A stretch of DNA of 64,000 bases from Lysobacteraceae bacterium NML93-0399. GTDB lineage: Bacteria > Pseudomonadota > Gammaproteobacteria > Xanthomonadales > Xanthomonadaceae. A program made the translations under genes and the position numbers. This document shows positions 1 through 64,000 of this stretch, piece by piece. Numbering within the stretch: the stretch's first letter is position 1; each line of letters begins with the position of its first letter. The notes under the pieces are model-generated. The model ran no database searches. It had not been told where the DNA came from and saw nothing but the letters and a program-made list of their open reading frames with translations. The stretch lies in the NCBI GenBank assembly GCA_002307375.1, contig NTJI01000001.1, positions 620,001 to 684,000 of the forward strand, written 5' to 3'.

Positions 1-81
1 GGTCCACCCACGCGCCCGTCACCCTGAACATCACTTGGCTCTCGACGCCGCGTTCACTGAATTGCGAGCAAAAACGAGCAC

Positions 82-110
82 TTGGCCACATTCATTAATT
101 TTTATTTAAC
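82..110 (+). promoter_or_regulatory. Candidate sigma70 promoter upstream of the NlpC/P60 gene
   Basis: An AT-rich stretch stands out in GC-rich DNA. TTGGCC (82-87) and TTTAAC (105-110) each match 4 of 6 consensus bases of the -35 and -10 hexamers, with a 17-bp spacer. This places transcription start about 50 bp before the CDS. It is pattern matching only. Nothing else is recognisable in bases 1-80. Confidence 0.3.
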
Positions 111-169
111 AACCCGATGACGTTCGTCCGGTAGTTTGCGTCGCTGGTCCGAGCCGACGTGAAACCCAC

Positions 170-823
170 GTGATGACGAAAGACGCTGCAACAGGCGCCC
201 GCGCCCACCGCCGATGCCTGTCCCGCACCGCCCTCGCTGCCGTGCTTCTTGCGTTCGCTTCCGCCCCGGCATTTGCCGGTCCGGGCCTGGCTGCCGATTC
301 GGCTGACCAGTTCGAGACGACGACGTCGGTCGCCCGGGCCCTTGCCGCGCCCACCGCCCAGCTCGCCCAGCCGGAGATGCTGCTGGCCAGCGACATCAAC
401 CAGCTGATCGCGATGGAGGTCGACAAGCCGGTCCAGGCCGACGGCCGCGTCGAAGGTCTGCTCAAGCGCGCGCTGACCCTGATCGGCACGCCCTACCGCT
501 GGGGCGGTTCCAGCCCCGACAGCGGTTTCGACTGCAGTGGTCTGGTCGGCTATGTGTTCCGCACCGCGCTGGGCATCGAGCTGCCGCGCGTCTCGCGCGA
601 CATGGCCCAGAACGGCGAGCGCGTCGAGCGTGCTGCGTTGACCGCCGGCGATCTGGTGTTCTTCGGCCGCCGCGGCAACCGCATCGACCACGTCGGCATC
701 TACCTGGGCGATGGCCGCTTCGTGCATGCCCCGCGCAGCGGCAAGGACGTGATGGTGTCCGAACTCGACACCGGCTACTGGGCCACCCGCTTCAAGTCCG
801 CGCGCCGCGTCGCCGGCGTCTGA
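170..823 (+). CDS. Secreted C40-family (NlpC/P60) peptidase
   Basis: This is a probable cell-wall endopeptidase that cleaves peptidoglycan stem peptides in the periplasm. The 217-residue protein has an N-terminal signal peptide (basic start, hydrophobic core to about residue 36, ending AFA). A C-terminal NlpC/P60 domain (about 95-217) carries the triad: Cys122 in DCSGLV, His174 in DHVGIY and His186 in FVHAP. The start is GTG at 170 or the adjacent ATG at 173; no strong ribosome binding site separates them. It is monocistronic, followed directly by a hairpin terminator. Family assignment is secure. The substrate bond (D,L- or L,D-cleavage) cannot be read from sequence. Confidence 0.9.
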   Translation: MMTKDAATGARAHRRCLSRTALAAVLLAFASAPAFAGPGLAADSADQFETTTSVARALAAPTAQLAQPEMLLASDINQLIAMEVDKPVQADGRVEGLLKRALTLIGTPYRWGGSSPDSGFDCSGLVGYVFRTALGIELPRVSRDMAQNGERVERAALTAGDLVFFGRRGNRIDHVGIYLGDGRFVHAPRSGKDVMVSELDTGYWATRFKSARRVAGV

Positions 824-844
824 GGAGCAACCCTCGGAAGATCG

Positions 845-869
845 AAAGGCCGCCGAAAGGCGGCCTTTT
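845..869 (+). terminator. Rho-independent terminator after the NlpC/P60 gene
   Basis: A 9-bp GC-rich stem (AAGGCCGCC/GGCGGCCTT) with a GAAA loop ends in a short T run, 22 bp past the stop codon. Near-identical hairpins recur at 1165-1189 and 1488-1512. Confidence 0.85.
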
Positions 870-1164
870 GCGTTGTGGGCGTTCGGCTCCGGGCAGTCGA
901 TTTCTTGGATCCGAGTAGCGAGCGCTGAGCCGCGCCAGCCGGCTATCGGACATGCACACGCTGCTCCTTCCCCCGCGTGCGGGGGAAGGTTGGGATGGGG
1001 GCGAGCCGTCCAACCCGGCGACATCGAGATCCCGGTGATGCCTGATCGCCCTGAGCCAGCTCCACGGCACTGACGTTTTGCCCCCACCCACCCCTCCCCC
1101 GCCAGGCGGGGGAGGGCTCGAAACCGAAACGGGGCCGGCACGCTGCAAGCCCACATCAAACAGA

Positions 1165-1189
1165 AAAGGCCGCCGACAGGCGGCCTTTT
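1165..1189. terminator. Second copy of the terminator hairpin inside the tandem module
   Basis: Same stem as 845-869 with a GACA loop and TTTT tail. It does not directly follow a gene, so it is probably a by-product of the module duplication. Confidence 0.6.
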
Positions 1190-1487
1190 GCGTTATGGGC
1201 TTTCGGCTCCGGGCAGTCGATTTCTTGAATCCGAGTAGCGAGGGCCGAGCCGCGCCAGCCGGCTATCGGACATGCACACGCTGCTCCTTCCCCCGCGTGC
1301 GGGGGAAGGTCGGGATGGGGGCGAGCCGTCCGATCCAGCTATGGCGGAGTTCCATGTGACGCCTGATCGCCCTGGATCAGATGCGCAGTGATTCGAGGGT
1401 TTGCCCCCACCCAACCCTCCCCCGCTTCGCGGGGGAAGGCTCAAGCCGAGACCGGCGGGGCTGGCGCATCGGTCCGCCAGAAACAGA

Positions 1488-1512
1488 AAAGGCCGCCCGG
1501 AGGCGGCCTTTT
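1488..1512 (-). terminator. Terminator of rhlE (third hairpin copy)
   Basis: AAAGGCCGCC/GGCGGCCTTTT stem. Read on the minus strand it lies about 50 bp past the helicase stop codon and has T runs on both sides, so it can act in both directions. Confidence 0.75.
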
Positions 1513-1561
1513 CATCAACGGTGAAACGCGGGGTGGTGTGACCCGGCCCCGCGTCAATGCA

Positions 1562-2944
1562 TCAAGCGCGGCTGTCCCGACGTCCCTGCTGCGGGCGACC
1601 GTTGCCGGCGCGGTGCTGCTTGGGGCCGGCGTGGGCGTGGGCGCTGCGGTCGGCCGGCTTGCCGTGTCCACGGTTGCCGGGCTTGCGCGGAGCGCGATCG
1701 CCGCCGGGCTTCTGCTCGCCCATGCGGGCACCGGGACGGCCGCCTGCAGGCTGGCGACGCTGGCCGCCGCCGTTCTTCGGGATCGGCGTATCCAGCCGGA
1801 CCGGCTGGCTCGGCTCGAAGCCTTCGACCGCGCTCATCTCGATGTCGGCCTTGAGCATGCGCTGGATCTGGCGCAGCAGGCCACCCTCTTCCGGCGACAC
1901 CAGCGACAGCGCCTCGCCCGACGCGCCGTTGCGACCAGTGCGGCCGATGCGGTGCACGTAGTCCTCGGCCACCATCGGCAGGTCATGGTTGATGACCAGC
2001 GGCAGGTTCGGAATGTCGAGGCCGCGCGCGGCGACGTCGGTGGCCACCAGGATGCGGGCGCGGCCGGACTTGAACGCATCCAGTGCCTTCTGGCGCTGGG
2101 CCTGGCTCTTGTTGCCGTGAATGGCGACCGACGGCAGGCCCGACTCGGCCAGCTGCTCGGCCAGACGGTTGCAGCCGTGCTTGGTCTTGCCGAACACCAG
2201 CACCTGGTCGGTGTGACGCTTGGACAGCAGCTCGACCAGCAGATCGCGCTTGCGGCTGTTGTCGACCGGGTGCGCACGGTGCGCGATGGTCTCGGCGATC
2301 GTGCTGTTCTGCGCCACCTGCACCTGCTGCGGATCGCGCATGAACTCCAGCGCCATCGCCTTGATGCGCGGCTCGAACGTGGCCGAGAACAGCAGCGTCT
2401 GGCGCTGCTTCGGCACGCGGTTGAGGATGCGCTTCATCTGCGGCAGGAAGCCCATGTCGAGCATGCGGTCGGCTTCGTCGAGCACCAGCAGTTCGACGGC
2501 ATCGAGCTTGGCGTGGCCGCTGTCCATGTGGTCGAGCAGACGACCCGGGCACGCGATCAGCACGTCCACGCCGCGACGCAGATTGTCGATCTGCGGCTGC
2601 ATGCCGGCGCCACCGAAGATGGTGGTGACGTTCATGCGCAGATGGCGGCCGTAGGTCTTGAGATTGTCGGCGACCTGCACCGCCAGCTCGCGGGTCGGCA
2701 CCAGGATCAGGGCGCGCGGCTTGCGCGGGCCCTTGGGCGGCGTTTCCTTGGCGAGGCGCTGCAGCAGCGGCAGGCCGAACGCGGCGGTCTTGCCGGTACC
2801 GGTCTGGGCGCCGCCCAACACGTCGTGGCCGGCCAGGACCAGCGGAATGGCCTGTTCCTGGATCGGGGTCGGGGTGGTGTAGTCGGTTTCGGCGAGCGCG
2901 CGCAGCAGCGCGGGCGACAGCCCGAGGGTTTCGAACGTGGTCAT
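1562..2944 (-). CDS. rhlE: DEAD-box ATP-dependent RNA helicase, RhlE type
   Basis: The protein unwinds RNA duplexes with ATP and is linked in other bacteria to ribosome maturation and mRNA turnover in the cytoplasm. It has 460 residues from the start MTTFETLGLS. The frame stays open further upstream, but family similarity starts at this ATG. Motifs in order: Q motif (TPTPIQEQA), AQTGTGKT, PTRELA, a CPGR variant of motif Ib, DEAD in LDEADRMLDMGF, SAT and HRIGRTGR. A basic Gly/Arg/Pro-rich tail of about 70 residues follows, typical of RNA-binding extensions. The gene stands alone, with about 600 bp of gene-free DNA upstream. Confidence 0.95.
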   Translation of the reverse strand: MTTFETLGLSPALLRALAETDYTTPTPIQEQAIPLVLAGHDVLGGAQTGTGKTAAFGLPLLQRLAKETPPKGPRKPRALILVPTRELAVQVADNLKTYGRHLRMNVTTIFGGAGMQPQIDNLRRGVDVLIACPGRLLDHMDSGHAKLDAVELLVLDEADRMLDMGFLPQMKRILNRVPKQRQTLLFSATFEPRIKAMALEFMRDPQQVQVAQNSTIAETIAHRAHPVDNSRKRDLLVELLSKRHTDQVLVFGKTKHGCNRLAEQLAESGLPSVAIHGNKSQAQRQKALDAFKSGRARILVATDVAARGLDIPNLPLVINHDLPMVAEDYVHRIGRTGRNGASGEALSLVSPEEGGLLRQIQRMLKADIEMSAVEGFEPSQPVRLDTPIPKNGGGQRRQPAGGRPGARMGEQKPGGDRAPRKPGNRGHGKPADRSAHAHAGPKQHRAGNGRPQQGRRDSRA

Positions 2945-3550
2945 GCGATGACTCCAGTGGTCCATGCGCGAACGACAGCCGGCCCGCATGCACGGGCACA
3001 GGCATCGAAGCCGTTGCGATGGTGTGGACCCGGCGCTATCCCTGAACCGCGCTGCTGGATCCGTTGTGACGGCACCCGAAGAACCGGGGCCGTGTCTGCG
3101 CGACGAAAGACGTGCGGGGGTAACAACCGGACGGTGCGAAGGCACCGGCGGCGAACCAGGATCGTACCGGGGCCGATGAAGGCCGGAGGTTGGCGACCGC
3201 GCTGCAGGACCGGCGCAGTCTACGGCATGGCGGCAGCGGCAGCCAGACACACGTCGCGCGACGCTGCGTCCGCGTTCATGCCCTGTGCGTCCTTCACGGC
3301 GTGTGTCACGCTCGCGCCGACATCGACGGGGACCTTCCACATGGCTTCAGGCCGAGGCGCCCGGAGTGCCGCATGCATCGTGACGATTCGACCGGCGGCT
3401 CCCCTGTCGGTCGTCTGCGACGACGGCACGCGCCTGGCCCGCTGCCCCCGTCCACCCCGCCGGGTAATGGCGTCCGGGCAGACGGCATGATGCACATCGC
3501 AACCGCCGTCGGCACTGCGCCGACGCCCACCGTTCCAAGGACATGACGCC
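2945..3550. other. 606-bp gene-free interval between rhlE and the antiporter gene (divergent)
   Basis: No ORF here shows family similarity, a start context or codon use convincing enough to call a gene. It holds the divergent promoters of rhlE (minus) and the antiporter gene (plus). An AAGGA ribosome binding site lies at 3537-3541. The length allows a long rhlE leader, but no specific fold was identified. Confidence 0.5.
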
Positions 3551-5383
3551 ATGGCCGCAGGCCCGCACGAAACCACGAGCCAGCTGATTTCCGTCGTCGC
3601 CCTGCTGGGCGCTGCGGTCGTGGCGGTACCGCTGTTCCGCAAGCTCAGGCTGGGCTCGGTGCTCGGCTATCTCGCCGCGGGCCTGGCGATCGGGCCCTTC
3701 GGTTTCGGCTGGTTCTCCGATCCGCAGTCGATCCTGCACGTCGCCGAACTGGGCGTGGTGATGTTCTTGTTCGTCATTGGACTGGAGATGCGGCCCTCGC
3801 ACCTGTGGGGCCTGCGCCGGCAGATCTTCGGCCTGGGCGCGCTGCAGATCTGCCTGGCGATCGCCGCGCTCACGGTCGTGCTGTTCGCCTTCGGCTTCGA
3901 CTGGCGCATCGCCTTCGTGGGCGCGTCGGGCTTCGTGATGACCTCGACCGCGGTGGTCATGCAGCTGCTGTCGGAGCGCGGCGAGATCGCCCTGCCCCAC
4001 GGCCAGAAGATCGTCTCGGTGCTGCTGTTCGAGGATCTGCTGATCGTGCCGCTGCTGGCGTTGATCGCCTTTCTTGCGCCGACACCCGAGGCGGCCGCCG
4101 ACGCCCCCTCGCGCTGGATGTCGGTCGCGATCGGCATCGGCTCGCTGGCCGCACTGATCGTCGCCGGCATCTATCTGCTCAACCCGATGTTCCGCGTGCT
4201 CGCCGCGGCCAAGGCGCGCGAGGTCATGACCGCGGCTGCGTTGCTGGTGGTGCTCGGCGCGGCGCTGCTGATGCAGCTGGGCGGGCTATCGATGGCGATG
4301 GGCGCGTTCCTCGCCGGCGTGCTGCTGTCCGAATCCTCGTTCCGGCACCAGATCGAAGCCGACATCGAACCCTTCCGCGGCATCCTGCTGGGCCTGTTCT
4401 TCCTCGGCGTCGGCATGGCGCTGGATCTGGGCGTGGTGGCCGCGAACTGGCCGCTTATCGTCGGCGCGGTATTCGCACTGATGGCGACCAAGGCGCTGTG
4501 CATCTACATCGTCGCGCGCGTGACCCGCAGCGCGCACCGCGAGGCACTGGAGCGCGCGGTGCTGATGGCGCAGGGCGGCGAGTTCGCCTTCGTGCTGTTC
4601 GCCGCCGCGGCCGCCACCGGTCTGATCGATGCCGAGGTCAATGCCAATCTCACCGCGGTCGTGGTGCTGTCGATGGCGCTCACGCCACTGATGGTGCTGA
4701 TGACCGGGCCGCTGACGCGTCGCACCGAAGGCCCCTCGCTCGACGGCATCGACGTGGTCGAAAACCAGACCGGCAGCGTGCTGATCATCGGCTTCGGCCG
4801 CTTCGGCCAGGTCATGAGCCAGTCGCTGCTGGCGCGCGACGTCGATGTGACCATCATCGATACCGACATCGAGATGATCCGCAGCGCGGCCGAATTCGGC
4901 TTCAAGGTCTACTACGGCGACGGCACCCGGCTCGACGTGCTGCACGCCTCCGGTGCGCACAGTGCGCGCGCCATCGCGGTCTGCATCGATGACCGCGAGG
5001 CCGCCGATCGCATCGTCGAACTGGCCGCGCACGAATTCCCGCAGGCCAAGCTGATGGTGCGCGCCTATGACCGCGCGCACGCGCTGACGCTGGTCAACGC
5101 CGGCGTCGATGTGCAGATCCGCGAGACCTTCGAGTCGGCGGTGCTGTTCGGCGCCCACGCCCTGCGCGCGCTCGACGTGCCCGAGGAAGAGGCCGACGCG
5201 ATCGCCGAGCAGGTGCGGCGCCTGGACACCGAACGCTTCGAACTGGAAATCGCCAGCAACGACACCCGCGCCGGCATCCCGCTGATCATCAAGAACACCG
5301 CCGCGCCCGGCCCGAAGCCGACGCCGCTGACCCGGCCCAGGCGCGAGAGCCGGTCCTTGAACAGCGACGCGCCTACGTCCTGA
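3551..5383 (+). CDS. CPA2-family monovalent cation:proton antiporter (KefB/KefC-like)
   Basis: An inner-membrane K+/H+ (or Na+/H+) antiporter of the Kef type, used in pH and electrophile stress. The 610-residue protein has an N-terminal Na_H_Exchanger domain with about 12 membrane segments (residues 10-390). A cytosolic TrkA-N (KTN) domain follows, with a Rossmann glycine motif GFGRFG at 414-419 and a nucleotide-binding acidic residue in IDTD. Length fits E. coli KefB/KefC (about 600). An AAGGA site precedes the ATG by 9 bases. No KefF/KefG ancillary quinone reductase gene lies next to it. Ion specificity and glutathione control cannot be decided from sequence, so no symbol is given. Confidence 0.9.
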   Translation: MAAGPHETTSQLISVVALLGAAVVAVPLFRKLRLGSVLGYLAAGLAIGPFGFGWFSDPQSILHVAELGVVMFLFVIGLEMRPSHLWGLRRQIFGLGALQICLAIAALTVVLFAFGFDWRIAFVGASGFVMTSTAVVMQLLSERGEIALPHGQKIVSVLLFEDLLIVPLLALIAFLAPTPEAAADAPSRWMSVAIGIGSLAALIVAGIYLLNPMFRVLAAAKAREVMTAAALLVVLGAALLMQLGGLSMAMGAFLAGVLLSESSFRHQIEADIEPFRGILLGLFFLGVGMALDLGVVAANWPLIVGAVFALMATKALCIYIVARVTRSAHREALERAVLMAQGGEFAFVLFAAAAATGLIDAEVNANLTAVVVLSMALTPLMVLMTGPLTRRTEGPSLDGIDVVENQTGSVLIIGFGRFGQVMSQSLLARDVDVTIIDTDIEMIRSAAEFGFKVYYGDGTRLDVLHASGAHSARAIAVCIDDREAADRIVELAAHEFPQAKLMVRAYDRAHALTLVNAGVDVQIRETFESAVLFGAHALRALDVPEEEADAIAEQVRRLDTERFELEIASNDTRAGIPLIIKNTAAPGPKPTPLTRPRRESRSLNSDAPTS

Positions 5384-5586
5384 TTCCGGGCGCGGACCGC
5401 TCCTGCTCCGGATGGCGGCGGCGTCGACACCACCCCGCCTGCGAACACCCGTTCGCCAGATGCCGCACAGCCCTCCGGGCCGGGCCGCCACGGCATGACC
5501 TTCGACACCCCCGGGCGTCCGGGCGCAGGCGTAGAGTGCGCGCACACCGGGCGCCGCCCGGCGTTTCCTTCTTTCGGAGATTCCAC

Positions 5587-7698
5587 GTGATTGCCACTGC
5601 TCCCAGGCGCCTGCTGCTGACCTGTTCGGTCGTGCTGGCGCTGTCCGCCTGTTCGGGCGGTCAGGATGCTTCCACGGCGACGGACACCGCCGCGACCACC
5701 ACCGATGTCGAGCCCAGGGCGCTGACGCTCGACGAGAGCGCGCTGCCCGGCGTGAACCGCTTCGAGATCGGCGATCTCGACACCAGCAAGAACGCGTGTA
5801 CCGATTTCAACGGCTACGCCAACGGCAAGTGGCTGGCCGCCAACGCCATCCCCGGCGACCGCACGTCGTGGGGTGCGTTCGAGATGCTCGACGAGCGCTC
5901 GACCGCGATCCAGCGCCAGCTCGCCGAACAGTCGGCCGCCGACATGGCGGCAACGGGCGTACAGAAGATCGTCGGCGACTTCTGGGCCACCGGCATGGAC
6001 GCCGAAACGATCAACGCCCAGGGCATCGAACCGCTGGCCGATCGCCTGGCGGCGATCGATGCGCTGGCCGATGGCCCGGCCGTGGCGCAGTACCTGCGCA
6101 GCACCTACGCACGCGGCGAGGGCGGGCTGTTCGGTTTCGGCCCGGAGGCCGACTTCGACGCGCCGACGATGAACATCGCCTATGTGATGCAGGGTGGCCT
6201 GGGCCTGCCCGACACCACCTACTACACCGACGCCGACAAGGCAGAAACGCGCGAGCAGTACGTGGCGCACATCGCCAGAACGCTGGAACTCTCCGGCGTG
6301 CCGGCCGCCGATGCGGCCAACCAGGCCAAGGCCGTGCTGGCCTTCGAGACGCGCCTTGCCGGCAAGTCCAAGTCCAGCGTCGAGATGTCGCGTGACGTGA
6401 AGCTGTTCTACAACCCGGTCACACCGGCGCAGGCCGACGCGCTGACGCCGAACTTCCCGTGGACGGCGTTCTTCGAATCGCAGGGCGTCGCGGTGCCGGA
6501 GAAGTTCTCGCTGGCGATTCCCGAGTTCCACCAGGAAGTGAGCGCCATGCTCGGCGACACGCCGGTCGCCGACTGGCAGGCCTACCTGCGCTATCACCTG
6601 GTCGACGGGGCATCGCCGTACCTGGGCGATGCGTTCGTGCAGGAGAACTTCGACTTCTACGGCAACAAGCTGCGCGGCCAGAAGGAACTCAAGGCGCGCG
6701 AAAAGCGCGTGCTCGACACGCTCAACGGCCAGGCCGGCGAAACGCTGGGCCAGCTGTACGTGCAGGTCGCGTTCCCGGCCGAATCGAAGGCGCGCATGGA
6801 GACGCTGGTCAAGAACCTGTCGGATGCGCTGAAGGTGCGCATCGAGAATCTCCACTGGATGACCGACGAGACCAAGGCGCGCGCCATGGACAAGTGGGCC
6901 TCGTTCACGCCGAAGATCGGTTACCCGGACAAGTGGCGCGACTGGAGCGGCCTCAGCACCTCGCGTGACAGCTACATCGGCAACGTGCTCGCTGCGACCG
7001 AGTTCAACTACAAGTGGGCGCTGTCGAAGATCGGCCAGCCGGTCGACAAGACCGAATGGGGCATGACCCCGCAGACGGTCAACGCCTATTACAACCCGCT
7101 GCAGAACGAGATCGTGTTCCCGGCGGCCATCCTGCAGCCGCCGTTCTTCGATCCCGAGGCCTCGGACGAGATCAACTACGGCGGCATCGGCGCGGTGATC
7201 GGTCACGAGATGACCCACGGCTACGACGACCAGGGCAGCCGCTTCGGGCCGACCGGCAAGTTCGAGAACTGGTGGACCCAGGCCGACGCGGCCGGTTTCG
7301 AAGGCCGCACCGATCGGCTGATCGCGCAGTTCAACGGTTACGAGGCGGTGCGCGGCCAGCACGTCGACGGCAAGCTGACGCTCGGCGAGAACATCGCCGA
7401 CCTCGGCGGCCTGGCCACGGCCTTTGATGCGATGAAGGCGGCGGCCGGCGATACGCCCGACCCGATGACCGACGGCCTGAGCCGCGATCAGCGCTTCTTC
7501 CTCAACTGGGCCACGGTGTGGCGTCGCAACTTCACCCCGCAGGAACTCGACGTGCGGCTGAAGACCGACCCGCACGCGCCGGCGAACTTCCGCGCGATCG
7601 GCGCGCCGTCGAACCTGCCAGCGTTCGCGGCCGCGTTCTCGTGCAAGCCGGGCGACCCGATGGTCCGCCAGGGCGAGCAGCAGGTCGTGATCTGGTGA
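5587..7698 (+). CDS. M13-family zinc metallopeptidase, lipoprotein (active-site intact)
   Basis: A neprilysin/PepO-like endopeptidase, probably anchored in the periplasm and acting on peptides. The GTG start at 5587 is chosen because a GGAGA site precedes it and the product then opens with a lipoprotein signal (hydrophobic stretch ending LSAC, lipid Cys near residue 22). The 703-residue protein has the M13 N domain, then the catalytic domain: NAYYNP substrate motif, HEMTH zinc motif (His540, Glu541, His544), ENIAD third ligand (Glu601), and the C-terminal DPHAP...R motif and terminal Trp. A diverged, probably inactive paralogue follows downstream. A strong terminator lies between the two genes, so they are probably separate transcripts. 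Confidence 0.93.
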   Translation: MIATAPRRLLLTCSVVLALSACSGGQDASTATDTAATTTDVEPRALTLDESALPGVNRFEIGDLDTSKNACTDFNGYANGKWLAANAIPGDRTSWGAFEMLDERSTAIQRQLAEQSAADMAATGVQKIVGDFWATGMDAETINAQGIEPLADRLAAIDALADGPAVAQYLRSTYARGEGGLFGFGPEADFDAPTMNIAYVMQGGLGLPDTTYYTDADKAETREQYVAHIARTLELSGVPAADAANQAKAVLAFETRLAGKSKSSVEMSRDVKLFYNPVTPAQADALTPNFPWTAFFESQGVAVPEKFSLAIPEFHQEVSAMLGDTPVADWQAYLRYHLVDGASPYLGDAFVQENFDFYGNKLRGQKELKAREKRVLDTLNGQAGETLGQLYVQVAFPAESKARMETLVKNLSDALKVRIENLHWMTDETKARAMDKWASFTPKIGYPDKWRDWSGLSTSRDSYIGNVLAATEFNYKWALSKIGQPVDKTEWGMTPQTVNAYYNPLQNEIVFPAAILQPPFFDPEASDEINYGGIGAVIGHEMTHGYDDQGSRFGPTGKFENWWTQADAAGFEGRTDRLIAQFNGYEAVRGQHVDGKLTLGENIADLGGLATAFDAMKAAAGDTPDPMTDGLSRDQRFFLNWATVWRRNFTPQELDVRLKTDPHAPANFRAIGAPSNLPAFAAAFSCKPGDPMVRQGEQQVVIW

Positions 7699-7723
7699 TC
7701 GACGCGGCATCGCGTTGACGACG

Positions 7724-7751
7724 AAGCCCGGCAGCGATGCCGGGCTTTTTT
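7724..7751 (+). terminator. Terminator after the first M13 peptidase gene
   Basis: AAGCCCGGC/GCCGGGCTT stem with an AGCGAT loop and six Ts, 25 bp past the stop codon. Confidence 0.85.
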
Positions 7752-7814
7752 GTGCGTCGGCACGCTCGTGGATCGCGTTTGCCAAGTCGGGCAACACCAG
7801 CGAAGAGTGCAGTA

Positions 7815-7975
7815 TCCGGCTCCTTCTCCCGCTTTGCGGGGAAGGCCGGGATGGGGGCGAACGATCGGATCAGCGAAACATGGACTCGAGCGAAGCGCGC
7901 GCAGCGTCTCTAGGTTGGCGCCGTCTGGAAGTTCGCCCCCACCCAACCCTCCCCCGCGCGGGAGGGCTTGAGCGT
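7815..7975. repeat. Paired inverted REP-like palindromes (third module of the 845-1487 type)
   Basis: The left unit at 7820-7863 (TCCTTCTCCCGC...GCGGGGAAGG then GGGATGGGGGCGA) and the right unit at 7931-7973 (CGCCCCCACCCAACCCTCCC...) face each other across about 70 bp. As in the 5' copies, the module follows a terminator. The interval 7752-8081 holds nothing else recognisable. Confidence 0.75.
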
Positions 7976-8081
7976 TCGCTCGAACCGCAACGCGTCGTGC
8001 TCCGCGTCCCGCATTTCTCGCGCATGTTGCGGTCCTGAGGCTTGCTAGACTTGCGCGATTCACGCCCGCACGGACCCTGCA

Positions 8082-10106
8082 ATGCCGATCCAGCACACGC
8101 TTGCCCGCCCCGCCCTGCTCGCCGCCTCGATCGCATTGCTGGTCGGCCTGAGTTCCGATGCCGATGCCCAGCGTCGTCGCGCCGCCGCCCCGAAGGGGCC
8201 GCCGCCGGTGACCGCCTGTACCGACCTCTACACCTTCGTCAACAAGGACTGGCTGGACGCGAACGTGCTCGTGGCCGGTGAGGGCACGCGCTCGGCGCTG
8301 GGTGAGCTGCAGACCATCGCCGTCTCCCAGCAGCACGAGCTGCTCAACGCGGCGATGACATCGCCGCAGAACGACGTGCAGCGCCTGCTCGGCGACTTCT
8401 GGGCCAGCGGCCTGGACGAGGCAGCGGTGGAGGCCGATGGCGCGCAGCCGATCGCCCCGCTGATCGCCCGCATCGACGGCATCCGCCGCACCCGCGACAT
8501 CGCACCGGCCCTGGCCGCGCTGCACCAGGTCGGCATTCCGGTGCTGTTCGAATTCGGCGCCGAAGTCGATCTCGCCGATCTCAATCGCCATATCGGCTAC
8601 TTCACCCAGGGCGGCCTGGGTCTGCCCGACCCGGCGTATTACAGTCGCAGCGACGCCGAGACCCAGCAGATCGTCGCGCAGTACACGCAGTACGTGCGCA
8701 ACATCCTCGCCCTGACCGGCACCGCCGAAGACAGCCTCGACGCCGAGACCGCGCTGGTGATCGACCTGGAGCGTCGCATCGCCGCCGCCTCCAGGCCGGT
8801 GGCCGACCTGCGCGATCCGCGCACGCAATACGCGCTGGTCGACACCGCCGGCCTGGACAAGCAGTACCGCCGCCTGCAGCTGGGCGAATTCCTCGCCGCC
8901 CAGGGCGTGGAAGCGACGCAGGTGTCGCTGGCCAATCCCGAGCTGTTCGCGCAGCTCGACACGCTGGTCAACGCGCTCAAGGCCGACCAGTGGAAGGCGT
9001 ATCTGCGCTTCCACATCGGCAATGCGATGGCGCCGTATCTGTCCAAGAGCTTCCGCGACGCGGAGTTCGATTTCCACGGCCGCATCCTGCGCGGCGAAAG
9101 CGCGCAGCCCACCCGCCAGCAGCTCGTGCTCGGCGCGATCAACCGCGCCGCCGGTCCGATGCTGGCGCGCGAGTACGTCGCCGCCCACCTGCCCGACGCC
9201 ACGCGTGCGCGCGCCGAAACCATCGCCGGTGAAGTGCGCGACGCGCTGGGCCGCGGCATCGACCGCAGCAGCTGGATGACCGACGCGGCCAAGACCGAGG
9301 CGCGCGCCAAGCTGGCGGCGCTGAAGATCGAAATCGGCGCGCCGGTGCAGGACATCGACTACAGCGTGCAGCCGATGGGCCGCGCCAGTTTCGGCAGCAA
9401 CATGCTGATCGCCTCGACCTGGCGCCACGGTCAGGAAATGCGCCGCATCGGCCAGGCCAACGCCTCGCGCCGCTGGGGCGTACTGCCGCAGACGCCGGCG
9501 CTGGCCTACGACCTGGCGCAGAACCGCCTGATCGTGTCGGCCGCGATGCTGCAGCCGTTCGTGCTCGAGCTCGCCGGCGACCCGGCCGCGCATTACGGCA
9601 TCTTCGGTGCGCTGGTGGGCCACGAGCTGAGCCGCGCGGTCGATATCAAGGGGCGCGCGGTCGACAGCACCGGCACCGTGCGCACCTGGTGGAGCGCCGA
9701 CGATGAAGCGGGCTGGCTGACCGCCACCGACAAGCTTGTCGCGCAGTACAACGCCTATCCGTATCCGGGCCTGACCGGCGTGCAGGTCAACGGCGCGCTG
9801 ACGCGTGACGAGAATGCCGCCGACCTTGCGGGCGTCGAACTGGCCTGGGATGCTCTGCAGCACGCCAATCCGGAACTTGCGCAGTCGGGCAAGGAAGCGT
9901 TCTTCCGCGGCTGGGCCCAGCTGTGGCGCCAGCAGTCGGCCGTCGACGCTGCCACCCGCAACGCCGCAATCGCCGTGCACGCGCCCGGCCAGTGGCGTGC
10001 GAACGGCCCGGTGGTGCACCTGCCGGCCTACACCGAAACCTTCAAGTGCCGCGACGCGGATCCGATGAGCCGCAAGGCCGATGATCAGGTGCGGATCTGG
10101 CGATGA
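8082..10106 (+). CDS. M13-family metallopeptidase paralogue, predicted inactive (HELSR)
   Basis: A 674-residue exported protein with a signal peptide ending ADA (about residue 29) and full-length M13 architecture, clearly related to its upstream neighbour. The zinc motif HExxH reads His514-Glu515-Leu-Ser-Arg518, so the second zinc ligand is replaced by Arg (codon CGC at 9633-9635). The NAYY substrate motif is also lost (PALAYD). Other catalytic-site residues persist: ENAAD with Glu577, and VHAP...R near the end. The reading frame is intact with no sign of decay, which suggests selection for a non-peptidase role such as binding or regulating the active paralogue. That role is inference. Family assignment is secure. 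Confidence 0.9.
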   Translation: MPIQHTLARPALLAASIALLVGLSSDADAQRRRAAAPKGPPPVTACTDLYTFVNKDWLDANVLVAGEGTRSALGELQTIAVSQQHELLNAAMTSPQNDVQRLLGDFWASGLDEAAVEADGAQPIAPLIARIDGIRRTRDIAPALAALHQVGIPVLFEFGAEVDLADLNRHIGYFTQGGLGLPDPAYYSRSDAETQQIVAQYTQYVRNILALTGTAEDSLDAETALVIDLERRIAAASRPVADLRDPRTQYALVDTAGLDKQYRRLQLGEFLAAQGVEATQVSLANPELFAQLDTLVNALKADQWKAYLRFHIGNAMAPYLSKSFRDAEFDFHGRILRGESAQPTRQQLVLGAINRAAGPMLAREYVAAHLPDATRARAETIAGEVRDALGRGIDRSSWMTDAAKTEARAKLAALKIEIGAPVQDIDYSVQPMGRASFGSNMLIASTWRHGQEMRRIGQANASRRWGVLPQTPALAYDLAQNRLIVSAAMLQPFVLELAGDPAAHYGIFGALVGHELSRAVDIKGRAVDSTGTVRTWWSADDEAGWLTATDKLVAQYNAYPYPGLTGVQVNGALTRDENAADLAGVELAWDALQHANPELAQSGKEAFFRGWAQLWRQQSAVDAATRNAAIAVHAPGQWRANGPVVHLPAYTETFKCRDADPMSRKADDQVRIWR

Positions 10107-10112
10107 GGGGCG

Positions 10113-10296
10113 GTGATTGGTGATTCGTGATTGGTGATTGGAAAGAGCGCCGGTCCGCTTCTGATCCACCACCAGCCACCAGCCACCACAAAAAAAGGCC
10201 GCACATCGTGCGGCCTTTTTTTCTAGAGGAACACGCGATCCCTATCGTCCCCGGGGATCGCAATTAGGAATCACGAATCACGACTCACGAATCACC
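10113..10296. repeat. Inverted TGATTCG-type heptamer arrays flanking a terminator
   Basis: The array at 10113-10141 (units TGATTGG/TGATTCG) and the reverse-complement array at 10267-10296 (CGAATCA units) bracket the hairpin at 10190-10222 between the convergent M13 paralogue and rhomboid genes. The same arrangement occurs at 21586-21858 and 35231-35320. Confidence 0.8.
10190..10222. terminator. Bidirectional terminator between convergent genes
   Basis: A7-GGCCGCAC/GTGCGGCC-T7 hairpin with an ATC loop. It has T runs in both directions and serves the M13 paralogue (plus) and the rhomboid gene (minus). Confidence 0.9.
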
Positions 10297-10317
10297 TCGG
10301 ACGGTCTCGCCCTCCGA

Positions 10318-10968
10318 TCACAGCCGCCGCACGTGGCGCTTGCCGCCGCGGTTGAACGGCGGGCGACCGCGCCAGTGCTGCAGCAGCAGCCAGCCGAACA
10401 GCATGCCGCCCAGATGGGCGAAGTGGGCCACGCCCGAACGCGTGCCGGTGATGCCGAGCACCAGTTCGACCAGGCCGTAAACGATCACCAGCGTGCGCGC
10501 GCGCATCGGGATCGGCGGGAACAGCAGCACCAGACGCTGGTTGGGGAACAGCACGCCGTAGGCCAGCAACAGGCCGAATACGCCGCCCGATGCACCCAGC
10601 GTGGGATACGGGAATGCGCCCTGCGCCAGCGACCACGTCACCACGCCGAGCTGGCACAGGCCGGCGCCGATCACGCAGGTGAGGTAATACGTGACGAAGC
10701 GCTTCGTGCCCCAGGTGTACTCGAGCTGCGAGCCGAACATCGCCAGCGCCAGCATGTTGAACGCCAGATGCGCGATGTTGCGCGGGTCGTGCATGAAACC
10801 GTAGGTGACCAGCTGCCAGGGCTGGAAGCCAAGGCCACCGACTTCGCTGCCACCCAGCGGCCAGAGCATGAAATACGCGAGCGCGTTGCCGACCGCCAGC
10901 TGCAGCACGAACACGACGATGTTGATGGCCAGGATCGCTTTGACGGCCTGCGGCAACCTCGGAAACAT
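10318..10968 (-). CDS. Rhomboid-family intramembrane serine protease
   Basis: A 216-residue integral membrane protein with six predicted helices that cleaves transmembrane substrates in the inner membrane. The catalytic Ser127 lies in GASGG and the catalytic His185 in AHLGG. The WQLVTYGFMHDP segment and the loop with NIAHLAFNMLAL are typical of bacterial rhomboids. The start ATG at 10968 has an AGGAG site 5 bases upstream; the frame is open further upstream but without membrane or family signal. The transcript probably starts near the upstream ATL gene. The natural substrate is unknown. Confidence 0.92.
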   Translation of the reverse strand: MFPRLPQAVKAILAINIVVFVLQLAVGNALAYFMLWPLGGSEVGGLGFQPWQLVTYGFMHDPRNIAHLAFNMLALAMFGSQLEYTWGTKRFVTYYLTCVIGAGLCQLGVVTWSLAQGAFPYPTLGASGGVFGLLLAYGVLFPNQRLVLLFPPIPMRARTLVIVYGLVELVLGITGTRSGVAHFAHLGGMLFGWLLLQHWRGRPPFNRGGKRHVRRL

Positions 10969-11030
10969 CCGGACTCCTCGTTCTTCGGCGCCATGATAAC
11001 GAGCCCGGCGTGTATGCGATCGTCGCCGGA

Positions 11031-11396
11031 TCAGGCGCGCGCGTCGGGGCCCCACAGCGCCGCATCGAGCGTGTCCGCCACCGGCATGCGCACCCGCCCA
11101 CGGACGACGACGACACCCTCGGCGCGCAGCCGCGCAGACTGTTCCCGGAATCCCGGGGAGTGTTCCGGAAACGCGATGCGGCCATCGCTGCGCACGATCC
11201 GGTGCCAGGGCAGGTCCGGATCGCCATGGTCGCGCAGCACCCGCGCGACCAGACGCGCGCGACCCGGCAATCCCGCGCGCCGGGCAATGTGTCCATAGCC
11301 GGCAACGCTGCCCTTCGGCACGGCGCGGATCGCGTCGAGAATGCGCTGACGGGCGACGGCATAGCCGTCTTCGGACGCGCCCGCAGATGCGGTCAT
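11031..11396 (-). CDS. Alkyltransferase-like protein (MGMT family, PWHR active site)
   Basis: A 121-residue DNA-binding protein of the O6-alkylguanine-DNA alkyltransferase fold. The methyl-accepting Cys of PCHR is replaced by Trp (Pro63-Trp64-His65-Arg66). It therefore cannot dealkylate DNA; ATL proteins instead flag alkylated guanine for nucleotide excision repair (established for E. coli eAtl and S. pombe Atl1). The helix-turn-helix region (GSVAGYGHIARRAGLPGRARLVARVLR) is intact. The start at 11396 gives the usual ATL length. It lies 4 bp after the small membrane-protein gene upstream, so the two are probably co-transcribed. Confidence 0.88.
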   Translation of the reverse strand: MTASAGASEDGYAVARQRILDAIRAVPKGSVAGYGHIARRAGLPGRARLVARVLRDHGDPDLPWHRIVRSDGRIAFPEHSPGFREQSARLRAEGVVVVRGRVRMPVADTLDAALWGPDARA

Positions 11397-11400
11397 CGGC

Positions 11401-11631
11401 TCAGGACCGGCCTTCGCGCCGAACGAAATGGCGCATCGCATGCTTGATGCGCCCGATCAGATAGAGCACGACACCACTCGTGAAACCGCCGAATGCACCC
11501 CACAACAGCAGCTCTGAGTCGGACCCACCATCGTGCCGCCCGGAGAAGAAGATCGCGCCACACGCCAGGCCGAAGAGGATCAGCAGCAGACCGCACTTGA
11601 GATAGATGTTGGTCAAACCGAGTCGAGACAT
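11401..11631 (-). CDS. Small membrane protein of unknown function
   Basis: A 76-residue protein with two predicted membrane helices (about 9-29 and 43-62) and a strongly basic C-terminus (KHAMRHFVRREGR). No family is recognised. The start ATG at 11631 has no clear ribosome binding site. It is followed 4 bp later by the ATL gene. The two-helix pattern and tight linkage support a real gene, but no function is implied. Confidence 0.6.
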   Translation of the reverse strand: MSRLGLTNIYLKCGLLLILFGLACGAIFFSGRHDGGSDSELLLWGAFGGFTSGVVLYLIGRIKHAMRHFVRREGRS

Positions 11632-11697
11632 TGGAGCGTCCTTGTCCGAGAGGACACCGACTCTAGCGCATGGTCGACGGGCAAGCGCCGTGGCGCC

Positions 11698-12822
11698 TTA
11701 CACCCAGCCGAAGTGATGGAACATCCGGTACAGGCCGTAGGCGATGCCACCGGACATCGGGATCGTCAGGATCCACGCCCAGATCATCTTGTTCACCACG
11801 CTCCACTTGATCGCGTTGAGCCGCTTGGCGGTGCCCACGCCCATGATCGCCGAGGAGATGTTGTGCGTCGTCGAGACCGGGATGCCCAGCGACGAGGCGG
11901 CGAGGATCACCGACGCGGCGCTGGTTTCAGCGGCGAAGCCGTGGATGGGATGCAGCTTGACCAGCTTGTGCCCGAGCGTCTTGATGATGCGCCAGCCGCC
12001 GGCCGCAGTGCCGGCCGCCATCACCACCGCGCAGGTGATCTTGATCCACAGATCGATGCCGCCTTCGAGCGCCTCATCCGAGGGATGCAGGAAGCTCAGC
12101 GCCCACGGCAGATTGTCCAGGGTGCCCGCGGCCTCGGCGCTGACCAGTGTCAGGGCCACGATGCCCATGGTCTTCTGCGCATCGTTCATGCCGTGGGCGA
12201 AACCCATGCCCGCCGCGCTGACGATCTGGCTCTTGCCGAACACCGAGTTGACCCAGCGCGGCCGCGCGATACGCGCCAGCACGCCGCCGCTGCGCGCCAT
12301 CATCGAGATGGTGAAGAACAGCAGCCCCATCATCAGGAAGCCGGCGGTGAACCCGAGCACGGGCGAGCCGACCATCGGCACGATCACCTTCCACAGCACG
12401 CCGGCACTGCGCCAGATCTGCTCGGCAGGCTCGGACCAAATCACCACGTCGAAATTCATGCCCGCTGCCGCCAGGGCCGCACCGATCAGTCCGCCGATCA
12501 GCGCGTGCGACGACGAAGAAGGCAGGCCGAACCACCAGGTGATGAGGTTCCAGACGATGCCGCCCAGCAGCGCGCACAGGATCAGCTGCGATCCGACGTC
12601 GACGACGCCGGCATTGATCAGGCCCGACGCGATGGTCTGGGCGACCGCCGTGCCGGCCAGCGCGCCGACCAGATTCATGGATGCCGCCAGGCCCACGGCC
12701 TGCATCGGCGAAAGCACCTTGGTCGCCACGACCGTCGCGATCGAATTGGCGGTGTCGTGGAAACCGTTGATGTATTCGAACACCAGCGCGGTCGCGACCA
12801 CGATCAGCACGAGGGTCAGCAT
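11698..12822 (-). CDS. pit: PiT-family inorganic phosphate transporter
   Basis: A low-affinity phosphate:proton (or metal-phosphate) symporter of the inner membrane, 374 residues with about 10 helices. Both PiT signatures are visible: NGFHDTANSIAT near the N-terminus and GFAHGMNDAQKTMG in the second half. The loop motifs GLPSSSSHALIGG and GIPVSTTHNISSAIMG occupy the usual positions. It is shorter than E. coli PitA (about 500), as usual for PiT proteins encoded with a DUF47 partner. The DUF47 gene lies 12 bp upstream in the same operon. Confidence 0.93.
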   Translation of the reverse strand: MLTLVLIVVATALVFEYINGFHDTANSIATVVATKVLSPMQAVGLAASMNLVGALAGTAVAQTIASGLINAGVVDVGSQLILCALLGGIVWNLITWWFGLPSSSSHALIGGLIGAALAAAGMNFDVVIWSEPAEQIWRSAGVLWKVIVPMVGSPVLGFTAGFLMMGLLFFTISMMARSGGVLARIARPRWVNSVFGKSQIVSAAGMGFAHGMNDAQKTMGIVALTLVSAEAAGTLDNLPWALSFLHPSDEALEGGIDLWIKITCAVVMAAGTAAGGWRIIKTLGHKLVKLHPIHGFAAETSAASVILAASSLGIPVSTTHNISSAIMGVGTAKRLNAIKWSVVNKMIWAWILTIPMSGGIAYGLYRMFHHFGWV

Positions 12823-12834
12823 GGCAGGTGTCCG

Positions 12835-13461
12835 TCAGGAGTTCTTGAGCACGATCTCGTAGGCGACCACGCCGGCCTCGCGGCAGCGGTCGATGGCCTT
12901 TTCGAGGATCTCGAAGAACTCCTTGAGCAGGAACATCTGCAGCGGATCGAGCTTGCCCGAATAGATGTCGCGGTAGAGCTCGAGCATCAGCCGGTCGGCC
13001 TCGTTCTCCAGCGCGCGCAGCTCGTCGTTGAGCGCCTTCATCGGCTCGAGCTTCATGCTGCGCAGGGTCTTGACCATCTTCACCACAACGGCCGAAGCCT
13101 GCTCGAGCATCGCCGCGCGCGGCGCGAAGTCGATGTGCTCCAGGTGCTGGGTCGCGAGCGAATAGCGGTCGGCGAACTTCTCGATCTGCTTGGGAATCTT
13201 GTACAGCGCCGAACCCAGCGCCTCGATGTCCTCGCGCTCGATCGGCGTGATGAAGCTGTCGACCAGCGCCTGGCTGATCTTGTCCGAGGCCTCGCGCTCG
13301 CGCATGCGGGCCAGCTTGAAGGCATCGAGCGCCGGCTGGCGGTCGGCTTCCCGGAGCATCGCGTGCAACGCGACGGCGCTGTCGTGAGCGGCCACCGCGG
13401 CCTCCTCGAGCAGCGTATAGAACTGGTTGCCTTGGCCGAAGATGGTTTGCAGGGAGAACAT
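12835..13461 (-). CDS. DUF47-family PhoU-like accessory protein of Pit
   Basis: A 208-residue all-helical protein (MFSLQTIFGQGNQFYTLLEEAAVAAHDS...) of the DUF47/PhoU-like family. It is the first gene of the pit operon and probably modulates phosphate uptake through the transporter. The start at 13461 is where family similarity begins; the longer open frame upstream is low-complexity. The sequence ends YEIVLKNS, 12 bp before the pit ATG. Confidence in family is high; the exact regulatory mechanism is not established. Confidence 0.9.
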   Translation of the reverse strand: MFSLQTIFGQGNQFYTLLEEAAVAAHDSAVALHAMLREADRQPALDAFKLARMREREASDKISQALVDSFITPIEREDIEALGSALYKIPKQIEKFADRYSLATQHLEHIDFAPRAAMLEQASAVVVKMVKTLRSMKLEPMKALNDELRALENEADRLMLELYRDIYSGKLDPLQMFLLKEFFEILEKAIDRCREAGVVAYEIVLKNS

Positions 13462-13592
13462 GCCGGGAACGCCTTGGGATCGCGCGCCCGGGGAGTCGGG
13501 CGCCTGCGCAAGGCGCGAATTATGACGGTTGAATGACAGCCGCGGCCAGTGCGTCACATTTGCCGGCCCGCGCCGGCCCTCACATCGCCCCC

Positions 13593-13601
13593 TGCTATAG
13601 T
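13593..13601 (+). promoter_or_regulatory. Candidate extended -10 promoter for the CorC-like gene
   Basis: TGCTATAGT (TG at 13593-13594, TATAGT at 13596-13601) fits an extended -10 element about 135 bp before the start codon, in the divergent region with the DUF47 gene. No good -35 is visible. Confidence 0.4.
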
Positions 13602-13736
13602 CCGCCGCGCGCCCCTTGCGCTGTTCATATTCCACATGGAAGACGACTCTAGACCGCCCCCCGCGCCGCGTCCCACTGACGCCGCCCCCGCCTCCGATGC
13701 CCCGCATCGCGCCCGAACCGGCAGGAGGCTGCGGCA

Positions 13737-15050
13737 ATGCTCGAACTGATCCTCATCGTCCTGGCCCTGATCGCCTGCAACGCGTTCTTCGCGCTGTCGG
13801 AGATGTCGGTGGTCACCTCGCGCAAGCCGCGGCTCAAGCAGCTGGCCGGCAGCAACCGCGCCGCCCGTACCGCGCTCGAGCTTGCCGAGCACCCCGAGCG
13901 CTTCCTGTCGACGGTGCAGGTGGGCATCACCCTGATCGGCATCCTGACCGGCATGCTCGGCGGCGATGCCCTGGGCACCGCGATCGGCACCTGGCTGGCG
14001 TCGAACCTGCCCATCCTGGGCACCTACGCGTCCACGGTCGGCACGATCGCCGCCGTCGGCCTGATCACCTTCCTCACCATCGTGCTGGGCGAACTGCTGC
14101 CCAAGCGGCTGGCCCTGCTCGCGCCCGAACGCCTGGCGACCGTGGTGGCCGTGCCGATGCACTGGCTGTCGCGCATCGCCACCCCGGCGGTATGGCTGCT
14201 CAGCGCCAGCGTGCGCGGCCTGCTGAAGCTGCTGCGGCTTGACAATACCGAAGCGGCCCAGGTCACCGAGGACGAGATCCGCATGCTGGTGAGCGAGAGC
14301 CACGAGCAGGGCGTGATCGACGCCGACGAGCGCAACATGGTCAACCGCGTGCTGACGCTGGGCGACCGCGACGCCGAGAGCCTGATGACGCCGCGTACGC
14401 GCATCGCCTGGCTCGACATCGCGGCGGGCTTCGAGGAGAACCTGGCCGAAATGCGCGAAACGCCCTACTCGCGTTATCCCGTCTACCGCGGCAGCGATGC
14501 GGACGTGGTGGGCGTGCTGGAGATCAAGTCGCTGATCGACCGTCTCGAGGAACGCGAGTTCGATCTGTTCAAGTACCTGCGCGAACCGCTGTTCGTGTCC
14601 GAATCGACGCCGGCGATGAAGTTGCTGGAAATCCTGCGAGAGAACCAGCAATCCCTGGCGCTGGTGGTCGACGAGTACGGCGACATCACCGGCATGGTGA
14701 CCATCAACGACGTCATGGAGGCGGTGATCGGCCGCACCCAGAGCAGCGGCGCCGACGCCAGCCCGTTGGTGGTCGTGCGCGACGACGGCTCGCTCCTGGT
14801 CGATGGCACCCTGACCGCCCAGGCCTTGCGCGAGCTGCTCGGCGGCGGCGCGCTGCCGGGCGAGGACGAGCACATCTTCCACACCGCGGCCGGCATGACC
14901 ATCGCGCGCTTCGGCCGCATCCCGAACGTCGCCGAACACTTCGAATGGAACGGCTGGCGCATCGAGATCGTCGACCTCGACGGGCCACGCGTCGACAAAC
15001 TGCTGTTGCAGCGTCTGCCCGAGCCGGACCTCGCCACCGATGCAGGCTGA
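13737..15050 (+). CDS. CNNM/CorC (HlyC/CorC, DUF21-CBS) transporter family protein
   Basis: A 437-residue inner-membrane protein with an N-terminal DUF21 domain of three to four helices (residues 1-190), a CBS pair (about 210-340: LMTPRTRIAWLD and VVDEYGDITGMVTINDVME), and a C-terminal CorC_HlyC domain (about 350-430). Homologues are implicated in Mg2+/Co2+ efflux. They are often labelled hemolysin, which is misleading. Its end overlaps exoD by 11 bp, so the two are translationally linked. Confidence 0.9.
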   Translation: MLELILIVLALIACNAFFALSEMSVVTSRKPRLKQLAGSNRAARTALELAEHPERFLSTVQVGITLIGILTGMLGGDALGTAIGTWLASNLPILGTYASTVGTIAAVGLITFLTIVLGELLPKRLALLAPERLATVVAVPMHWLSRIATPAVWLLSASVRGLLKLLRLDNTEAAQVTEDEIRMLVSESHEQGVIDADERNMVNRVLTLGDRDAESLMTPRTRIAWLDIAAGFEENLAEMRETPYSRYPVYRGSDADVVGVLEIKSLIDRLEEREFDLFKYLREPLFVSESTPAMKLLEILRENQQSLALVVDEYGDITGMVTINDVMEAVIGRTQSSGADASPLVVVRDDGSLLVDGTLTAQALRELLGGGALPGEDEHIFHTAAGMTIARFGRIPNVAEHFEWNGWRIEIVDLDGPRVDKLLLQRLPEPDLATDAG

Positions 15051-15669
15051 GCCCCGCCCGCGCGCCGAAGCGGGCACGCGCGAGCTCCTCGCAGCGATGG
15101 CGCTGGGCGATCCCGGTGATCGCCTGCGCTTTGCCGACCTGCTGGTGGGACTGGGCAAGCGCGTGTTCGGCATGATGCTGTTCGTCGCCACGCTGCCGGC
15201 TTTCATTCCCATTCCCGGTGTCGGCGGCGCGGTCGGCGGCCCGCTGGTGATCCTGGTCGGCGCGCAACTGATGATCGGCCTGCGCAAGCCCTGGCTGCCG
15301 CGCTGGCTTGCCGAACGCGGCCCGCACCGCAGCGCGGTGCAGCGTTTCGAGATCGTCCTTGAGCCCTGGTTCCGCCGCCTCGAGCGTCTCAGCCGCCCGC
15401 GCCTGCCCGGCATGCTCGACCACCGCGCGGCCGCGATGTTCACCGGCCTGCTGCTGGTCCTGCTGGGCATCCTGCTGGCCCTGCCGATTCCCTTCACCAA
15501 CTACGTCTTCGGCCTGCTGCTGCTCGCCTTCGCCCTCGCCCTGCTCGAACGCGACGGTGCACTGATGCTGGTGGCATGGGTGGCGGGCATCGTCGCGATC
15601 GCCTTCTTCGGTGTGCTCAGCGGCGCACTGGCCGCGGCGGCAGGCGAATGGTTGGGGCGGTTGTTCTAG
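15040..15669 (+). CDS. exoD: ExoD-family exopolysaccharide synthesis protein
   Basis: A 209-residue membrane protein with four to five hydrophobic segments and the family core FIPIPGVGGAVGGPLVILVGAQ... Named for Sinorhizobium exoD, needed for exopolysaccharide and alkaline tolerance; the biochemical role is undefined. The ATG overlaps the 3' end of the upstream CorC-like gene in another frame, indicating coupled translation. A hairpin terminator follows. Confidence 0.85.
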   Translation: MQAEPRPRAEAGTRELLAAMALGDPGDRLRFADLLVGLGKRVFGMMLFVATLPAFIPIPGVGGAVGGPLVILVGAQLMIGLRKPWLPRWLAERGPHRSAVQRFEIVLEPWFRRLERLSRPRLPGMLDHRAAAMFTGLLLVLLGILLALPIPFTNYVFGLLLLAFALALLERDGALMLVAWVAGIVAIAFFGVLSGALAAAAGEWLGRLF

Positions 15670-15684
15670 CGGGGCGTGTCGCGT

Positions 15685-15712
15685 CGGACGCTTTCGAAAG
15701 GTCCGATTTTTC
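15685..15712 (+). terminator. Terminator after exoD
   Basis: CGGAC/GTCCG stem enclosing the self-complementary CTTTCGAAAG, followed by ATTTTTC, 15 bp past the exoD stop. Confidence 0.65.
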
Positions 15713-15887
15713 GGCGTGGTGTGCGGCGGCGTGTCGTCCCTGTGCAACTGCCGCTGCGGTTTCGGTACCGATGTCTGAACGTGCTTGCGCACTTGCCTGC
15801 GCGCTGATCGCTCGAGGTTCCGAACCTGGCACTGAGGCTGCTCTGCCTTGGACAGGCTTGGCCTCGTGCTTTCTCGGGCTCCTGGAC

Positions 15888-16620
15888 CTTTGGCTTTGCT
15901 TCGGCTTTGGCTTTGCTTCGGCTTTGGCTTTGCTTCGGCCTTGGCTTTGCTTCGGCCTTGGCTTTGGCTTTGGCTTTGGCTTTGGCACTTGATGTGCGAG
16001 CCGTAAAGCGAGCCGAGCATCGCAGGACGACGGGGTCGAAGAGCAGCCCATGTCTGAGCGTAGCGAGTTTGGGCTGCGTGCCCCGTCGTCCGAGAAGCGC
16101 AGGGGACCGCCGCGGCTTCATGCGGCGGATCGCGTCCGGCGAAAGGACCTTTTGGTTCCTTTTGGGTCCCTCCAAAAGGAACTCGCACGCGACAGCGGGC
16201 GAAAGCCTTGCACTCGCTCTTGGCTTGTCTGTCCGCTCTGCCGAAGGCACGGAACAAAATCAAGCCCAGAGCTTCCACGCGCTCCGCGCGCGGCTTACTT
16301 TTGTCTTGTCAAAAGTAAGCACGACAGCGCGTATGCGCTGGCGAACGGCGAAGCCGGCCCGAAGGGCGAACGCCGAAGACGTGAGTCAAACCGCTTTCGC
16401 CGGACGCGAGCCGATGCGATGAAGCCGCATCGGCCCCCTGCGCTCCTCGCCTAACGCGGCACGCAGCCCAAACTCGCTTCGCTCAGACATGGGCTGCTCT
16501 ACGGCCGCGCCAGGCTCCGGTGCTCGGCTCGCTTTACGGCTCGTCAAATCAAAAACTGGAAGCAAAACCAAAAACAAAAGCAAAAAAACAAAAGCCGAAG
16601 CCGAAGCCGAAGCCGAAGTT
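15888..16620. repeat. ~730-bp repetitive element with long inverted arms and internal hairpins
   Basis: The left edge (15888-15986) is an array of TTTGGCTTTGCTTCGGC units (17-bp period, about four copies) passing into TTTGGC hexamers. The right edge (16591-16616) is GCCGAA repeated, the same motif inverted. Inside are two arms of about 150 bp (15996-16144 and 16391-16546) that are imperfect inverted repeats; for example both carry AGCAGCCCATGTCTGAGCG, in opposite directions. The 245-bp centre holds two perfect 11-bp hairpins (16155-16182; 16293-16320). Apart from the exoD terminator, the whole interval 15670-16718 has no credible gene; ORFs across it are low-complexity Lys/Ala/Gln repeats. 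Confidence 0.85.
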
Positions 16621-16718
16621 GAGCTGCGGCGCTAACAAGACAGGACAAGCATGCGGGTGATCGCAAGCTCCGCCGATCTCAGGCGTACCGATCAGCGGCC
16701 CCACCGTCACATCGCCCC

Positions 16719-18851
16719 CTACTGCAACAACGCGTCGAACGCGCCCGCGTCCATCGGACGCCCCAGCCAGAACCCCTGCCCCAGATCACAACCGCGATCG
16801 CGCAGCACCTCGAACTGGCCTTCCTTCTCCACGCCCTCGGCGACCACGGTGATGCCGATCGAGTGGGCCATCGAAATGATCGCCGTGGTCAGAGCGAGGT
16901 CGTCCGGGTCGCGCAGGACGTCGGCGACGAAGCTGCGGTCGATCTTGACGCCGTCGACCGGCACCCGGCGCAGGTGGCTCAGGCCCGAGAAGCCGGTGCC
17001 GAAATCGTCGAGCCAGATCTCGACCCCGAGCGCGCGCAGGGCGGCGAGCAACTGGCCGATGCGGGCCTCGTCGCCGATCACCGCCGTCTCGGTCAGTTCC
17101 AGATGCAGGTGGCGGGCGGCCAGGCCCGAGGCGCGCAGCGCGGCCTCGACCTCACCGGCGAACGCCGCGCCGCGCAGCTGGCGCGGCGAGACGTTGACCG
17201 CCACGAACAGGTCGGCCGCAGCCGGGAAACGCTGTTGCCACGCGCGCGCCTGCAGACAGGCGGCGTGCAGCACCTGGGGGCCGATGACGTCGATCAGTCC
17301 GCTCTGCTCGGCCACGTCGATGAACACCGACGGCGCGACGTTGCCGAACTCGGGGTGCCGCCAGCGCAGCAGTGCCTCCACGCCCACCTGTGCGCGGTCC
17401 TGCATGCGCATCACCGGCTGGTAGGCCAGGCTCAGCTCGCCGCGGTCCCAGGCGCCGCGCAGTGCCTGCTCCATGTGCATGCGTCGTTCCACCGCCTGGT
17501 CAGCCGCCAGACTGTAGAAGCGATAGCCGTTCTTGCCGGCGAGTTTGGCCTGGTACATCGCGATGTCGCCGTTCTTGAGCAACATCCCGGCACTACTCGC
17601 ATCGTCGGGAAACAGGGTGATGCCGATCGAAATGCCGAGGAACACCTGCCGGCCTTCGACCTCGATCGGCCGGGCCATTTCCTCGACCAGCCGGGTCGCC
17701 AGGCGCTCGGCCAGCGGCCCCAGCTCGGTGCCGCTGCCGGCCGGCAGCTCCAGCAACACCACGAACTCGTCGCCACCGAACCGTGCGAGCAGCGCGTCGG
17801 CGACATCGAACTCGCGCACGGCCGCATCGATGCGCGTGGTGAACTGCACCAGCGCCGCATCGCCCGCGTCGTGGCCGAGCGTGTCGTTGACGCGCTTGAA
17901 ATCGTCGACGTCGGCGAACAGCAGCGCCAGGCGCCCGGGATCGTCCTGCATCCGGAGCAGGCGCCGGTCCAGCGATTCGCGAAAGGCCAGCCTGTTGGCC
18001 AGCCCGGTCAGGGTATCGGTGTAGGCCATGCGGCGGATGTCGCGGTCATGGCGCGCGATGCTGGCGCGCATGCGGTCGAACGCGCGCACCAGTTCACCGA
18101 TCTCGTCCTGTCGACCATCGGCAGGCATCACCACGTCGTAATGCCCGGCCTCGATGCGCTGGGCGGCCCCGGCAAGCTGGCGCACCGGCCGTACCAGCCG
18201 GCGCTGCAGCAGCGCCGCGACGATCACGCCCAGTGCCAACAGCACGACCAGCAGGACGCCGACGCCGATCAGGTGGCGACGCGCGATCTCGTCCAGCCGC
18301 GCCTGCATCATCGCGACCATCGCATCTTCGTCCTGCCGGGCCGTGGCCAGGGAATAGCCGACACGCACGCCGCCCAGTCGCTGGTCGCCGACGCGGATGG
18401 GCGCCGATACGTCGAGCAGTTGGCCGTTGCTCTGCATATGCTGGCCGGTCGCCGCGACGACTTCGGATGCGAAGGGGTCGTCCATGCGCTGGTCGTAGCG
18501 CTCGATGTCGCGGCTGCCGTCGTGGACGATGCTGCCGTCGGTGTCGTAGACGATCACATAGCTCACGTCCGGCTGGCGCAGCACATTGCCGATGATCGTG
18601 CCGATGGCGTCGAGGTCGAAGTAATACAGCGGATTGACCAGCGCGTCGGCGACCTGCTCCGACACGGCCTCGCCCCGCAGCAGCAGGCGCTGGGAAGCGA
18701 GTGCGTGCATCGAACGCTGACTCAGCGCGAGGATCTGCTTCTGCGCCTGTTCCCGCTGTTGCAGCACGAGCGCCACCGCGACCAGTCCTGCCAGCACCGC
18801 GGCGCCCACCAGCGCCAGGAACATCGCCTGCAGACCGGCGCGCAGCTTCAT
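16719..18851 (-). CDS. Membrane sensor with HAMP, GGDEF and EAL domains (c-di-GMP turnover)
   Basis: A 710-residue inner-membrane protein that makes and/or degrades cyclic di-GMP. Layout: membrane helix (9-30), periplasmic sensor (about 31-193, including DVSYVIVYDTDGSIVHDG), second helix (194-214), HAMP (about 215-268), GGDEF (275-440; RFGGDEF with GGDEF at 359-363), EAL (455-710; VEALLRW at 491-497, LELTET, DDFGTGFSGLSHL, KIDRSF and AEGVE). Both active-site sets look intact, so bifunctionality is possible. Its start overlaps the stop of the PhnD-like gene by 4 bases (ATGA), pointing to joint function as a ligand-sensing pair. Confidence 0.93.
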   Translation of the reverse strand: MKLRAGLQAMFLALVGAAVLAGLVAVALVLQQREQAQKQILALSQRSMHALASQRLLLRGEAVSEQVADALVNPLYYFDLDAIGTIIGNVLRQPDVSYVIVYDTDGSIVHDGSRDIERYDQRMDDPFASEVVAATGQHMQSNGQLLDVSAPIRVGDQRLGGVRVGYSLATARQDEDAMVAMMQARLDEIARRHLIGVGVLLVVLLALGVIVAALLQRRLVRPVRQLAGAAQRIEAGHYDVVMPADGRQDEIGELVRAFDRMRASIARHDRDIRRMAYTDTLTGLANRLAFRESLDRRLLRMQDDPGRLALLFADVDDFKRVNDTLGHDAGDAALVQFTTRIDAAVREFDVADALLARFGGDEFVVLLELPAGSGTELGPLAERLATRLVEEMARPIEVEGRQVFLGISIGITLFPDDASSAGMLLKNGDIAMYQAKLAGKNGYRFYSLAADQAVERRMHMEQALRGAWDRGELSLAYQPVMRMQDRAQVGVEALLRWRHPEFGNVAPSVFIDVAEQSGLIDVIGPQVLHAACLQARAWQQRFPAAADLFVAVNVSPRQLRGAAFAGEVEAALRASGLAARHLHLELTETAVIGDEARIGQLLAALRALGVEIWLDDFGTGFSGLSHLRRVPVDGVKIDRSFVADVLRDPDDLALTTAIISMAHSIGITVVAEGVEKEGQFEVLRDRGCDLGQGFWLGRPMDAGAFDALLQ

Positions 18852-19822
18852 TCGACCTCCGCCACGACGCGCAGCGCGCCCGTACGCAACACGTCGAGCC
18901 CGGCGCGGGTGTCCGCGTCGATCGGCAGGAAGGCCGTAGTGCGGAAGAACTGCCGCAGCGCGTCGGCGGCCCGGGGATCTGCTGCGGCCTCGAGCAGCAC
19001 CTCGCGCAGGCGCGCGGCCACGCGGGCATCGAGATCGCCGCGCACCATCTCCAGCGCGCGCGGGAACGGCGGCGTCTCACGGACGACGACGAAGTCACGC
19101 TTGAACGAGGGCGGCACCCGGCGCGCGTTGTCCCAGTCCAGATTGCTCATCGCGCCGGCATCGACCAGCCGCTTGTGCACCCAGGAACTCATGTTGAGTT
19201 CCGAGCGCGCGAACAGGTAGCCCACCGAATCGGGCTCGGGCTGGTCGCGCGGCGAGAGCAGGATTTCCAGCGTCATTCCGCGTGCGAGCAGTTCTCCAGC
19301 CGGCACGAAATAGGCACTGGTCGACTGGCGGTTCTGGAACGCGATGCTGCGCCCGCGCAGGTCCTCCAGACCGCGGATGCCACTGTCGCGGCGTGCGAAG
19401 TAGACCGTGTGGTAGCGGCTCACGCCATGACGCTCGGTCAGCAGCAGGGCGCGCGCATCGGCGCGCGATTCGAGCAGCATCGCGCCGCTCGCCGTTTCGG
19501 TGACCCAGTCCACTCGCCCGCGGCGCAGGTAGCTCTGCATCTGCTGCGCGTCACGGGCCATCAGCACGCGGCCTTCGGTGATGCCCATATCGCCCATACG
19601 TGCGACCACGTAGTCGAGCAACGGCTTGAGCTGTTCGTAATGCGCTTGGGGATCGTCGCTGATACGGCCGAGCACCAGCACGTTGCGCGACTCGGCAGCC
19701 CGTGTCGACGGCATCGCCAGCAGGCACGCCAGCAGGCACGCCAGCACCACGCCCGACAGCAGCCAGCGGAAGAGAAGGCGAGGGTCCAAGGCGGATCCTG
19801 GCGTGGGGGAGCGAAGTGGCAA
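18848..19822 (-). CDS. PhnD-like periplasmic phosphate/phosphonate-type binding protein
   Basis: A 324-residue exported protein with a hydrophobic signal (WLLSGVVLACLLACLLAM) and a PhnD-like type 2 binding-protein fold (LVLGRISDDPQAHYEQLKPLLDYV..., GRVDWVTETASGAMLL, LRGRSIAFQNRQSTSAYFVPAGELL). No ABC permease or ATPase genes accompany it. Its partner is the GGDEF/EAL membrane protein, overlapping by 4 bp, so it probably serves as a sensory ligand receptor rather than for uptake. The start is uncertain: TTG at 19822, or TTG at 19789 just before the signal. The ligand is unknown. Confidence 0.8.
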   Translation of the reverse strand: MPLRSPTPGSALDPRLLFRWLLSGVVLACLLACLLAMPSTRAAESRNVLVLGRISDDPQAHYEQLKPLLDYVVARMGDMGITEGRVLMARDAQQMQSYLRRGRVDWVTETASGAMLLESRADARALLLTERHGVSRYHTVYFARRDSGIRGLEDLRGRSIAFQNRQSTSAYFVPAGELLARGMTLEILLSPRDQPEPDSVGYLFARSELNMSSWVHKRLVDAGAMSNLDWDNARRVPPSFKRDFVVVRETPPFPRALEMVRGDLDARVAARLREVLLEAAADPRAADALRQFFRTTAFLPIDADTRAGLDVLRTGALRVVAEVE

Positions 19823-19861
19823 GCCTAGTCCAAAGCACCTGCCGCGGCGATAGCGCCAGGC

Positions 19862-20671
19862 TCAGTCGGCGCCACGTTCGCCGGCCAGGCGTGCCATGCG
19901 CTGGGCGTCGGCGAGGATGCCGCGCAGCAGACGCACTTCCTTCTCGTCCAGGCCGGTGCGCACGAACAGCCGGCGCAGCTTGCGCATCGCGGAATCGGGC
20001 GCGCGCCCCTTGTGGAAGTCGATCGCTTCGAGCGTATCGGCCAGCTGGGCGAAGAAGCCTTCGAGCGCCGCATGCGGCACGGCGTCCGGATTGCCGGGCG
20101 CGATCGCCTCGGGCACGGCTGTGTCCTCGCCCAGCAGCGCCAGCCGCAATTCGTAGCTGAGTACCTGCACGGCGGCGGCAAGATTGAGCGAGCTGTAGTC
20201 CGGATTGGCCTGAATGTGCACCGCGGCGTGGCACAGCTGCAGCTCGGCATTGTCCAGACCGGTGCGCTCGCGCCCGAAGACCAGCGCGACCTCGCCGCCG
20301 GCGCGCGCCTGCGCATGCGCCGACGCGGCGGCCGCACGCGGACGCAGTTCGCGCAGCTGCACGCGGCGGCTGCGCGCCGTGCAGCCGAGCACCAGCCGGC
20401 AATCGGAGACCGCTTCGGCGAGCGTGTCGAAACGCGCCGCGCCGGCGAGCACATCGTCGGCGCCGGCAGCCATCGCATCGGCCTCGGCATGCGGGAACTT
20501 CTGCGGGGCGACCAGCACCAGCCGGTGCAGCCCCATGGTCTTGATCGCGCGCGCAGCCGAGCCGATGTTGCCGGGGTGCTGGGTGCCGACGAGCACGATG
20601 CGGATACGGTGTGCGGCACCGTCGGCGACGGCGGTGTCGGATTCGGACGGGGGATTCAGGGGCGCTTGCAT
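19862..20671 (-). CDS. trmJ: tRNA (cytidine/uridine-2'-O-)-methyltransferase TrmJ
   Basis: A SPOUT-class methyltransferase that 2'-O-methylates position 32 of several tRNAs with S-adenosylmethionine. The 269-residue length is normal. Motifs: HPGNIGSAARA (motif 1), ALVFGRERTGL (motif 2), and PDYSSLNLAAAVQVLSYEL (motif 3, forming the knot). A TrmJ-type C-terminal helical extension follows (LRRLFVRTGLDEKEVRLLRGIL). It is divergent from suhB with an 86-bp gap, an arrangement seen in other gammaproteobacteria. Confidence 0.93.
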   Translation of the reverse strand: MQAPLNPPSESDTAVADGAAHRIRIVLVGTQHPGNIGSAARAIKTMGLHRLVLVAPQKFPHAEADAMAAGADDVLAGAARFDTLAEAVSDCRLVLGCTARSRRVQLRELRPRAAAASAHAQARAGGEVALVFGRERTGLDNAELQLCHAAVHIQANPDYSSLNLAAAVQVLSYELRLALLGEDTAVPEAIAPGNPDAVPHAALEGFFAQLADTLEAIDFHKGRAPDSAMRKLRRLFVRTGLDEKEVRLLRGILADAQRMARLAGERGAD

Positions 20672-20679
20672 AGCGCGAA

Positions 20680-20688
20680 TGGTAAACT
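20680..20688 (+). promoter_or_regulatory. Candidate extended -10 promoter for suhB
   Basis: TGGTAAACT fits TGnTAnAAT-type extended -10 elements, 70 bp before the suhB ATG in the divergent trmJ/suhB gap. No convincing -35 is present. Confidence 0.4.
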
Positions 20689-20757
20689 GCGCGACCGGCC
20701 ACGCGCCGGCACTGCTCTTTCTCCCCTCGAACCTGCCCGCGCCCGGAGTCGTCCGCG

Positions 20758-21588
20758 ATGCTTCAACCTGCTGTCAACATCATGGTCAAGGCGGCGCGCG
20801 CCGGTGGTGGCGTCCTGCTCCGCAACATGCACAAGCTCGACGCGCTGAACGTCGTCGAGAAGGCCCGCCACGATTACGCGAGCGAGGTCGATGGCCTGGC
20901 CGAGGAAGCGATCGTCAAGGAACTGCGCCGCGCCTATCCCGAATACGCCGTGCTCGGCGAGGAAGGCGGCGCCAAGCCCGGTCGCGGCGGGCCGAGCCGT
21001 TACACCTGGGTCATCGATCCGCTCGACGGCACCAGCAACTACCTGCGCGGCTATCCCCACTGGTGCGTGTCGATCGCGCTGGTCGAGGGCGGCGAACCGC
21101 TGCACGGCGTGATCTTCGACCCGCTGCGCAACGAGCTGTTCACCGCGACGCGCGGCGCCGGCGCCCAGCTCAACGAGCGTCGCATCCGCGTCGCCGATCG
21201 CAAGGATCTGTCGGGCGCGATTATCGGCACCGGCTTCGCCCCGCGCGAGCGCAAGCGCGCCGGCGCGCAGCTGCGTGCGGTCGAAGCTCTGCTCGACTCG
21301 GCCGAGGACGTGCGCCGCAGCGGCTCGGCCGCGCTCGACCTGGCCTACGTGGCCGCCGGTCGCAGCGACGGTTACTTCGAAGCCGGCGTGCATCCCTGGG
21401 ACATCGCCGCCGGCGTGCTGCTGGTCCGCGAGGCCGGCGGCCGCATCAGCGACTTCAAGGGCGCGACGACCGGCCCGATGAACGTGGCTTTTGCCGGCGG
21501 TCGTCAGATCGTCGCGGGCAATGTGCGGCTGGTCGAGCCGCTGCAGAAGGCCCTGGTCGATTCGGGCTATGCGAAGGAATTTGCTTGA
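20758..21588 (+). CDS. suhB: Inositol-1-monophosphatase family protein SuhB
   Basis: A Mg2+-dependent, Li+-sensitive phosphatase; in E. coli SuhB also joins the rRNA antitermination complex. The 276-residue protein has the metal-binding motifs [15 protein letters not shown] and [15 protein letters not shown]. The N-terminus [20 protein letters not shown] matches family starts. The stop codon TGA is itself the first unit of a TGATTCG heptamer array. Confidence 0.94.
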
Positions 21589-21627
21589 TTCGTGATTCGT
21601 GATTGGTAATTCGTGATTCGAAACAGC

Positions 21628-21657
21628 GAAGGCCGCGCAGTGCGCGGCCTTCTTTTT
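21628..21657 (+). terminator. Terminator after suhB
   Basis: GAAGGCCGCGC/GCGCGGCCTTC hairpin followed by five Ts, 40 bp past the suhB stop. Confidence 0.85.
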
Positions 21658-21670
21658 GCTCGTGCACTTC

Positions 21671-21740
21671 TGTAGAAGCGCGCTCGCGCGCGATGGCGCG
21701 TCCCCAGCGACAGCCCATCGCGCGCAAGCGCGCTCCTACA
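21671..21740. repeat. REP-like palindrome, GTAGGAGCGCGC family (copy 1)
   Basis: TGTAGAAGCGCGCTCGCGCGC and its inverted partner GCGCGCAAGCGCGCTCCTACA face each other across about 28 bp. Related copies lie at 30701, 34082 and 34261. Confidence 0.75.
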
Positions 21741-21764
21741 GGGGCGACCGCGGCACCTCACCTG

Positions 21765-21803
21765 AAAAGCAGAAGGCCGCGCAGTGCGCGGCCTTCTGCT
21801 TTT
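21765..21803 (-). terminator. Terminator after secF (second hairpin copy, bidirectional)
   Basis: A long, near-perfect stem AAAAGCAGAAGGCCGCGC...GCGCGGCCTTCTGCTTTT with T runs on both strands. The core is identical to the 21628 hairpin. Confidence 0.8.
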
Positions 21804-21864
21804 CACGAATCACGAATCACGAATCACGAATCACGAATCACGAATCACGAATCACGAATCACGA

Positions 21865-22830
21865 TCAAGGCCGACGCGCCAGCGCCTCTTCGTCCTTGGC
21901 CTTGGGCAGCAGGTCCTGCTTGGTGACGCGCAACAGGCCGTAGGTCAGCAGCGGACAGGCGATCAGCACCGACGACAGCGTGGCCACCACCGCGCCCAGC
22001 ATCTGGGTCAGCGCCAGGCCTTCGAGCGAACCACCACCGTAGAGGAACAGCGCGAGCACCGACAGGAAGAACACCACCGAGGTGATGATGGTGCGCGAGA
22101 GCGTCTGGTTGATGGAGCGGTTGAAGACCTCCAGCGGATCGGCACGCATGCCGCGGAAGTTCTCGCGCACGCGGTCGAAGACCACGATGGTGTCGTTGAT
22201 CGAGAAGCCCATCACCGACAGCAGGCCGGCCAGTACGGTCAGGTCGAACTCGCGACCGGTGAGCGCGAACAGGCCTGCCACCACGGCCACGTCGAAGAGC
22301 GTGGTGGCGCTTGCGACCACCGCGAACTTCCACTCGAAGCGGACGCTGATGTACAGCAGGAAGCCGACCAGCACGAAGATCGCCGCATAGATGGCGTTCT
22401 TGCGCAGATCGCCCGAGACCTGGGAGCCGATCGACTCGGTGCTCAGGATCCGGCCGGGATTGTCCGCCGTCGTCGCTGCCTCCAGCACGTGCTGGGCGAG
22501 CTCGGCGTTGTCCTCGATGTGCGCGATGTCCTCGGCCGCGCGCACGCGGATCAGCAGATCGTTGCCGCTGCCGAAGGTCTGCACCTGCGCATTTTCGATC
22601 TCGGCCGCTTCGAGCCGCTCGCGCACCTCATCGACGCTGACGGGATTCTCGAAGCGCACGTTCACCGCGGTGCCGCCGGTGAAGTCGAGCGCGAAGTTGA
22701 AGCCCTTCAGGCCGATGACGGCGAACGCGCCGACGAACGCCAGCAGGGCGATGGTGATGAAGACATGGCGGAACCGCATGAAATCGATGCGGGTGTTCGC
22801 CGGAACGAGGGTCAACGGGAAAATTTTCAT
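21865..22830 (-). CDS. secF: Protein translocase subunit SecF
   Basis: An inner-membrane partner of SecD that uses the proton gradient to pull exported proteins through SecYEG. The 321-residue protein has a first helix near residues 23-43, the periplasmic P1 region (FTGGTAVNVRFENPVSVDEVRE), and five further helices with VMGFSINDTIVVFDRVREN and the MLGAVVATLSSVLIACPLL end. The ATG at 22830 follows a GGGAGAG site and starts 13 bp after the secD stop. The longer open frame upstream is inside secD. It is the last gene of tgt-yajC-secD-secF. Confidence 0.96.
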   Translation of the reverse strand: MKIFPLTLVPANTRIDFMRFRHVFITIALLAFVGAFAVIGLKGFNFALDFTGGTAVNVRFENPVSVDEVRERLEAAEIENAQVQTFGSGNDLLIRVRAAEDIAHIEDNAELAQHVLEAATTADNPGRILSTESIGSQVSGDLRKNAIYAAIFVLVGFLLYISVRFEWKFAVVASATTLFDVAVVAGLFALTGREFDLTVLAGLLSVMGFSINDTIVVFDRVRENFRGMRADPLEVFNRSINQTLSRTIITSVVFFLSVLALFLYGGGSLEGLALTQMLGAVVATLSSVLIACPLLTYGLLRVTKQDLLPKAKDEEALARRP

Positions 22831-22843
22831 CGGGTCTCTCCCG

Positions 22844-24727
22844 TCAGATCGCCAGGGACTTGAGCTTCTTGCGCGGCGCATAGATCAGCGTGACCAGTGC
22901 GCGCGACACGACGATCGCGGTGAACATCGACGCGACGATGCCGATCACCAGCGTGACCGCGAAGCCCTGCAGCGGACCGGTGCCGAAGGCGTACAGCGCG
23001 ATGCCCGCGATGATGCCGGTGAGGTTGGAGTCGAAGATGGTGTCCGATGCCTTCTCGTAGCCGGTCACGATCGCCGCCTTGGGTGGCATGCCCGCCCGCA
23101 ACTCCTCGCGGATGCGCTCGTTGATCAGCACGTTGGCGTCGACCGACAGACCGATCGACAGCGCCAGACCGGCGAAGCCGGGCAGCGACATCGTGGCGCC
23201 GAACAGCGACATCACCGCGACCACGATCAGCAGGTTCAGGACCAACGCCAGACAGGTGACGATGCCGAACATGCGGTAGTACAGCATGAAGAAGATCAGG
23301 GTGAAGACGAAGGCGTAGAGCACCGCGGTGATGCCGCGCTCGACGTTTTCCGCGCCCAGGCTCGGGCCGACGACACGTTCTTCGACGAAGTCCATCGGCG
23401 CGGCCAGCGCGCCGGCCTTGAGCTGGCGGGCCAGGTCGTTGGCTTCTTCGCGCGACAGGCCGGTGGTCTGGAATTCGCGGCCGAACACGCCGCGGATGGT
23501 CGAGGAGCTGATCACGCGCTCGACCGTCCGCGCCGAGCGCACTTCCTCGCCGTCGACGATGCGCACGGTCGGGATGCGCTCGACGTAGACGATGCCCAGG
23601 CGCTGGCCGACGTTTTCCAGCGTGTGGTCGAGCATGCGCTTGCCGCCCGCGCTGTTGAGCGTGATGCCCACCGACGGCATGCCGGTCTGCTGGTCGGTCT
23701 GCGGGTTGGCGTTGATCAGCTGGTCACCCGACACCAGGATGCGGCGCGACAGCAGCAGCGGCGTGCCGGTCTCGTTGTAGTAGATGCGCGAGTCGGCGGG
23801 GATGTTGCCCGACGCGACCGCAGCCGCAGCCTGGTTCTCGTCGCCGGTAACGGCGCGGAACTCCAGCGTCGCGGTCGCGCCGATCAGGCGCTTGGCCTCG
23901 GCGGTGTCCTGCAGGCCGGGCAGCTGGATGACCAGGCGGTCGTCGCCCTGGCGCTGCAGCACCGGCTCGGCGACGCCGATCGAGTTGATGCGGTTGGAAA
24001 TGACGGTGCGGTTCTGCTCGACCGCGTCGGATGCGATGCGGTCGATCTCGCCCTGCGACAGGCGCACGGTGATGCGGTTGCCCTCGACCGTGATCTGCGG
24101 GCCGCTGCCACCCAGCGCCTGGCCCGAGGCGCTGGCGAGACTGTCGGCGATCTGCTTGCGAGCCGCGCCCACATCCGCGCCTTCGGTCAGCACCACGCCG
24201 ATCGTGTTGTCGTTGCGACGCTCGACACTCGAATACCCGATGCGGGCTTCGCGCAGCACTGTGCGGATGCCGTCGGCGTAGCCTTCGACGCGCGTCTGCA
24301 GCGCCGCGGCCTGGTCGACCTGCATCACGAAGTGCACGCCGCCCTGCAGGTCCAGGCCGAGGGTCATCGGCCTGGCGCCCAGGTCGGACAGCCAGTCGGG
24401 CACGGTCGAGGCCAGATTCAGGGCCACCGAATAGTTCTCGCCCAGGACCGGACGCAGCGCGTCCGACGCGCGGGTCTGCGCGTCCGAATCCGCCAGGCGC
24501 ACCAGCAGGTGCTCCTCGTCGATCTCGGTACCGACCGGCGTCACGCCCGCATCGGCCAGCAAGCCGTCCACCTGCGCCTTGAGCGCCTCGTCGATACGCG
24601 CCTCACTGGTGCTGGGGGTGATCTGCACCGACGGGTTCTTCTGGTAGGCATTGGGCAGCGCGTACAGCGCGGCCAACACCAGCACCAGCAGGATGAGAAC
24701 GTATTTCCAGCGCGGGAATTCAAGCAT
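22844..24727 (-). CDS. secD: Protein translocase subunit SecD
   Basis: A 627-residue inner-membrane protein with an N-terminal helix (MLEFPRWKYVLILLVLVLAALYALP), a large periplasmic P1 domain with base and head (LGLDLQGGVHFVMQVD early), and a C-terminal block of five helices (GFAGLALSIGLSVDANVLINERIREEL, ATMSLPGFAG). It couples proton flow to late translocation with SecF. Length and motifs match full-length SecD. The yajC gene lies about 60 bp upstream. Confidence 0.96.
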   Translation of the reverse strand: MLEFPRWKYVLILLVLVLAALYALPNAYQKNPSVQITPSTSEARIDEALKAQVDGLLADAGVTPVGTEIDEEHLLVRLADSDAQTRASDALRPVLGENYSVALNLASTVPDWLSDLGARPMTLGLDLQGGVHFVMQVDQAAALQTRVEGYADGIRTVLREARIGYSSVERRNDNTIGVVLTEGADVGAARKQIADSLASASGQALGGSGPQITVEGNRITVRLSQGEIDRIASDAVEQNRTVISNRINSIGVAEPVLQRQGDDRLVIQLPGLQDTAEAKRLIGATATLEFRAVTGDENQAAAAVASGNIPADSRIYYNETGTPLLLSRRILVSGDQLINANPQTDQQTGMPSVGITLNSAGGKRMLDHTLENVGQRLGIVYVERIPTVRIVDGEEVRSARTVERVISSSTIRGVFGREFQTTGLSREEANDLARQLKAGALAAPMDFVEERVVGPSLGAENVERGITAVLYAFVFTLIFFMLYYRMFGIVTCLALVLNLLIVVAVMSLFGATMSLPGFAGLALSIGLSVDANVLINERIREELRAGMPPKAAIVTGYEKASDTIFDSNLTGIIAGIALYAFGTGPLQGFAVTLVIGIVASMFTAIVVSRALVTLIYAPRKKLKSLAI

Positions 24728-24787
24728 TGCCTTGCCTCGGACGCCGCGGAGCGGCGCCTGGAGAGATGACGGAACCGGAAACCGGGA

Positions 24788-25126
24788 TCAGGCGGACTTC
24801 AGCGTGCCCTTGGGCAGCACATTGCCCACCGCGCCCTTCTGCACGCGGATTTCCACGCGCTCGGCGATCTCGATGGTCAGAAAGCTGTCGCCGATGTTGC
24901 GCACCACGCCGGCGATGCCGCCGTTGGTGATGACTTCGTCGCCGACCGAGAGCTTCTCGAGCATCGCGCGGTGTTCCTTGGTGCGCTTCATCTGCGGACG
25001 GATCATCAGGAAGTACATGATCGCGATCAGGATGATCGGGAAGGCCAGCGTCGACAGCAGGCTCGGCGCGGCGGGGGCGCCCGCAGCAGCGTGGGCGGGG
25101 GCGATCAGGAGGTCCAGCAGGTTCAT
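24788..25126 (-). CDS. yajC: Preprotein translocase subunit YajC
   Basis: A single-span inner-membrane protein associated with SecDF. It has 112 residues from MNLLDLLIAPAHA; an alternative ATG at 25138 would add four residues. The membrane helix is at about 22-42 (LAFPIILIAIMYFLMIRPQMKR), followed by a small cytosolic domain (LSVGDEVITNGGIAGVV...FLTIEIAERVEIRVQKGAV). Confidence 0.95.
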   Translation of the reverse strand: MNLLDLLIAPAHAAAGAPAAPSLLSTLAFPIILIAIMYFLMIRPQMKRTKEHRAMLEKLSVGDEVITNGGIAGVVRNIGDSFLTIEIAERVEIRVQKGAVGNVLPKGTLKSA

Positions 25127-25243
25127 CGGGGCATCCATGGGTCGAAAACAGACAGCGGGCGATTATGGCACGGCCGGGCGCAGTCGCAGCCCGGAAAGCC
25201 GGTGAATGGGCGGTGATGGCAACCGGGGCGTCGCCGGGGCGAC

Positions 25244-26380
<1,137 letters not shown>

Positions 26381-26397
26381 CCGGTTATTATGACCGG
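26381..26397. promoter_or_regulatory. Imperfect palindrome in the 37-bp divergent gap tgt / LprI-like gene
   Basis: CCGGTTATTATGACCGG is an imperfect inverted repeat and the only AT-rich patch in the gap. CATAAT (minus strand, 26392-26387) could be the tgt -10. It may be overlapping divergent promoters or an operator; this is inference only. Confidence 0.35.
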
Positions 26398-26417
26398 TTC
26401 GCCTGTTTCAAACCCGA

Positions 26418-27431
26418 ATGCCCATGGACCGGACCCGCCTGCTGGCACCGCTGCTGCTGCTGTTCCCGCTTGCCCTGCAGGCCGCCGGCCCGATCGATGC
26501 CGATGGGCTTTGCGCGCCGTGGCGGGAGATTGCCGTACCGGCTACCGATGCCGGCACGCCCTTGCCCGGCTGCGACACGATGACGCTCTATTACGGCGCC
26601 GATGGCAAAGGCGGCGATCCAGAAGCCGCGCGCCACTGCGCCTACGCCGACCGCGCCGCCGGCGACGGCAAGGTGTTCGGCGGGAGCGCCGTGCTGATGA
26701 TGCTCTACGCCAACGGCGAGGGCGTCGCGCGCGACCTGCGGCTGGCACGCCGGTTCGCCTGCGAGTACGGCGGCGCGCCGGCCGAAGTCAGTGCCCGTCT
26801 CGCACATCTGCAGCGCGTCGAGGACGATGCGGCGTCGAAGCGCTTCGACGTCTGTGACGACATCACCAGCGGCTATATGGCCGGCTTCTGTGTCGGACGT
26901 GCGGCGAGCTTCGCCCACGTCGCCCGCGAGCGCGAGTGGCAGGCGCTGCAGTCGGACTGGACGCCCGCGCAGAAAGCCGCCTGGCACAGCGTCCGGCAGG
27001 CCGCCGATGCCTACTTCGAATACGCCGGCAGCGCCGAGATCGACCTGACCGGCACGGCCCGAGCCGCTTTCTCGGTCGATGCCCGGCAGCTGCTGGAGGT
27101 CCAGTTGCTGGACGATGTCCAGGCTTTCGAACGCGGCAGATTGCCTGGACACACCGCGGCCGACTTCGCACGTGCGGACCGGGAACTCAACCTGGTCTAT
27201 GGCCGCGTGCGGTCTGAACTGCGTGCAGGCGCGACGGCGCCCGAGTACAGCCTGTTCGGCACCATCACCGCCGATGGCGTGCGCGACACGCAACGGGCCT
27301 GGCTGCGCTATCGCGACGCCTGGGTGGCATTTGCCGCGACACGCTGGCCCGACACACCGGCCGATACGTGGCGGGCCTGGCTGACAGAATCGCGCACGCA
27401 GATGCTCGCGAGCATCGTCGACAGCCCCTGA
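26418..27431 (+). CDS. Exported Sel1-like / LprI-type (DUF1311) protein
   Basis: A 337-residue protein with a signal peptide ending LQAA (about residue 23). Its middle resembles Sel1-type repeats (YYGADGKGGDPEAARHCAYAD, MLYANGEGVARDLRLARRFACEYGG). Its C-terminal third is LprI/DUF1311-like (ADRELNLVYGRVRSEL..., DTQRAWLRYRDAWVAFAATRW). Eight or so Cys suggest periplasmic disulfides. LprI-type proteins include lysozyme inhibitors, but that activity is not implied here. The gene sits in reverse orientation between queA and tgt, which are usually adjacent. Confidence 0.8.
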   Translation: MPMDRTRLLAPLLLLFPLALQAAGPIDADGLCAPWREIAVPATDAGTPLPGCDTMTLYYGADGKGGDPEAARHCAYADRAAGDGKVFGGSAVLMMLYANGEGVARDLRLARRFACEYGGAPAEVSARLAHLQRVEDDAASKRFDVCDDITSGYMAGFCVGRAASFAHVAREREWQALQSDWTPAQKAAWHSVRQAADAYFEYAGSAEIDLTGTARAAFSVDARQLLEVQLLDDVQAFERGRLPGHTAADFARADRELNLVYGRVRSELRAGATAPEYSLFGTITADGVRDTQRAWLRYRDAWVAFAATRWPDTPADTWRAWLTESRTQMLASIVDSP

Positions 27432-27455
27432 TAGCGGGCAGCGCGAACTGCGGGC

Positions 27456-28508
27456 TCAGGTCGCCGACCCGCCCGGTGCGTCCGTCCGCCCCCACAGCAA
27501 CATCGCATCGCCGTAGGAGAAGAACCGGTAGCGCTCGGTCACCGCACGGTCGTACGCGGCGAGGATGCGCTCGCGTCCGGCGAAGGCCGACACCAGCATC
27601 AGCAGGGTCGACTCGGGCAGATGGAAGTTGGTCACCATCGCGTCGACGCTGCGGATGCGATAGCCGGGAAAGATGAAGATCCGCGTCTCGCCGGCGAAGG
27701 GATGCAGCTCGCCGTCGACACTCGCGCTTTCCAGCGCGCGCACGACCGTGGTGCCCACGGCGATCACGCGACCGCCCGCCTCTCGTGTGCGGCGGATCTG
27801 CGCGACCAGTTCGGCGCCCACGTTGAGCCACTCGCTGTGCATGCGGTGCTCGCGGATGTCGTCCACGCGCATCGGCTGGAACGTGCCGGCGCCGACATGC
27901 AGCGTGACGTGACCGAACGCGACGCCCCGCGCGCGCAGCCGTTCGAGCAACGCATCGTCGAAATGCAGGCCGGCCGTCGGCGCGGCGACCGCGCCGACCT
28001 CGCGGGCGAACACGGTCTGGTAGCGTTCGGCGTCGTCCTGGCCGGGCTCGCGGCGGATGTAGGGCGGCAGCGGCATGCGACCGGCCCTGAGCAACCAGGA
28101 TTCGAGCGTGTCGTCCACGTCGAAACGCAGGTGGTAGAAGCCTTCGTCGCGTGCCAGCACCTCGGCACTGCCGCCGGCGTCGAGCTGGATCCGACCACCG
28201 GGTTTGGGCGACTTGCTGGCGCCGATCTGCGCGCGGGCCTCGTCGCCGGGCAACAGGCGTTCGATGAGAATCTCGACCCGCCCGCCACTGTCCTTCTGCC
28301 CGAACAGACGCGCCGGAATCACCCGGGTGTCGTTGAAGATCAGCAGATCACCCGGCTGCAACAGATCCGGCAGATCACGCACGTGGCGATCATCGAAATC
28401 GCCCGCGTCCGGCGGCACCACCAGCATGCGGCTGGCCGAGCGCTCGGCCAGCGGCGCCTGGGCGATGAGGACTTCGGGCAGGTCGAAATGGAAGTCGGAC
28501 TTCTTCAA
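27456..28508 (-). CDS. queA: S-adenosylmethionine:tRNA ribosyltransferase-isomerase QueA
   Basis: Transfers and rearranges the ribose of SAM onto preQ1 in tRNA to give epoxyqueuosine. The best start is TTG at 28508 (then [16 protein letters not shown]...), which gives 350 residues, the usual length, and matches the common family start MKKSDF. No ATG fits nearby and the ribosome binding site is weak. Motifs: [52 protein letters not shown] and [19 protein letters not shown]. Confidence 0.94.
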
Positions 28509-28584
28509 GGGATATGACGCATCGAACGGGCCGACATTGTAATGAAGCGCTGCACGGGACTCGGCAACTGTCCCGCTTCCAAAC

Positions 28585-28611
28585 GAAAAAGCCCGCTTGC
28601 GCGGGCTTTTC
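28585..28611 (-). terminator. Terminator in the transketolase/queA gap
   Basis: AAAAAGCCCGC/GCGGGCTTTT stem with a TTGC loop between the transketolase stop and the queA start. On the minus strand it ends the transketolase transcript (T run after the stem) before queA. Confidence 0.8.
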
Positions 28612-28632
28612 CGTATCGGGTAACGCCGGCGA

Positions 28633-30621
28633 TCAGAGCGCCTTCGCCGCCTCGACCACCTTGTCGACGGTGATGCCGAAATGCTTGAACAGCTGATCGG
28701 CCGGCGCCGAGGCACCGAAGCTGTCGATGCCGATCACCGCGCCGTCCAGACCCACGTAGGCACGCCAGAAACCGGTCACGCCGGCCTCGATCGCGACGCG
28801 CTTGCGCACGGCCTTGGGCAGCACGGATTCGCGGTACGCGGCGTCCTGGTGGTCGAACACGTCGGTCGACGGCATCGACACCACGCGCACCGTATCGCCG
28901 AGCTGCGCAGCGGCGTCCATCGCCAGGCCCACTTCCGAACCGGTGGCGATCAGGATGATCTCCGGCGTGCCGGCCGAATCCTTCAGCACGTAGCCGCCGC
29001 GGGCGATGTCGGCGACCTGTGCGGCATCACGCGTCTGATGCGGCAGGTTCTGGCGCGAGAACACCAGGCAGCTCGGCCCGTCCTGGCGGACGATCGCCGA
29101 CTTCCACGCCACCGCCGACTCGACCGCGTCGCACGGGCGCCACACGTCGTTGTTCGGGATGTAGCGCAGGCTCGCCAGATGCTCGACCGGCTGATGGGTC
29201 GGGCCGTCTTCGCCCAAGCCGATCGAGTCGTGCGTGTACACGTGGATCGCGTGCGCCGGAATCAGCGCGCTCATACGCACCGCGTTGCGCGCGTAGTCGC
29301 TGAAGACCAGGAACGTGGCGTCGAACGGAATGAAGCCGCCGTGCAGCGCCAGACCATTGGCGATCGCGCTCATGCCGAACTCGCGCACGCCGTAATAGAC
29401 GTAGTTCGCGTTGGCATCGGTGCCGGCGGCGGAGGTGCTGCCCTTCCACGTGGTCAGATTGGAGTGCGCGAGATCGGCCGAACCGCCGATCAGTTCGGGC
29501 AGCAGCGGCGCGAAGGTCTCGATCGACATCTGCGAGGCCTTGCGCGAGGCGATGGTCGGGCCGTCGGCCTGCAGCTTGGCGATGAAGGCATCGGCGTCGG
29601 CTTCGAAGTTCGCCGGCAGATCCCCATTCGAACGACGCAGGAACTCGGCGGCCAGTTCGGCGTGCTGGGCCTGGTAGCCGGCGAACAGCGCGTCCCACTC
29701 GGCCTCGCGCTTCTGGCCCGCCTCGATGGCATGCCAGGCATCGCGGATCGGCTGCGGCACCTCGAACGCGGCGTGCGTCCAGCCGAGCGCGGCGCGCGTG
29801 GCATCGGACTCGTCCTTGCCCAGCGGCGCGCCGTGCGAGGATTCCTTGCCGGCGCGGTTCGGTGAGCCGAAGCCGATCGTGGTGCGGCAGCAGACCAGCA
29901 CCGGCTTGCTCGCATCGCCCTTGGCGTCGGCAATGGCGGCGGCGATCGCGTCGGCGTCGTGGCCGTCGACGCCGCGGATCACGCGCCAGCCGTAGGCCTC
30001 GAAGCGCGCCGGCGTGTCGTCGGTGAACCAGCCCTCGGTGTTGCCATCGATCGAGATGCGGTTGTCGTCCCAGAACGCGACCAGCTTGCCCAGGCCCAGC
30101 GTGCCCGCGAGCGAGGCGGCCTCGTGCGAGACGCCTTCCATCAGGCAGCCGTCGCCCATGAACACCCAGGTGCGATGGTCGACGATGTCGAAACCGTCAC
30201 GATTGAAGCGCTGCGCCAGCAGCTTCTCGGCGAGCGCGAAGCCCACCGCATTGGCCAGACCCTGACCGAGCGGACCGGTCGTGGTCTCGACACCCGGGGT
30301 TTCATGACGCTCCGGGTGACCGGCGGTGCGGCTGTGCAGCTGGCGGAAGTTCTTGAGTTCCTCGATCGGCAGGTCGTAACCGGCCAGATGCAGCAGCGCG
30401 TACTGCAGCATCGAACCATGGCCGTTCGACAGCACGAAACGGTCGCGGTTGAGCCACTGCGGATTGGCCGGGTTATGGCTGAGGTGGTCGTTCCACAGCA
30501 CTTCGGCGATATCGGCCATGCCCATCGGCATGCCGGGATGGCCGGACTTGGCGGCATCGACGGCGTCGATGGCGAGGAAGCGGATGGCGTTGGCGAGTTC
30601 GCGGCGGGTCGGCGTGGTCAT
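28633..30621 (-). CDS. tkt: Transketolase
   Basis: A thiamine-diphosphate enzyme of the pentose phosphate pathway that moves two-carbon ketol units between sugar phosphates. The start ATG at 30621 ([21 protein letters not shown]) gives 662 residues, the family norm. Motifs: [36 protein letters not shown], cofactor-binding [18 protein letters not shown]...DDNRISIDG, and in the second half [35 protein letters not shown]. It is a single gene ending before a strong hairpin. Confidence 0.96.
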
Positions 30622-30700
30622 GGGTCTCGGGAACGGGCGGCGGCGGGCGGAGCCGCCTATTGTCCCACGAGCGCCGCGGCGCTGCCGGGGCCGACGATCC

Positions 30701-30766
30701 GTAGGAGCGCGCTTGCGTGCGACTGGCCGTCCTGTGAGAGCCAATCGCGCGCAAGCGCGCTCCTAC
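30701..30766. repeat. REP-like palindrome, GTAGGAGCGCGC family (copy 2)
   Basis: GTAGGAGCGCGCTTGCGTGCG pairs with CGCGCGCAAGCGCGCTCCTAC across about 25 bp. It lies between the transketolase start and the symporter stop. Confidence 0.8.
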
Positions 30767-30773
30767 ACGAAGC

Positions 30774-32093
30774 TCAGACGGTCCGCGGCATCTCGTCCAC
30801 CGGCGCCGCATCGCCCTCGTGGCCGCCCTCGCTGCGGCCGATAACCACCGAACCGGCCATGTCGCCACCGATGTTGACCACCGTCCGGCACATGTCGAGC
30901 AGACGGTCGACGCCCAGGATCAGGCCGATGCCCTCGGGCGGAATGCCGAACATGGCCAGGATCATCGCGATCACCGGCAGCGAGCCACCCGGCACGCCGG
31001 CAGCACCAATCCCGCCCAGGATGCACAGCATCAGGATGAGCACCTGCTGCCCCATACCCAGTTCGACGCCGAAGAACTGCGCCAGAAACAGCACAGTGAT
31101 GCCTTCGAACAGCGCCGTGCCGTTCATGTTGGCCGTGGCGCCGAGCGTACACACGAAGCGCGCGACGCGACGCGGCACGCCCAGGTTCTCTTCGGTCACC
31201 TTCAGGGTCGTTGGCAGCGTGGCGCTGGACGACGACGTGGAGAACGCCGTCAGCAACGCCGGCTGGGCACCGCGGAAGAACGTCTTCGGGCTCATGCGCC
31301 CGAAAATCCACAGCAGGATCGGGATGACGATGAAGAAGTGGACGCCGAGTGCGACGATCACCGTGCCCACGAACCGCGCCAGCTGCACCAGCACGTCCAC
31401 ACCCAGCCGCGCGGTGATCGAGAACAGCAGCGCGGTCACCGCATACGGCGCCAGCGCGATGACCCAGCCGATCAGCTTCAGGCAGATGTCGTACACGCCC
31501 TGCACCGCGTCGACGAAACTGCGCGTGCCGGGCGTGCGCAGCGCCGTAGCGGCGATGCCGAACATCAGCGCGAAGAACATCACCGCGATCAGGTCGCCTT
31601 CCGTCGCCGCCTGGATGGGGTTGCGCGGCACGATGTTGAGCAGGATCTGGATGCCCGACACGCCCTCGCGCGCACCGGCGATTTCGGTCGCCCGCTCCGA
31701 GGACTGGCTCAGCAACGTCTCCGCGACCAGGGGGTCGATCCCCTGCCCCGGCTGGAACACGTTCACCGCGACCAAGCCGATGGTCACGGCCATGGTCGTG
31801 ACCGCGACGATCCATACCAGGGTCTTGACCCCGATACGACCAAGCGAGGCGGGGTCGCCGATCTCCACCACCCCGAGCACCAGCGCCGAGAACACCAGCG
31901 GGATCACCAGCATGAACAACAGGCGCAGGAACAGCTGGCCGACTGGATCGGTGACGTAGGTGATCAGCCCGTCGAGCCACGGCGCATCGGCGACCATGAA
32001 ATTGGCCGCCAGCCCGGCCAGGGTGCCCACGACGAACCCGATCAACATCTTGGTGTGCAGCGGCATGCCGCGCGTCTCGGAGGTCGGGGTCAT
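30774..32093 (-). CDS. Dicarboxylate/amino acid:cation symporter (DAACS family)
   Basis: A 439-residue inner-membrane symporter of the GltP/DctA family with eight helices and two re-entrant hairpins. Diagnostic motifs: the serine-rich SSSSATLP in HP1, NMNGTALFEG in helix 7, AAGVPGGSLP in HP2, and DRLLDMCRTVVNIGGD in helix 8. The DRLLDMCRT sequence resembles glutamate/aspartate carriers, but the substrate cannot be fixed from sequence. It is monocistronic and divergent from recQ. Confidence 0.9.
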   Translation of the reverse strand: MTPTSETRGMPLHTKMLIGFVVGTLAGLAANFMVADAPWLDGLITYVTDPVGQLFLRLLFMLVIPLVFSALVLGVVEIGDPASLGRIGVKTLVWIVAVTTMAVTIGLVAVNVFQPGQGIDPLVAETLLSQSSERATEIAGAREGVSGIQILLNIVPRNPIQAATEGDLIAVMFFALMFGIAATALRTPGTRSFVDAVQGVYDICLKLIGWVIALAPYAVTALLFSITARLGVDVLVQLARFVGTVIVALGVHFFIVIPILLWIFGRMSPKTFFRGAQPALLTAFSTSSSSATLPTTLKVTEENLGVPRRVARFVCTLGATANMNGTALFEGITVLFLAQFFGVELGMGQQVLILMLCILGGIGAAGVPGGSLPVIAMILAMFGIPPEGIGLILGVDRLLDMCRTVVNIGGDMAGSVVIGRSEGGHEGDAAPVDEMPRTV

Positions 32094-32191
32094 CGGCGCG
32101 TCCTGGAAGGAAGCCGGCAGCTTAGCAAAGCCTCAACGCCCGAGAACGCAGCGGCCGTGCCCCGTGCGGGCCGCCCCGGTATCCTGTGCGG

Positions 32192-34036
32192 ATGTCTTCG
32201 TCCTCCCCTGCCGGCGCCGCCGGCGACGCGCTTGGCGTGTTGCAGCGCGTGTTCGGCCATGCCGCGTTCCGCGGCGAGCAGGCCGCGATCGTCGAGCACG
32301 TGGCCGCCGGCTTTGATGCCTTGGTGCTGATGCCCACCGGCGGCGGCAAATCGATGTGCTACCAGGTGCCCGCGCTGCTGCGCGACGGCGTGGCGATCGT
32401 GGTCTCGCCGCTGATCGCGCTGATGCAGGACCAGGTGGACGCGCTGCTGCAGTCCGGCGTGCGCGCCGCCTATCTCAATTCCACGCTCGACGGCGAGACC
32501 GCGCAGCGGGTGGAGCGCGAACTGCTGGCCGGCGAACTCGATCTGCTCTATGTGGCCCCCGAGCGCCTGCTGACCCCGCGCTTCCTGTCGCTGCTCGACC
32601 GCGCGCCGCTGGCGCTGTTCGCGATCGACGAGGCGCACTGCGTCTCGCAATGGGGCCACGATTTCCGCCGCGAGTATCGCGAGCTGACGATCCTGCACGA
32701 GCGCTGGCCCCACGTGCCGCGCATCGCGCTCACCGCGACCGCCGACCCGCCGACCCAGCGCGAGATCGCCGAACGCCTGCAGCTGGAAGAGGCGCGACGC
32801 TTCGTCAGCTCGTTCGATCGCCCGAACATCCGCTACACGGTGGTGCAGAAGGAGAACGCCAAGCGTCAGCTGCTCGACTTCGTGCAGGCGCACCGCGGCG
32901 AAGCGGGCATCGTCTACTGCCTGTCGCGGCGCAAGGTGGAGGAGACCGCCGAATACCTCGCCGGCCACGGCATCGACGCGATTCCGTATCACGCGGGCAT
33001 GGACGTCGAACTGCGCGCCGCCAACCAGCGACGTTTTCTGCGTAGCGATGGCGTGGTCGTGGTCGCGACGATCGCGTTCGGCATGGGCATCGACAAGCCC
33101 GACGTGCGCTTCGTCGCGCATACCGACCTGCCCAAATCCATCGAGGGCTATTACCAGGAAACCGGACGCGGCGGTCGCGATGGCGAACCGGCCGATGCGT
33201 GGATGTGCTACGGCCTCCGGGATCTGGTGCTGCTGCGGCAGATGATCGAGCAGAGCGAATCGGGCGAGGAGCGCAAGCGGCTCGAACACCGCAAGCTCGA
33301 CGCGCTGGTCGGCTACTGCGAAACCATGCGCTGCCGCCGCCAGGTGCTGCTGTCGAACTTCGGCGAGGACTACGCGGCCAAGGGCGTGGGCCAGCCTTGC
33401 GGCAATTGCGACAACTGCCTCGATCCGCCCGATGCCTGGGATGCAACCGTCGCCGCGCAGAAGGCATTGAGCTGCGTCTACCGCAGCGGCCAGCGCTTCG
33501 GCGCCGCGCACGTCATCGACATCCTGCGCGGCAGCGACAGCGAACGCATCCGCCAGTTCGGCCACGACCAGCTCAGCACCTACGGCGTCGGCACCGACAT
33601 CGACGCGCGCGTGTGGAAGAGCGTATTGCGCCAACTGGTCGCCCAAGGCCTGCTCGACGTCGACGCCGAAGGCTACGGCGGCCTGCGCCTGACCGAGGCC
33701 AGCCGCGCCGTGCTCAAAGGCGAAGCACAGGTGATGCTGCGCAAGCCGACGAATACCAAGGAACGCGCACGCACCACACGTGCCGCGACCGGCGCCGACA
33801 TCGACCTCGCGCCCGCAGACCACCCCCTCTTCGAAGCCCTGCGCGCCTTGCGCGGCCGCCTCGCCCGCGAACAGAACGTGCCCGCCTACGTGATCTTCCA
33901 CGACGCCACCCTGCGCGAGATCGCCCGCCTGCGCCCGATCAGCCACGGCCAGCTCGGCGGCATCGGCGGCGTCGGTGCGGGCAAGCTCGAGCGCTACGGA
34001 GATGCCGTGCTGGAGACGGTGCTGGACGCGGATTGA
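32192..34036 (+). CDS. recQ: ATP-dependent DNA helicase RecQ
   Basis: A 3'-5' DNA helicase for recombination and fork repair, 614 residues from the ATG at 32192 (an in-frame GTG 6 bases upstream is the alternative). Motifs: [16 protein letters not shown] (Walker A), [18 protein letters not shown] (DEAH), [28 protein letters not shown], and [10 protein letters not shown]. The RQC zinc cysteines are in [12 protein letters not shown]...CGNCDNCL, and an HRDC domain is at the end. Length matches E. coli RecQ (609). Confidence 0.96.
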
Positions 34037-34081
34037 GCGGCGCCCACGAAGCGACAACGCGCCGCGAACCCGAATCGCCCC

Positions 34082-34149
34082 TGCAAGGGCGCGCTTGCGC
34101 GATCTGGCCTCACCAGACAAGCCCCGATCGCGCGCAAGCGCGCTCCTAC
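34082..34149. repeat. REP-like palindrome, GTAGGAGCGCGC family (copy 3)
   Basis: TGCAAGGGCGCGCTTGCGCGAT and ATCGCGCGC-type partner (GATCGCGCGCAAGCGCGC, ending TCCTACA) form an inverted pair just after recQ. The gap 34037-34397 otherwise holds only copy 4 and no gene. Confidence 0.75.
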
Positions 34150-34260
34150 ATCGGCCACGGCGCGAGCGTCGCGGCCACGAACCTTCAACACATCGCTCCA
34201 ACGGATGCGCGCCATGCAGGCCGTCAGCGCGCACCGGACACGGTCACGCCCCCCGCCTTT

Positions 34261-34329
34261 GTAGGAGCGCGCTTGCGCGCGATGTGGCCGTACCAGCCAA
34301 GCCCCAATCACGCGCAAGCGCCCCCCTGC
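34261..34329. repeat. REP-like palindrome, GTAGGAGCGCGC family (copy 4)
   Basis: GTAGGAGCGCGCTTGCGCGCG at the left and the degenerate partner ATCACGCGCAAGCGCCCCCC at the right, 110 bp from copy 3 and in the same orientation. Confidence 0.75.
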
Positions 34330-34397
34330 ACATCGATCGCGGCACAAGGTTCATGGCAACGCATCGGCGTGCGCTGTACGCGAGGACAATGTCGTGA

Positions 34398-34473
34398 TGG
34401 TGGGTCGTGATGGATTCGAACCATCGACCAGCGGATTAAAAGTCCGATGCTCTACCGACTGAGCTAACGACCC
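34398..34473 (-). tRNA. tRNA-Lys (anticodon TTT)
   Basis: A 76-nt tRNA with encoded CCA. The acceptor stem GGGTCGT pairs with ACGACCC. The D-arm has AGCTCAGTCGGTAGAGC, the anticodon loop CTTTTAA carries TTT, and the T-arm is GTTCGAATCC within a paired stem. The discriminator base is A. It lies downstream of queC on the same strand, at the end of the tol-pal-que cluster. Confidence 0.97.
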
Positions 34474-34553
34474 GGAAGACAGTCGCCGGCGGCGTGTGGC
34501 CGGCGCAGGGGGCGCATTCTAGCGCAATGTGCGACGCGCGTCGGCCTCTGTCG

Positions 34554-35228
34554 TCAGCTGGCCGCCAGGTAGTGCGTCGGGTCCGGAACGCCGGCGGCGG
34601 CAAAGCCGTCCGCACGCAGGCGGCAGGCGTCGCACTGGCCGCAGGCGCGGCCCTGGGCGTCGGCGCGATAGCAGGACACGGTCAGGCCGAAGTCGACGCC
34701 CAGACGCACGCCCTCGCGCACGATGTCGGCCTTGCTCATGCGTTGCAGCGGCGCATGCACGCGGATGCCGGCGCCCTCGACGCCGGCCTTGGTCGCCAGA
34801 TTGGCCAGCCGTTCGAAAGCGTCGATGAACTCCGGGCGGCAATCGGGATAGCCCGAATAGTCGACCGCGTTGACGCCGCAGAAGATGTCGGAGGCCCCCA
34901 GTACCTCGGCCCAGCCCAGCGCCAGCGACAGCATGATGGTGTTGCGCGCCGGCACGTAGGTGACCGGAATCCCTGCCCCGCCCGCGTCCGGCACGTCGAT
35001 GTCGTCGGTCAGCGCCGAGCCGCCGATGCTGCGCAGGTCGACGTCGACGGTCTTGTGCGCGCGCACGCCCATGGCGGTCGCCACGCGCATGGCCGCGTCG
35101 AGTTCGGACGTATGACGCTGTCCGTAGCGCACGCTCAACGCGTGCACGTCGAAGCCCTGCTCCTGGGCAAGGGCGATGACGGCGGCGGAGTCCATGCCTC
35201 CGGACAACAGGACGACGGCTTTTTTCAT
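34554..35228 (-). CDS. queC: 7-cyano-7-deazaguanine (preQ0) synthase QueC
   Basis: An ATP- and ammonia-dependent ligase converting carboxy-deazaguanine to preQ0. It has 224 residues from [16 protein letters not shown], where SGGMDS is the PP-loop ATP site. Zinc-binding cysteines near the end: [21 protein letters not shown]. Upstream of the ATG lies a heptamer array (35231-35263). It works directly after QueE, encoded just upstream. Confidence 0.95.
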
Positions 35229-35230
35229 GG

Positions 35231-35320
35231 TTTCGTGATTGGTAATTCGTGATTCGTGATTCGTAAAAGCCGGATGTTTGCAGACCGCGATGACCCGCTT
35301 TGTCGAATCACGAATCACCC
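35231..35320. repeat. Inverted TGATTCG-type heptamer arrays between queC and queE
   Basis: 35231-35263 contains TGATTGG/TAATTCG/TGATTCG units; 35304-35320 carries the reverse complement (CGAATCACGAATCA). They flank about 40 bp. There is no strong terminator hairpin here, unlike the other two arrays. Confidence 0.75.
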
Positions 35321-35337
35321 ATGACTAACCACCGCGC

Positions 35338-36018
35338 TCACCGCCCCGGTGCGTCGTCCCACAGCAGCTTGTGCAGCTGCATCTGGAACTTCACCGGCAG
35401 TCGGTCGGCGACGATCCAGTCGGCGAGTTCGCGACCCGTGATCTCGCCCTTGCTCGGGGAGAACAGCACGTCGCAGCGGTGGTGCAGCCCCTTGCTCAGC
35501 ACGATGTCGCGCGCCCACTCGTAGTCGGCACGCGAGCAGACGACGAGCTTGATCTGGTCGTGGGCGGTGAGCAGCTCGAGATTTTCCCAACGGTTGCGAT
35601 GGGCCTCGTGGGACGCCGGGGTCTTGATGTCGAGCACGCGGCTCACGCGCGGATCGACAGCGGCGATGTCCAGGGCGCCCGAGGTCTCCAGCGACACGTG
35701 ATAGCCGGCATCGCACAAACGTCGCAGCAGGCCGATGCAGCGCTTCTGTGCAAGCGGCTCGCCGCCGGTGACGCAGACATGGCGCACGCCGTGCTTCGCG
35801 ACTTCGGCCAGGATGTCGTCGATGGTCCACCACTGTCCGCCGTGGAAGGCGTAGGCGGTGTCGCAATAGGTGCAGCGCAGCGGACAGCCCGTCAACCGCA
35901 CGAACACGGTCGGCCAGCCGGCATCGCGGGCCTCGCCCTGCAGCGACAGGAAGACTTCGGTGAGCTTGAGCCGGTCGGCCGCGGATGCGGCGACCGCATC
36001 GGGCGCGACGGAATTCAT
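35338..36018 (-). CDS. queE: 7-carboxy-7-deazaguanine synthase QueE
   Basis: A radical-SAM enzyme that contracts carboxytetrahydropterin to 7-carboxy-7-deazaguanine. The 226-residue protein has LTEVFLSLQGE near the start, the cluster motif CPLRCTYCD (Cx3Cx2C), and a CVTGGEPLAQ SAM-binding motif. It starts 3 bp after the cpoB stop, so it is part of the tol-pal transcript or closely coupled to it. Confidence 0.95.
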   Translation of the reverse strand: MNSVAPDAVAASAADRLKLTEVFLSLQGEARDAGWPTVFVRLTGCPLRCTYCDTAYAFHGGQWWTIDDILAEVAKHGVRHVCVTGGEPLAQKRCIGLLRRLCDAGYHVSLETSGALDIAAVDPRVSRVLDIKTPASHEAHRNRWENLELLTAHDQIKLVVCSRADYEWARDIVLSKGLHHRCDVLFSPSKGEITGRELADWIVADRLPVKFQMQLHKLLWDDAPGR

Positions 36019-36021
36019 GAC

Positions 36022-36843
36022 TCAGCGCAGACGCGAAAGCTGGATGGCACGGAGGCGATCGGCCGCGGTGCGGGCCGCATCGGTGCCGGGATATTGCTTG
36101 CCGACATCGGCCAGCGTGGTCTCGGCCCCGTCGAGGTCCTTGAGACCATACTGCGACAGGCCCACCTTGAGCATCGCGCCGGGCGCCTTGTCGCTCTGCG
36201 GATAGCGCTGCAGCAAGGACAGGAACTGCTCCTGTGCCATCGCGTAATTCTGGGTGACGTAATAGCTTTCGCCCAGCCAGTAGAGGGCGTTGGGCGCGTA
36301 GGTGCCTTGCGGATACTGCTGCAGGAAGCCCTGGAAAAGACGGGCCGAATCGGCGTATTCGCCGTTCTTCAGTGCGTTGAATGCCTGCTCGTAGGCACCC
36401 CGCTCATCGGCCGGCGCCGGCGCCGCCGTCTGGCCTGCGCCCGCATTGCCCGGGCCTGCGGCCTGGGCAGTGTCGTCTGCGCCCGGGGCCGGCGTGGCGC
36501 TTGCCGACGGGTCGGGAAGCTCCAGACCACCACCACCGCCCTGCCCACTTTCGAGCCGATTGAGACGGCCGTCGATGTCGAGGTACTGGTTGCGGTTGGA
36601 TGACTTGAGCTGCTCGTTCTGCTGCTGGAGTTCCTCGACCTGCGAACGCAGGGTCTGCAGCTCACGTCGCAGCTGATCGACCTGGTTGAGCAGGTCCATG
36701 TTGGCGTTGGTATCACCGGCGCGCGCCTCGAGCGAAGCCACGCGGTCGGCGAGGCTCGCACGCTGCGCCCAAGCGGGCGCGGCGACCACGAGGGTCGCCG
36801 CGAACGCTGCTGGGATGACCAGCCAATGACGCATCGAACGCAT
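36022..36843 (-). CDS. cpoB: Cell division coordinator CpoB (YbgF)
   Basis: A periplasmic protein linking Tol activity to PBP1B peptidoglycan synthesis at division. The 273-residue protein starts with a signal peptide ending AWA, then a trimerising coiled coil (about 30-95: VASLEARAGDTNANMDLLNQVDQLRRELQTLRSQVEELQ...), a Gly/Pro/Ala linker, and C-terminal TPR repeats (AYEQAFNALKNGEYADSARLFQGFLQQYP...). The ATG overlaps the pal stop (TGATG). Confidence 0.94.
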   Translation of the reverse strand: MRSMRHWLVIPAAFAATLVVAAPAWAQRASLADRVASLEARAGDTNANMDLLNQVDQLRRELQTLRSQVEELQQQNEQLKSSNRNQYLDIDGRLNRLESGQGGGGGLELPDPSASATPAPGADDTAQAAGPGNAGAGQTAAPAPADERGAYEQAFNALKNGEYADSARLFQGFLQQYPQGTYAPNALYWLGESYYVTQNYAMAQEQFLSLLQRYPQSDKAPGAMLKVGLSQYGLKDLDGAETTLADVGKQYPGTDAARTAADRLRAIQLSRLR

Positions 36844-37355
36844 CAGCGCGCCGTGTAGATGATCTCGACGCGACGATTGCGGGCCCAGCAATCCTCGTTC
36901 GAGTCATTGCAGACCGGACGCTCTTCGCCGTAGCTGACGACGGCCATCTGGGCAGCCGAGCCACCGTTGGCCTGCAGCGCCGAGGACACACCATTGCCGC
37001 GGCGCTCGCCCAAGCCCTGGTTGTACTCGCGGCTGCCGCGCTCATCGGCGTGGCCTTCGAGCGAGATGCGCGAGGAGTTGCGGTCACGCAGGTACTTGGC
37101 GTGGCAGGCCATCACGGCCTGGAATTCGGGACGCAGGGTGTCCTGATCCAGATCGAAGTAGACGACGCGCTGACGCAGGCATGCGTCGCTGTCGAGATCG
37201 GCCGGGGTGTAGGCACCCGCGGTCGGCGCGGTCGGCGCCACGGCGCCGGTCGACGGACCCGTGTCCATCGGGGCCTCTTCCTTCACCTTCTTGGAACACG
37301 CAACGGCGGCGGTGCACAGCAGCGCGGCCAGCATCACACGGGTGGTCGTCTTCAT
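36843..37355 (-). CDS. pal: Peptidoglycan-associated lipoprotein Pal
   Basis: An outer-membrane lipoprotein that ties the envelope together through TolB and peptidoglycan. The 170-residue protein has a lipobox AVAC (lipid Cys20), a short Pro/Thr-rich linker, and an OmpA-like domain (about 60-170) with VVYFDLDQDTLRPE, GHADERGSREYNQGLGERR, and the DCWARNRRVEI end. It lies between tolB and cpoB in the operon. Confidence 0.96.
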   Translation of the reverse strand: MKTTTRVMLAALLCTAAVACSKKVKEEAPMDTGPSTGAVAPTAPTAGAYTPADLDSDACLRQRVVYFDLDQDTLRPEFQAVMACHAKYLRDRNSSRISLEGHADERGSREYNQGLGERRGNGVSSALQANGGSAAQMAVVSYGEERPVCNDSNEDCWARNRRVEIIYTAR

Positions 37356-37420
37356 CTCGTCGATCCTTGGTTTCTATGAACAACAGGGCAATTGTTATTG
37401 TGTGAGACGTGCAGGCAGCG

Positions 37421-38743
37421 TCAGCGCTGTTCCCGGAACGGTCCCCATGCCGGCTCGCGCACATCACCCTCGGCGAGGACGAGGCGCTGACGTACGCGGC
37501 CATCCGAAGACACCGAATACAGCACACCCCTGCGCCCCTCACGCGCCGCGTACAGGACCATGCCGGCGTTCGGGGCGAAGCTCGGCGATTCGTCGAGCGA
37601 CCCTGGCGACAGCGTGGACCAGCGGGGCGACCCCAGGCTGCGATCCAGCAGTGCAATACGGTACACGTTGCCCGAACCTTGCGCTACGACGATTTTCTTG
37701 CCATCGAAGGACACCGAGGGATCGGCGTTGTAGCTGCCTTCGAACGTGACGCGCGTGGCGCTGCCGCCGGATGCCGGGGCCTGGTAGACCTGCGGACGAC
37801 CACCGCGGTCGGAGATGAAATAGATGCTGCCGCCGTCGGGCGCCCAGGCCGGCGAGGTGTCGATGGCGAAGTGGTTGGTGATCTGGGTCAGCGCCTTGCT
37901 GCCCAGGTCCATGACGTAGATCTCGGGGTTGCCGCTGCGCGACAGCGACAGGGCCAGGCGACGGCCGTCGGGCGAGAACGCAGGCGCGCCATTGATGCCG
38001 CGGAAGCTCGAAACCAGCTCACGGCTGCCGCTGGTGATGTCCTGGATGTAGATGGCGGAGTTGCCGCGCTCGAAGCTGACGTAGGCGACTCGGCGGCCGT
38101 CCGGGCTCCAGGCGGGCGACATCAGCGGCTCGTTGGAGCGCACGACGGTCTGCGGGTTGTGACCGTCCGAATCGGCGACCACGAGTGCGTAGCGCGCGCT
38201 TTCGCCCACACCGGTCTGGGTGATGTAGGCGATGCGGGTCCAGAATGCGCCGCGCACGCCGGTGATCTTCTCGTAGATGGCATCGGCCATCTGGTGGGCG
38301 ACGTCGCGCATCGCATCCGGGCGTGCGGTCATCGCCAGGCCGAGCATGCGCTCCTGCCGGGCGACGTCGAACAGCTCGTATTCGACGCGGTAGCTGCCGC
38401 CGCCGGCGTCGACGACGCGGCCGACGACGAGGAAGTCCTGACGCAGCGCGCGCCAGGTGGGGTACTGCACTTCGCTGCCACGGGTCGGACGCTCGACGAT
38501 GTCGCGCTCGGGCAGCGTGCGGAACTGGCCGGAGCGATCGAGGTCGGCGCGCACGACCGCCGCGACATCGGTATCGGGTGCAGCGGCGCTGCCCTGGTAG
38601 GGCATCGGGACGACGGCGATGGGCATCGCCTGCGCGCTGCCGCCGGTGATGTCGATTTCCAGCCCCTGCTGCTGCGCACTGGCGAGCATGGGCAGGGCGA
38701 GTGCGAACAGGGCCAGAAGGCCTCGGATCAGGATGGGCTTCAT
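37421..38743 (-). CDS. tolB: Tol-Pal system beta-propeller protein TolB
   Basis: A periplasmic protein with an N-terminal D1/D2 domain and a six-bladed beta-propeller that binds Pal and TolA. It has 440 residues with a signal peptide ending ASA (about residue 23). Repeated blade motifs: SPAWSPDGRRVAYVSFERG, APAFSPDGRRLALSLSRSG, SPAWAPDGGSIYFISDRGG and ADPSVSFDGKKIVVA. Confidence 0.96.
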   Translation of the reverse strand: MKPILIRGLLALFALALPMLASAQQQGLEIDITGGSAQAMPIAVVPMPYQGSAAAPDTDVAAVVRADLDRSGQFRTLPERDIVERPTRGSEVQYPTWRALRQDFLVVGRVVDAGGGSYRVEYELFDVARQERMLGLAMTARPDAMRDVAHQMADAIYEKITGVRGAFWTRIAYITQTGVGESARYALVVADSDGHNPQTVVRSNEPLMSPAWSPDGRRVAYVSFERGNSAIYIQDITSGSRELVSSFRGINGAPAFSPDGRRLALSLSRSGNPEIYVMDLGSKALTQITNHFAIDTSPAWAPDGGSIYFISDRGGRPQVYQAPASGGSATRVTFEGSYNADPSVSFDGKKIVVAQGSGNVYRIALLDRSLGSPRWSTLSPGSLDESPSFAPNAGMVLYAAREGRRGVLYSVSSDGRVRQRLVLAEGDVREPAWGPFREQR

Positions 38744-38829
38744 CGGTTTACCGGGCAGGAGTCAGAAGGAGAAATGGAACCCGGGCAGCTTGGCCGCTGC
38801 GCGGGACGTGAGGATGAATCCGGGCGCAA

Positions 38830-39204
38830 TCATGGCGTCGGCGCGGTGAACGTGATGGTGAGATCGCGCACGTACACGTCCTCGAAGCCAACGTAGGGCA
38901 GCGGCGCGGCGCGGTGAACCGCGCGCACGAGCGAGTCCTGCGCCGGCGCATCGAAACCGCAGTCCGGCCGGGCCTCCACCGCGAGCACGTCGCCACCGGG
39001 CAACTGCCGCACCTGCACGCGACACGATGCGCCGGCCTCGATCTGGGGCGGTGTCCATTGCTGCGTGATCGCGCGGCGTACGGCCATGGCATAGCGCGCC
39101 TCGAGCTTGGCGACTTCCGGTTCCTGCGGGGTAGCACCGGCCGCGGGAACCGCGATGCCGAGCGACATCGCCAGCATGGCCGCGACCGCGGCACGGGCGG
39201 GCAT
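38830..39204 (-). CDS. Secreted TolA C-terminal-domain-like protein in the tol operon
   Basis: A 124-residue protein with a signal peptide (to about residue 23) and a single domain related to domain III of the neighbouring TolA. By eye, 27 of 59 aligned positions are identical between Cys61-Phe119 here and Cys265-Phe323 of TolA. Both cysteines (61 and 82) keep the same 21-residue spacing, and the APLPYVGFE motif is shared. It lacks a membrane anchor and the long helical domain II. The start is chosen at the ATG overlapping the tolA stop (TGATG). It is probably a periplasmic TolB/Pal- or colicin-site-binding modulator; the role is inference. Confidence 0.82.
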   Translation of the reverse strand: MPARAAVAAMLAMSLGIAVPAAGATPQEPEVAKLEARYAMAVRRAITQQWTPPQIEAGASCRVQVRQLPGGDVLAVEARPDCGFDAPAQDSLVRAVHRAAPLPYVGFEDVYVRDLTITFTAPTP

Positions 39205-40183
39205 CAATCCTGTGCCCGGAAGTTGAAGTTGAGGCGACGGCTGAAGACCGGTTCGAATCCGGCGTACGGCAGCGGCTCGGCTGCGCGCACGGCGGCTTCG
39301 ACCGAGCGGCGGCCCTGAGCGTCGTACGGGCACGAGGCGTCGAACTCGACGCTGATCACCTGACCGCCGGGAATCTGCGTGATGTACATGCGGCAGACCT
39401 GACCGAGCGGAATGTTGTCGGGCCGACGCCAGTTGCGTCGCACAGCCTCCTGGATCGCGGCGGCGTACTTGGCGGCCAGGCCGCTGTCGCCATCGGGACG
39501 CCCAGGTGGCGGACTGGCGGCCGAGGCGGCGGCGCGCTGCTCCGATGCCTGCTGGGCATTGCGTTCGGCAATCTGCTTCAGGCGCTGCTCGGCAAGGCGG
39601 GCCTCGCGCTGGGTCTTCTCACGCTCGGCGCGCAGTTGTTCCAGCTCCTGCCGGGCGAGTCGACGCTTTTCCTCGGCCTCCTGCTGCTTCTGCTGCTCGG
39701 CCAGTTCGATCTGCTCTTGGCGGCGCTTGGCTTCCTGCTCTTTCTCGCGCTGCTCGGCGGCGATCGCCTCCCGACGCACGGCCTCCTGCGACACCGTGTC
39801 CGGCTCGGGGATGACCTCCTGCGGCGCGGGCTGGCGCGTTTCGACGGCATCTTCGGGACGCGGTTCGGGCAGCGGCTGCGGCGGCGCAGCCGTCGGTTGT
39901 TCGACCGGCTCGGGCAAGGGCTCGGGCACGGGATCCGGCGCGGGTTCGGGCGTCGGCTCGGGCACGGGCAGCGGCTCGGGACGCGATGCCAGCGCTTGGC
40001 GATCGGCCGCGCTCAGGGCGTTGGGATCGATGATGTCGGCCGAAACCGGCGAGCCCATCGCCGACTCCGGACGCGACGAGGCACTCCAGAGCGCGCCAAG
40101 GAAGATCAGGCCGAAGATCAGCACGTGGACCAGCAGCGCCAGCCCGATCGAGACCACGTTGTCGGAACGCGACTCGCGCATCG

Positions 40184-40187
<4 letters not shown>
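39204..40187 (-). CDS. tolA: Cell envelope integrity protein TolA
   Basis: The energy-transducing Tol component anchored in the inner membrane and reaching TolB/Pal. The 327-residue protein has an N-terminal helix (12-35), a Pro/Glu-rich stretch (70-130), a charged helical domain II (about 132-212, Glu/Gln/Arg/Lys rich), and domain III (about 238-325) with a Cys265/Cys286 pair and EPLPYAGFEPVF. The start overlaps the tolR stop (ATGA). The Pro-rich stretch is more TonB-like than E. coli TolA. Confidence 0.94.
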
Positions 40188-40621
<434 letters not shown>

Positions 40622-40673
40622 GGCGGGTTCCGGATACGTGGACGTGCCGACGGCCGCGGACGGCCGACGCGGT

Positions 40674-41471
40674 TCAGTCGGCGCCGCTCTGGCGTTCGAG
40701 GATCGAGGAGAACTCGTCGGAGAAGGCCTCGAAGCGCGTGGCCACGCGCTCGACCTTGGTCGCGAAGCGGTTGTAGGCCCACACCGCCGGGATGGCCGCG
40801 AACAGACCCATCGCGGTCGCGATCAGCGCCTCGGAAATGCCGGGCGCGACGGTGGCGATGGTCGCTTCCTTGACGCTGGCCAGGCCGTGGAACGAAATCA
40901 TGATGCCCCACACGGTGCCGAGTAGGCCGACATAAGGCGCGATCGAACCGACATTGGCGAGGTATTCGAGATTGCGCTCGAGCCCGTCGATCTCTCGCGC
41001 ACCGGCCACGCGCATGCCGCGCTGGGCGCCTTCGAGCTGGGTACGGCTGTCGATGCCGCGACGCTGGCGCTGACGCGAATATTCGCGGTAACCCGCCTCG
41101 AAGATGGCCTCCAGGCCTTCGATTTCACGGTTGCGCTCGGTCGCCGAGGCGTAGAGCTTGCCGATCTCCGCGCCCGACCAGAAGCGCTCCTCGAAGCGGT
41201 CGGCCTCCTTCTCGGCGCGATCGAGCAGGCGCTTCTTGCGGAAGATGATCACCCAGGAGGAAATCGACGCGAACAGCAGCAGCAACATCACCAGCTGCAC
41301 CGGAATCGACGCGTGCAGGATCAGCTCCAGGATGCTGAGGTCGTTGGGCAGCGGCGCGGTCGCAGCCGCGGCGGCGCCGGTGTTCGCCAGCTCGGTGGCA
41401 TTGGCGGCGGCCTCTTCGGGCAGCGCCTGCACCTGTGCGGCGGACTGCAACAACACGGGCATTGGGCTCAT
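40674..41471 (-). CDS. tolQ: Tol-Pal system protein TolQ
   Basis: A MotA/TolQ/ExbB proton channel protein of the inner membrane. The 265-residue protein has three helices; the last two contain VGLLGTVWGIMISF and GLFAAIPAVWAYNRF. The N-terminus is about 35 residues longer than in E. coli TolQ and rich in Ala, ahead of LSILELILHASIPVQLVML. The start ATG lies 6 bp after the ybgC stop. Confidence 0.95.
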   Translation of the reverse strand: MSPMPVLLQSAAQVQALPEEAAANATELANTGAAAAATAPLPNDLSILELILHASIPVQLVMLLLLFASISSWVIIFRKKRLLDRAEKEADRFEERFWSGAEIGKLYASATERNREIEGLEAIFEAGYREYSRQRQRRGIDSRTQLEGAQRGMRVAGAREIDGLERNLEYLANVGSIAPYVGLLGTVWGIMISFHGLASVKEATIATVAPGISEALIATAMGLFAAIPAVWAYNRFATKVERVATRFEAFSDEFSSILERQSGAD

Positions 41472-41477
41472 CCAGGT

Positions 41478-41924
41478 TTACTCCGCTGATGTTTCGAGTG
41501 ACTTGAGTTGGGAATACAGCGCATCGGGGATCGCCTGCGGCCTGAAATCGGCGGCCGACAGGGCCGCGATGCGGACCTCGGCGTCGAGCAGCAGTTCGCC
41601 GTCGCGGCGCACCTCCTGCACGAACACCGCGCTCGCGCGCCGGCACTGCCGCAGCACCACACTGACCTCCAGCGCGTCGTCGAGCCGCGCGGGGCTGCGG
41701 AAATCGATCCGCATCGCGCGCACCGCGAAGACCGTGCCATGCGTGTCGCGCAGCGTAGCCTGACCGTAGCCGTGGGACCGCATCCATTCGCTGCGCGCGC
41801 GTTCGAGAAACGCCACGTACTGCGCGTGATAGACGACGCCACCGGCGTCGGTATCTTCCCAGTAGACGCGTGTCGGCCAACTGAATGTGGGCGCCCGGGG
41901 GCTGGGGGTTCGGGTGTCGGTCAT
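41478..41924 (-). CDS. ybgC: Tol-Pal-associated acyl-CoA thioesterase YbgC
   Basis: A hotdog-fold thioesterase commonly encoded as the first gene of the tol-pal operon, acting on short or medium acyl-CoA or ACP in the cytoplasm. It has 148 residues from MTDTRTPSPRAP; the upstream open extension is low-complexity and discarded. The catalytic motif is YWEDTDAGGVVYHAQYVAFLERAR. Confidence 0.93.
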   Translation of the reverse strand: MTDTRTPSPRAPTFSWPTRVYWEDTDAGGVVYHAQYVAFLERARSEWMRSHGYGQATLRDTHGTVFAVRAMRIDFRSPARLDDALEVSVVLRQCRRASAVFVQEVRRDGELLLDAEVRIAALSAADFRPQAIPDALYSQLKSLETSAE

Positions 41925-41970
41925 GACGGGGTCTGCTGCGGGTTCGGGGACGACAGGCGCACGCGGAACA

Positions 41971-43008
<1,038 letters not shown>

Positions 43009-43053
43009 CCGCGCATGATCGCATGGCGACCGGCCCGATGTAGGCGCGTCAGA

Positions 43054-44055
<1,002 letters not shown>

Positions 44056-44145
44056 GCACGGGAAATGGGGACGCGCAGCCGGGTTTCCATCGCACCGATG
44101 GGACACTGTCGTGCAGCGTCCGTGCCTCCCTGCCCGCCTGCCGCC

Positions 44146-45456
44146 TCAGCCCGTGGACACCACCCGGTTGCGGCCGCGGGCCTTGGCGAGATACAGGCGC
44201 CGGTCGGCATCGGCCAGCAGCCGGTGCAGGTCATCGCCCGCCCGGGCGTGGCGCACGCCGATGCTGACGGTCATCTGCAGGGTCCCGTTGGCCGTGTCGA
44301 CGCGCAGGTCCTCGATGCGCTGGCGCAACTGTTCGAAGTACGTCGTCTGCGCCTCGGGGTCGAGGCCCGGCGCCAGCACGCAGAATTCCTCGCCGCCGAA
44401 CCGCGCCACCACATCGTCCGTCCGCGCGTGCAGCGACAGTGCCGCCGCGACCGCGCGCAGGGCGTGGTCACCGGCCTCGTGACCCCAGCCGTCGTTGATG
44501 CGCTTGAAGTGATCGATGTCGAGGATCGCCATCGTCAGCGGCTGCGGATCGGCCATCGTGCGCTGCACCATCCGTTCGGCCTGGTCGAGGAAATGGCGCC
44601 GGTTGGGCAGACCGGTGAGGAAATCGCGGGTTGCCAGGTCCTGCAGGGTGCCGATCAGCTCCAGCTGGTCGACGTTCTGCGACACCCGGCAGAAGAATTC
44701 CTCGCGCGAATAGGGTTTGCGCAGGAAATCGTTGGCGCCGCTCTTGAGGAAGCGCGCGACCAGCGTGGCGTCGCTGTTGCCCGAGATGCCGATGACGGCG
44801 ACCCGGTCGCGCGCCCGCAGGGCGCGCAGGCGGCGGGTCAGCTCGACGCCCTGCATGCCGGGCATTTCCTGGTCGACGATCGCCAGGCGGATGCTCGGGT
44901 CGGCCTCCAGCGCGCGCAAGGCACTCGCACCGTCCACCGCTTCGACCACGCGATAGCCGAACGTCTCGAGCAGGGCGGCGGTATGCAGGCGCGCGGACGC
45001 CGAGTCGTCGACGATCAGCGCCGAGATGCGCCGGTTGCGCTCGAGCCGCTTCACCAGCCAGACGATGTAGTCGAGGCTGCCGGGCGTGCTCTTGAGCACC
45101 ACGTCGATCACCCGGCGCCGGAGCATGCGCGCGCGCAGCTCTTCGTCGTACACGCCAGTAACCACGACGGTCGGGATATCCCGTTCGAGGAAGCAGTCGA
45201 TGACCGCCTCGCGGTCCCCGTCGGCGACGACCAGTCCGGTCAGCGCGAGAAACCAGTCGTCATAGCGGTCGAGCAGCGCACGCGCCTCGGCCAGGGTCGA
45301 GGCGACCACGACCGGGAGTTCGAGCTGCTGCTCGATCGCCTCGGCGATCGCCTGCACGTAGGCGCGCGAGTTTTCCAGCAGCAGCACACGCTGCGGCAGC
45401 GCCGGGCTGGGGGCGATCGCGTGGAGCGCTGGCAGGCAGGGCGTGACGTGCATCAT
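44146..45456 (-). CDS. Diguanylate cyclase with two receiver domains (first degenerate)
   Basis: A cytosolic response regulator making cyclic di-GMP. The 436-residue protein has REC1 (about 22-135), in which the expected phospho-acceptor aligns with Thr73 (FLALTGLVV). REC2 (about 144-262) has an intact Asp195 (LAIVDQEMPGMQG) and Lys247 in LRKPYS. The GGDEF domain (about 277-434) carries GGEEF (354-358) and an allosteric RxxD inhibitory site (Arg345-Asp348). No cognate histidine kinase is adjacent. The product-inhibition site predicts feedback control. Confidence 0.92.
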   Translation of the reverse strand: MMHVTPCLPALHAIAPSPALPQRVLLLENSRAYVQAIAEAIEQQLELPVVVASTLAEARALLDRYDDWFLALTGLVVADGDREAVIDCFLERDIPTVVVTGVYDEELRARMLRRRVIDVVLKSTPGSLDYIVWLVKRLERNRRISALIVDDSASARLHTAALLETFGYRVVEAVDGASALRALEADPSIRLAIVDQEMPGMQGVELTRRLRALRARDRVAVIGISGNSDATLVARFLKSGANDFLRKPYSREEFFCRVSQNVDQLELIGTLQDLATRDFLTGLPNRRHFLDQAERMVQRTMADPQPLTMAILDIDHFKRINDGWGHEAGDHALRAVAAALSLHARTDDVVARFGGEEFCVLAPGLDPEAQTTYFEQLRQRIEDLRVDTANGTLQMTVSIGVRHARAGDDLHRLLADADRRLYLAKARGRNRVVSTG

Positions 45457-45555
45457 CAGCCCCTTATCGGCGGTGCCGCACCGAACTTGAGACGGGCCGC
45501 ACAGATTCGCCCGGGCACTGACGCAGCGGCATCCGCCTGCTGCGCCTGCCGGCTG

Positions 45556-47481
45556 TCAGATCTGCACCTGCGATCCGAGCTCGACCAGGCGGTTGCCCGG
45601 AATGCGGAAGAAGCCGGTTGCAGGCGCCGCATTGCGGTGCATCAGCGCGAACAGCTTGTCGCGCCACACCGGCATGCCGCGCCTCGGGGTCGCGACCACG
45701 GTTTCGCGGCTGGTGAAGTACGTGGTCTCCATCGGATCGATGCAGATACCGCCTTCGATGTCGCCGCAACGCATCAGCGCCATTGGCACGTCCGGCGTTT
45801 CCATGAATCCGAAGCGGATGGTGATGCGATAGAAGTCGTCGCCGATCGACTCCATCTTCAGGCGCCGCGCCGGCGCGGCATAGGGCAGCGTCAGCGTTTC
45901 GACGGTGAGAAACACGTTGCGCGCGTGCAGCACCTTGTTGTGCTTGAGGTTGTGCATCAACGCATGCGGCACCACGCCCGGGTCGGCGGTGAGGAACACC
46001 GCCGTGCCCGGCACACGCACCGGCGGCGCCAGCATCAGGCCGGGAATGAAGGTGTCCAGCCGGATACCGTCCTTCTGGATCTCCGCGCGCAGCAGCTGGC
46101 GGCCGCGACGCCAGGTGCGCAGCAGCGTGAACAGCGTGATGCCCAGCACCAGCGGAAACCACGCGCCCTGCAGCACCTTGGCACCGTTGGCGATGACGAA
46201 GGCGATGTCGATGACGATGAACACGCTGCACAGCGGCAGCACCCATTTGCGCCAGCGCGGCCACAGCGCGCGTGCCACGACGATCAGCAGCAGGGTGTCG
46301 ATGAGCATCGTCAGCGACACCGAAATGCCGTAAGCGGCCGCCAGTGCCGACGAGGTCTTGAACGTCAGCACCAGCGCGATCACCACTACCGCCATCGCCC
46401 AGTTGATGCCGGGGATGTAGATCTGGCCGATCGTGTCGCTGGAGGTATGCCGCACGTGCATGCGCGGGATGTAACCCAGCTGCATCGCCTGGCGGGCCAC
46501 GGAGAACCCGCCGGTGATCACCGCCTGCGAGGCGATGACCGTGGCCGCCGTGGCCAGCACGATCATCGGCCAGCGCGCCCATTCGGGCACACCGATGTAG
46601 AACGGGTTCTGGATTGCGGCCGGATCCTCGAGCACCAGCGCGCCCTGCCCCAGATAATTGAGCATCAGCGCCGGCAGGACGAAGAAGTACCAGGCGTAGC
46701 GGATCGGCCGGGCGCCGAAATGGCCCATGTCGGTGTAGATCGCCTCGCCACCGGTCACCGCCAGCACCACCGCGCCGAGAATGAAGATGCCGCCCCAGCT
46801 GTGCTGGACGAAGAACTGCGCCGCCCACCACGGGTTGATCGCGTTCAGCACTTCCGGCTCATGGAGAATGTTGAGCACGCCCAGCGCGGCTAGCGAGGCG
46901 AACCACAGCATGGTGATCGGGCCGAAGATGCGCCCCACTTTGGCCGTGCCGAAGCGCTGGGTGGCGAACAGGATGCCCAGTACCAGCACGGTGATCGGGA
47001 TGATCCAGGCATGCAGTCCGGGGGCGACGACCTCCAGGCCTTCGACCGCCGACAGCACCGAAATGGCCGGCGTGATCACACCGTCACTGAAGAACAGCGA
47101 GGCGCCGAAGACGCCGAGAATGCCGACGAGGTAGCCCGAGCGCCCGCCCTTGGCCAGACAGCGCTGAGCGAGCGCCATCAGCGCCATGATCCCGCCCTCG
47201 CCGTCGTTGTCGGCGCGCAGGATGATGGTGACGTACTTGACCGTCACCACCAGCATCAGCGACCAGAAGATCATCGACAGCACACCGAGCACGGTGTCGT
47301 GGTCGGCGATCAGGCCGTAATGGCCAGAGAACGCCTCGCGCAGGGTGTAGAGCGGGCTGGTGCCGATGTCGCCGAAGACGACGCCGATCGCGCCGACGAT
47401 CAGGCCCGCCAGACCCACCTGGCCGTGTGACGTGCCATGGGAACGCGGGCCCGGATCGGGCTGACTGCTGGGGTGTGACAT
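45556..47481 (-). CDS. kup: Low-affinity potassium transporter Kup
   Basis: A KUP/HAK/KT K+:H+ symporter of the inner membrane. It has 641 residues from [11 protein letters not shown]; the longer open frame runs into ruvA and is discarded. About 12 helices, with signature [19 protein letters not shown] near the start, GDGEGG-like [11 protein letters not shown] and [15 protein letters not shown]. The C-terminal cytosolic domain (about 470-641) contains VFLTVETL and the [11 protein letters not shown] end. It starts 34 bp after ruvA on the same strand. Confidence 0.95.
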
Positions 47482-47515
47482 GGAAATGTCGACCTGGCCG
47501 ACGGATGTGGGGGTG

Positions 47516-48106
47516 TCAGCGAAGCGCGGACTGTAGCGCTTTCCGGATGATGGTTTCGGGCCCGTCGCCCTCCGCGGCGGCCGCCTTGGCCATCTTCTGG
47601 GCCTCGGCGGGCTTGTAGCCCAGCTGTTGCAGCGCCACGACCGCCTCCGACAACGGATCGGCCGGGATCGGCGCGCTGCCGATCGCACCACCCGCGCCCG
47701 CCAGGTCCGCCGCGCGGTCGCGCAGCTCGACGACGATGCGCTCGGCGGTCTTCTTGCCGATGCCCGGAATCTTGGTCAGCGCGGTGACGTCACCGGTCTG
47801 CACCAGACGCGCAAAGGCATCGACGCTGACGCCCGAGAGCACCGCCAGCGCGATCTTCGCGCCGATGCCGGTGACCTTCTGCACATCGCGGAACAGCCGC
47901 CGTTCGGACTCGTGCAGGAAGCCGTACAGCGAGACGCTGTCCTCCTTCTGCGCGTAGTGGGTGAACAGCGACACCTCGCGCCCCACCTCCGGCAGGTCGT
48001 AGAAGGTGCTCATCGGCGCCTCGAGTTCGTAACCGACGCCGTTCACGTCGATCACCAGCCACGGCGGCGCCTTGTGGGCCAGGGTGCCGCGCAGTCGTCC
48101 GATCAT
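47516..48106 (-). CDS. ruvA: Holliday junction DNA helicase subunit RuvA
   Basis: A tetrameric junction-binding protein that loads RuvB. The 196-residue protein has an OB-fold N-terminal domain ([28 protein letters not shown]), tandem helix-hairpin-helix motifs ([31 protein letters not shown]) and a C-terminal RuvB-binding domain ([18 protein letters not shown]). Confidence 0.96.
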
Positions 48107-48150
48107 CGGGTCAGATCTCCAGAAAATGCGTGGGGCACGAACGTCCTCTC

Positions 48151-48262
48151 AGCCTCGTCACTCCCGCGCAGGCGGGAGTCCATGGACTTTTGTGCGATCC
48201 AGCCGGACGTCCATGGATTCCCGCCTGCGCGGGAATGACATCCGGATTTCGCCGAATCAACG
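48151..48262. repeat. Inverted repeat of the CATTCCCGC...GCGGGAATCCATGGAC type
   Basis: GTCACTCCCGCGCAGGCGGG followed by AGTCCATGGAC is mirrored, after about 24 bp, by GTCCATGGAT followed by TCCCGCCTGCGCGGGAATGA. It forms a long imperfect palindrome in the 200-bp ruvC/ruvA gap. Confidence 0.8.
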
Positions 48263-48305
48263 CGATGACGCGGGAATGACGATACCGGGCATCGCTGCCA
48301 TCGGC

Positions 48306-48827
48306 TCACTTGCGACTCCAGGCCTGGCGCACGTCGACGCCGATGCGTTTGGCGCTCGCGCGCACATGGGCATGGGTGATCGCCACGGCCAGTGCGTCGG
48401 CCGCGTCGGCCTGCAGTTTGCCGGTGAGCCCCAGCATCAGACCGACCATGTGCTGGACCTGGCCCTTTTCCGCGCCGCCGCGCCCGACCACCGCCAGCTT
48501 GATCTCGCTGGCCGCGTATTCGCTGACCGGCAGATCGCGCAGCACCACCGCGCCGATCGCCGCGCCGCGGGCCTGGCCGAGCTTGAGCGCGGAGTCCGGA
48601 TTGCGGGCCATGAAGACCTTCTCGATCGCGACCTCGTCGGGCCGGTGTTCGGCGATCAGGCCGGTCAGCCCGTCGAGCAGTCGCCGCAGCCGCGCCGGAA
48701 AGTCGCCTGCTGACAGCAGCACCAACGGTGCGTGGAAGACGTGCGTCACCCGGCCGGCCGCATCGACGTCGATGATGCCGACCCCGGTGCGCTGCGAGCC
48801 GGGGTCGATGCCGAGGATGCGGGTCAC
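48306..48827 (-). CDS. ruvC: Crossover junction endodeoxyribonuclease RuvC
   Basis: A dimeric nuclease resolving Holliday junctions. The GTG start at 48827 (then [19 protein letters not shown]) gives 173 residues, exactly the E. coli length. Catalytic acidic residues lie in GIDPGS, AIEKVF and the [12 protein letters not shown] end motif. No strong ribosome binding site is seen. It precedes ruvA by 200 bp containing a palindromic repeat. Confidence 0.95.
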
Positions 48828-48900
48828 TTGAAGGCCGGGATTCGGGATAGGGAATTCGGGATTCGGAAACGCCGGTGTGCGGCGATCCCCCCGACATCCG

Positions 48901-49629
48901 TCACGCGTCGCCGAGCGAGGCCTGATCGACGTTGGAATACACCGCCTGCACGTCGTCGAGGTCCTCGAGCATGTCGAGCAGCTTGCGCACCTGCGGCGCG
49001 GTGTCGCCGTCGACGGCGATGTCGTTGTCGGCACGGAACGTGAGTTCGGCATGCGCCGGCGCCATGCCCGCGGCCGTCATCGCATCGCGCACGGCCTCGA
49101 ACGCGTCGGGCGAGGTCAGCACATCGATGGCGCCGTCCTCGGGGTAGACCACCACGTCGTCGGCGCCGGCCTCGATGGCCGCCTCGGTCACCGCGTCCTC
49201 GTCCGCGCCTTCGAAGCTCAGCACGCCCAGGCGCTTGAACATGAAGGCCACCGAGCCTTCGGTGCCCATGTTGCCGCCGCACTTGCCGAACGCGTGGCGC
49301 ACTTCGGCCACGGTGCGCACGCGGTTGTCGGTCAGCGTGTCGACGATCACGGCGACGCCGCCGGGCGCGTAGCCCTCGTAGCGGATCTCCTCGTATTCGA
49401 CGCCTTCGAGCTCGCCGGTAGCTTTCTTGATCGCGCGCTCGACCACGTCCTTGGACATGTTCTGGGCCATGCCCTTGTCGATCGCCGCGCGCAGACGCGG
49501 ATTATTGGCCGGGTCACCGCCGCCGGCACGTGCCGCCACGCCGATCTCGCGGATGATCTTGGTGAAGATCTTGCCGCGCTTGGCGTCGGTCGCGTTCTTG
49601 CGGGCCTCGATCGAAGGTCCTCGTCCCAT
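48901..49629 (-). CDS. yebC: YebC/PmpR-family DNA-binding regulator
   Basis: A conserved three-domain protein of 242 residues ([29 protein letters not shown]..., [39 protein letters not shown]-type motif present as [16 protein letters not shown]). Family members act as transcription regulators (PmpR) or, in recent work, as translation factors relieving ribosome stalling. It lies upstream of ruvC on the same strand, the standard gammaproteobacterial order. Confidence 0.95.
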
Positions 49630-49664
49630 GGTCCAGTGTCTGCAGCGGTTGGAAGGCGGCGATT

Positions 49665-50324
49665 TTACCCCACCGCCAGCGCTGCGCCGTCGCCGGTGGC
49701 GTGGTCGAAGCGCCCCTCATGCAGGAAACGCACGGCCTGGCGGATCGCAGCGGCCGAAACCAGCAGGCCGCTGTGACTGGCGCGCACGACGATGTGGTCG
49801 GCCAGCGCCGGGGTGCGGGTTTCGGCGACCGACACCGTGCCGTCGTGGATGTCGTCGAAACGGGCGAGCAGCGCGCCCAGCCCGTGGGGCACGCTGCCGG
49901 CGACCATGCCCACCTCCAGATCGGCCGGCCAGTCGCAGCAGCCTTCGTGAAGAATGTCGGCGCTGCGGCCGAAATACAGGTGCGACATCGGCACGCGGCC
50001 CAGCACGTGCGCGGCCTCGCTGCCGCACAGCGGCGAACCGAGGCACACGATGCGGCCGATCGGCGGACGCGGCGTGCGTCGCGCGGCCTGCAAGGCCGAC
50101 AGGCCGCCCAGACTGTGGCCGACGATATGCGCCGGGCCTTCGTCGAGCGCGGCGAGCAACCGCTCGACCGCCGCATCCGGTCCGCCGGCGATGCTGGGAT
50201 ACGCGATGATCTCCGGCTCGAAGCCTGCCTGCGCCAGGCCATGCGCAAAGCGGCGCATGGTCAGCCCGACCATCCAGATGCCATGCAGCAGCAGAACGCG
50301 GGTGGTGGCGGTGGTCATCGGCAC
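49665..50324 (-). CDS. Alpha/beta-hydrolase fold protein (lipase/esterase-like)
   Basis: A 219-residue cytosolic protein without a signal peptide. Motifs: LLLHGIWM (oxyanion region), nucleophile Ser71 in GHSLGG, probable acid Asp161 in HDGTVSV, and His184 in RASHSGLL. The layout resembles small PGAP1/EstA-type hydrolases. An in-frame ATG 6 bases downstream (50318) is equally possible as start. Substrate unknown. It lies 35 bp before yebC. Confidence 0.85.
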
Positions 50325-50378
50325 TTCCGGGAAAAACGGCGAGCCGCGAGTCTGCCTGCCGGCGCGTCAGCGCGACGC

Positions 50379-50954
50379 TCAGGCGTCGGCGGGCCGGCGC
50401 AGGATGAACTCCAGGTCCCGCGTCTCGCCGACGGGAAAGATGTACTGGCCGACCCGCTCGAATCCGAAACGTGCGTAGAAGCGCTGCGCGCCGAGATTTT
50501 CCGACCAGGCACCGACCCACAGCGTGCGCGGGCCGTCACGCAACAGCCAATCCATCGCCGCGCGCATCATCCGTGTACCGTTGCCGCCCCCCTGATGCCC
50601 CTGCACCAGATAGAGCCGCTTCAGCTCGCCATCGCCCGGCGCGACTTCCGCGTGCGGCAGACCACACGGACCGGCCGCCGCGTGACCGACGGCCTCGCCG
50701 TTCACTTCGAGCAACCACACCGCATAGTCCGGATGCGCCAGGATCGTGCGCTGCTTCTCCACCGCGTAGGCGTCGGCGAGGAAATCCGCCAGGTCCTGCG
50801 GCGGATACAGGTGACCGAAGGTCTCGGTAAAGGTGCGCGCAGCCAGGGTCGAGAGCGCTTGCGCGTCATCGAGCGTGGCCCGGCGCAGCCGTGCATCGTA
50901 AGGCGTGGGCGAGGCCTGAAGCGTCGTAGCGGTATCGGATGTCATGCCGGGCAT
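50379..50954 (-). CDS. GNAT-family N-acetyltransferase
   Basis: An acetyl-CoA-dependent acyltransferase of 191 residues (an alternative start three codons in). The acetyl-CoA loop is YLVQGHQGGGNGTRMM, preceded by ELKRLYL. C-terminal motifs are LWVGAWSENLGAQRFYARFGFERVGQY and a RDLEFILRR end. This resembles spermidine/amino-group GNATs, but the substrate is unknown. It follows napC by 37 bp on the same strand and could be read through from the nap operon. Confidence 0.88.
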   Translation of the reverse strand: MPGMTSDTATTLQASPTPYDARLRRATLDDAQALSTLAARTFTETFGHLYPPQDLADFLADAYAVEKQRTILAHPDYAVWLLEVNGEAVGHAAAGPCGLPHAEVAPGDGELKRLYLVQGHQGGGNGTRMMRAAMDWLLRDGPRTLWVGAWSENLGAQRFYARFGFERVGQYIFPVGETRDLEFILRRPADA

Positions 50955-50991
50955 TGTCGCAGCAGCGACCGGCGCCCTGTCATGCGAGAGC

Positions 50992-51633
50992 TCAGTGGTA
51001 CGCCGGCTCGGCCACCGGAAGCGCGCGCACGCCCTGCTGAATGCCGGTCATGTCCGGCAACTGGTGCGCGATGCCCTTGTGGCAGTCGATGCAGGTCGCC
51101 TCGCCCGTCGCCAGATAGGTGCGGTGGATCTGCGCGGCGCGTCCGCCCTGGCGGGTGAGATCCATCGAGTCGTAGTCGTGGCAGTTGCGGCACTCGAGCG
51201 AGTCGTTCGCCTTCAGCCGCGCCCATTCGTGCTGCGCCAGGGTCAGGCGCATGTCGAGGAACTTCTCGCGCGTGTCGATGGTGCCGAAGACCTTGCCCCA
51301 GACCTCTTTGGAGGCCTGCATCTTGCGCGCGATCTTGCTGGTCCAGTTGTGCGGCACATGGCAGTCGGGACAGGTCGCGCGCACGCCGGAGCGGTTGTTG
51401 TAGTGGATGGTGGTCTTGAGTTCCTCGAACACGTTGTCCTGCATCTCATGGCAGCCGACGCAGAACTCCTCGGTGTTGGTGATTTCGAGCGCGGTGTTGA
51501 AGCCGCCCCAGAAGATCACCCCGGCGATGAAGCCGCCCAGGGTCAAAAATCCCAGACTCAGATGCATCGCCGGCGAACGCAGGGTACGCCAGAACAGGCG
51601 CAGCGCATTCGTCGCCCGGCCGAACGCCTTCAT
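50992..51633 (-). CDS. napC: Periplasmic nitrate reductase tetraheme cytochrome c NapC
   Basis: An inner-membrane-anchored NapC/NirT quinol dehydrogenase that passes electrons to NapB/NapA. The 213-residue protein has an N-terminal anchor helix (about 24-45) and four heme motifs CVGCH, CPDCH, CRNCH and CIDCH. The ATG start overlaps the napB stop (TGATG); the GTG just before it is an alternative. No napG/napH genes are present, so NapC is the only quinol route encoded here. Confidence 0.95.
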
Positions 51634-52139
51634 CACTCACGCTCCGAGCGCAGCACGCTGTCGATGTCGCGGAACCCGTTGGCCACCAGCGGCTCGGCAT
51701 CGGTCTGGACCACATGGCACTGCAGGCAGAAGTAGCGCCTAGAGGACACCTCGGCCAGGAACTGGTCGTCGCGATCCATGTAGTGGGTGACGCTGATCTC
51801 GGGCGCCTGGAACTGCGCGGCGTTGCTGCGCGCATGGCACAGCATGCAACGGTTGGAGTTCTTGTCGACCTGATAGCCGTCGATGCTGTGCGGCACGGTC
51901 GGCGGCTGCATCGGATAGGCGCGACCACGCCTGCGGTCGAAGTTCTCCACGCGTGCCATCGGCAACGGGGTGATCTCGGCGGTGATCGGCACATTGCGCC
52001 GCAGGTTGTCGATGTCCTGCGCCGGATTGCCGCGCGCGCCGATCTCCGGCGCGGGCGCCACGAAGTCGGCCTTCTGCTCGCGGTCACCGCAGGCCACCAG
52101 CACCAGCGTCATCACCACCATCACGAGGAACCTGCGCAT
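51633..52139 (-). CDS. napB: Periplasmic nitrate reductase diheme cytochrome c subunit NapB
   Basis: The small electron-transfer subunit of NapAB. The 168-residue protein has heme motifs CMLCH and CLQCH, and [10 protein letters not shown] between them. The N-terminus [17 protein letters not shown] looks like a lipoprotein signal (lipobox LVAC), whereas many NapB proteins are soluble. The start overlaps the napA stop (TGATG). Confidence 0.94.
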
Positions 52140-54637
52140 CACGCTGCTCCCACCGCAGCGACATGCACCGCGCACTTCTTGAAATCGGTCTGCTTGGAGA
52201 TCGGGTCGGTCGCATCCAGCGTGACCTTGTTGATCAGCTGCGCGGCGTCGAACCACGGCACGAAGACCAGCCCGCGCGGCATGCGGTTGCGTCCACGCGT
52301 CTCCACGCGCGTCCGCATCGAGCCGCGACGGGAGGTCACCGCGATCTCGTCGCCGCGCTTGAGCCCGCGGGCGCGCGCGTCGTCGGGATGCATGAACGCC
52401 ACCGCCGAGGGAAACGCGCGATACAGCTCGGGCACGCGCATGGTCATCGAGCCCGAATGCCAGTGCTCGAGCACACGGCCGGTGACCAGCCACAGGTCGT
52501 ATTCGCTGTCCGGCGATTCGGCCGGCGGCTCGTACGGCAGCGCCCAGATGACCGCGCGACCGTCGGCGTTGCCGTAGAACTGGAATCCGGTTCCGGCCTC
52601 CACGTAGGGATCGGCGCCTTCGCGGTAGCGCCACAGCGTTTCCTTGCCATCGACCACCGGCCAGCGGATGCCGCGCGCCTTGTGGTAGTCGTCGAACGGC
52701 GCGAGGTCGTGGGCGTGGCCGCGCCCGAACTCGGCGTATTCCTCGAACAGGCCCTTCTGCACATAGAAACCGAAGGCGTCGGCTTCGTTGTTGTCGTAGC
52801 CCGCTTCGATCTCGTCGACACCGAAGGCGTCTACTTTGCCGTTGCGGTACAGCACGTCGAACAGCGTCCGCCCGCGGAACTCCGGGTTGGCCGCGAGGAT
52901 CTCTTCGGGCCAGCACTCGTCGGTGGTGAAGCGCTTGGAGAACTCCATCAGCTGCCACAGGTCCGAACGCGCCTCGCCCGGCGCCTGCACCAGCTGGTGC
53001 CAGAAGTGCGTGCGGCGCTCGGCGTTGCCATAGGCGCCCTCCTTCTCCACCCACATCGCCGTGGGCAGGATGAGGTCACCGGCCTGGCAGGTCACGGTGG
53101 GATAGGCGTCGGAGACGACGATGAAATTGTCGGGATTGCGATAGCCGGGGTATCCCTCCTCCAGCATGTTGGCGCCGGCCTGCATGTTGTTGTTGGCCTG
53201 CACCCAGTACGCGTTGAGCTTGCCGTCGCGCAGCGCGCGGTTCTGCGCGACCGCGTGATAGCCGATCTTGTCCTTGATGACGCCGTGGGGAATCTTCCAG
53301 ATCTCCTCGGCGTGATGGCGGTGTTCGGGATTGGTCACCACCATGTCCGCAGGCAGGCGATGGCTGAACGTGCCGACCTCGCGCGCAGTGCCGCAGGCCG
53401 AAGGCTGGCCGGTCAGCGAGAACGGGCTGTTGCCGGGAGTGGCGATCTTTCCGGTCAGCAGGTGGATGTTGTAGACCATGTTGTTGGCCCACGTGCCACG
53501 CGTGTGCTGGTTGAAGCCCATGGTCCAGAACGACATGACCTTGATGTCCGGGTCGGCGTACAGCTCGGCCAGCTGTTCCAGCCAGCCGCGCTCGACGCCG
53601 GTCATCTCGACCGTGTGCTCGAGCGTGTACGGCGCCACGAACGCGGCGAACGCCTCGAAGTCGATCGGCGTGCCTTCGTTGGCGGTGTCGGCGTTTTTGG
53701 CGGCCATCTCCAGCGGGTGTTCGGGCCGCAGGCCGTAGCCGATGTCGTCGTTGCCCCGCTTGAAACTGGTGTGCTTGTCGACGAATGCGCGGTTGACCCG
53801 CCCGGTCCGGATGATGTGGTTGGCGATGAAGTTCAGGATGACCAGGTCGGTCTGCGGCTTGAACACCATCGGAATATCGGCCAGCTCGAAGCTGCGGTGC
53901 TCGTAGGTCGACAGCACCGCGACCTTGACGTGCGGATGGGTCAGCCGCCGGTCGGTGACGCGCGTCCACAGGATCGGATGCATCTCGGCCATGTTCGAGC
54001 CCCACAGCACGAACGCGTCGGCGGCCTCGATGTCGTCGTAGCAGCCCATCGGCTCGTCCATGCCGAAGGTGCGCATGAATCCGGTCACGGCCGAGGCCAT
54101 GCAATGACGCGCATTGGGATCGATGTGATTGCTGCGGAAGCCCGCCTTCATCAGCTTGTTCGCCGCATAGCCTTCCCAGACCGTCCACTGGCCCGAGCCG
54201 AACATGCCGATGCCCTCGCCGCCCTTGGCCTTGAGCACGGCGCGGAACTTGTCGGCCATCACGTCGAAGGCTTCGTCCCAGCTCACGGGCGTGAAGTCGC
54301 CATCCTTCGCGTACACGCCATCGCGCTTGCGCAGCAGTGGCGTGGTCAGACGGTCGCTGCCGTACATCACCTTCGACAGGAAGTAGCCCTTGACGCAGTT
54401 CAGGCCGCGGTTGACCTCGGCGTGGACATCGCCGTGGGTGGCGACGACCCGGCCACCGCGTACCGCGACATTGATGCCGCAGCCGGTGCCGCAATACCGG
54501 CACGGCGCCTTGCTCCACTTGAGCTGGCCGTCACCTTCGGTCACCGCTTCGGTGAGGTGGGCCGGCAATGGAATTCCGGCCGCGACGGCAGCGCTCGCCA
54601 CGGCGGAATTGCGGATGAACTCGCGTCGACTGGTCAT
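52139..54637 (-). CDS. napA: Periplasmic nitrate reductase catalytic subunit NapA
   Basis: A molybdenum (bis-MGD) enzyme reducing nitrate to nitrite in the periplasm. The 832-residue protein has a Tat signal ([19 protein letters not shown]), an N-terminal [4Fe-4S] site (Cys46, Cys49, Cys53, Cys81) and the Mo-ligand Cys179 in [10 protein letters not shown]. The cofactor-binding C-terminal domain includes SMTMRVPEL. Length matches E. coli NapA (828). The start overlaps the napD stop (ATGA), consistent with NapD acting on the nascent Tat signal. Confidence 0.97.
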
Positions 54638-54933
54638 CCTGTGCACTCCTGATGGATCTGTCCGGGCACCGCGTCGATTTCCGACCGGCTTTCGACATGG
54701 TGATAAACGAGATTGACGGTCAGCACGCCGGGCACGGCCTGCAGCAGTTCGATGCTGGACATGAGCCCGCGCGTGCCGTCGCCCTCCTGCAGCAGCACGC
54801 TGCAGGTGGTGTCCTGCAATTGCAGATCCAGGCCATTGGTGCCCGCGGCCGTCGCGGCGACCGCGCCGGCCGCTTCCGGACGATGCCGGACGACCAGACT
54901 GGCGATGTGCCACTCCTGCCCGTGGTCAGACAT
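54634..54933 (-). CDS. napD: Tat-signal-binding chaperone NapD
   Basis: A small ferredoxin-like-fold cytosolic chaperone that binds the NapA Tat signal and holds it until the cofactor is inserted. The 99-residue protein has [13 protein letters not shown] and a [17 protein letters not shown] segment typical of the family. It overlaps napF by 8 bases and napA by 4. Confidence 0.9.
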
Positions 54934-55456
54934 CCGCCAACGCCTCGAGTGGCGTGGACTGCAGCGTGATCGCGCCGGCAGGACAACCCGCGACGCAGGC
55001 GCCGCAACCGGTACAGCGATCGGCGGCCACGACGGGAACCGGCACCGCGGACGTCACCGGAAAGCGGATCGCCGCTTCACCGCAGGCGTCGCGGCAGCTC
55101 GCGCACACGATCCGCGCGTGCGTCAGGCACCGGTCGGCGATATGTGCCTGCAAGGTCCAGGGCCGCTCCGTCGCCGGCCGGAAGGCCGAGTCGCGACAGG
55201 CATCCACACAGCGGGCGCAGAACGTGCATTCGCCGCGCGCGGGGTCGAACACCGGCAGCTGTCCTGCACCGGGCGACAGCACCGCTTCGGGGCAGGCCTC
55301 GACGCACGCCTGACAGCCGATGCACGCATCGACGAACGCCGGCTCCTCGAGCGCCCAGGGCGGACGCAACGCCGGTTCTGCGCGCACGCGTCCGCGCAGC
55401 AATGCGCGGCGGCGAGGATCATGACGGCAGGTGGCGGCGGCGACCATGCGGAACAT
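54926..55456 (-). CDS. napF: Ferredoxin-type protein NapF
   Basis: A cytosolic iron-sulfur protein thought to help mature NapA. The 176-residue protein has three 4Fe-4S motifs: CIGCQACVEACP, CTFCARCVDAC (with the fourth site diverged) and CTGCGACVAGCP, plus an extra pair CASCRDACG. The ATG directly abuts the napE stop; a start three codons in is an alternative. Confidence 0.93.
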   Translation of the reverse strand: MFRMVAAATCRHDPRRRALLRGRVRAEPALRPPWALEEPAFVDACIGCQACVEACPEAVLSPGAGQLPVFDPARGECTFCARCVDACRDSAFRPATERPWTLQAHIADRCLTHARIVCASCRDACGEAAIRFPVTSAVPVPVVAADRCTGCGACVAGCPAGAITLQSTPLEALADV

Positions 55457-55636
55457 CTAGTGCGTGGGCGGGCCGAAAACGATCTGCCAGAACCAGACCG
55501 AGAAGCCGTAGCTGGCCACGGCCAGCACCGACAGCACCGGAAACAACAACACGGTGATGAACAGGAACGACAGCAGCTCCTTCCGCTTCGCGCGGCGGCT
55601 GACGGTGTTCGACACGGGCGCAGGCTGGGCGTCCAA
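55457..55636 (-). CDS. napE: Small membrane protein NapE
   Basis: A short CDS of 59 residues from a TTG at 55636, or 52 from the GTG at 55615. The sequence contains SRRAKRKELLSFLFITVLLF..., then VLSVLAVASYGFSVWFWQIVFGPPTH. The basic RRxKxKEL segment, one membrane helix and GFxVWxxQ..FGPP end match NapE of other bacteria. The stop TAG abuts the napF ATG. The function of NapE is unknown; it is the first gene of the operon, nearest the FNR-type box. Confidence 0.85.
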   Translation of the reverse strand: MDAQPAPVSNTVSRRAKRKELLSFLFITVLLFPVLSVLAVASYGFSVWFWQIVFGPPTH

Positions 55637-55693
55637 GATGGCGTTTTCCCGTCCGTTCGACTGCAGGATTGGTCAGACGATGACCACAGCACG

Positions 55694-55699
55694 ACATTA
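55694..55699 (-). promoter_or_regulatory. Candidate -10 element of the nap promoter
   Basis: TAATGT read on the minus strand (55699 to 55694). Transcription from about 55687 would put the FNR-type box centre at -41.5, the class II activator position, with a leader of about 50 nt to napE. Confidence 0.45.
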
Positions 55700-55721
55700 A
55701 CGGGGGCGCGAGACTCCGGCC

Positions 55722-55735
55722 TTGATCGAAATCAA
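55722..55735. promoter_or_regulatory. FNR/ANR/DNR-type binding box upstream of napE
   Basis: TTGATCGAAATCAA is a perfect match to the TTGATnnnnATCAA consensus of the CRP/FNR family, centred about 92 bp before napE. This indicates anaerobic or nitric-oxide-linked activation of the nap operon. Which regulator (FNR/ANR or DNR) binds is not decidable from the site. The rest of 55637-55992 has no gene. Confidence 0.85.
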
Positions 55736-55992
55736 TGCGCGGCAGCCGGACATGTGCTTGCGTTCCCGCCGGCCGGATCGGCGGGGCGCACACCGCCGAC
55801 GGGCGCCGCCCGGCGCCCGTACGTGTTCACAATCAAGATCGCATCAGTGGGCGTGCGCAAAACCAGCGGGTCGCTCATGACGCGGCCCGCTGCTTCCCCG
55901 CTCACATCACGGCGCCTCGCCAGGCGAAGCGCCTCTTCGGCTCCAGTCCGCCCCCCCGCCGACTGCGAGCAGCGCGAATCGACCTGTATCGG

Positions 55993-57762
55993 TCAGCTTC
56001 GCGGGGTGGCCGGACGCACCTGGATGTGCACTTCGGCCAGTTGCGCGTCGGCGATCGGCGACGGCGCATCGGTCATCAGGCACTGCGCACCGGTGGTCTT
56101 CGGGAACGCGATGACGTCGCGGATCGACTCGGTGCCGGCCATCAGCGCGGCGATGCGGTCGATGCCGAAGGCGATGCCGCCGTGCGGCGGCGCGCCGTAC
56201 TTCAGCGCGTCGAGCAGGAAGCCGAACTTGGCCTGCGCTTCCTCGGCGCCGATGCCCAGCAGTTCGAACACTGCCGACTGCATCGACGAACGATGGATAC
56301 GGATCGAACCGCCGCCGATCTCGTTGCCGTTGAGCACCATGTCATAGCCGCGCGACACCGCCGTCGCGGCGTTCGCGCGCAGGTCGGCCTCGTCGTCGAC
56401 CGACGGCGCGGTGAAGGGGTGATGCAGGGCGACGTAGCGCTGGGCCTCGTCGTCCCATTCGAACATCGGGAAATCGGTGACCCACAGCGGTGCCCAGCCG
56501 TCGGCAACCAGATTGAAATCCTTGCCGGCCTTCAGGCGCACCGCGCCCATGAAGTCGCTGACGGTCGAATACTTGCCGGCGCCGAAGAACACCAGGTCCC
56601 CGTTGCCCGCGCCAACGTGCGCCACCAGCGCGGCGAACGCGGCCTCGTCGAAGAACTTCTGGATCGGCGAGCTGACCTCGCCCGTCTCCGAAATCTTGAT
56701 GTAGGCCAGACCCTTGGCGCCGTACTTGCCGGCGTGCGCGGCGTATTCGTCGATCTGCTTGCGGCTCAGGCTCGCGCCGCCCGGAATGCGCAGCGCAGCA
56801 ACGCGGCCACCGGGCTCGTTGGCCGGGCCGGTGAACACGGCGAAGCCGCTGTCCTTGACCAGATCGGCCACGTCGACCAGCTCCAGCGCGATGCGCAGGT
56901 CCGGCTTGTCGGACCCAAAGCGACGCATGGCTTCCGCATAGGTCATGCGCGGGAATTCGGCAGCGAGCTCAACGTTCGCGACATCCCGGAACACGTCGCG
57001 GATCATCGCCTCGACCATGTCCTGCACGTCGCGCTCGGACACCCACGCGAACTCCATGTCGAGCTGGGTGAATTCCAGCTGCCGGTCGGCACGCAGCGCC
57101 TCGTCGCGGAAGCAGCGCGCGATCTGGTAGTAGCGGTCGAAGCCCGCCATCATCAGGATCTGCTTGAACAGCTGCGGCGACTGCGGCAGCGCGTAGAACT
57201 CGCCCGGATGCATGCGCGCCGGCACCAGAAAGTCGCGCGCGCCCTCGGGCGTCGCCTTGGTGAGGATCGGCGTCTCGATGTCCTGGAAGCCCTTCGCGTC
57301 AAGCCAGTGGCGCAGTGCGCTGACCAGCTTCGTGCGCGTGCGCATGCGGCGCTGCATCTCGGGGTGACGCAGGTCGAGATAGCGGTACTTCAGGCGCGTC
57401 TCTTCGCCCGGATTCTCGTGGTGGTGGAACGGCAGCGGCTCGGCCTTGTTAAGCACTTCGATCTGCGTGGCGACGATCTCGACCTGGCCGGTGCGGATCT
57501 TCGCGTTGACCGAATGCCGGGCGCGCACGACGCCGGTGATGCGCAGCGCATCCTCGTAGCCCACCTTGACCGCGGTCGCGATGACGTCCGCGTTGCCCTC
57601 GGCGTCCGACGGCTCGGCGACGACCTGCACGATGCCCTCGTGGTCGCGCAGATCGATGAAGCAGACGCCGCCGAGATCGCGGGCAACGTCGGCCCAGCCG
57701 CACAGGGTGACGGTCTGGCCGATCAGCGATTCGTCGATCAGGCCGCAGAAATGGGTACGCAT
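55993..57762 (-). CDS. aspS: Aspartate-tRNA ligase
   Basis: A class II aminoacyl-tRNA synthetase. The 589-residue protein has an N-terminal OB-fold anticodon domain ([27 protein letters not shown]), catalytic motif 2 ([21 protein letters not shown]), a bacterial GAD insertion domain (about 280-420), and motif 3 ([14 protein letters not shown]). Whether it is discriminating or also charges tRNA-Asn cannot be settled here. A possible -10 (TAAACT) lies on the minus strand at 57838-57833. Confidence 0.97.
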
Positions 57763-57871
57763 GGGAACTCCGGACGGGAACGCGGGCGCACGCTACGCCG
57801 CGCGGGCGCCACGTGCTCGATGGAAGCCCGCTAGTTTAAGGCGTCGCCGCGCTCTGCGCGGCGCGGCCGCT

Positions 57872-58210
57872 TCAGTCCGCCGCGGCGGGCTTGGCCGCGG
57901 GCTTCGCCGCCGGCTTGGCCTCGGCGGCGGGCTTGGCCTCGGATTTGGCGGGCGCATCGGCGGCCGGCTTGTCGCCGGCGGGCTTGGCGTCGCCACCGCC
58001 ATCGACCAGGTTGCGCTTCTTGTCGCCGTCCTTCTTGAAGTCGGTCTCGTACCAGCCGCTGCCGGCCAGGCGGAACGCCGGCGCGGTGAGCTGACGCTTG
58101 ACCGCGGCCGCACCGCAGGCCGGACAGGTGTCCGGATCGGGGTCGGACATCTTCTGCAGGCGGTCGAAACTGTGGCCGCATTCGGCGCACTGGAAGGCAT
58201 AGATCGGCAT
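57872..58210 (-). CDS. FmdB-family zinc ribbon protein
   Basis: A 112-residue small regulatory-type protein. The N-terminal zinc ribbon MPIYAFQCAECGHSFD...CPACG has two CxxC knuckles. A central AFRLAGSGWYETDFK is shared by the family. The tail of about 45 residues is Lys/Pro/Ala-rich low complexity (KPAAKPAAKPAA). It lies upstream of aspS on the same strand, a layout common in gammaproteobacteria. Function unknown. Confidence 0.88.
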   Translation of the reverse strand: MPIYAFQCAECGHSFDRLQKMSDPDPDTCPACGAAAVKRQLTAPAFRLAGSGWYETDFKKDGDKKRNLVDGGGDAKPAGDKPAADAPAKSEAKPAAEAKPAAKPAAKPAAAD

Positions 58211-58423
58211 GGCGGTGTACTGGAAGTCTGCTGGAGAGTGCGGAGCATCCAGATGCGGACGCCGCGGGCCGGTTCAAGCCGGCCGGTGCGCGATTGTGCG
58301 GGATTTTTCGCCCGGTGGCGGGCAGACCGTGACCGCATCGCCGGAACGATCCCCCACAGGCACGCCCCCGCTCTGCGGACGCAGTGACCCACGCGCGTCC
58401 CCGAAGCTGCCTCAGCGGCTCAA

Positions 58424-58461
58424 AGCCCTCCCCGTGCTGCGGGGGAGGGTTGGGTGGGGCA
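58424..58461. repeat. Solitary REP-like palindrome of the 845-1487 family
   Basis: AGCCCTCCCCGTGCTGCGGGGGAGGGTTGGGTGGGGC layout in one copy, without the facing partner seen at 964, 1284 and 7820. Nothing else recognisable lies in 58211-58620. Confidence 0.6.
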
Positions 58462-58623
58462 AAGCGTCCGATCGAGAGATGTACGGATCGAACGGGAACC
58501 TCGCCAGCGATCCGATCGCTCGCGATGACATCGAGACGTTTGACCACCTGCGCCCATTCCGGCTCTTCCCGCGCGCGGCGGAAGGGGCGGATCGGGCATC
58601 GCCCGAGTCATTGCTTCAACTGA

Positions 58624-58857
58624 GGCTGCACTGGCCTGATACACCACAGCGAGGTGGCTTTCCGGCGCGATGCGGTCCCTGCGCTTCCGCTGTTCGAACG
58701 CGAGCTGCGCGAGGGCCGGCTGGTGCAGCCCTTCGACATCGGCATCAATCTGGGCCGCTACTGGCTGACCCGTCTGCGCTCACGCCGCGGGCGTGAGCCG
58801 GTGAAGCAGCTGCGCCTGTGGCTGCAGGCGCAGACCGCGATCACGCCGGCGCGCTGA
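58624..58857 (+). pseudogene. C-terminal remnant of a LysR-type (GcvA-like) regulator
   Basis: A frame open from 58624 to 58857 (preceded by an in-frame stop) encodes about 77 residues ending PLFERELREGRLVQPFDIGINLG, RYWLTRLRSRR and EPVKQLRLWL. This resembles the last part of LysR substrate-binding domains, where a loop before the C-terminal helix reads LxxGRLVxPF. No helix-turn-helix or effector-domain start is present upstream. The best reading is a truncated gene. A GTG at 58654 could start a 67-residue product, but expression is doubtful. Confidence 0.55.
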
Positions 58858-58878
58858 ACCGCGCCGGCGCCTGGAGAC

Positions 58879-59574
58879 TCAGTAGCCCCAGGGCGTCGGC
58901 GGCGCGGCGACGGTCTTCGTCAGGTCGAACTCGACCTGGAACTTGCGGCCGCCCGGACGCGCCAGTTCGTAGACGAAGCGCTGGCCCGGCTCGATTTCCA
59001 TCGCCCAGGTGTTGGTCACCGAGGCGTTGAGACCTTCGCGCTCGAACATCTCGATCGACTCGGCGTCGACCGGGAATTCCTGGCGCTGCGCGGTGCCGGC
59101 GTTCTGCGATTCGCCGCCGTACATCGTCACCGGATCGTCGCTGCCGTCGGGCATGCGGTGGTCGTGCTTCAGGCGCAGGCCGTGCTCGGTGCGGGTGAGG
59201 ATCCAGGTGCGCGAATGGTCGTCGCCGACGTGGAAGGGAATGCGCAGCTCTTCCTTGCGGTTGCTGCAGTCGCGCACGTGCATCACCAGTTCCTTGCCTT
59301 CGAACGGGTCAGGCTCGGCGTCCGGTGCGGGCGCCGGTTCGTTGGTGAGAATGCGCCCTGCAAAGGCTTCGCCGCAGTGACGCGCGATCGCGGCGAGGAA
59401 TTCGTCGGCCGGCACGCGTTCGGTGGCGGCGTCGACGGCAGCCGCCGCGGCACGCGCGTCGGCGGTGGGATTGGCCGGCGCGGGACGGTCCGCTTCGGCA
59501 GGCGCGTCGTTGCCGCAGGCGGCGAGTGCGAACGCGGACGAGATCAGGGCGAGTCGAAGCGGAGTCGTGTTCAT
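58879..59574 (-). CDS. Hypothetical lipoprotein
   Basis: A 231-residue protein with a lipoprotein signal (MNTTPLRLALISSAFALAAC, lipid Cys20) followed by a Pro/Ala-rich linker and a globular region from about residue 55. Features seen: HCGEAFAGRI, ELVMHVRDCSNRKEELRIPFHVGDDHSRTW, an HDHRMPDGSDDPVTMYGG segment and a C-terminal ELARPGGRKFQVEFDLTKTV. No family with known function is recognised. Codon use and a clean signal make it a real gene. Confidence 0.85.
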   Translation of the reverse strand: MNTTPLRLALISSAFALAACGNDAPAEADRPAPANPTADARAAAAAVDAATERVPADEFLAAIARHCGEAFAGRILTNEPAPAPDAEPDPFEGKELVMHVRDCSNRKEELRIPFHVGDDHSRTWILTRTEHGLRLKHDHRMPDGSDDPVTMYGGESQNAGTAQRQEFPVDAESIEMFEREGLNASVTNTWAMEIEPGQRFVYELARPGGRKFQVEFDLTKTVAAPPTPWGY

Positions 59575-59633
59575 CGTCTCACCCTAACCGCGGCCACCGG
59601 AGGCGGCAACCCGGGCGCACCCCGGGTGACGCA

Positions 59634-61502
<1,869 letters not shown>

Positions 61503-61686
61503 GGGCGGAATTCTACCGGAGGCCGCCTGCCGCAGCCGGCGCCCGGGCGGGAGATGGCGCGCCGACGTGGGTGATCGGCACGCCGCAACGGTGACGGATG
61601 AAACATTTGCGCAGTGCAACACGCAGTGTTAATGAATCGTAAAGCGCCGTTCGGCGTTCGCCGCTCCCCAACCTGGAGGTCCGTGC

Positions 61687-64000
61687 ATGTTCCGCAGTCC
61701 CCTCGCCGTCGCCATCCTCGTCGCCCTGGCACCCGCCGGCGCCACTCTCGCCCAGGACGCCGCCCCGGCCCGTGCGACCACGCTCGATACATTGATCGTC
61801 ACAGGCACCCGGGTCGCCGACCGCACCGTGGCCGAGTCGCAATCGCCGATCGACATCCTCACACCCGAGACCCTGACCGCCACCGGCACGCCGGAGCTCG
61901 CCACCGCACTGTCGCGTGCACTGCCGTCGCTGAACTTCCCGCGGCCGGCGATCAACGACGGCACCGACGCCGTGCGTCCGGCGCAGATCCGCGGCCTGTC
62001 GCCGGACCACGTGCTGGTGCTCGTCAACGGCAAGCGCTACCACTCCGGCGCGCTGGTCAACGTCAACGGCTCGCAGGGCCGCAGCTCGTCGCCGGTGGAT
62101 CTCAACACCATTCCGATCTCGGCGATCGAACGCGTCGAAGTGCTGCGCGATGGCGCATCCGCGCAGTACGGCTCGGACGCGATCGCGGGCGTGATCAACA
62201 TCGTGCTGAAGGGACGGGCCGGCAGCGGTGGCGTCTCGGGACGCTACGGCCAGTACAGCGCCGGCGACGGTGCGCAGTACCAGCTGCTGGCCGATGCCGG
62301 CTTCGGCGTCGGCAACGACGGCTTCGTGCATCTCTCGGCGCAGGGCGCGCACCAGGACCAGACCAACCGCGCGCGGCCGTTCATCGGCACGCCGACCGCA
62401 ACGTCGGCGCCGCTCGGCCAGGTGGTGCAGCGCCAGGGCGATCCCGAGGTCGACCACGGCTCGGTGACGTTCACTGCCGAACTGCCGGTCAATGACTCCC
62501 TGCAGGTCTACGGCACCGGCATCTACACCCGGCGCGATTCGCTCTCGAACGGTTTCTTCCGCCCGGCCGGCGACCCGCGCAACATCCCGTCGATCTATCC
62601 CGACGGCTTCCTGCCCCAGATCAACAACGTCACCACCGACCACCACGTCACCGCGGGCTTCAAGGCCGAGACCGCGGGCGGCACCGCGGTCGATTTCAGC
62701 TACACCTACGGCGACAGCGAGATGACGTTCGACATCCTCAACACGCTCAACCGGAGCCTGGGGCCGACGTCGCCGACGCAGTTCTACGCCGGTGCGCTGG
62801 AGGTGCGGCAGCACGTGCTGAACCTGGATTTCAGCAAGGCCCTCGACTGGGGCCTGGCCTATCCGGTGACCTGGTCCTACGGCGCCGAATGGCGCGGCGA
62901 CCGCTTCATCCAGTCGGCCGGCGAGCCACTGTCGTATGCCAACGGCGGCGTGGTGGCTCCGGGCCAGACCACGCCGCTGCCGGGGGCACAGGTGTTCGCG
63001 GGCTTCCGGCCGGGCGACGGCGGCGATTTCGACCGCAATGCGCTGTCGTTCTACACGGGGCTGGAAGCCGACCTCACCGACCGTCTGTCGCTGGGCGTTG
63101 CCGGCCGCTTCGAGGATTTCAGTGACTTCGGCGACACCAGCAATTTCAAGATGTCCGGACGCTTCGAATTCACCGATGCCATCGCGCTGCGCGCGACCGC
63201 CTCGACCGGCTTCCGCGCGCCGTCGCTGCAGCAGCAGTACTTCCAGTCGACGGCGACGAACTTCATCGCCACCCCGCAGGGCACGCTGCCGTTCGACATC
63301 GTGACCTTCCGCGTGACCAACCCGGCCGCGATCGCACTCGGCGCCGAGCCGCTGCGCGCCGAGGAGTCGACCAACTACAGCCTGGGCCTGGTGCTGCAAC
63401 CGGTCGAGAACCTCTACGTCACCATCGACGCCTACCAGATCGAGGTCGAGGACCGCATCTCGCTGTCGGCCAATCTGACCTCGGCGCCGGTGCGCAATTA
63501 CCTGCAGGCCAACGGCTTCGCGGGCGTCGGCGGCGGCCGTTACTTCACCAACGCCATCGACACGACGACCCGTGGCGTGGACCTCGTCGGCACCTACGGC
63601 TGGGCGCTGGACAACAGCCGTCTCGATCTGACGCTGGGCTACAACTACAACAAGACCACGATCGACCGGGTGGCCGAGAATCCCGCATCCCTGGCCGCGA
63701 TCGACCCGGCCGCGGTGCGCTTCGACCGGGTGGAACGCGGGCGGTTCGAAGTGGGCGCGCCGCGCGACAAGGTGCTGATCGGCGGCACCTGGACGATCGG
63801 CGGGTTCGAGGCCACGGCCAATGCCACGCGCTACGGGGAGTTCAGCGTGCTCGGCAGCAACGTCGCGCTCGACCAGACCTTCGATGCGGCCTGGACGCTG
63901 GATCTCGCGTTCTCGTATGCGCTCGACAAATGGACGTTCACCGTCGGCGGCGACAACGTGCTCGACCAGTACCCGGATGAAGTGCTGTTCGCCAACTCCA
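61687..64000 (+). CDS. TonB-dependent receptor (3' end beyond the window)
   Basis: An outer-membrane beta-barrel importer energised by TonB. The visible 771 codons start with a signal peptide (MFRSPLAVAILVALAPAGATLAQ), then a TonB-box-like TLDTLIVTGTRV, the plug domain (about 50-170: ALSRALPSLNFPRPAIND, QIRGLSPDHVLVLVNGKRYH, IERVEVLRDGASAQYGSDAIAGVINIVLK), and most of the barrel. A GGAGGT site lies 6 bases before the ATG. The ligand is unknown; the type is common in Xanthomonadaceae, where such receptors take up iron or plant-derived sugars. Divergent from the ABC-F gene. Confidence 0.93.
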   Translation, partial: MFRSPLAVAILVALAPAGATLAQDAAPARATTLDTLIVTGTRVADRTVAESQSPIDILTPETLTATGTPELATALSRALPSLNFPRPAINDGTDAVRPAQIRGLSPDHVLVLVNGKRYHSGALVNVNGSQGRSSSPVDLNTIPISAIERVEVLRDGASAQYGSDAIAGVINIVLKGRAGSGGVSGRYGQYSAGDGAQYQLLADAGFGVGNDGFVHLSAQGAHQDQTNRARPFIGTPTATSAPLGQVVQRQGDPEVDHGSVTFTAELPVNDSLQVYGTGIYTRRDSLSNGFFRPAGDPRNIPSIYPDGFLPQINNVTTDHHVTAGFKAETAGGTAVDFSYTYGDSEMTFDILNTLNRSLGPTSPTQFYAGALEVRQHVLNLDFSKALDWGLAYPVTWSYGAEWRGDRFIQSAGEPLSYANGGVVAPGQTTPLPGAQVFAGFRPGDGGDFDRNALSFYTGLEADLTDRLSLGVAGRFEDFSDFGDTSNFKMSGRFEFTDAIALRATASTGFRAPSLQQQYFQSTATNFIATPQGTLPFDIVTFRVTNPAAIALGAEPLRAEESTNYSLGLVLQPVENLYVTIDAYQIEVEDRISLSANLTSAPVRNYLQANGFAGVGGGRYFTNAIDTTTRGVDLVGTYGWALDNSRLDLTLGYNYNKTTIDRVAENPASLAAIDPAAVRFDRVERGRFEVGAPRDKVLIGGTWTIGGFEATANATRYGEFSVLGSNVALDQTFDAAWTLDLAFSYALDKWTFTVGGDNVLDQYPDEVLFANS

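Follow-up and report, generated by a model that had tools for sequence, protein, structure and literature searches.

A gene in the window (the whole stretch of 64,000 nucleotides of DNA that was analysed) encodes an M13 family protein, here called P2, in which an arginine stands in place of the second zinc-binding histidine and the substrate-anchoring motif has been replaced by another. P2 lies next to a complete M13 metallopeptidase (P1) and probably belongs to a lineage of M13 pseudopeptidases that is old and extends across the family, and whose members, judging from their sequences, would work without catalysis as binding, carrier or scavenging proteins. Across this lineage the zinc site has been lost repeatedly and by different routes while the protein has been kept, and its role is therefore very probably one that needs no cutting.

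Results

P2 and its upstream neighbour

P2 is encoded on the + strand at 8082..10106, in an open reading frame of 674 aa with an ATG start and no internal stops. The two Pfam M13 domains cover both P2 and P1 nearly end to end, P2 scoring 287.9 bits with PF05649 and 134.8 bits with PF01431 (curated cut-offs 32 and 24.5). In PepS, an M13 enzyme from Shewanella, zinc is reported to be bound by His531, His535 and Glu592, Asp538 and Asp596 orient the two zinc-binding histidines, and Arg660 pairs with Asp596; activity is abolished by each of the changes E532A, E592D, D538N, D596A and R660K and is low in H654A (PMC4701951). At the first of these sites P2 reads HELSR (residues 514-518; 9621..9635, + strand), with Arg518 (codon CGC, 9633-9635) at the position of the second zinc histidine. 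The initial annotation had reported this substitution in an intact frame, and the reading frame and the alignment bear it out. The same annotation had found NAYY to be gone, which is also correct: PALAY (residues 472-476; 9495..9509, + strand) stands where VNAYY is expected, and ALAY (473-476) substitutes for NAYY in a gapless alignment, so that the substrate edge-strand motif is gone and a new one is fixed. This loss is older and more general than that of the histidine, as described below. P2 thus has neither HExxH nor NAYY/NAFY, and has the third-ligand glutamate of ExxxD. Aligned with other M13 sequences, the window copy retains Glu515, the third zinc ligand Glu577 and Asp581 in ENAAD (577-581; 9810..9824, + strand), and His633 in HAPGQWR (633-639; 9978..9998, + strand). 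Also present is Asp521 (9642..9644, + strand), whose counterpart orients the second zinc histidine in active M13 enzymes (described for PepS, PMC4701951).

P1 lies upstream on the + strand, at about 5587..7698 (GTG start at 5587; 5536 is also possible), head to tail with P2, to which it is 33% identical over 640 aligned columns. The HEMTH noted earlier in this paralogue is there, and the other catalytic motifs are intact as well (NAYY, ENIAD and HAPANFR). A third M13 gene elsewhere in the same 3.57-Mb genome has all motifs, including NAYY, HEIIH and ENIGD.

P2 was modelled with AlphaFold2 from 106 aligned sequences, giving a mean pLDDT of 92.8 and a pTM of 0.88 (the P1 model has a pLDDT of 91.5). 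The P2 model superimposes on TfPepO (9eyg) with Z 41.1 and rmsd 3.4 over 630 residues at 24% identity, and on the open state of Zmp1 (6xly) with Z 40.9 and rmsd 2.9 over 630 residues at 28% identity. Foldseek places it in the neprilysin/PepO fold with an E of 1e-38, and structural matches that rank after the M13 proteins, at Z 7.1 or lower, are not used for any claim. The two-lobed M13 shell is thus predicted to be intact in P2.

Between the two genes, at 7726..7751 on the + strand, we read directly in the sequence a hairpin resembling an intrinsic terminator (GCCCGGCA GCGA TGCCGGGC followed by TTTTTT), which was not among the results of the pattern scan; a 45-base stretch centred on this region has a folding energy of -26.9 kcal/mol. 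A dispersed REP-like repeat follows at 7790..8010, with 74 matches in its own genome including the locus itself, and the pattern scan found no sigma-70-like site within 7600-10320. With the hairpin and the dispersed repeat intervening, it is unclear whether P1 and P2 form an operon. The window also holds tandem GTGATTS heptamers in three places, each on both strands and facing each other (10113-10139 and 10262-10295; 21585-21618 and 21801-21862; 35235-35268 and 35306-35325). This pattern has 19 matches in the window versus none in 100 shuffles, and a hairpin with a T run lies between the two members of the first pair.

Distribution of P2

Orthologues of P2 were found in 50 of 52 Luteimonas genomes, and at E 1e-130 a match was present in 333 of the 395 genomes of the family Lysobacteraceae, spanning 42 of its 54 genera; the other 62 genomes had no match at this threshold. 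In the order, 74 of 299 genomes matched at 1e-120, all but four of them belonging to Lysobacteraceae. Of these four, three had P1-like best matches with all motifs, and the fourth (G462) was P2. In the class, 3 of 185 genomes matched at 1e-115, all within Lysobacteraceae. Internal stops were absent from the matches listed.

Several individual loci stand apart. The P2-type protein of G462 carries HELVS; this genome is 77% complete and is assigned to another family of the order, so that the protein may reflect transfer or contamination. In G062, P1 is followed by a P2-like copy that was matched in pieces only and is apparently a broken gene. Three loci from other genera (L126, L127 and L128) have three to four M13 genes clustered in tandem. 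G073, one of the genomes scored as without P2 at the search threshold, has a very divergent protein (L181) with RGLMG and QVSY that falls on the P2 side of the tree, on a long branch that makes its placement unsure.

Motif conservation across orthologues

We aligned 220 distinct M13 reading frames from these loci with the two window proteins. Of the 115 P2 rows, six basal ones were left out to give a core set of 109. The counts for P1 leave out the third paralogue (L003). A truncated P2 of 378 aa (L052) stood among the P1 rows for residue counts and column entropy, and was excluded from the nine-residue, invariant-column and dN/dS sets.

Arg518 could have been a private mutation, a chance event or a sequencing error, and the recurrence of HELSR in relatives had been proposed as a check. 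HExxR occurs in 40 of the 49 full-length Luteimonas orthologues (19 HELSR, 15 HELGR, 3 HEMSR and one each of RELSR, HEIGR and HELNR), which rules all three out; the RELSR row has lost the first zinc histidine as well. HExxH is found in the remaining nine (8 HELSH and 1 HELGH), and outside the genus histidine is the commoner residue at this position (His 36, Arg 23 and Gly 1 in 60 core rows).

The difference between the two paralogues extends over the whole active site. Nine catalytic and substrate residues are all present in 103 of 103 P1-type rows versus 0 of 109 core P2 rows. The full zinc triad is kept in 31 of the 109 (22 of the 60 rows outside Luteimonas) and at least one ligand is missing in 78. 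His514 has been lost in 12 core rows (to R, M, Q, N, A or T), Glu577 in 27 (to A, Q, G, I, V, M or S) and His633 in 53 (to Q, R, Y, N, F, V or E). At position 518, 63 rows have R, 45 have H and one has G. The initial annotation had taken the remaining active-site residues to be kept, which holds for the window copy but not for the orthologues: with Glu577 and the histidine of HAPxxxR lost in so many of them, selection for catalysis does not as a rule maintain these residues. Other positions are nearly or fully constant, with Asp581 and Arg639 each in 109 of 109 core rows, Glu515 in 106 and Asp521 in 107.

The substrate-anchoring Asn is missing from every core row, so that any substrate binding by P2 would be altered; the suggestion that P2 binds substrates is plausible in this altered form. 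In its place ALAY is well conserved (A in 96, L in 101, A in 95 and Y in 109 of the 109 rows), as is Pro472 (108), which indicates that the substrate strand was re-fixed and not left drifting. Other residues distinguish the P2 lineage: Arg464 (108 of 109 rows; Glu in P1), Trp447 (109; Phe in P1) and Gly438 (109; a different residue in P1), while Pro472 corresponds to a Val of P1. Of the 89 columns that are invariant in P1 rows, P2 keeps many but not the zinc ligands; Trp536, Trp537, Trp615 and Cys656 are among those found in 109 of 109 core P2 rows.

We also looked at what accompanies Arg518. All 65 rows that have Arg518 also have Asp521, as do 46 of the 48 that have His518, so covariation does not discriminate for a pairing of Arg518 with Asp521. 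A salt bridge between Arg518 and Glu577 mimicking the zinc was rejected as a candidate: Glu577 is found in 51 of 65 Arg rows versus 34 of 48 His rows, and the two residues are not associated when the tree is taken into account (median p 1 over independent pairs, an underpowered comparison).

Order of losses

A maximum-likelihood tree of the 115 P2 rows was built with the motif columns removed and rows below 550 aa excluded; it comes from a quick search with SH-aLRT support only and has several open forks. In a wider tree of 72 rows, P2 is a single lineage separate from P1 and from the third paralogue. The minimum number of changes on the P2 tree is 1 for the substrate Asn, 12 for His514, 9 for His518, 14 for Glu577, 5 for Glu515, 19 for His633 and 0 for Arg639. 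The loss of the substrate Asn was a single, early event, and that of the zinc ligands was recurrent. A simple one-column model gives the core ancestor Ala at the Asn position (1.0) and His at 518 (0.95), with six steps from His to Arg, one from His to Asn, one from Arg to Gly and two from Arg to His at position 518; the last two weigh against the pseudopeptidase reading. The losses of His518 went to Arg in 6 of 7 cases versus 10 of 35 for His514 and His633 pooled (Fisher p 0.008); against His514 alone the p is 0.16, and the preference for Arg as the replacement at 518 is suggestive only. In the basal clade formed by L098, L100 and L101, the first has all motifs and the other two read HELMR (L101 retaining NAYY), so loss of the second histidine to Arg has occurred there too.

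Selection on P2

In the closest pairs of core P2 genes (dS <0.3, no dN filter, n=26) the median dN/dS is 0.138, with three pairs above 0.4 (0.68, 0.61 and 0.48). In 17 of these pairs P1 could be compared between the same two genomes, with medians of 0.121 for P2 and 0.153 for P1, P2 being the higher in 10, although P1 is only partly covered at many loci and the pairs are not independent. Pairs with a broken triad have a median of 0.121 (n=19) versus 0.235 for those with an intact one (n=6); as the former is not the higher value, loss of the triad does not visibly relax P2. Restricting the comparison by dN <0.15 gave medians of 0.250 and 0.246 (97 pairs), and 0.289 for intact (28 pairs) and 0.262 for broken triads (128 pairs), but such a filter caps dN/dS by construction and our claim of purifying selection rests on the unfiltered closest pairs.

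At larger distances the two proteins differ more. With dS <0.5 and no dN filter the median is 0.626 for P2 versus 0.510 for P1 in 546 paired comparisons, P2 lying above P1 in 374 of them and single pairs reaching 0.94; with dS <1.2 it is 0.551 for P2 versus 0.483 for the other M13 rows. We read these long-range values as largely the product of saturated dS in GC-rich genomes, which inflates both proteins. Mean column entropy at family scale is 1.20 for P2 versus 0.89 for P1 (446 columns, the truncated P2 standing among the P1 rows). Thus the dN/dS analysis that had been proposed gave a low ratio, similar to that of P1, in close pairs. Over the whole family P2 varies more than P1 and is likely under mildly weaker constraint.

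These data bear on two other explanations. P2 could be a decaying duplicate drifting towards a pseudogene, a reading to which the many losses of catalytic residues, the P2-like copy in pieces in G062, the 62 of 395 genomes without a match at threshold and the greater variability over long distances would lend themselves. The low dN/dS of the close pairs, the presence of the gene in 333 of 395 genomes and the new fixation of lineage-specific residues make it highly improbable. Alternatively, P2 could still be a peptidase, either binding zinc through His514, Glu577 and one further ligand that is new, or using a different metal. Glu515, Asp581 and Arg639 are kept almost throughout, and, with the triad intact in 31 core rows, some members of the lineage may still have a metal site and perhaps a degree of activity. 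Nevertheless, His514 and Glu577 have been lost in 12 and 27 core rows with no higher dN/dS in close triad-broken pairs, the Asn of NAYY is gone from all 109, and the change of the third ligand from Glu to Asp is by itself described as abolishing PepS activity (PMC4701951). We therefore consider continued catalysis as the general role of P2 improbable.

Neighbourhood and location

An M13 reading frame lies upstream of P2 on the same strand in 99 of the 115 P2 rows, with a median gap of 203 bp (91 gaps under 510 bp and 8 over 600 bp). The other 16 rows comprise four at contig ends, three with P1 1.7 to 4.7 kb upstream, seven with P1 elsewhere in the genome and two Luteimonas genomes that have P2 and in which no P1-type gene was found at E 1e-60 (G002, a match to Luteimonas aestuarii, and G043, a match to a metagenome-assembled Luteimonas). 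In tblastn searches of these last two loci with P1, P2 alone was matched; in G002 the order of the antiporter gene and P2 is preserved. At both (L142 and L144), where P1 is absent, a gene of the beta-CASP metallo-beta-lactamase fold lies directly upstream of P2.

The proteins appear to differ in how they are held in the cell envelope. A lipobox is present in 48 of 54 full-length P1-type rows, and the lipobox-like LSAC at the N-terminus of the window P1 predicts a lipoprotein. The N-terminus of the window P2 looks, by eye, like a signal of the signal-peptidase-I type followed by a short basic linker, and the 20 of 115 P2 N-termini inspected in this way likewise end in signal-peptidase-I-type sites; a lipobox regular expression matched 7 of 115, at positions that on inspection lie inside the signal core or ahead of it. 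The 22 residues preceding Cys46 of P2 have a median charge of +2 (115 rows), and the 35 residues preceding the matching Cys of P1 one of -2 (54 rows). From these features P2 looks to be exported as a soluble periplasmic protein and P1 to be a lipoprotein.

The proximity of the two genes raises the question of whether P2 regulates P1 or supports it structurally, in an active/inactive M13 hetero-complex like those of the M16B alpha/beta two-gene operons. The same-strand M13 neighbour in 99 of 115 rows (91 of these neighbours lying within 510 bp), the opposite charges of the stretches before the Cys and the precedents for active/inactive pairs, among them the His-to-Arg change to HxxDR in alpha-MPP cited in a pseudopeptidase review (PMC11266112), are consistent with such a pair. 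On the other hand, the window has a terminator-like hairpin between the genes, P2 varies more than P1 across the family, and P1 lies elsewhere in seven genomes. The active paralogue is adjacent, but the inactive protein does occur without it in G002 and G043, and P2 as an obligate partner of P1 is unsupported. We regard the hetero-complex as rather unlikely, and the earlier proposal that P2 modulates its active neighbour finds weak support in the gene order and is opposed by the hairpin and by the rows with P1 distant or missing.

Discussion

The proposal that P2 is a pseudoprotease is well supported indirectly, by the recurrence of HExxR, the repeated decay of the motifs, the low dN/dS of close pairs and the predicted fold. 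Under the non-catalytic reading that we prefer, the substrate-anchoring Asn-Ala would have been lost first, NAYY becoming ALAY with a preceding proline. Zinc chemistry would then have become dispensable, and separate branches would have lost the first histidine, the second (nearly always to Arg), the glutamate or the transition-state histidine, while the M13 shell and the new lineage-specific residues stayed under purifying selection. P2 would most likely act without catalysis, by keeping a peptide or a protein bound inside or at the former substrate chamber. Arg518 probably replaces the zinc-bound histidine structurally by pairing with Asp521, the residue that formerly oriented that histidine; one helical turn apart, the two could be joined by a salt bridge. 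P2 retains Asp521, Asp581 and Arg639, the counterparts of PepS Asp538, Asp596 and Arg660, and it is the zinc and transition-state residues that are given up.

A more specific version, which we put forward tentatively, is that the chamber now serves in the periplasm to receive or carry peptides, with residues of its own (Arg464, Pro472, ALAY and Trp447), feeding or guarding P1, and with Arg518 as the favoured structural stand-in for the histidine, in parallel to Drosophila Nepl15 and alpha-MPP. The zinc site might then evolve almost freely inside a selected protein.

The M13 pseudopeptidases that we found in print are from Drosophila, and our search of the openly licensed PMC literature returned no paper on a bacterial one; here we describe a bacterial lineage in hundreds of genomes, usually beside an active paralogue. 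Its natural orthologues, which keep, half-keep or lack the zinc site, provide a ready-made series for asking what a zinc-free M13 shell does, in what order the parts of an enzyme are lost, and why Arg often replaces a zinc-binding histidine. Annotation by family profile would label P2-type proteins as peptidases.

Compared with the PepO/Zmp1-type enzymes TfPepO and Zmp1, P2 has the same two M13 domains at full length and the same fold (Z about 41), but lacks the second zinc histidine and NAYY. The model also matched the structure of Haemonchus H-gal-GP; the portion of its description consulted for a precedent of an M13 hetero-oligomer contains no active/inactive pair (PMC7173941).

M13 proteins lacking catalytic residues have been described in Drosophila, with its 21 Nepl genes (PMC8223033), where a 2008 survey of the family had already listed probably inactive members (PMC2259306). 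Goe is the M13 case named in the consulted part of the pseudopeptidase review (PMC11266112), and in Nepl15, reported as likely secreted and not membrane-bound, two of the three zinc ligands have become Arg (PMC7822871). P2 resembles these proteins in having lost catalytic residues across its orthologues under purifying selection, as measured in the closest pairs, and a secreted Nepl15 parallels a secreted P2 beside a lipoprotein P1. They are animal proteins, however, and the ligand losses of P2 are patchy and repeated instead of common to all orthologues.

Among bacterial peptidases, active/inactive pairs are described for M16B (PMC11266112). The M16B and MPP systems share with P1 and P2 the arrangement of active and inactive paralogues in two genes, and the inactive MPP subunit shows a His-to-Arg change as well (PMC11266112). 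They belong to family M16, however, and their inactive subunit is needed for activity, whereas P2 persists without P1 in two genomes.
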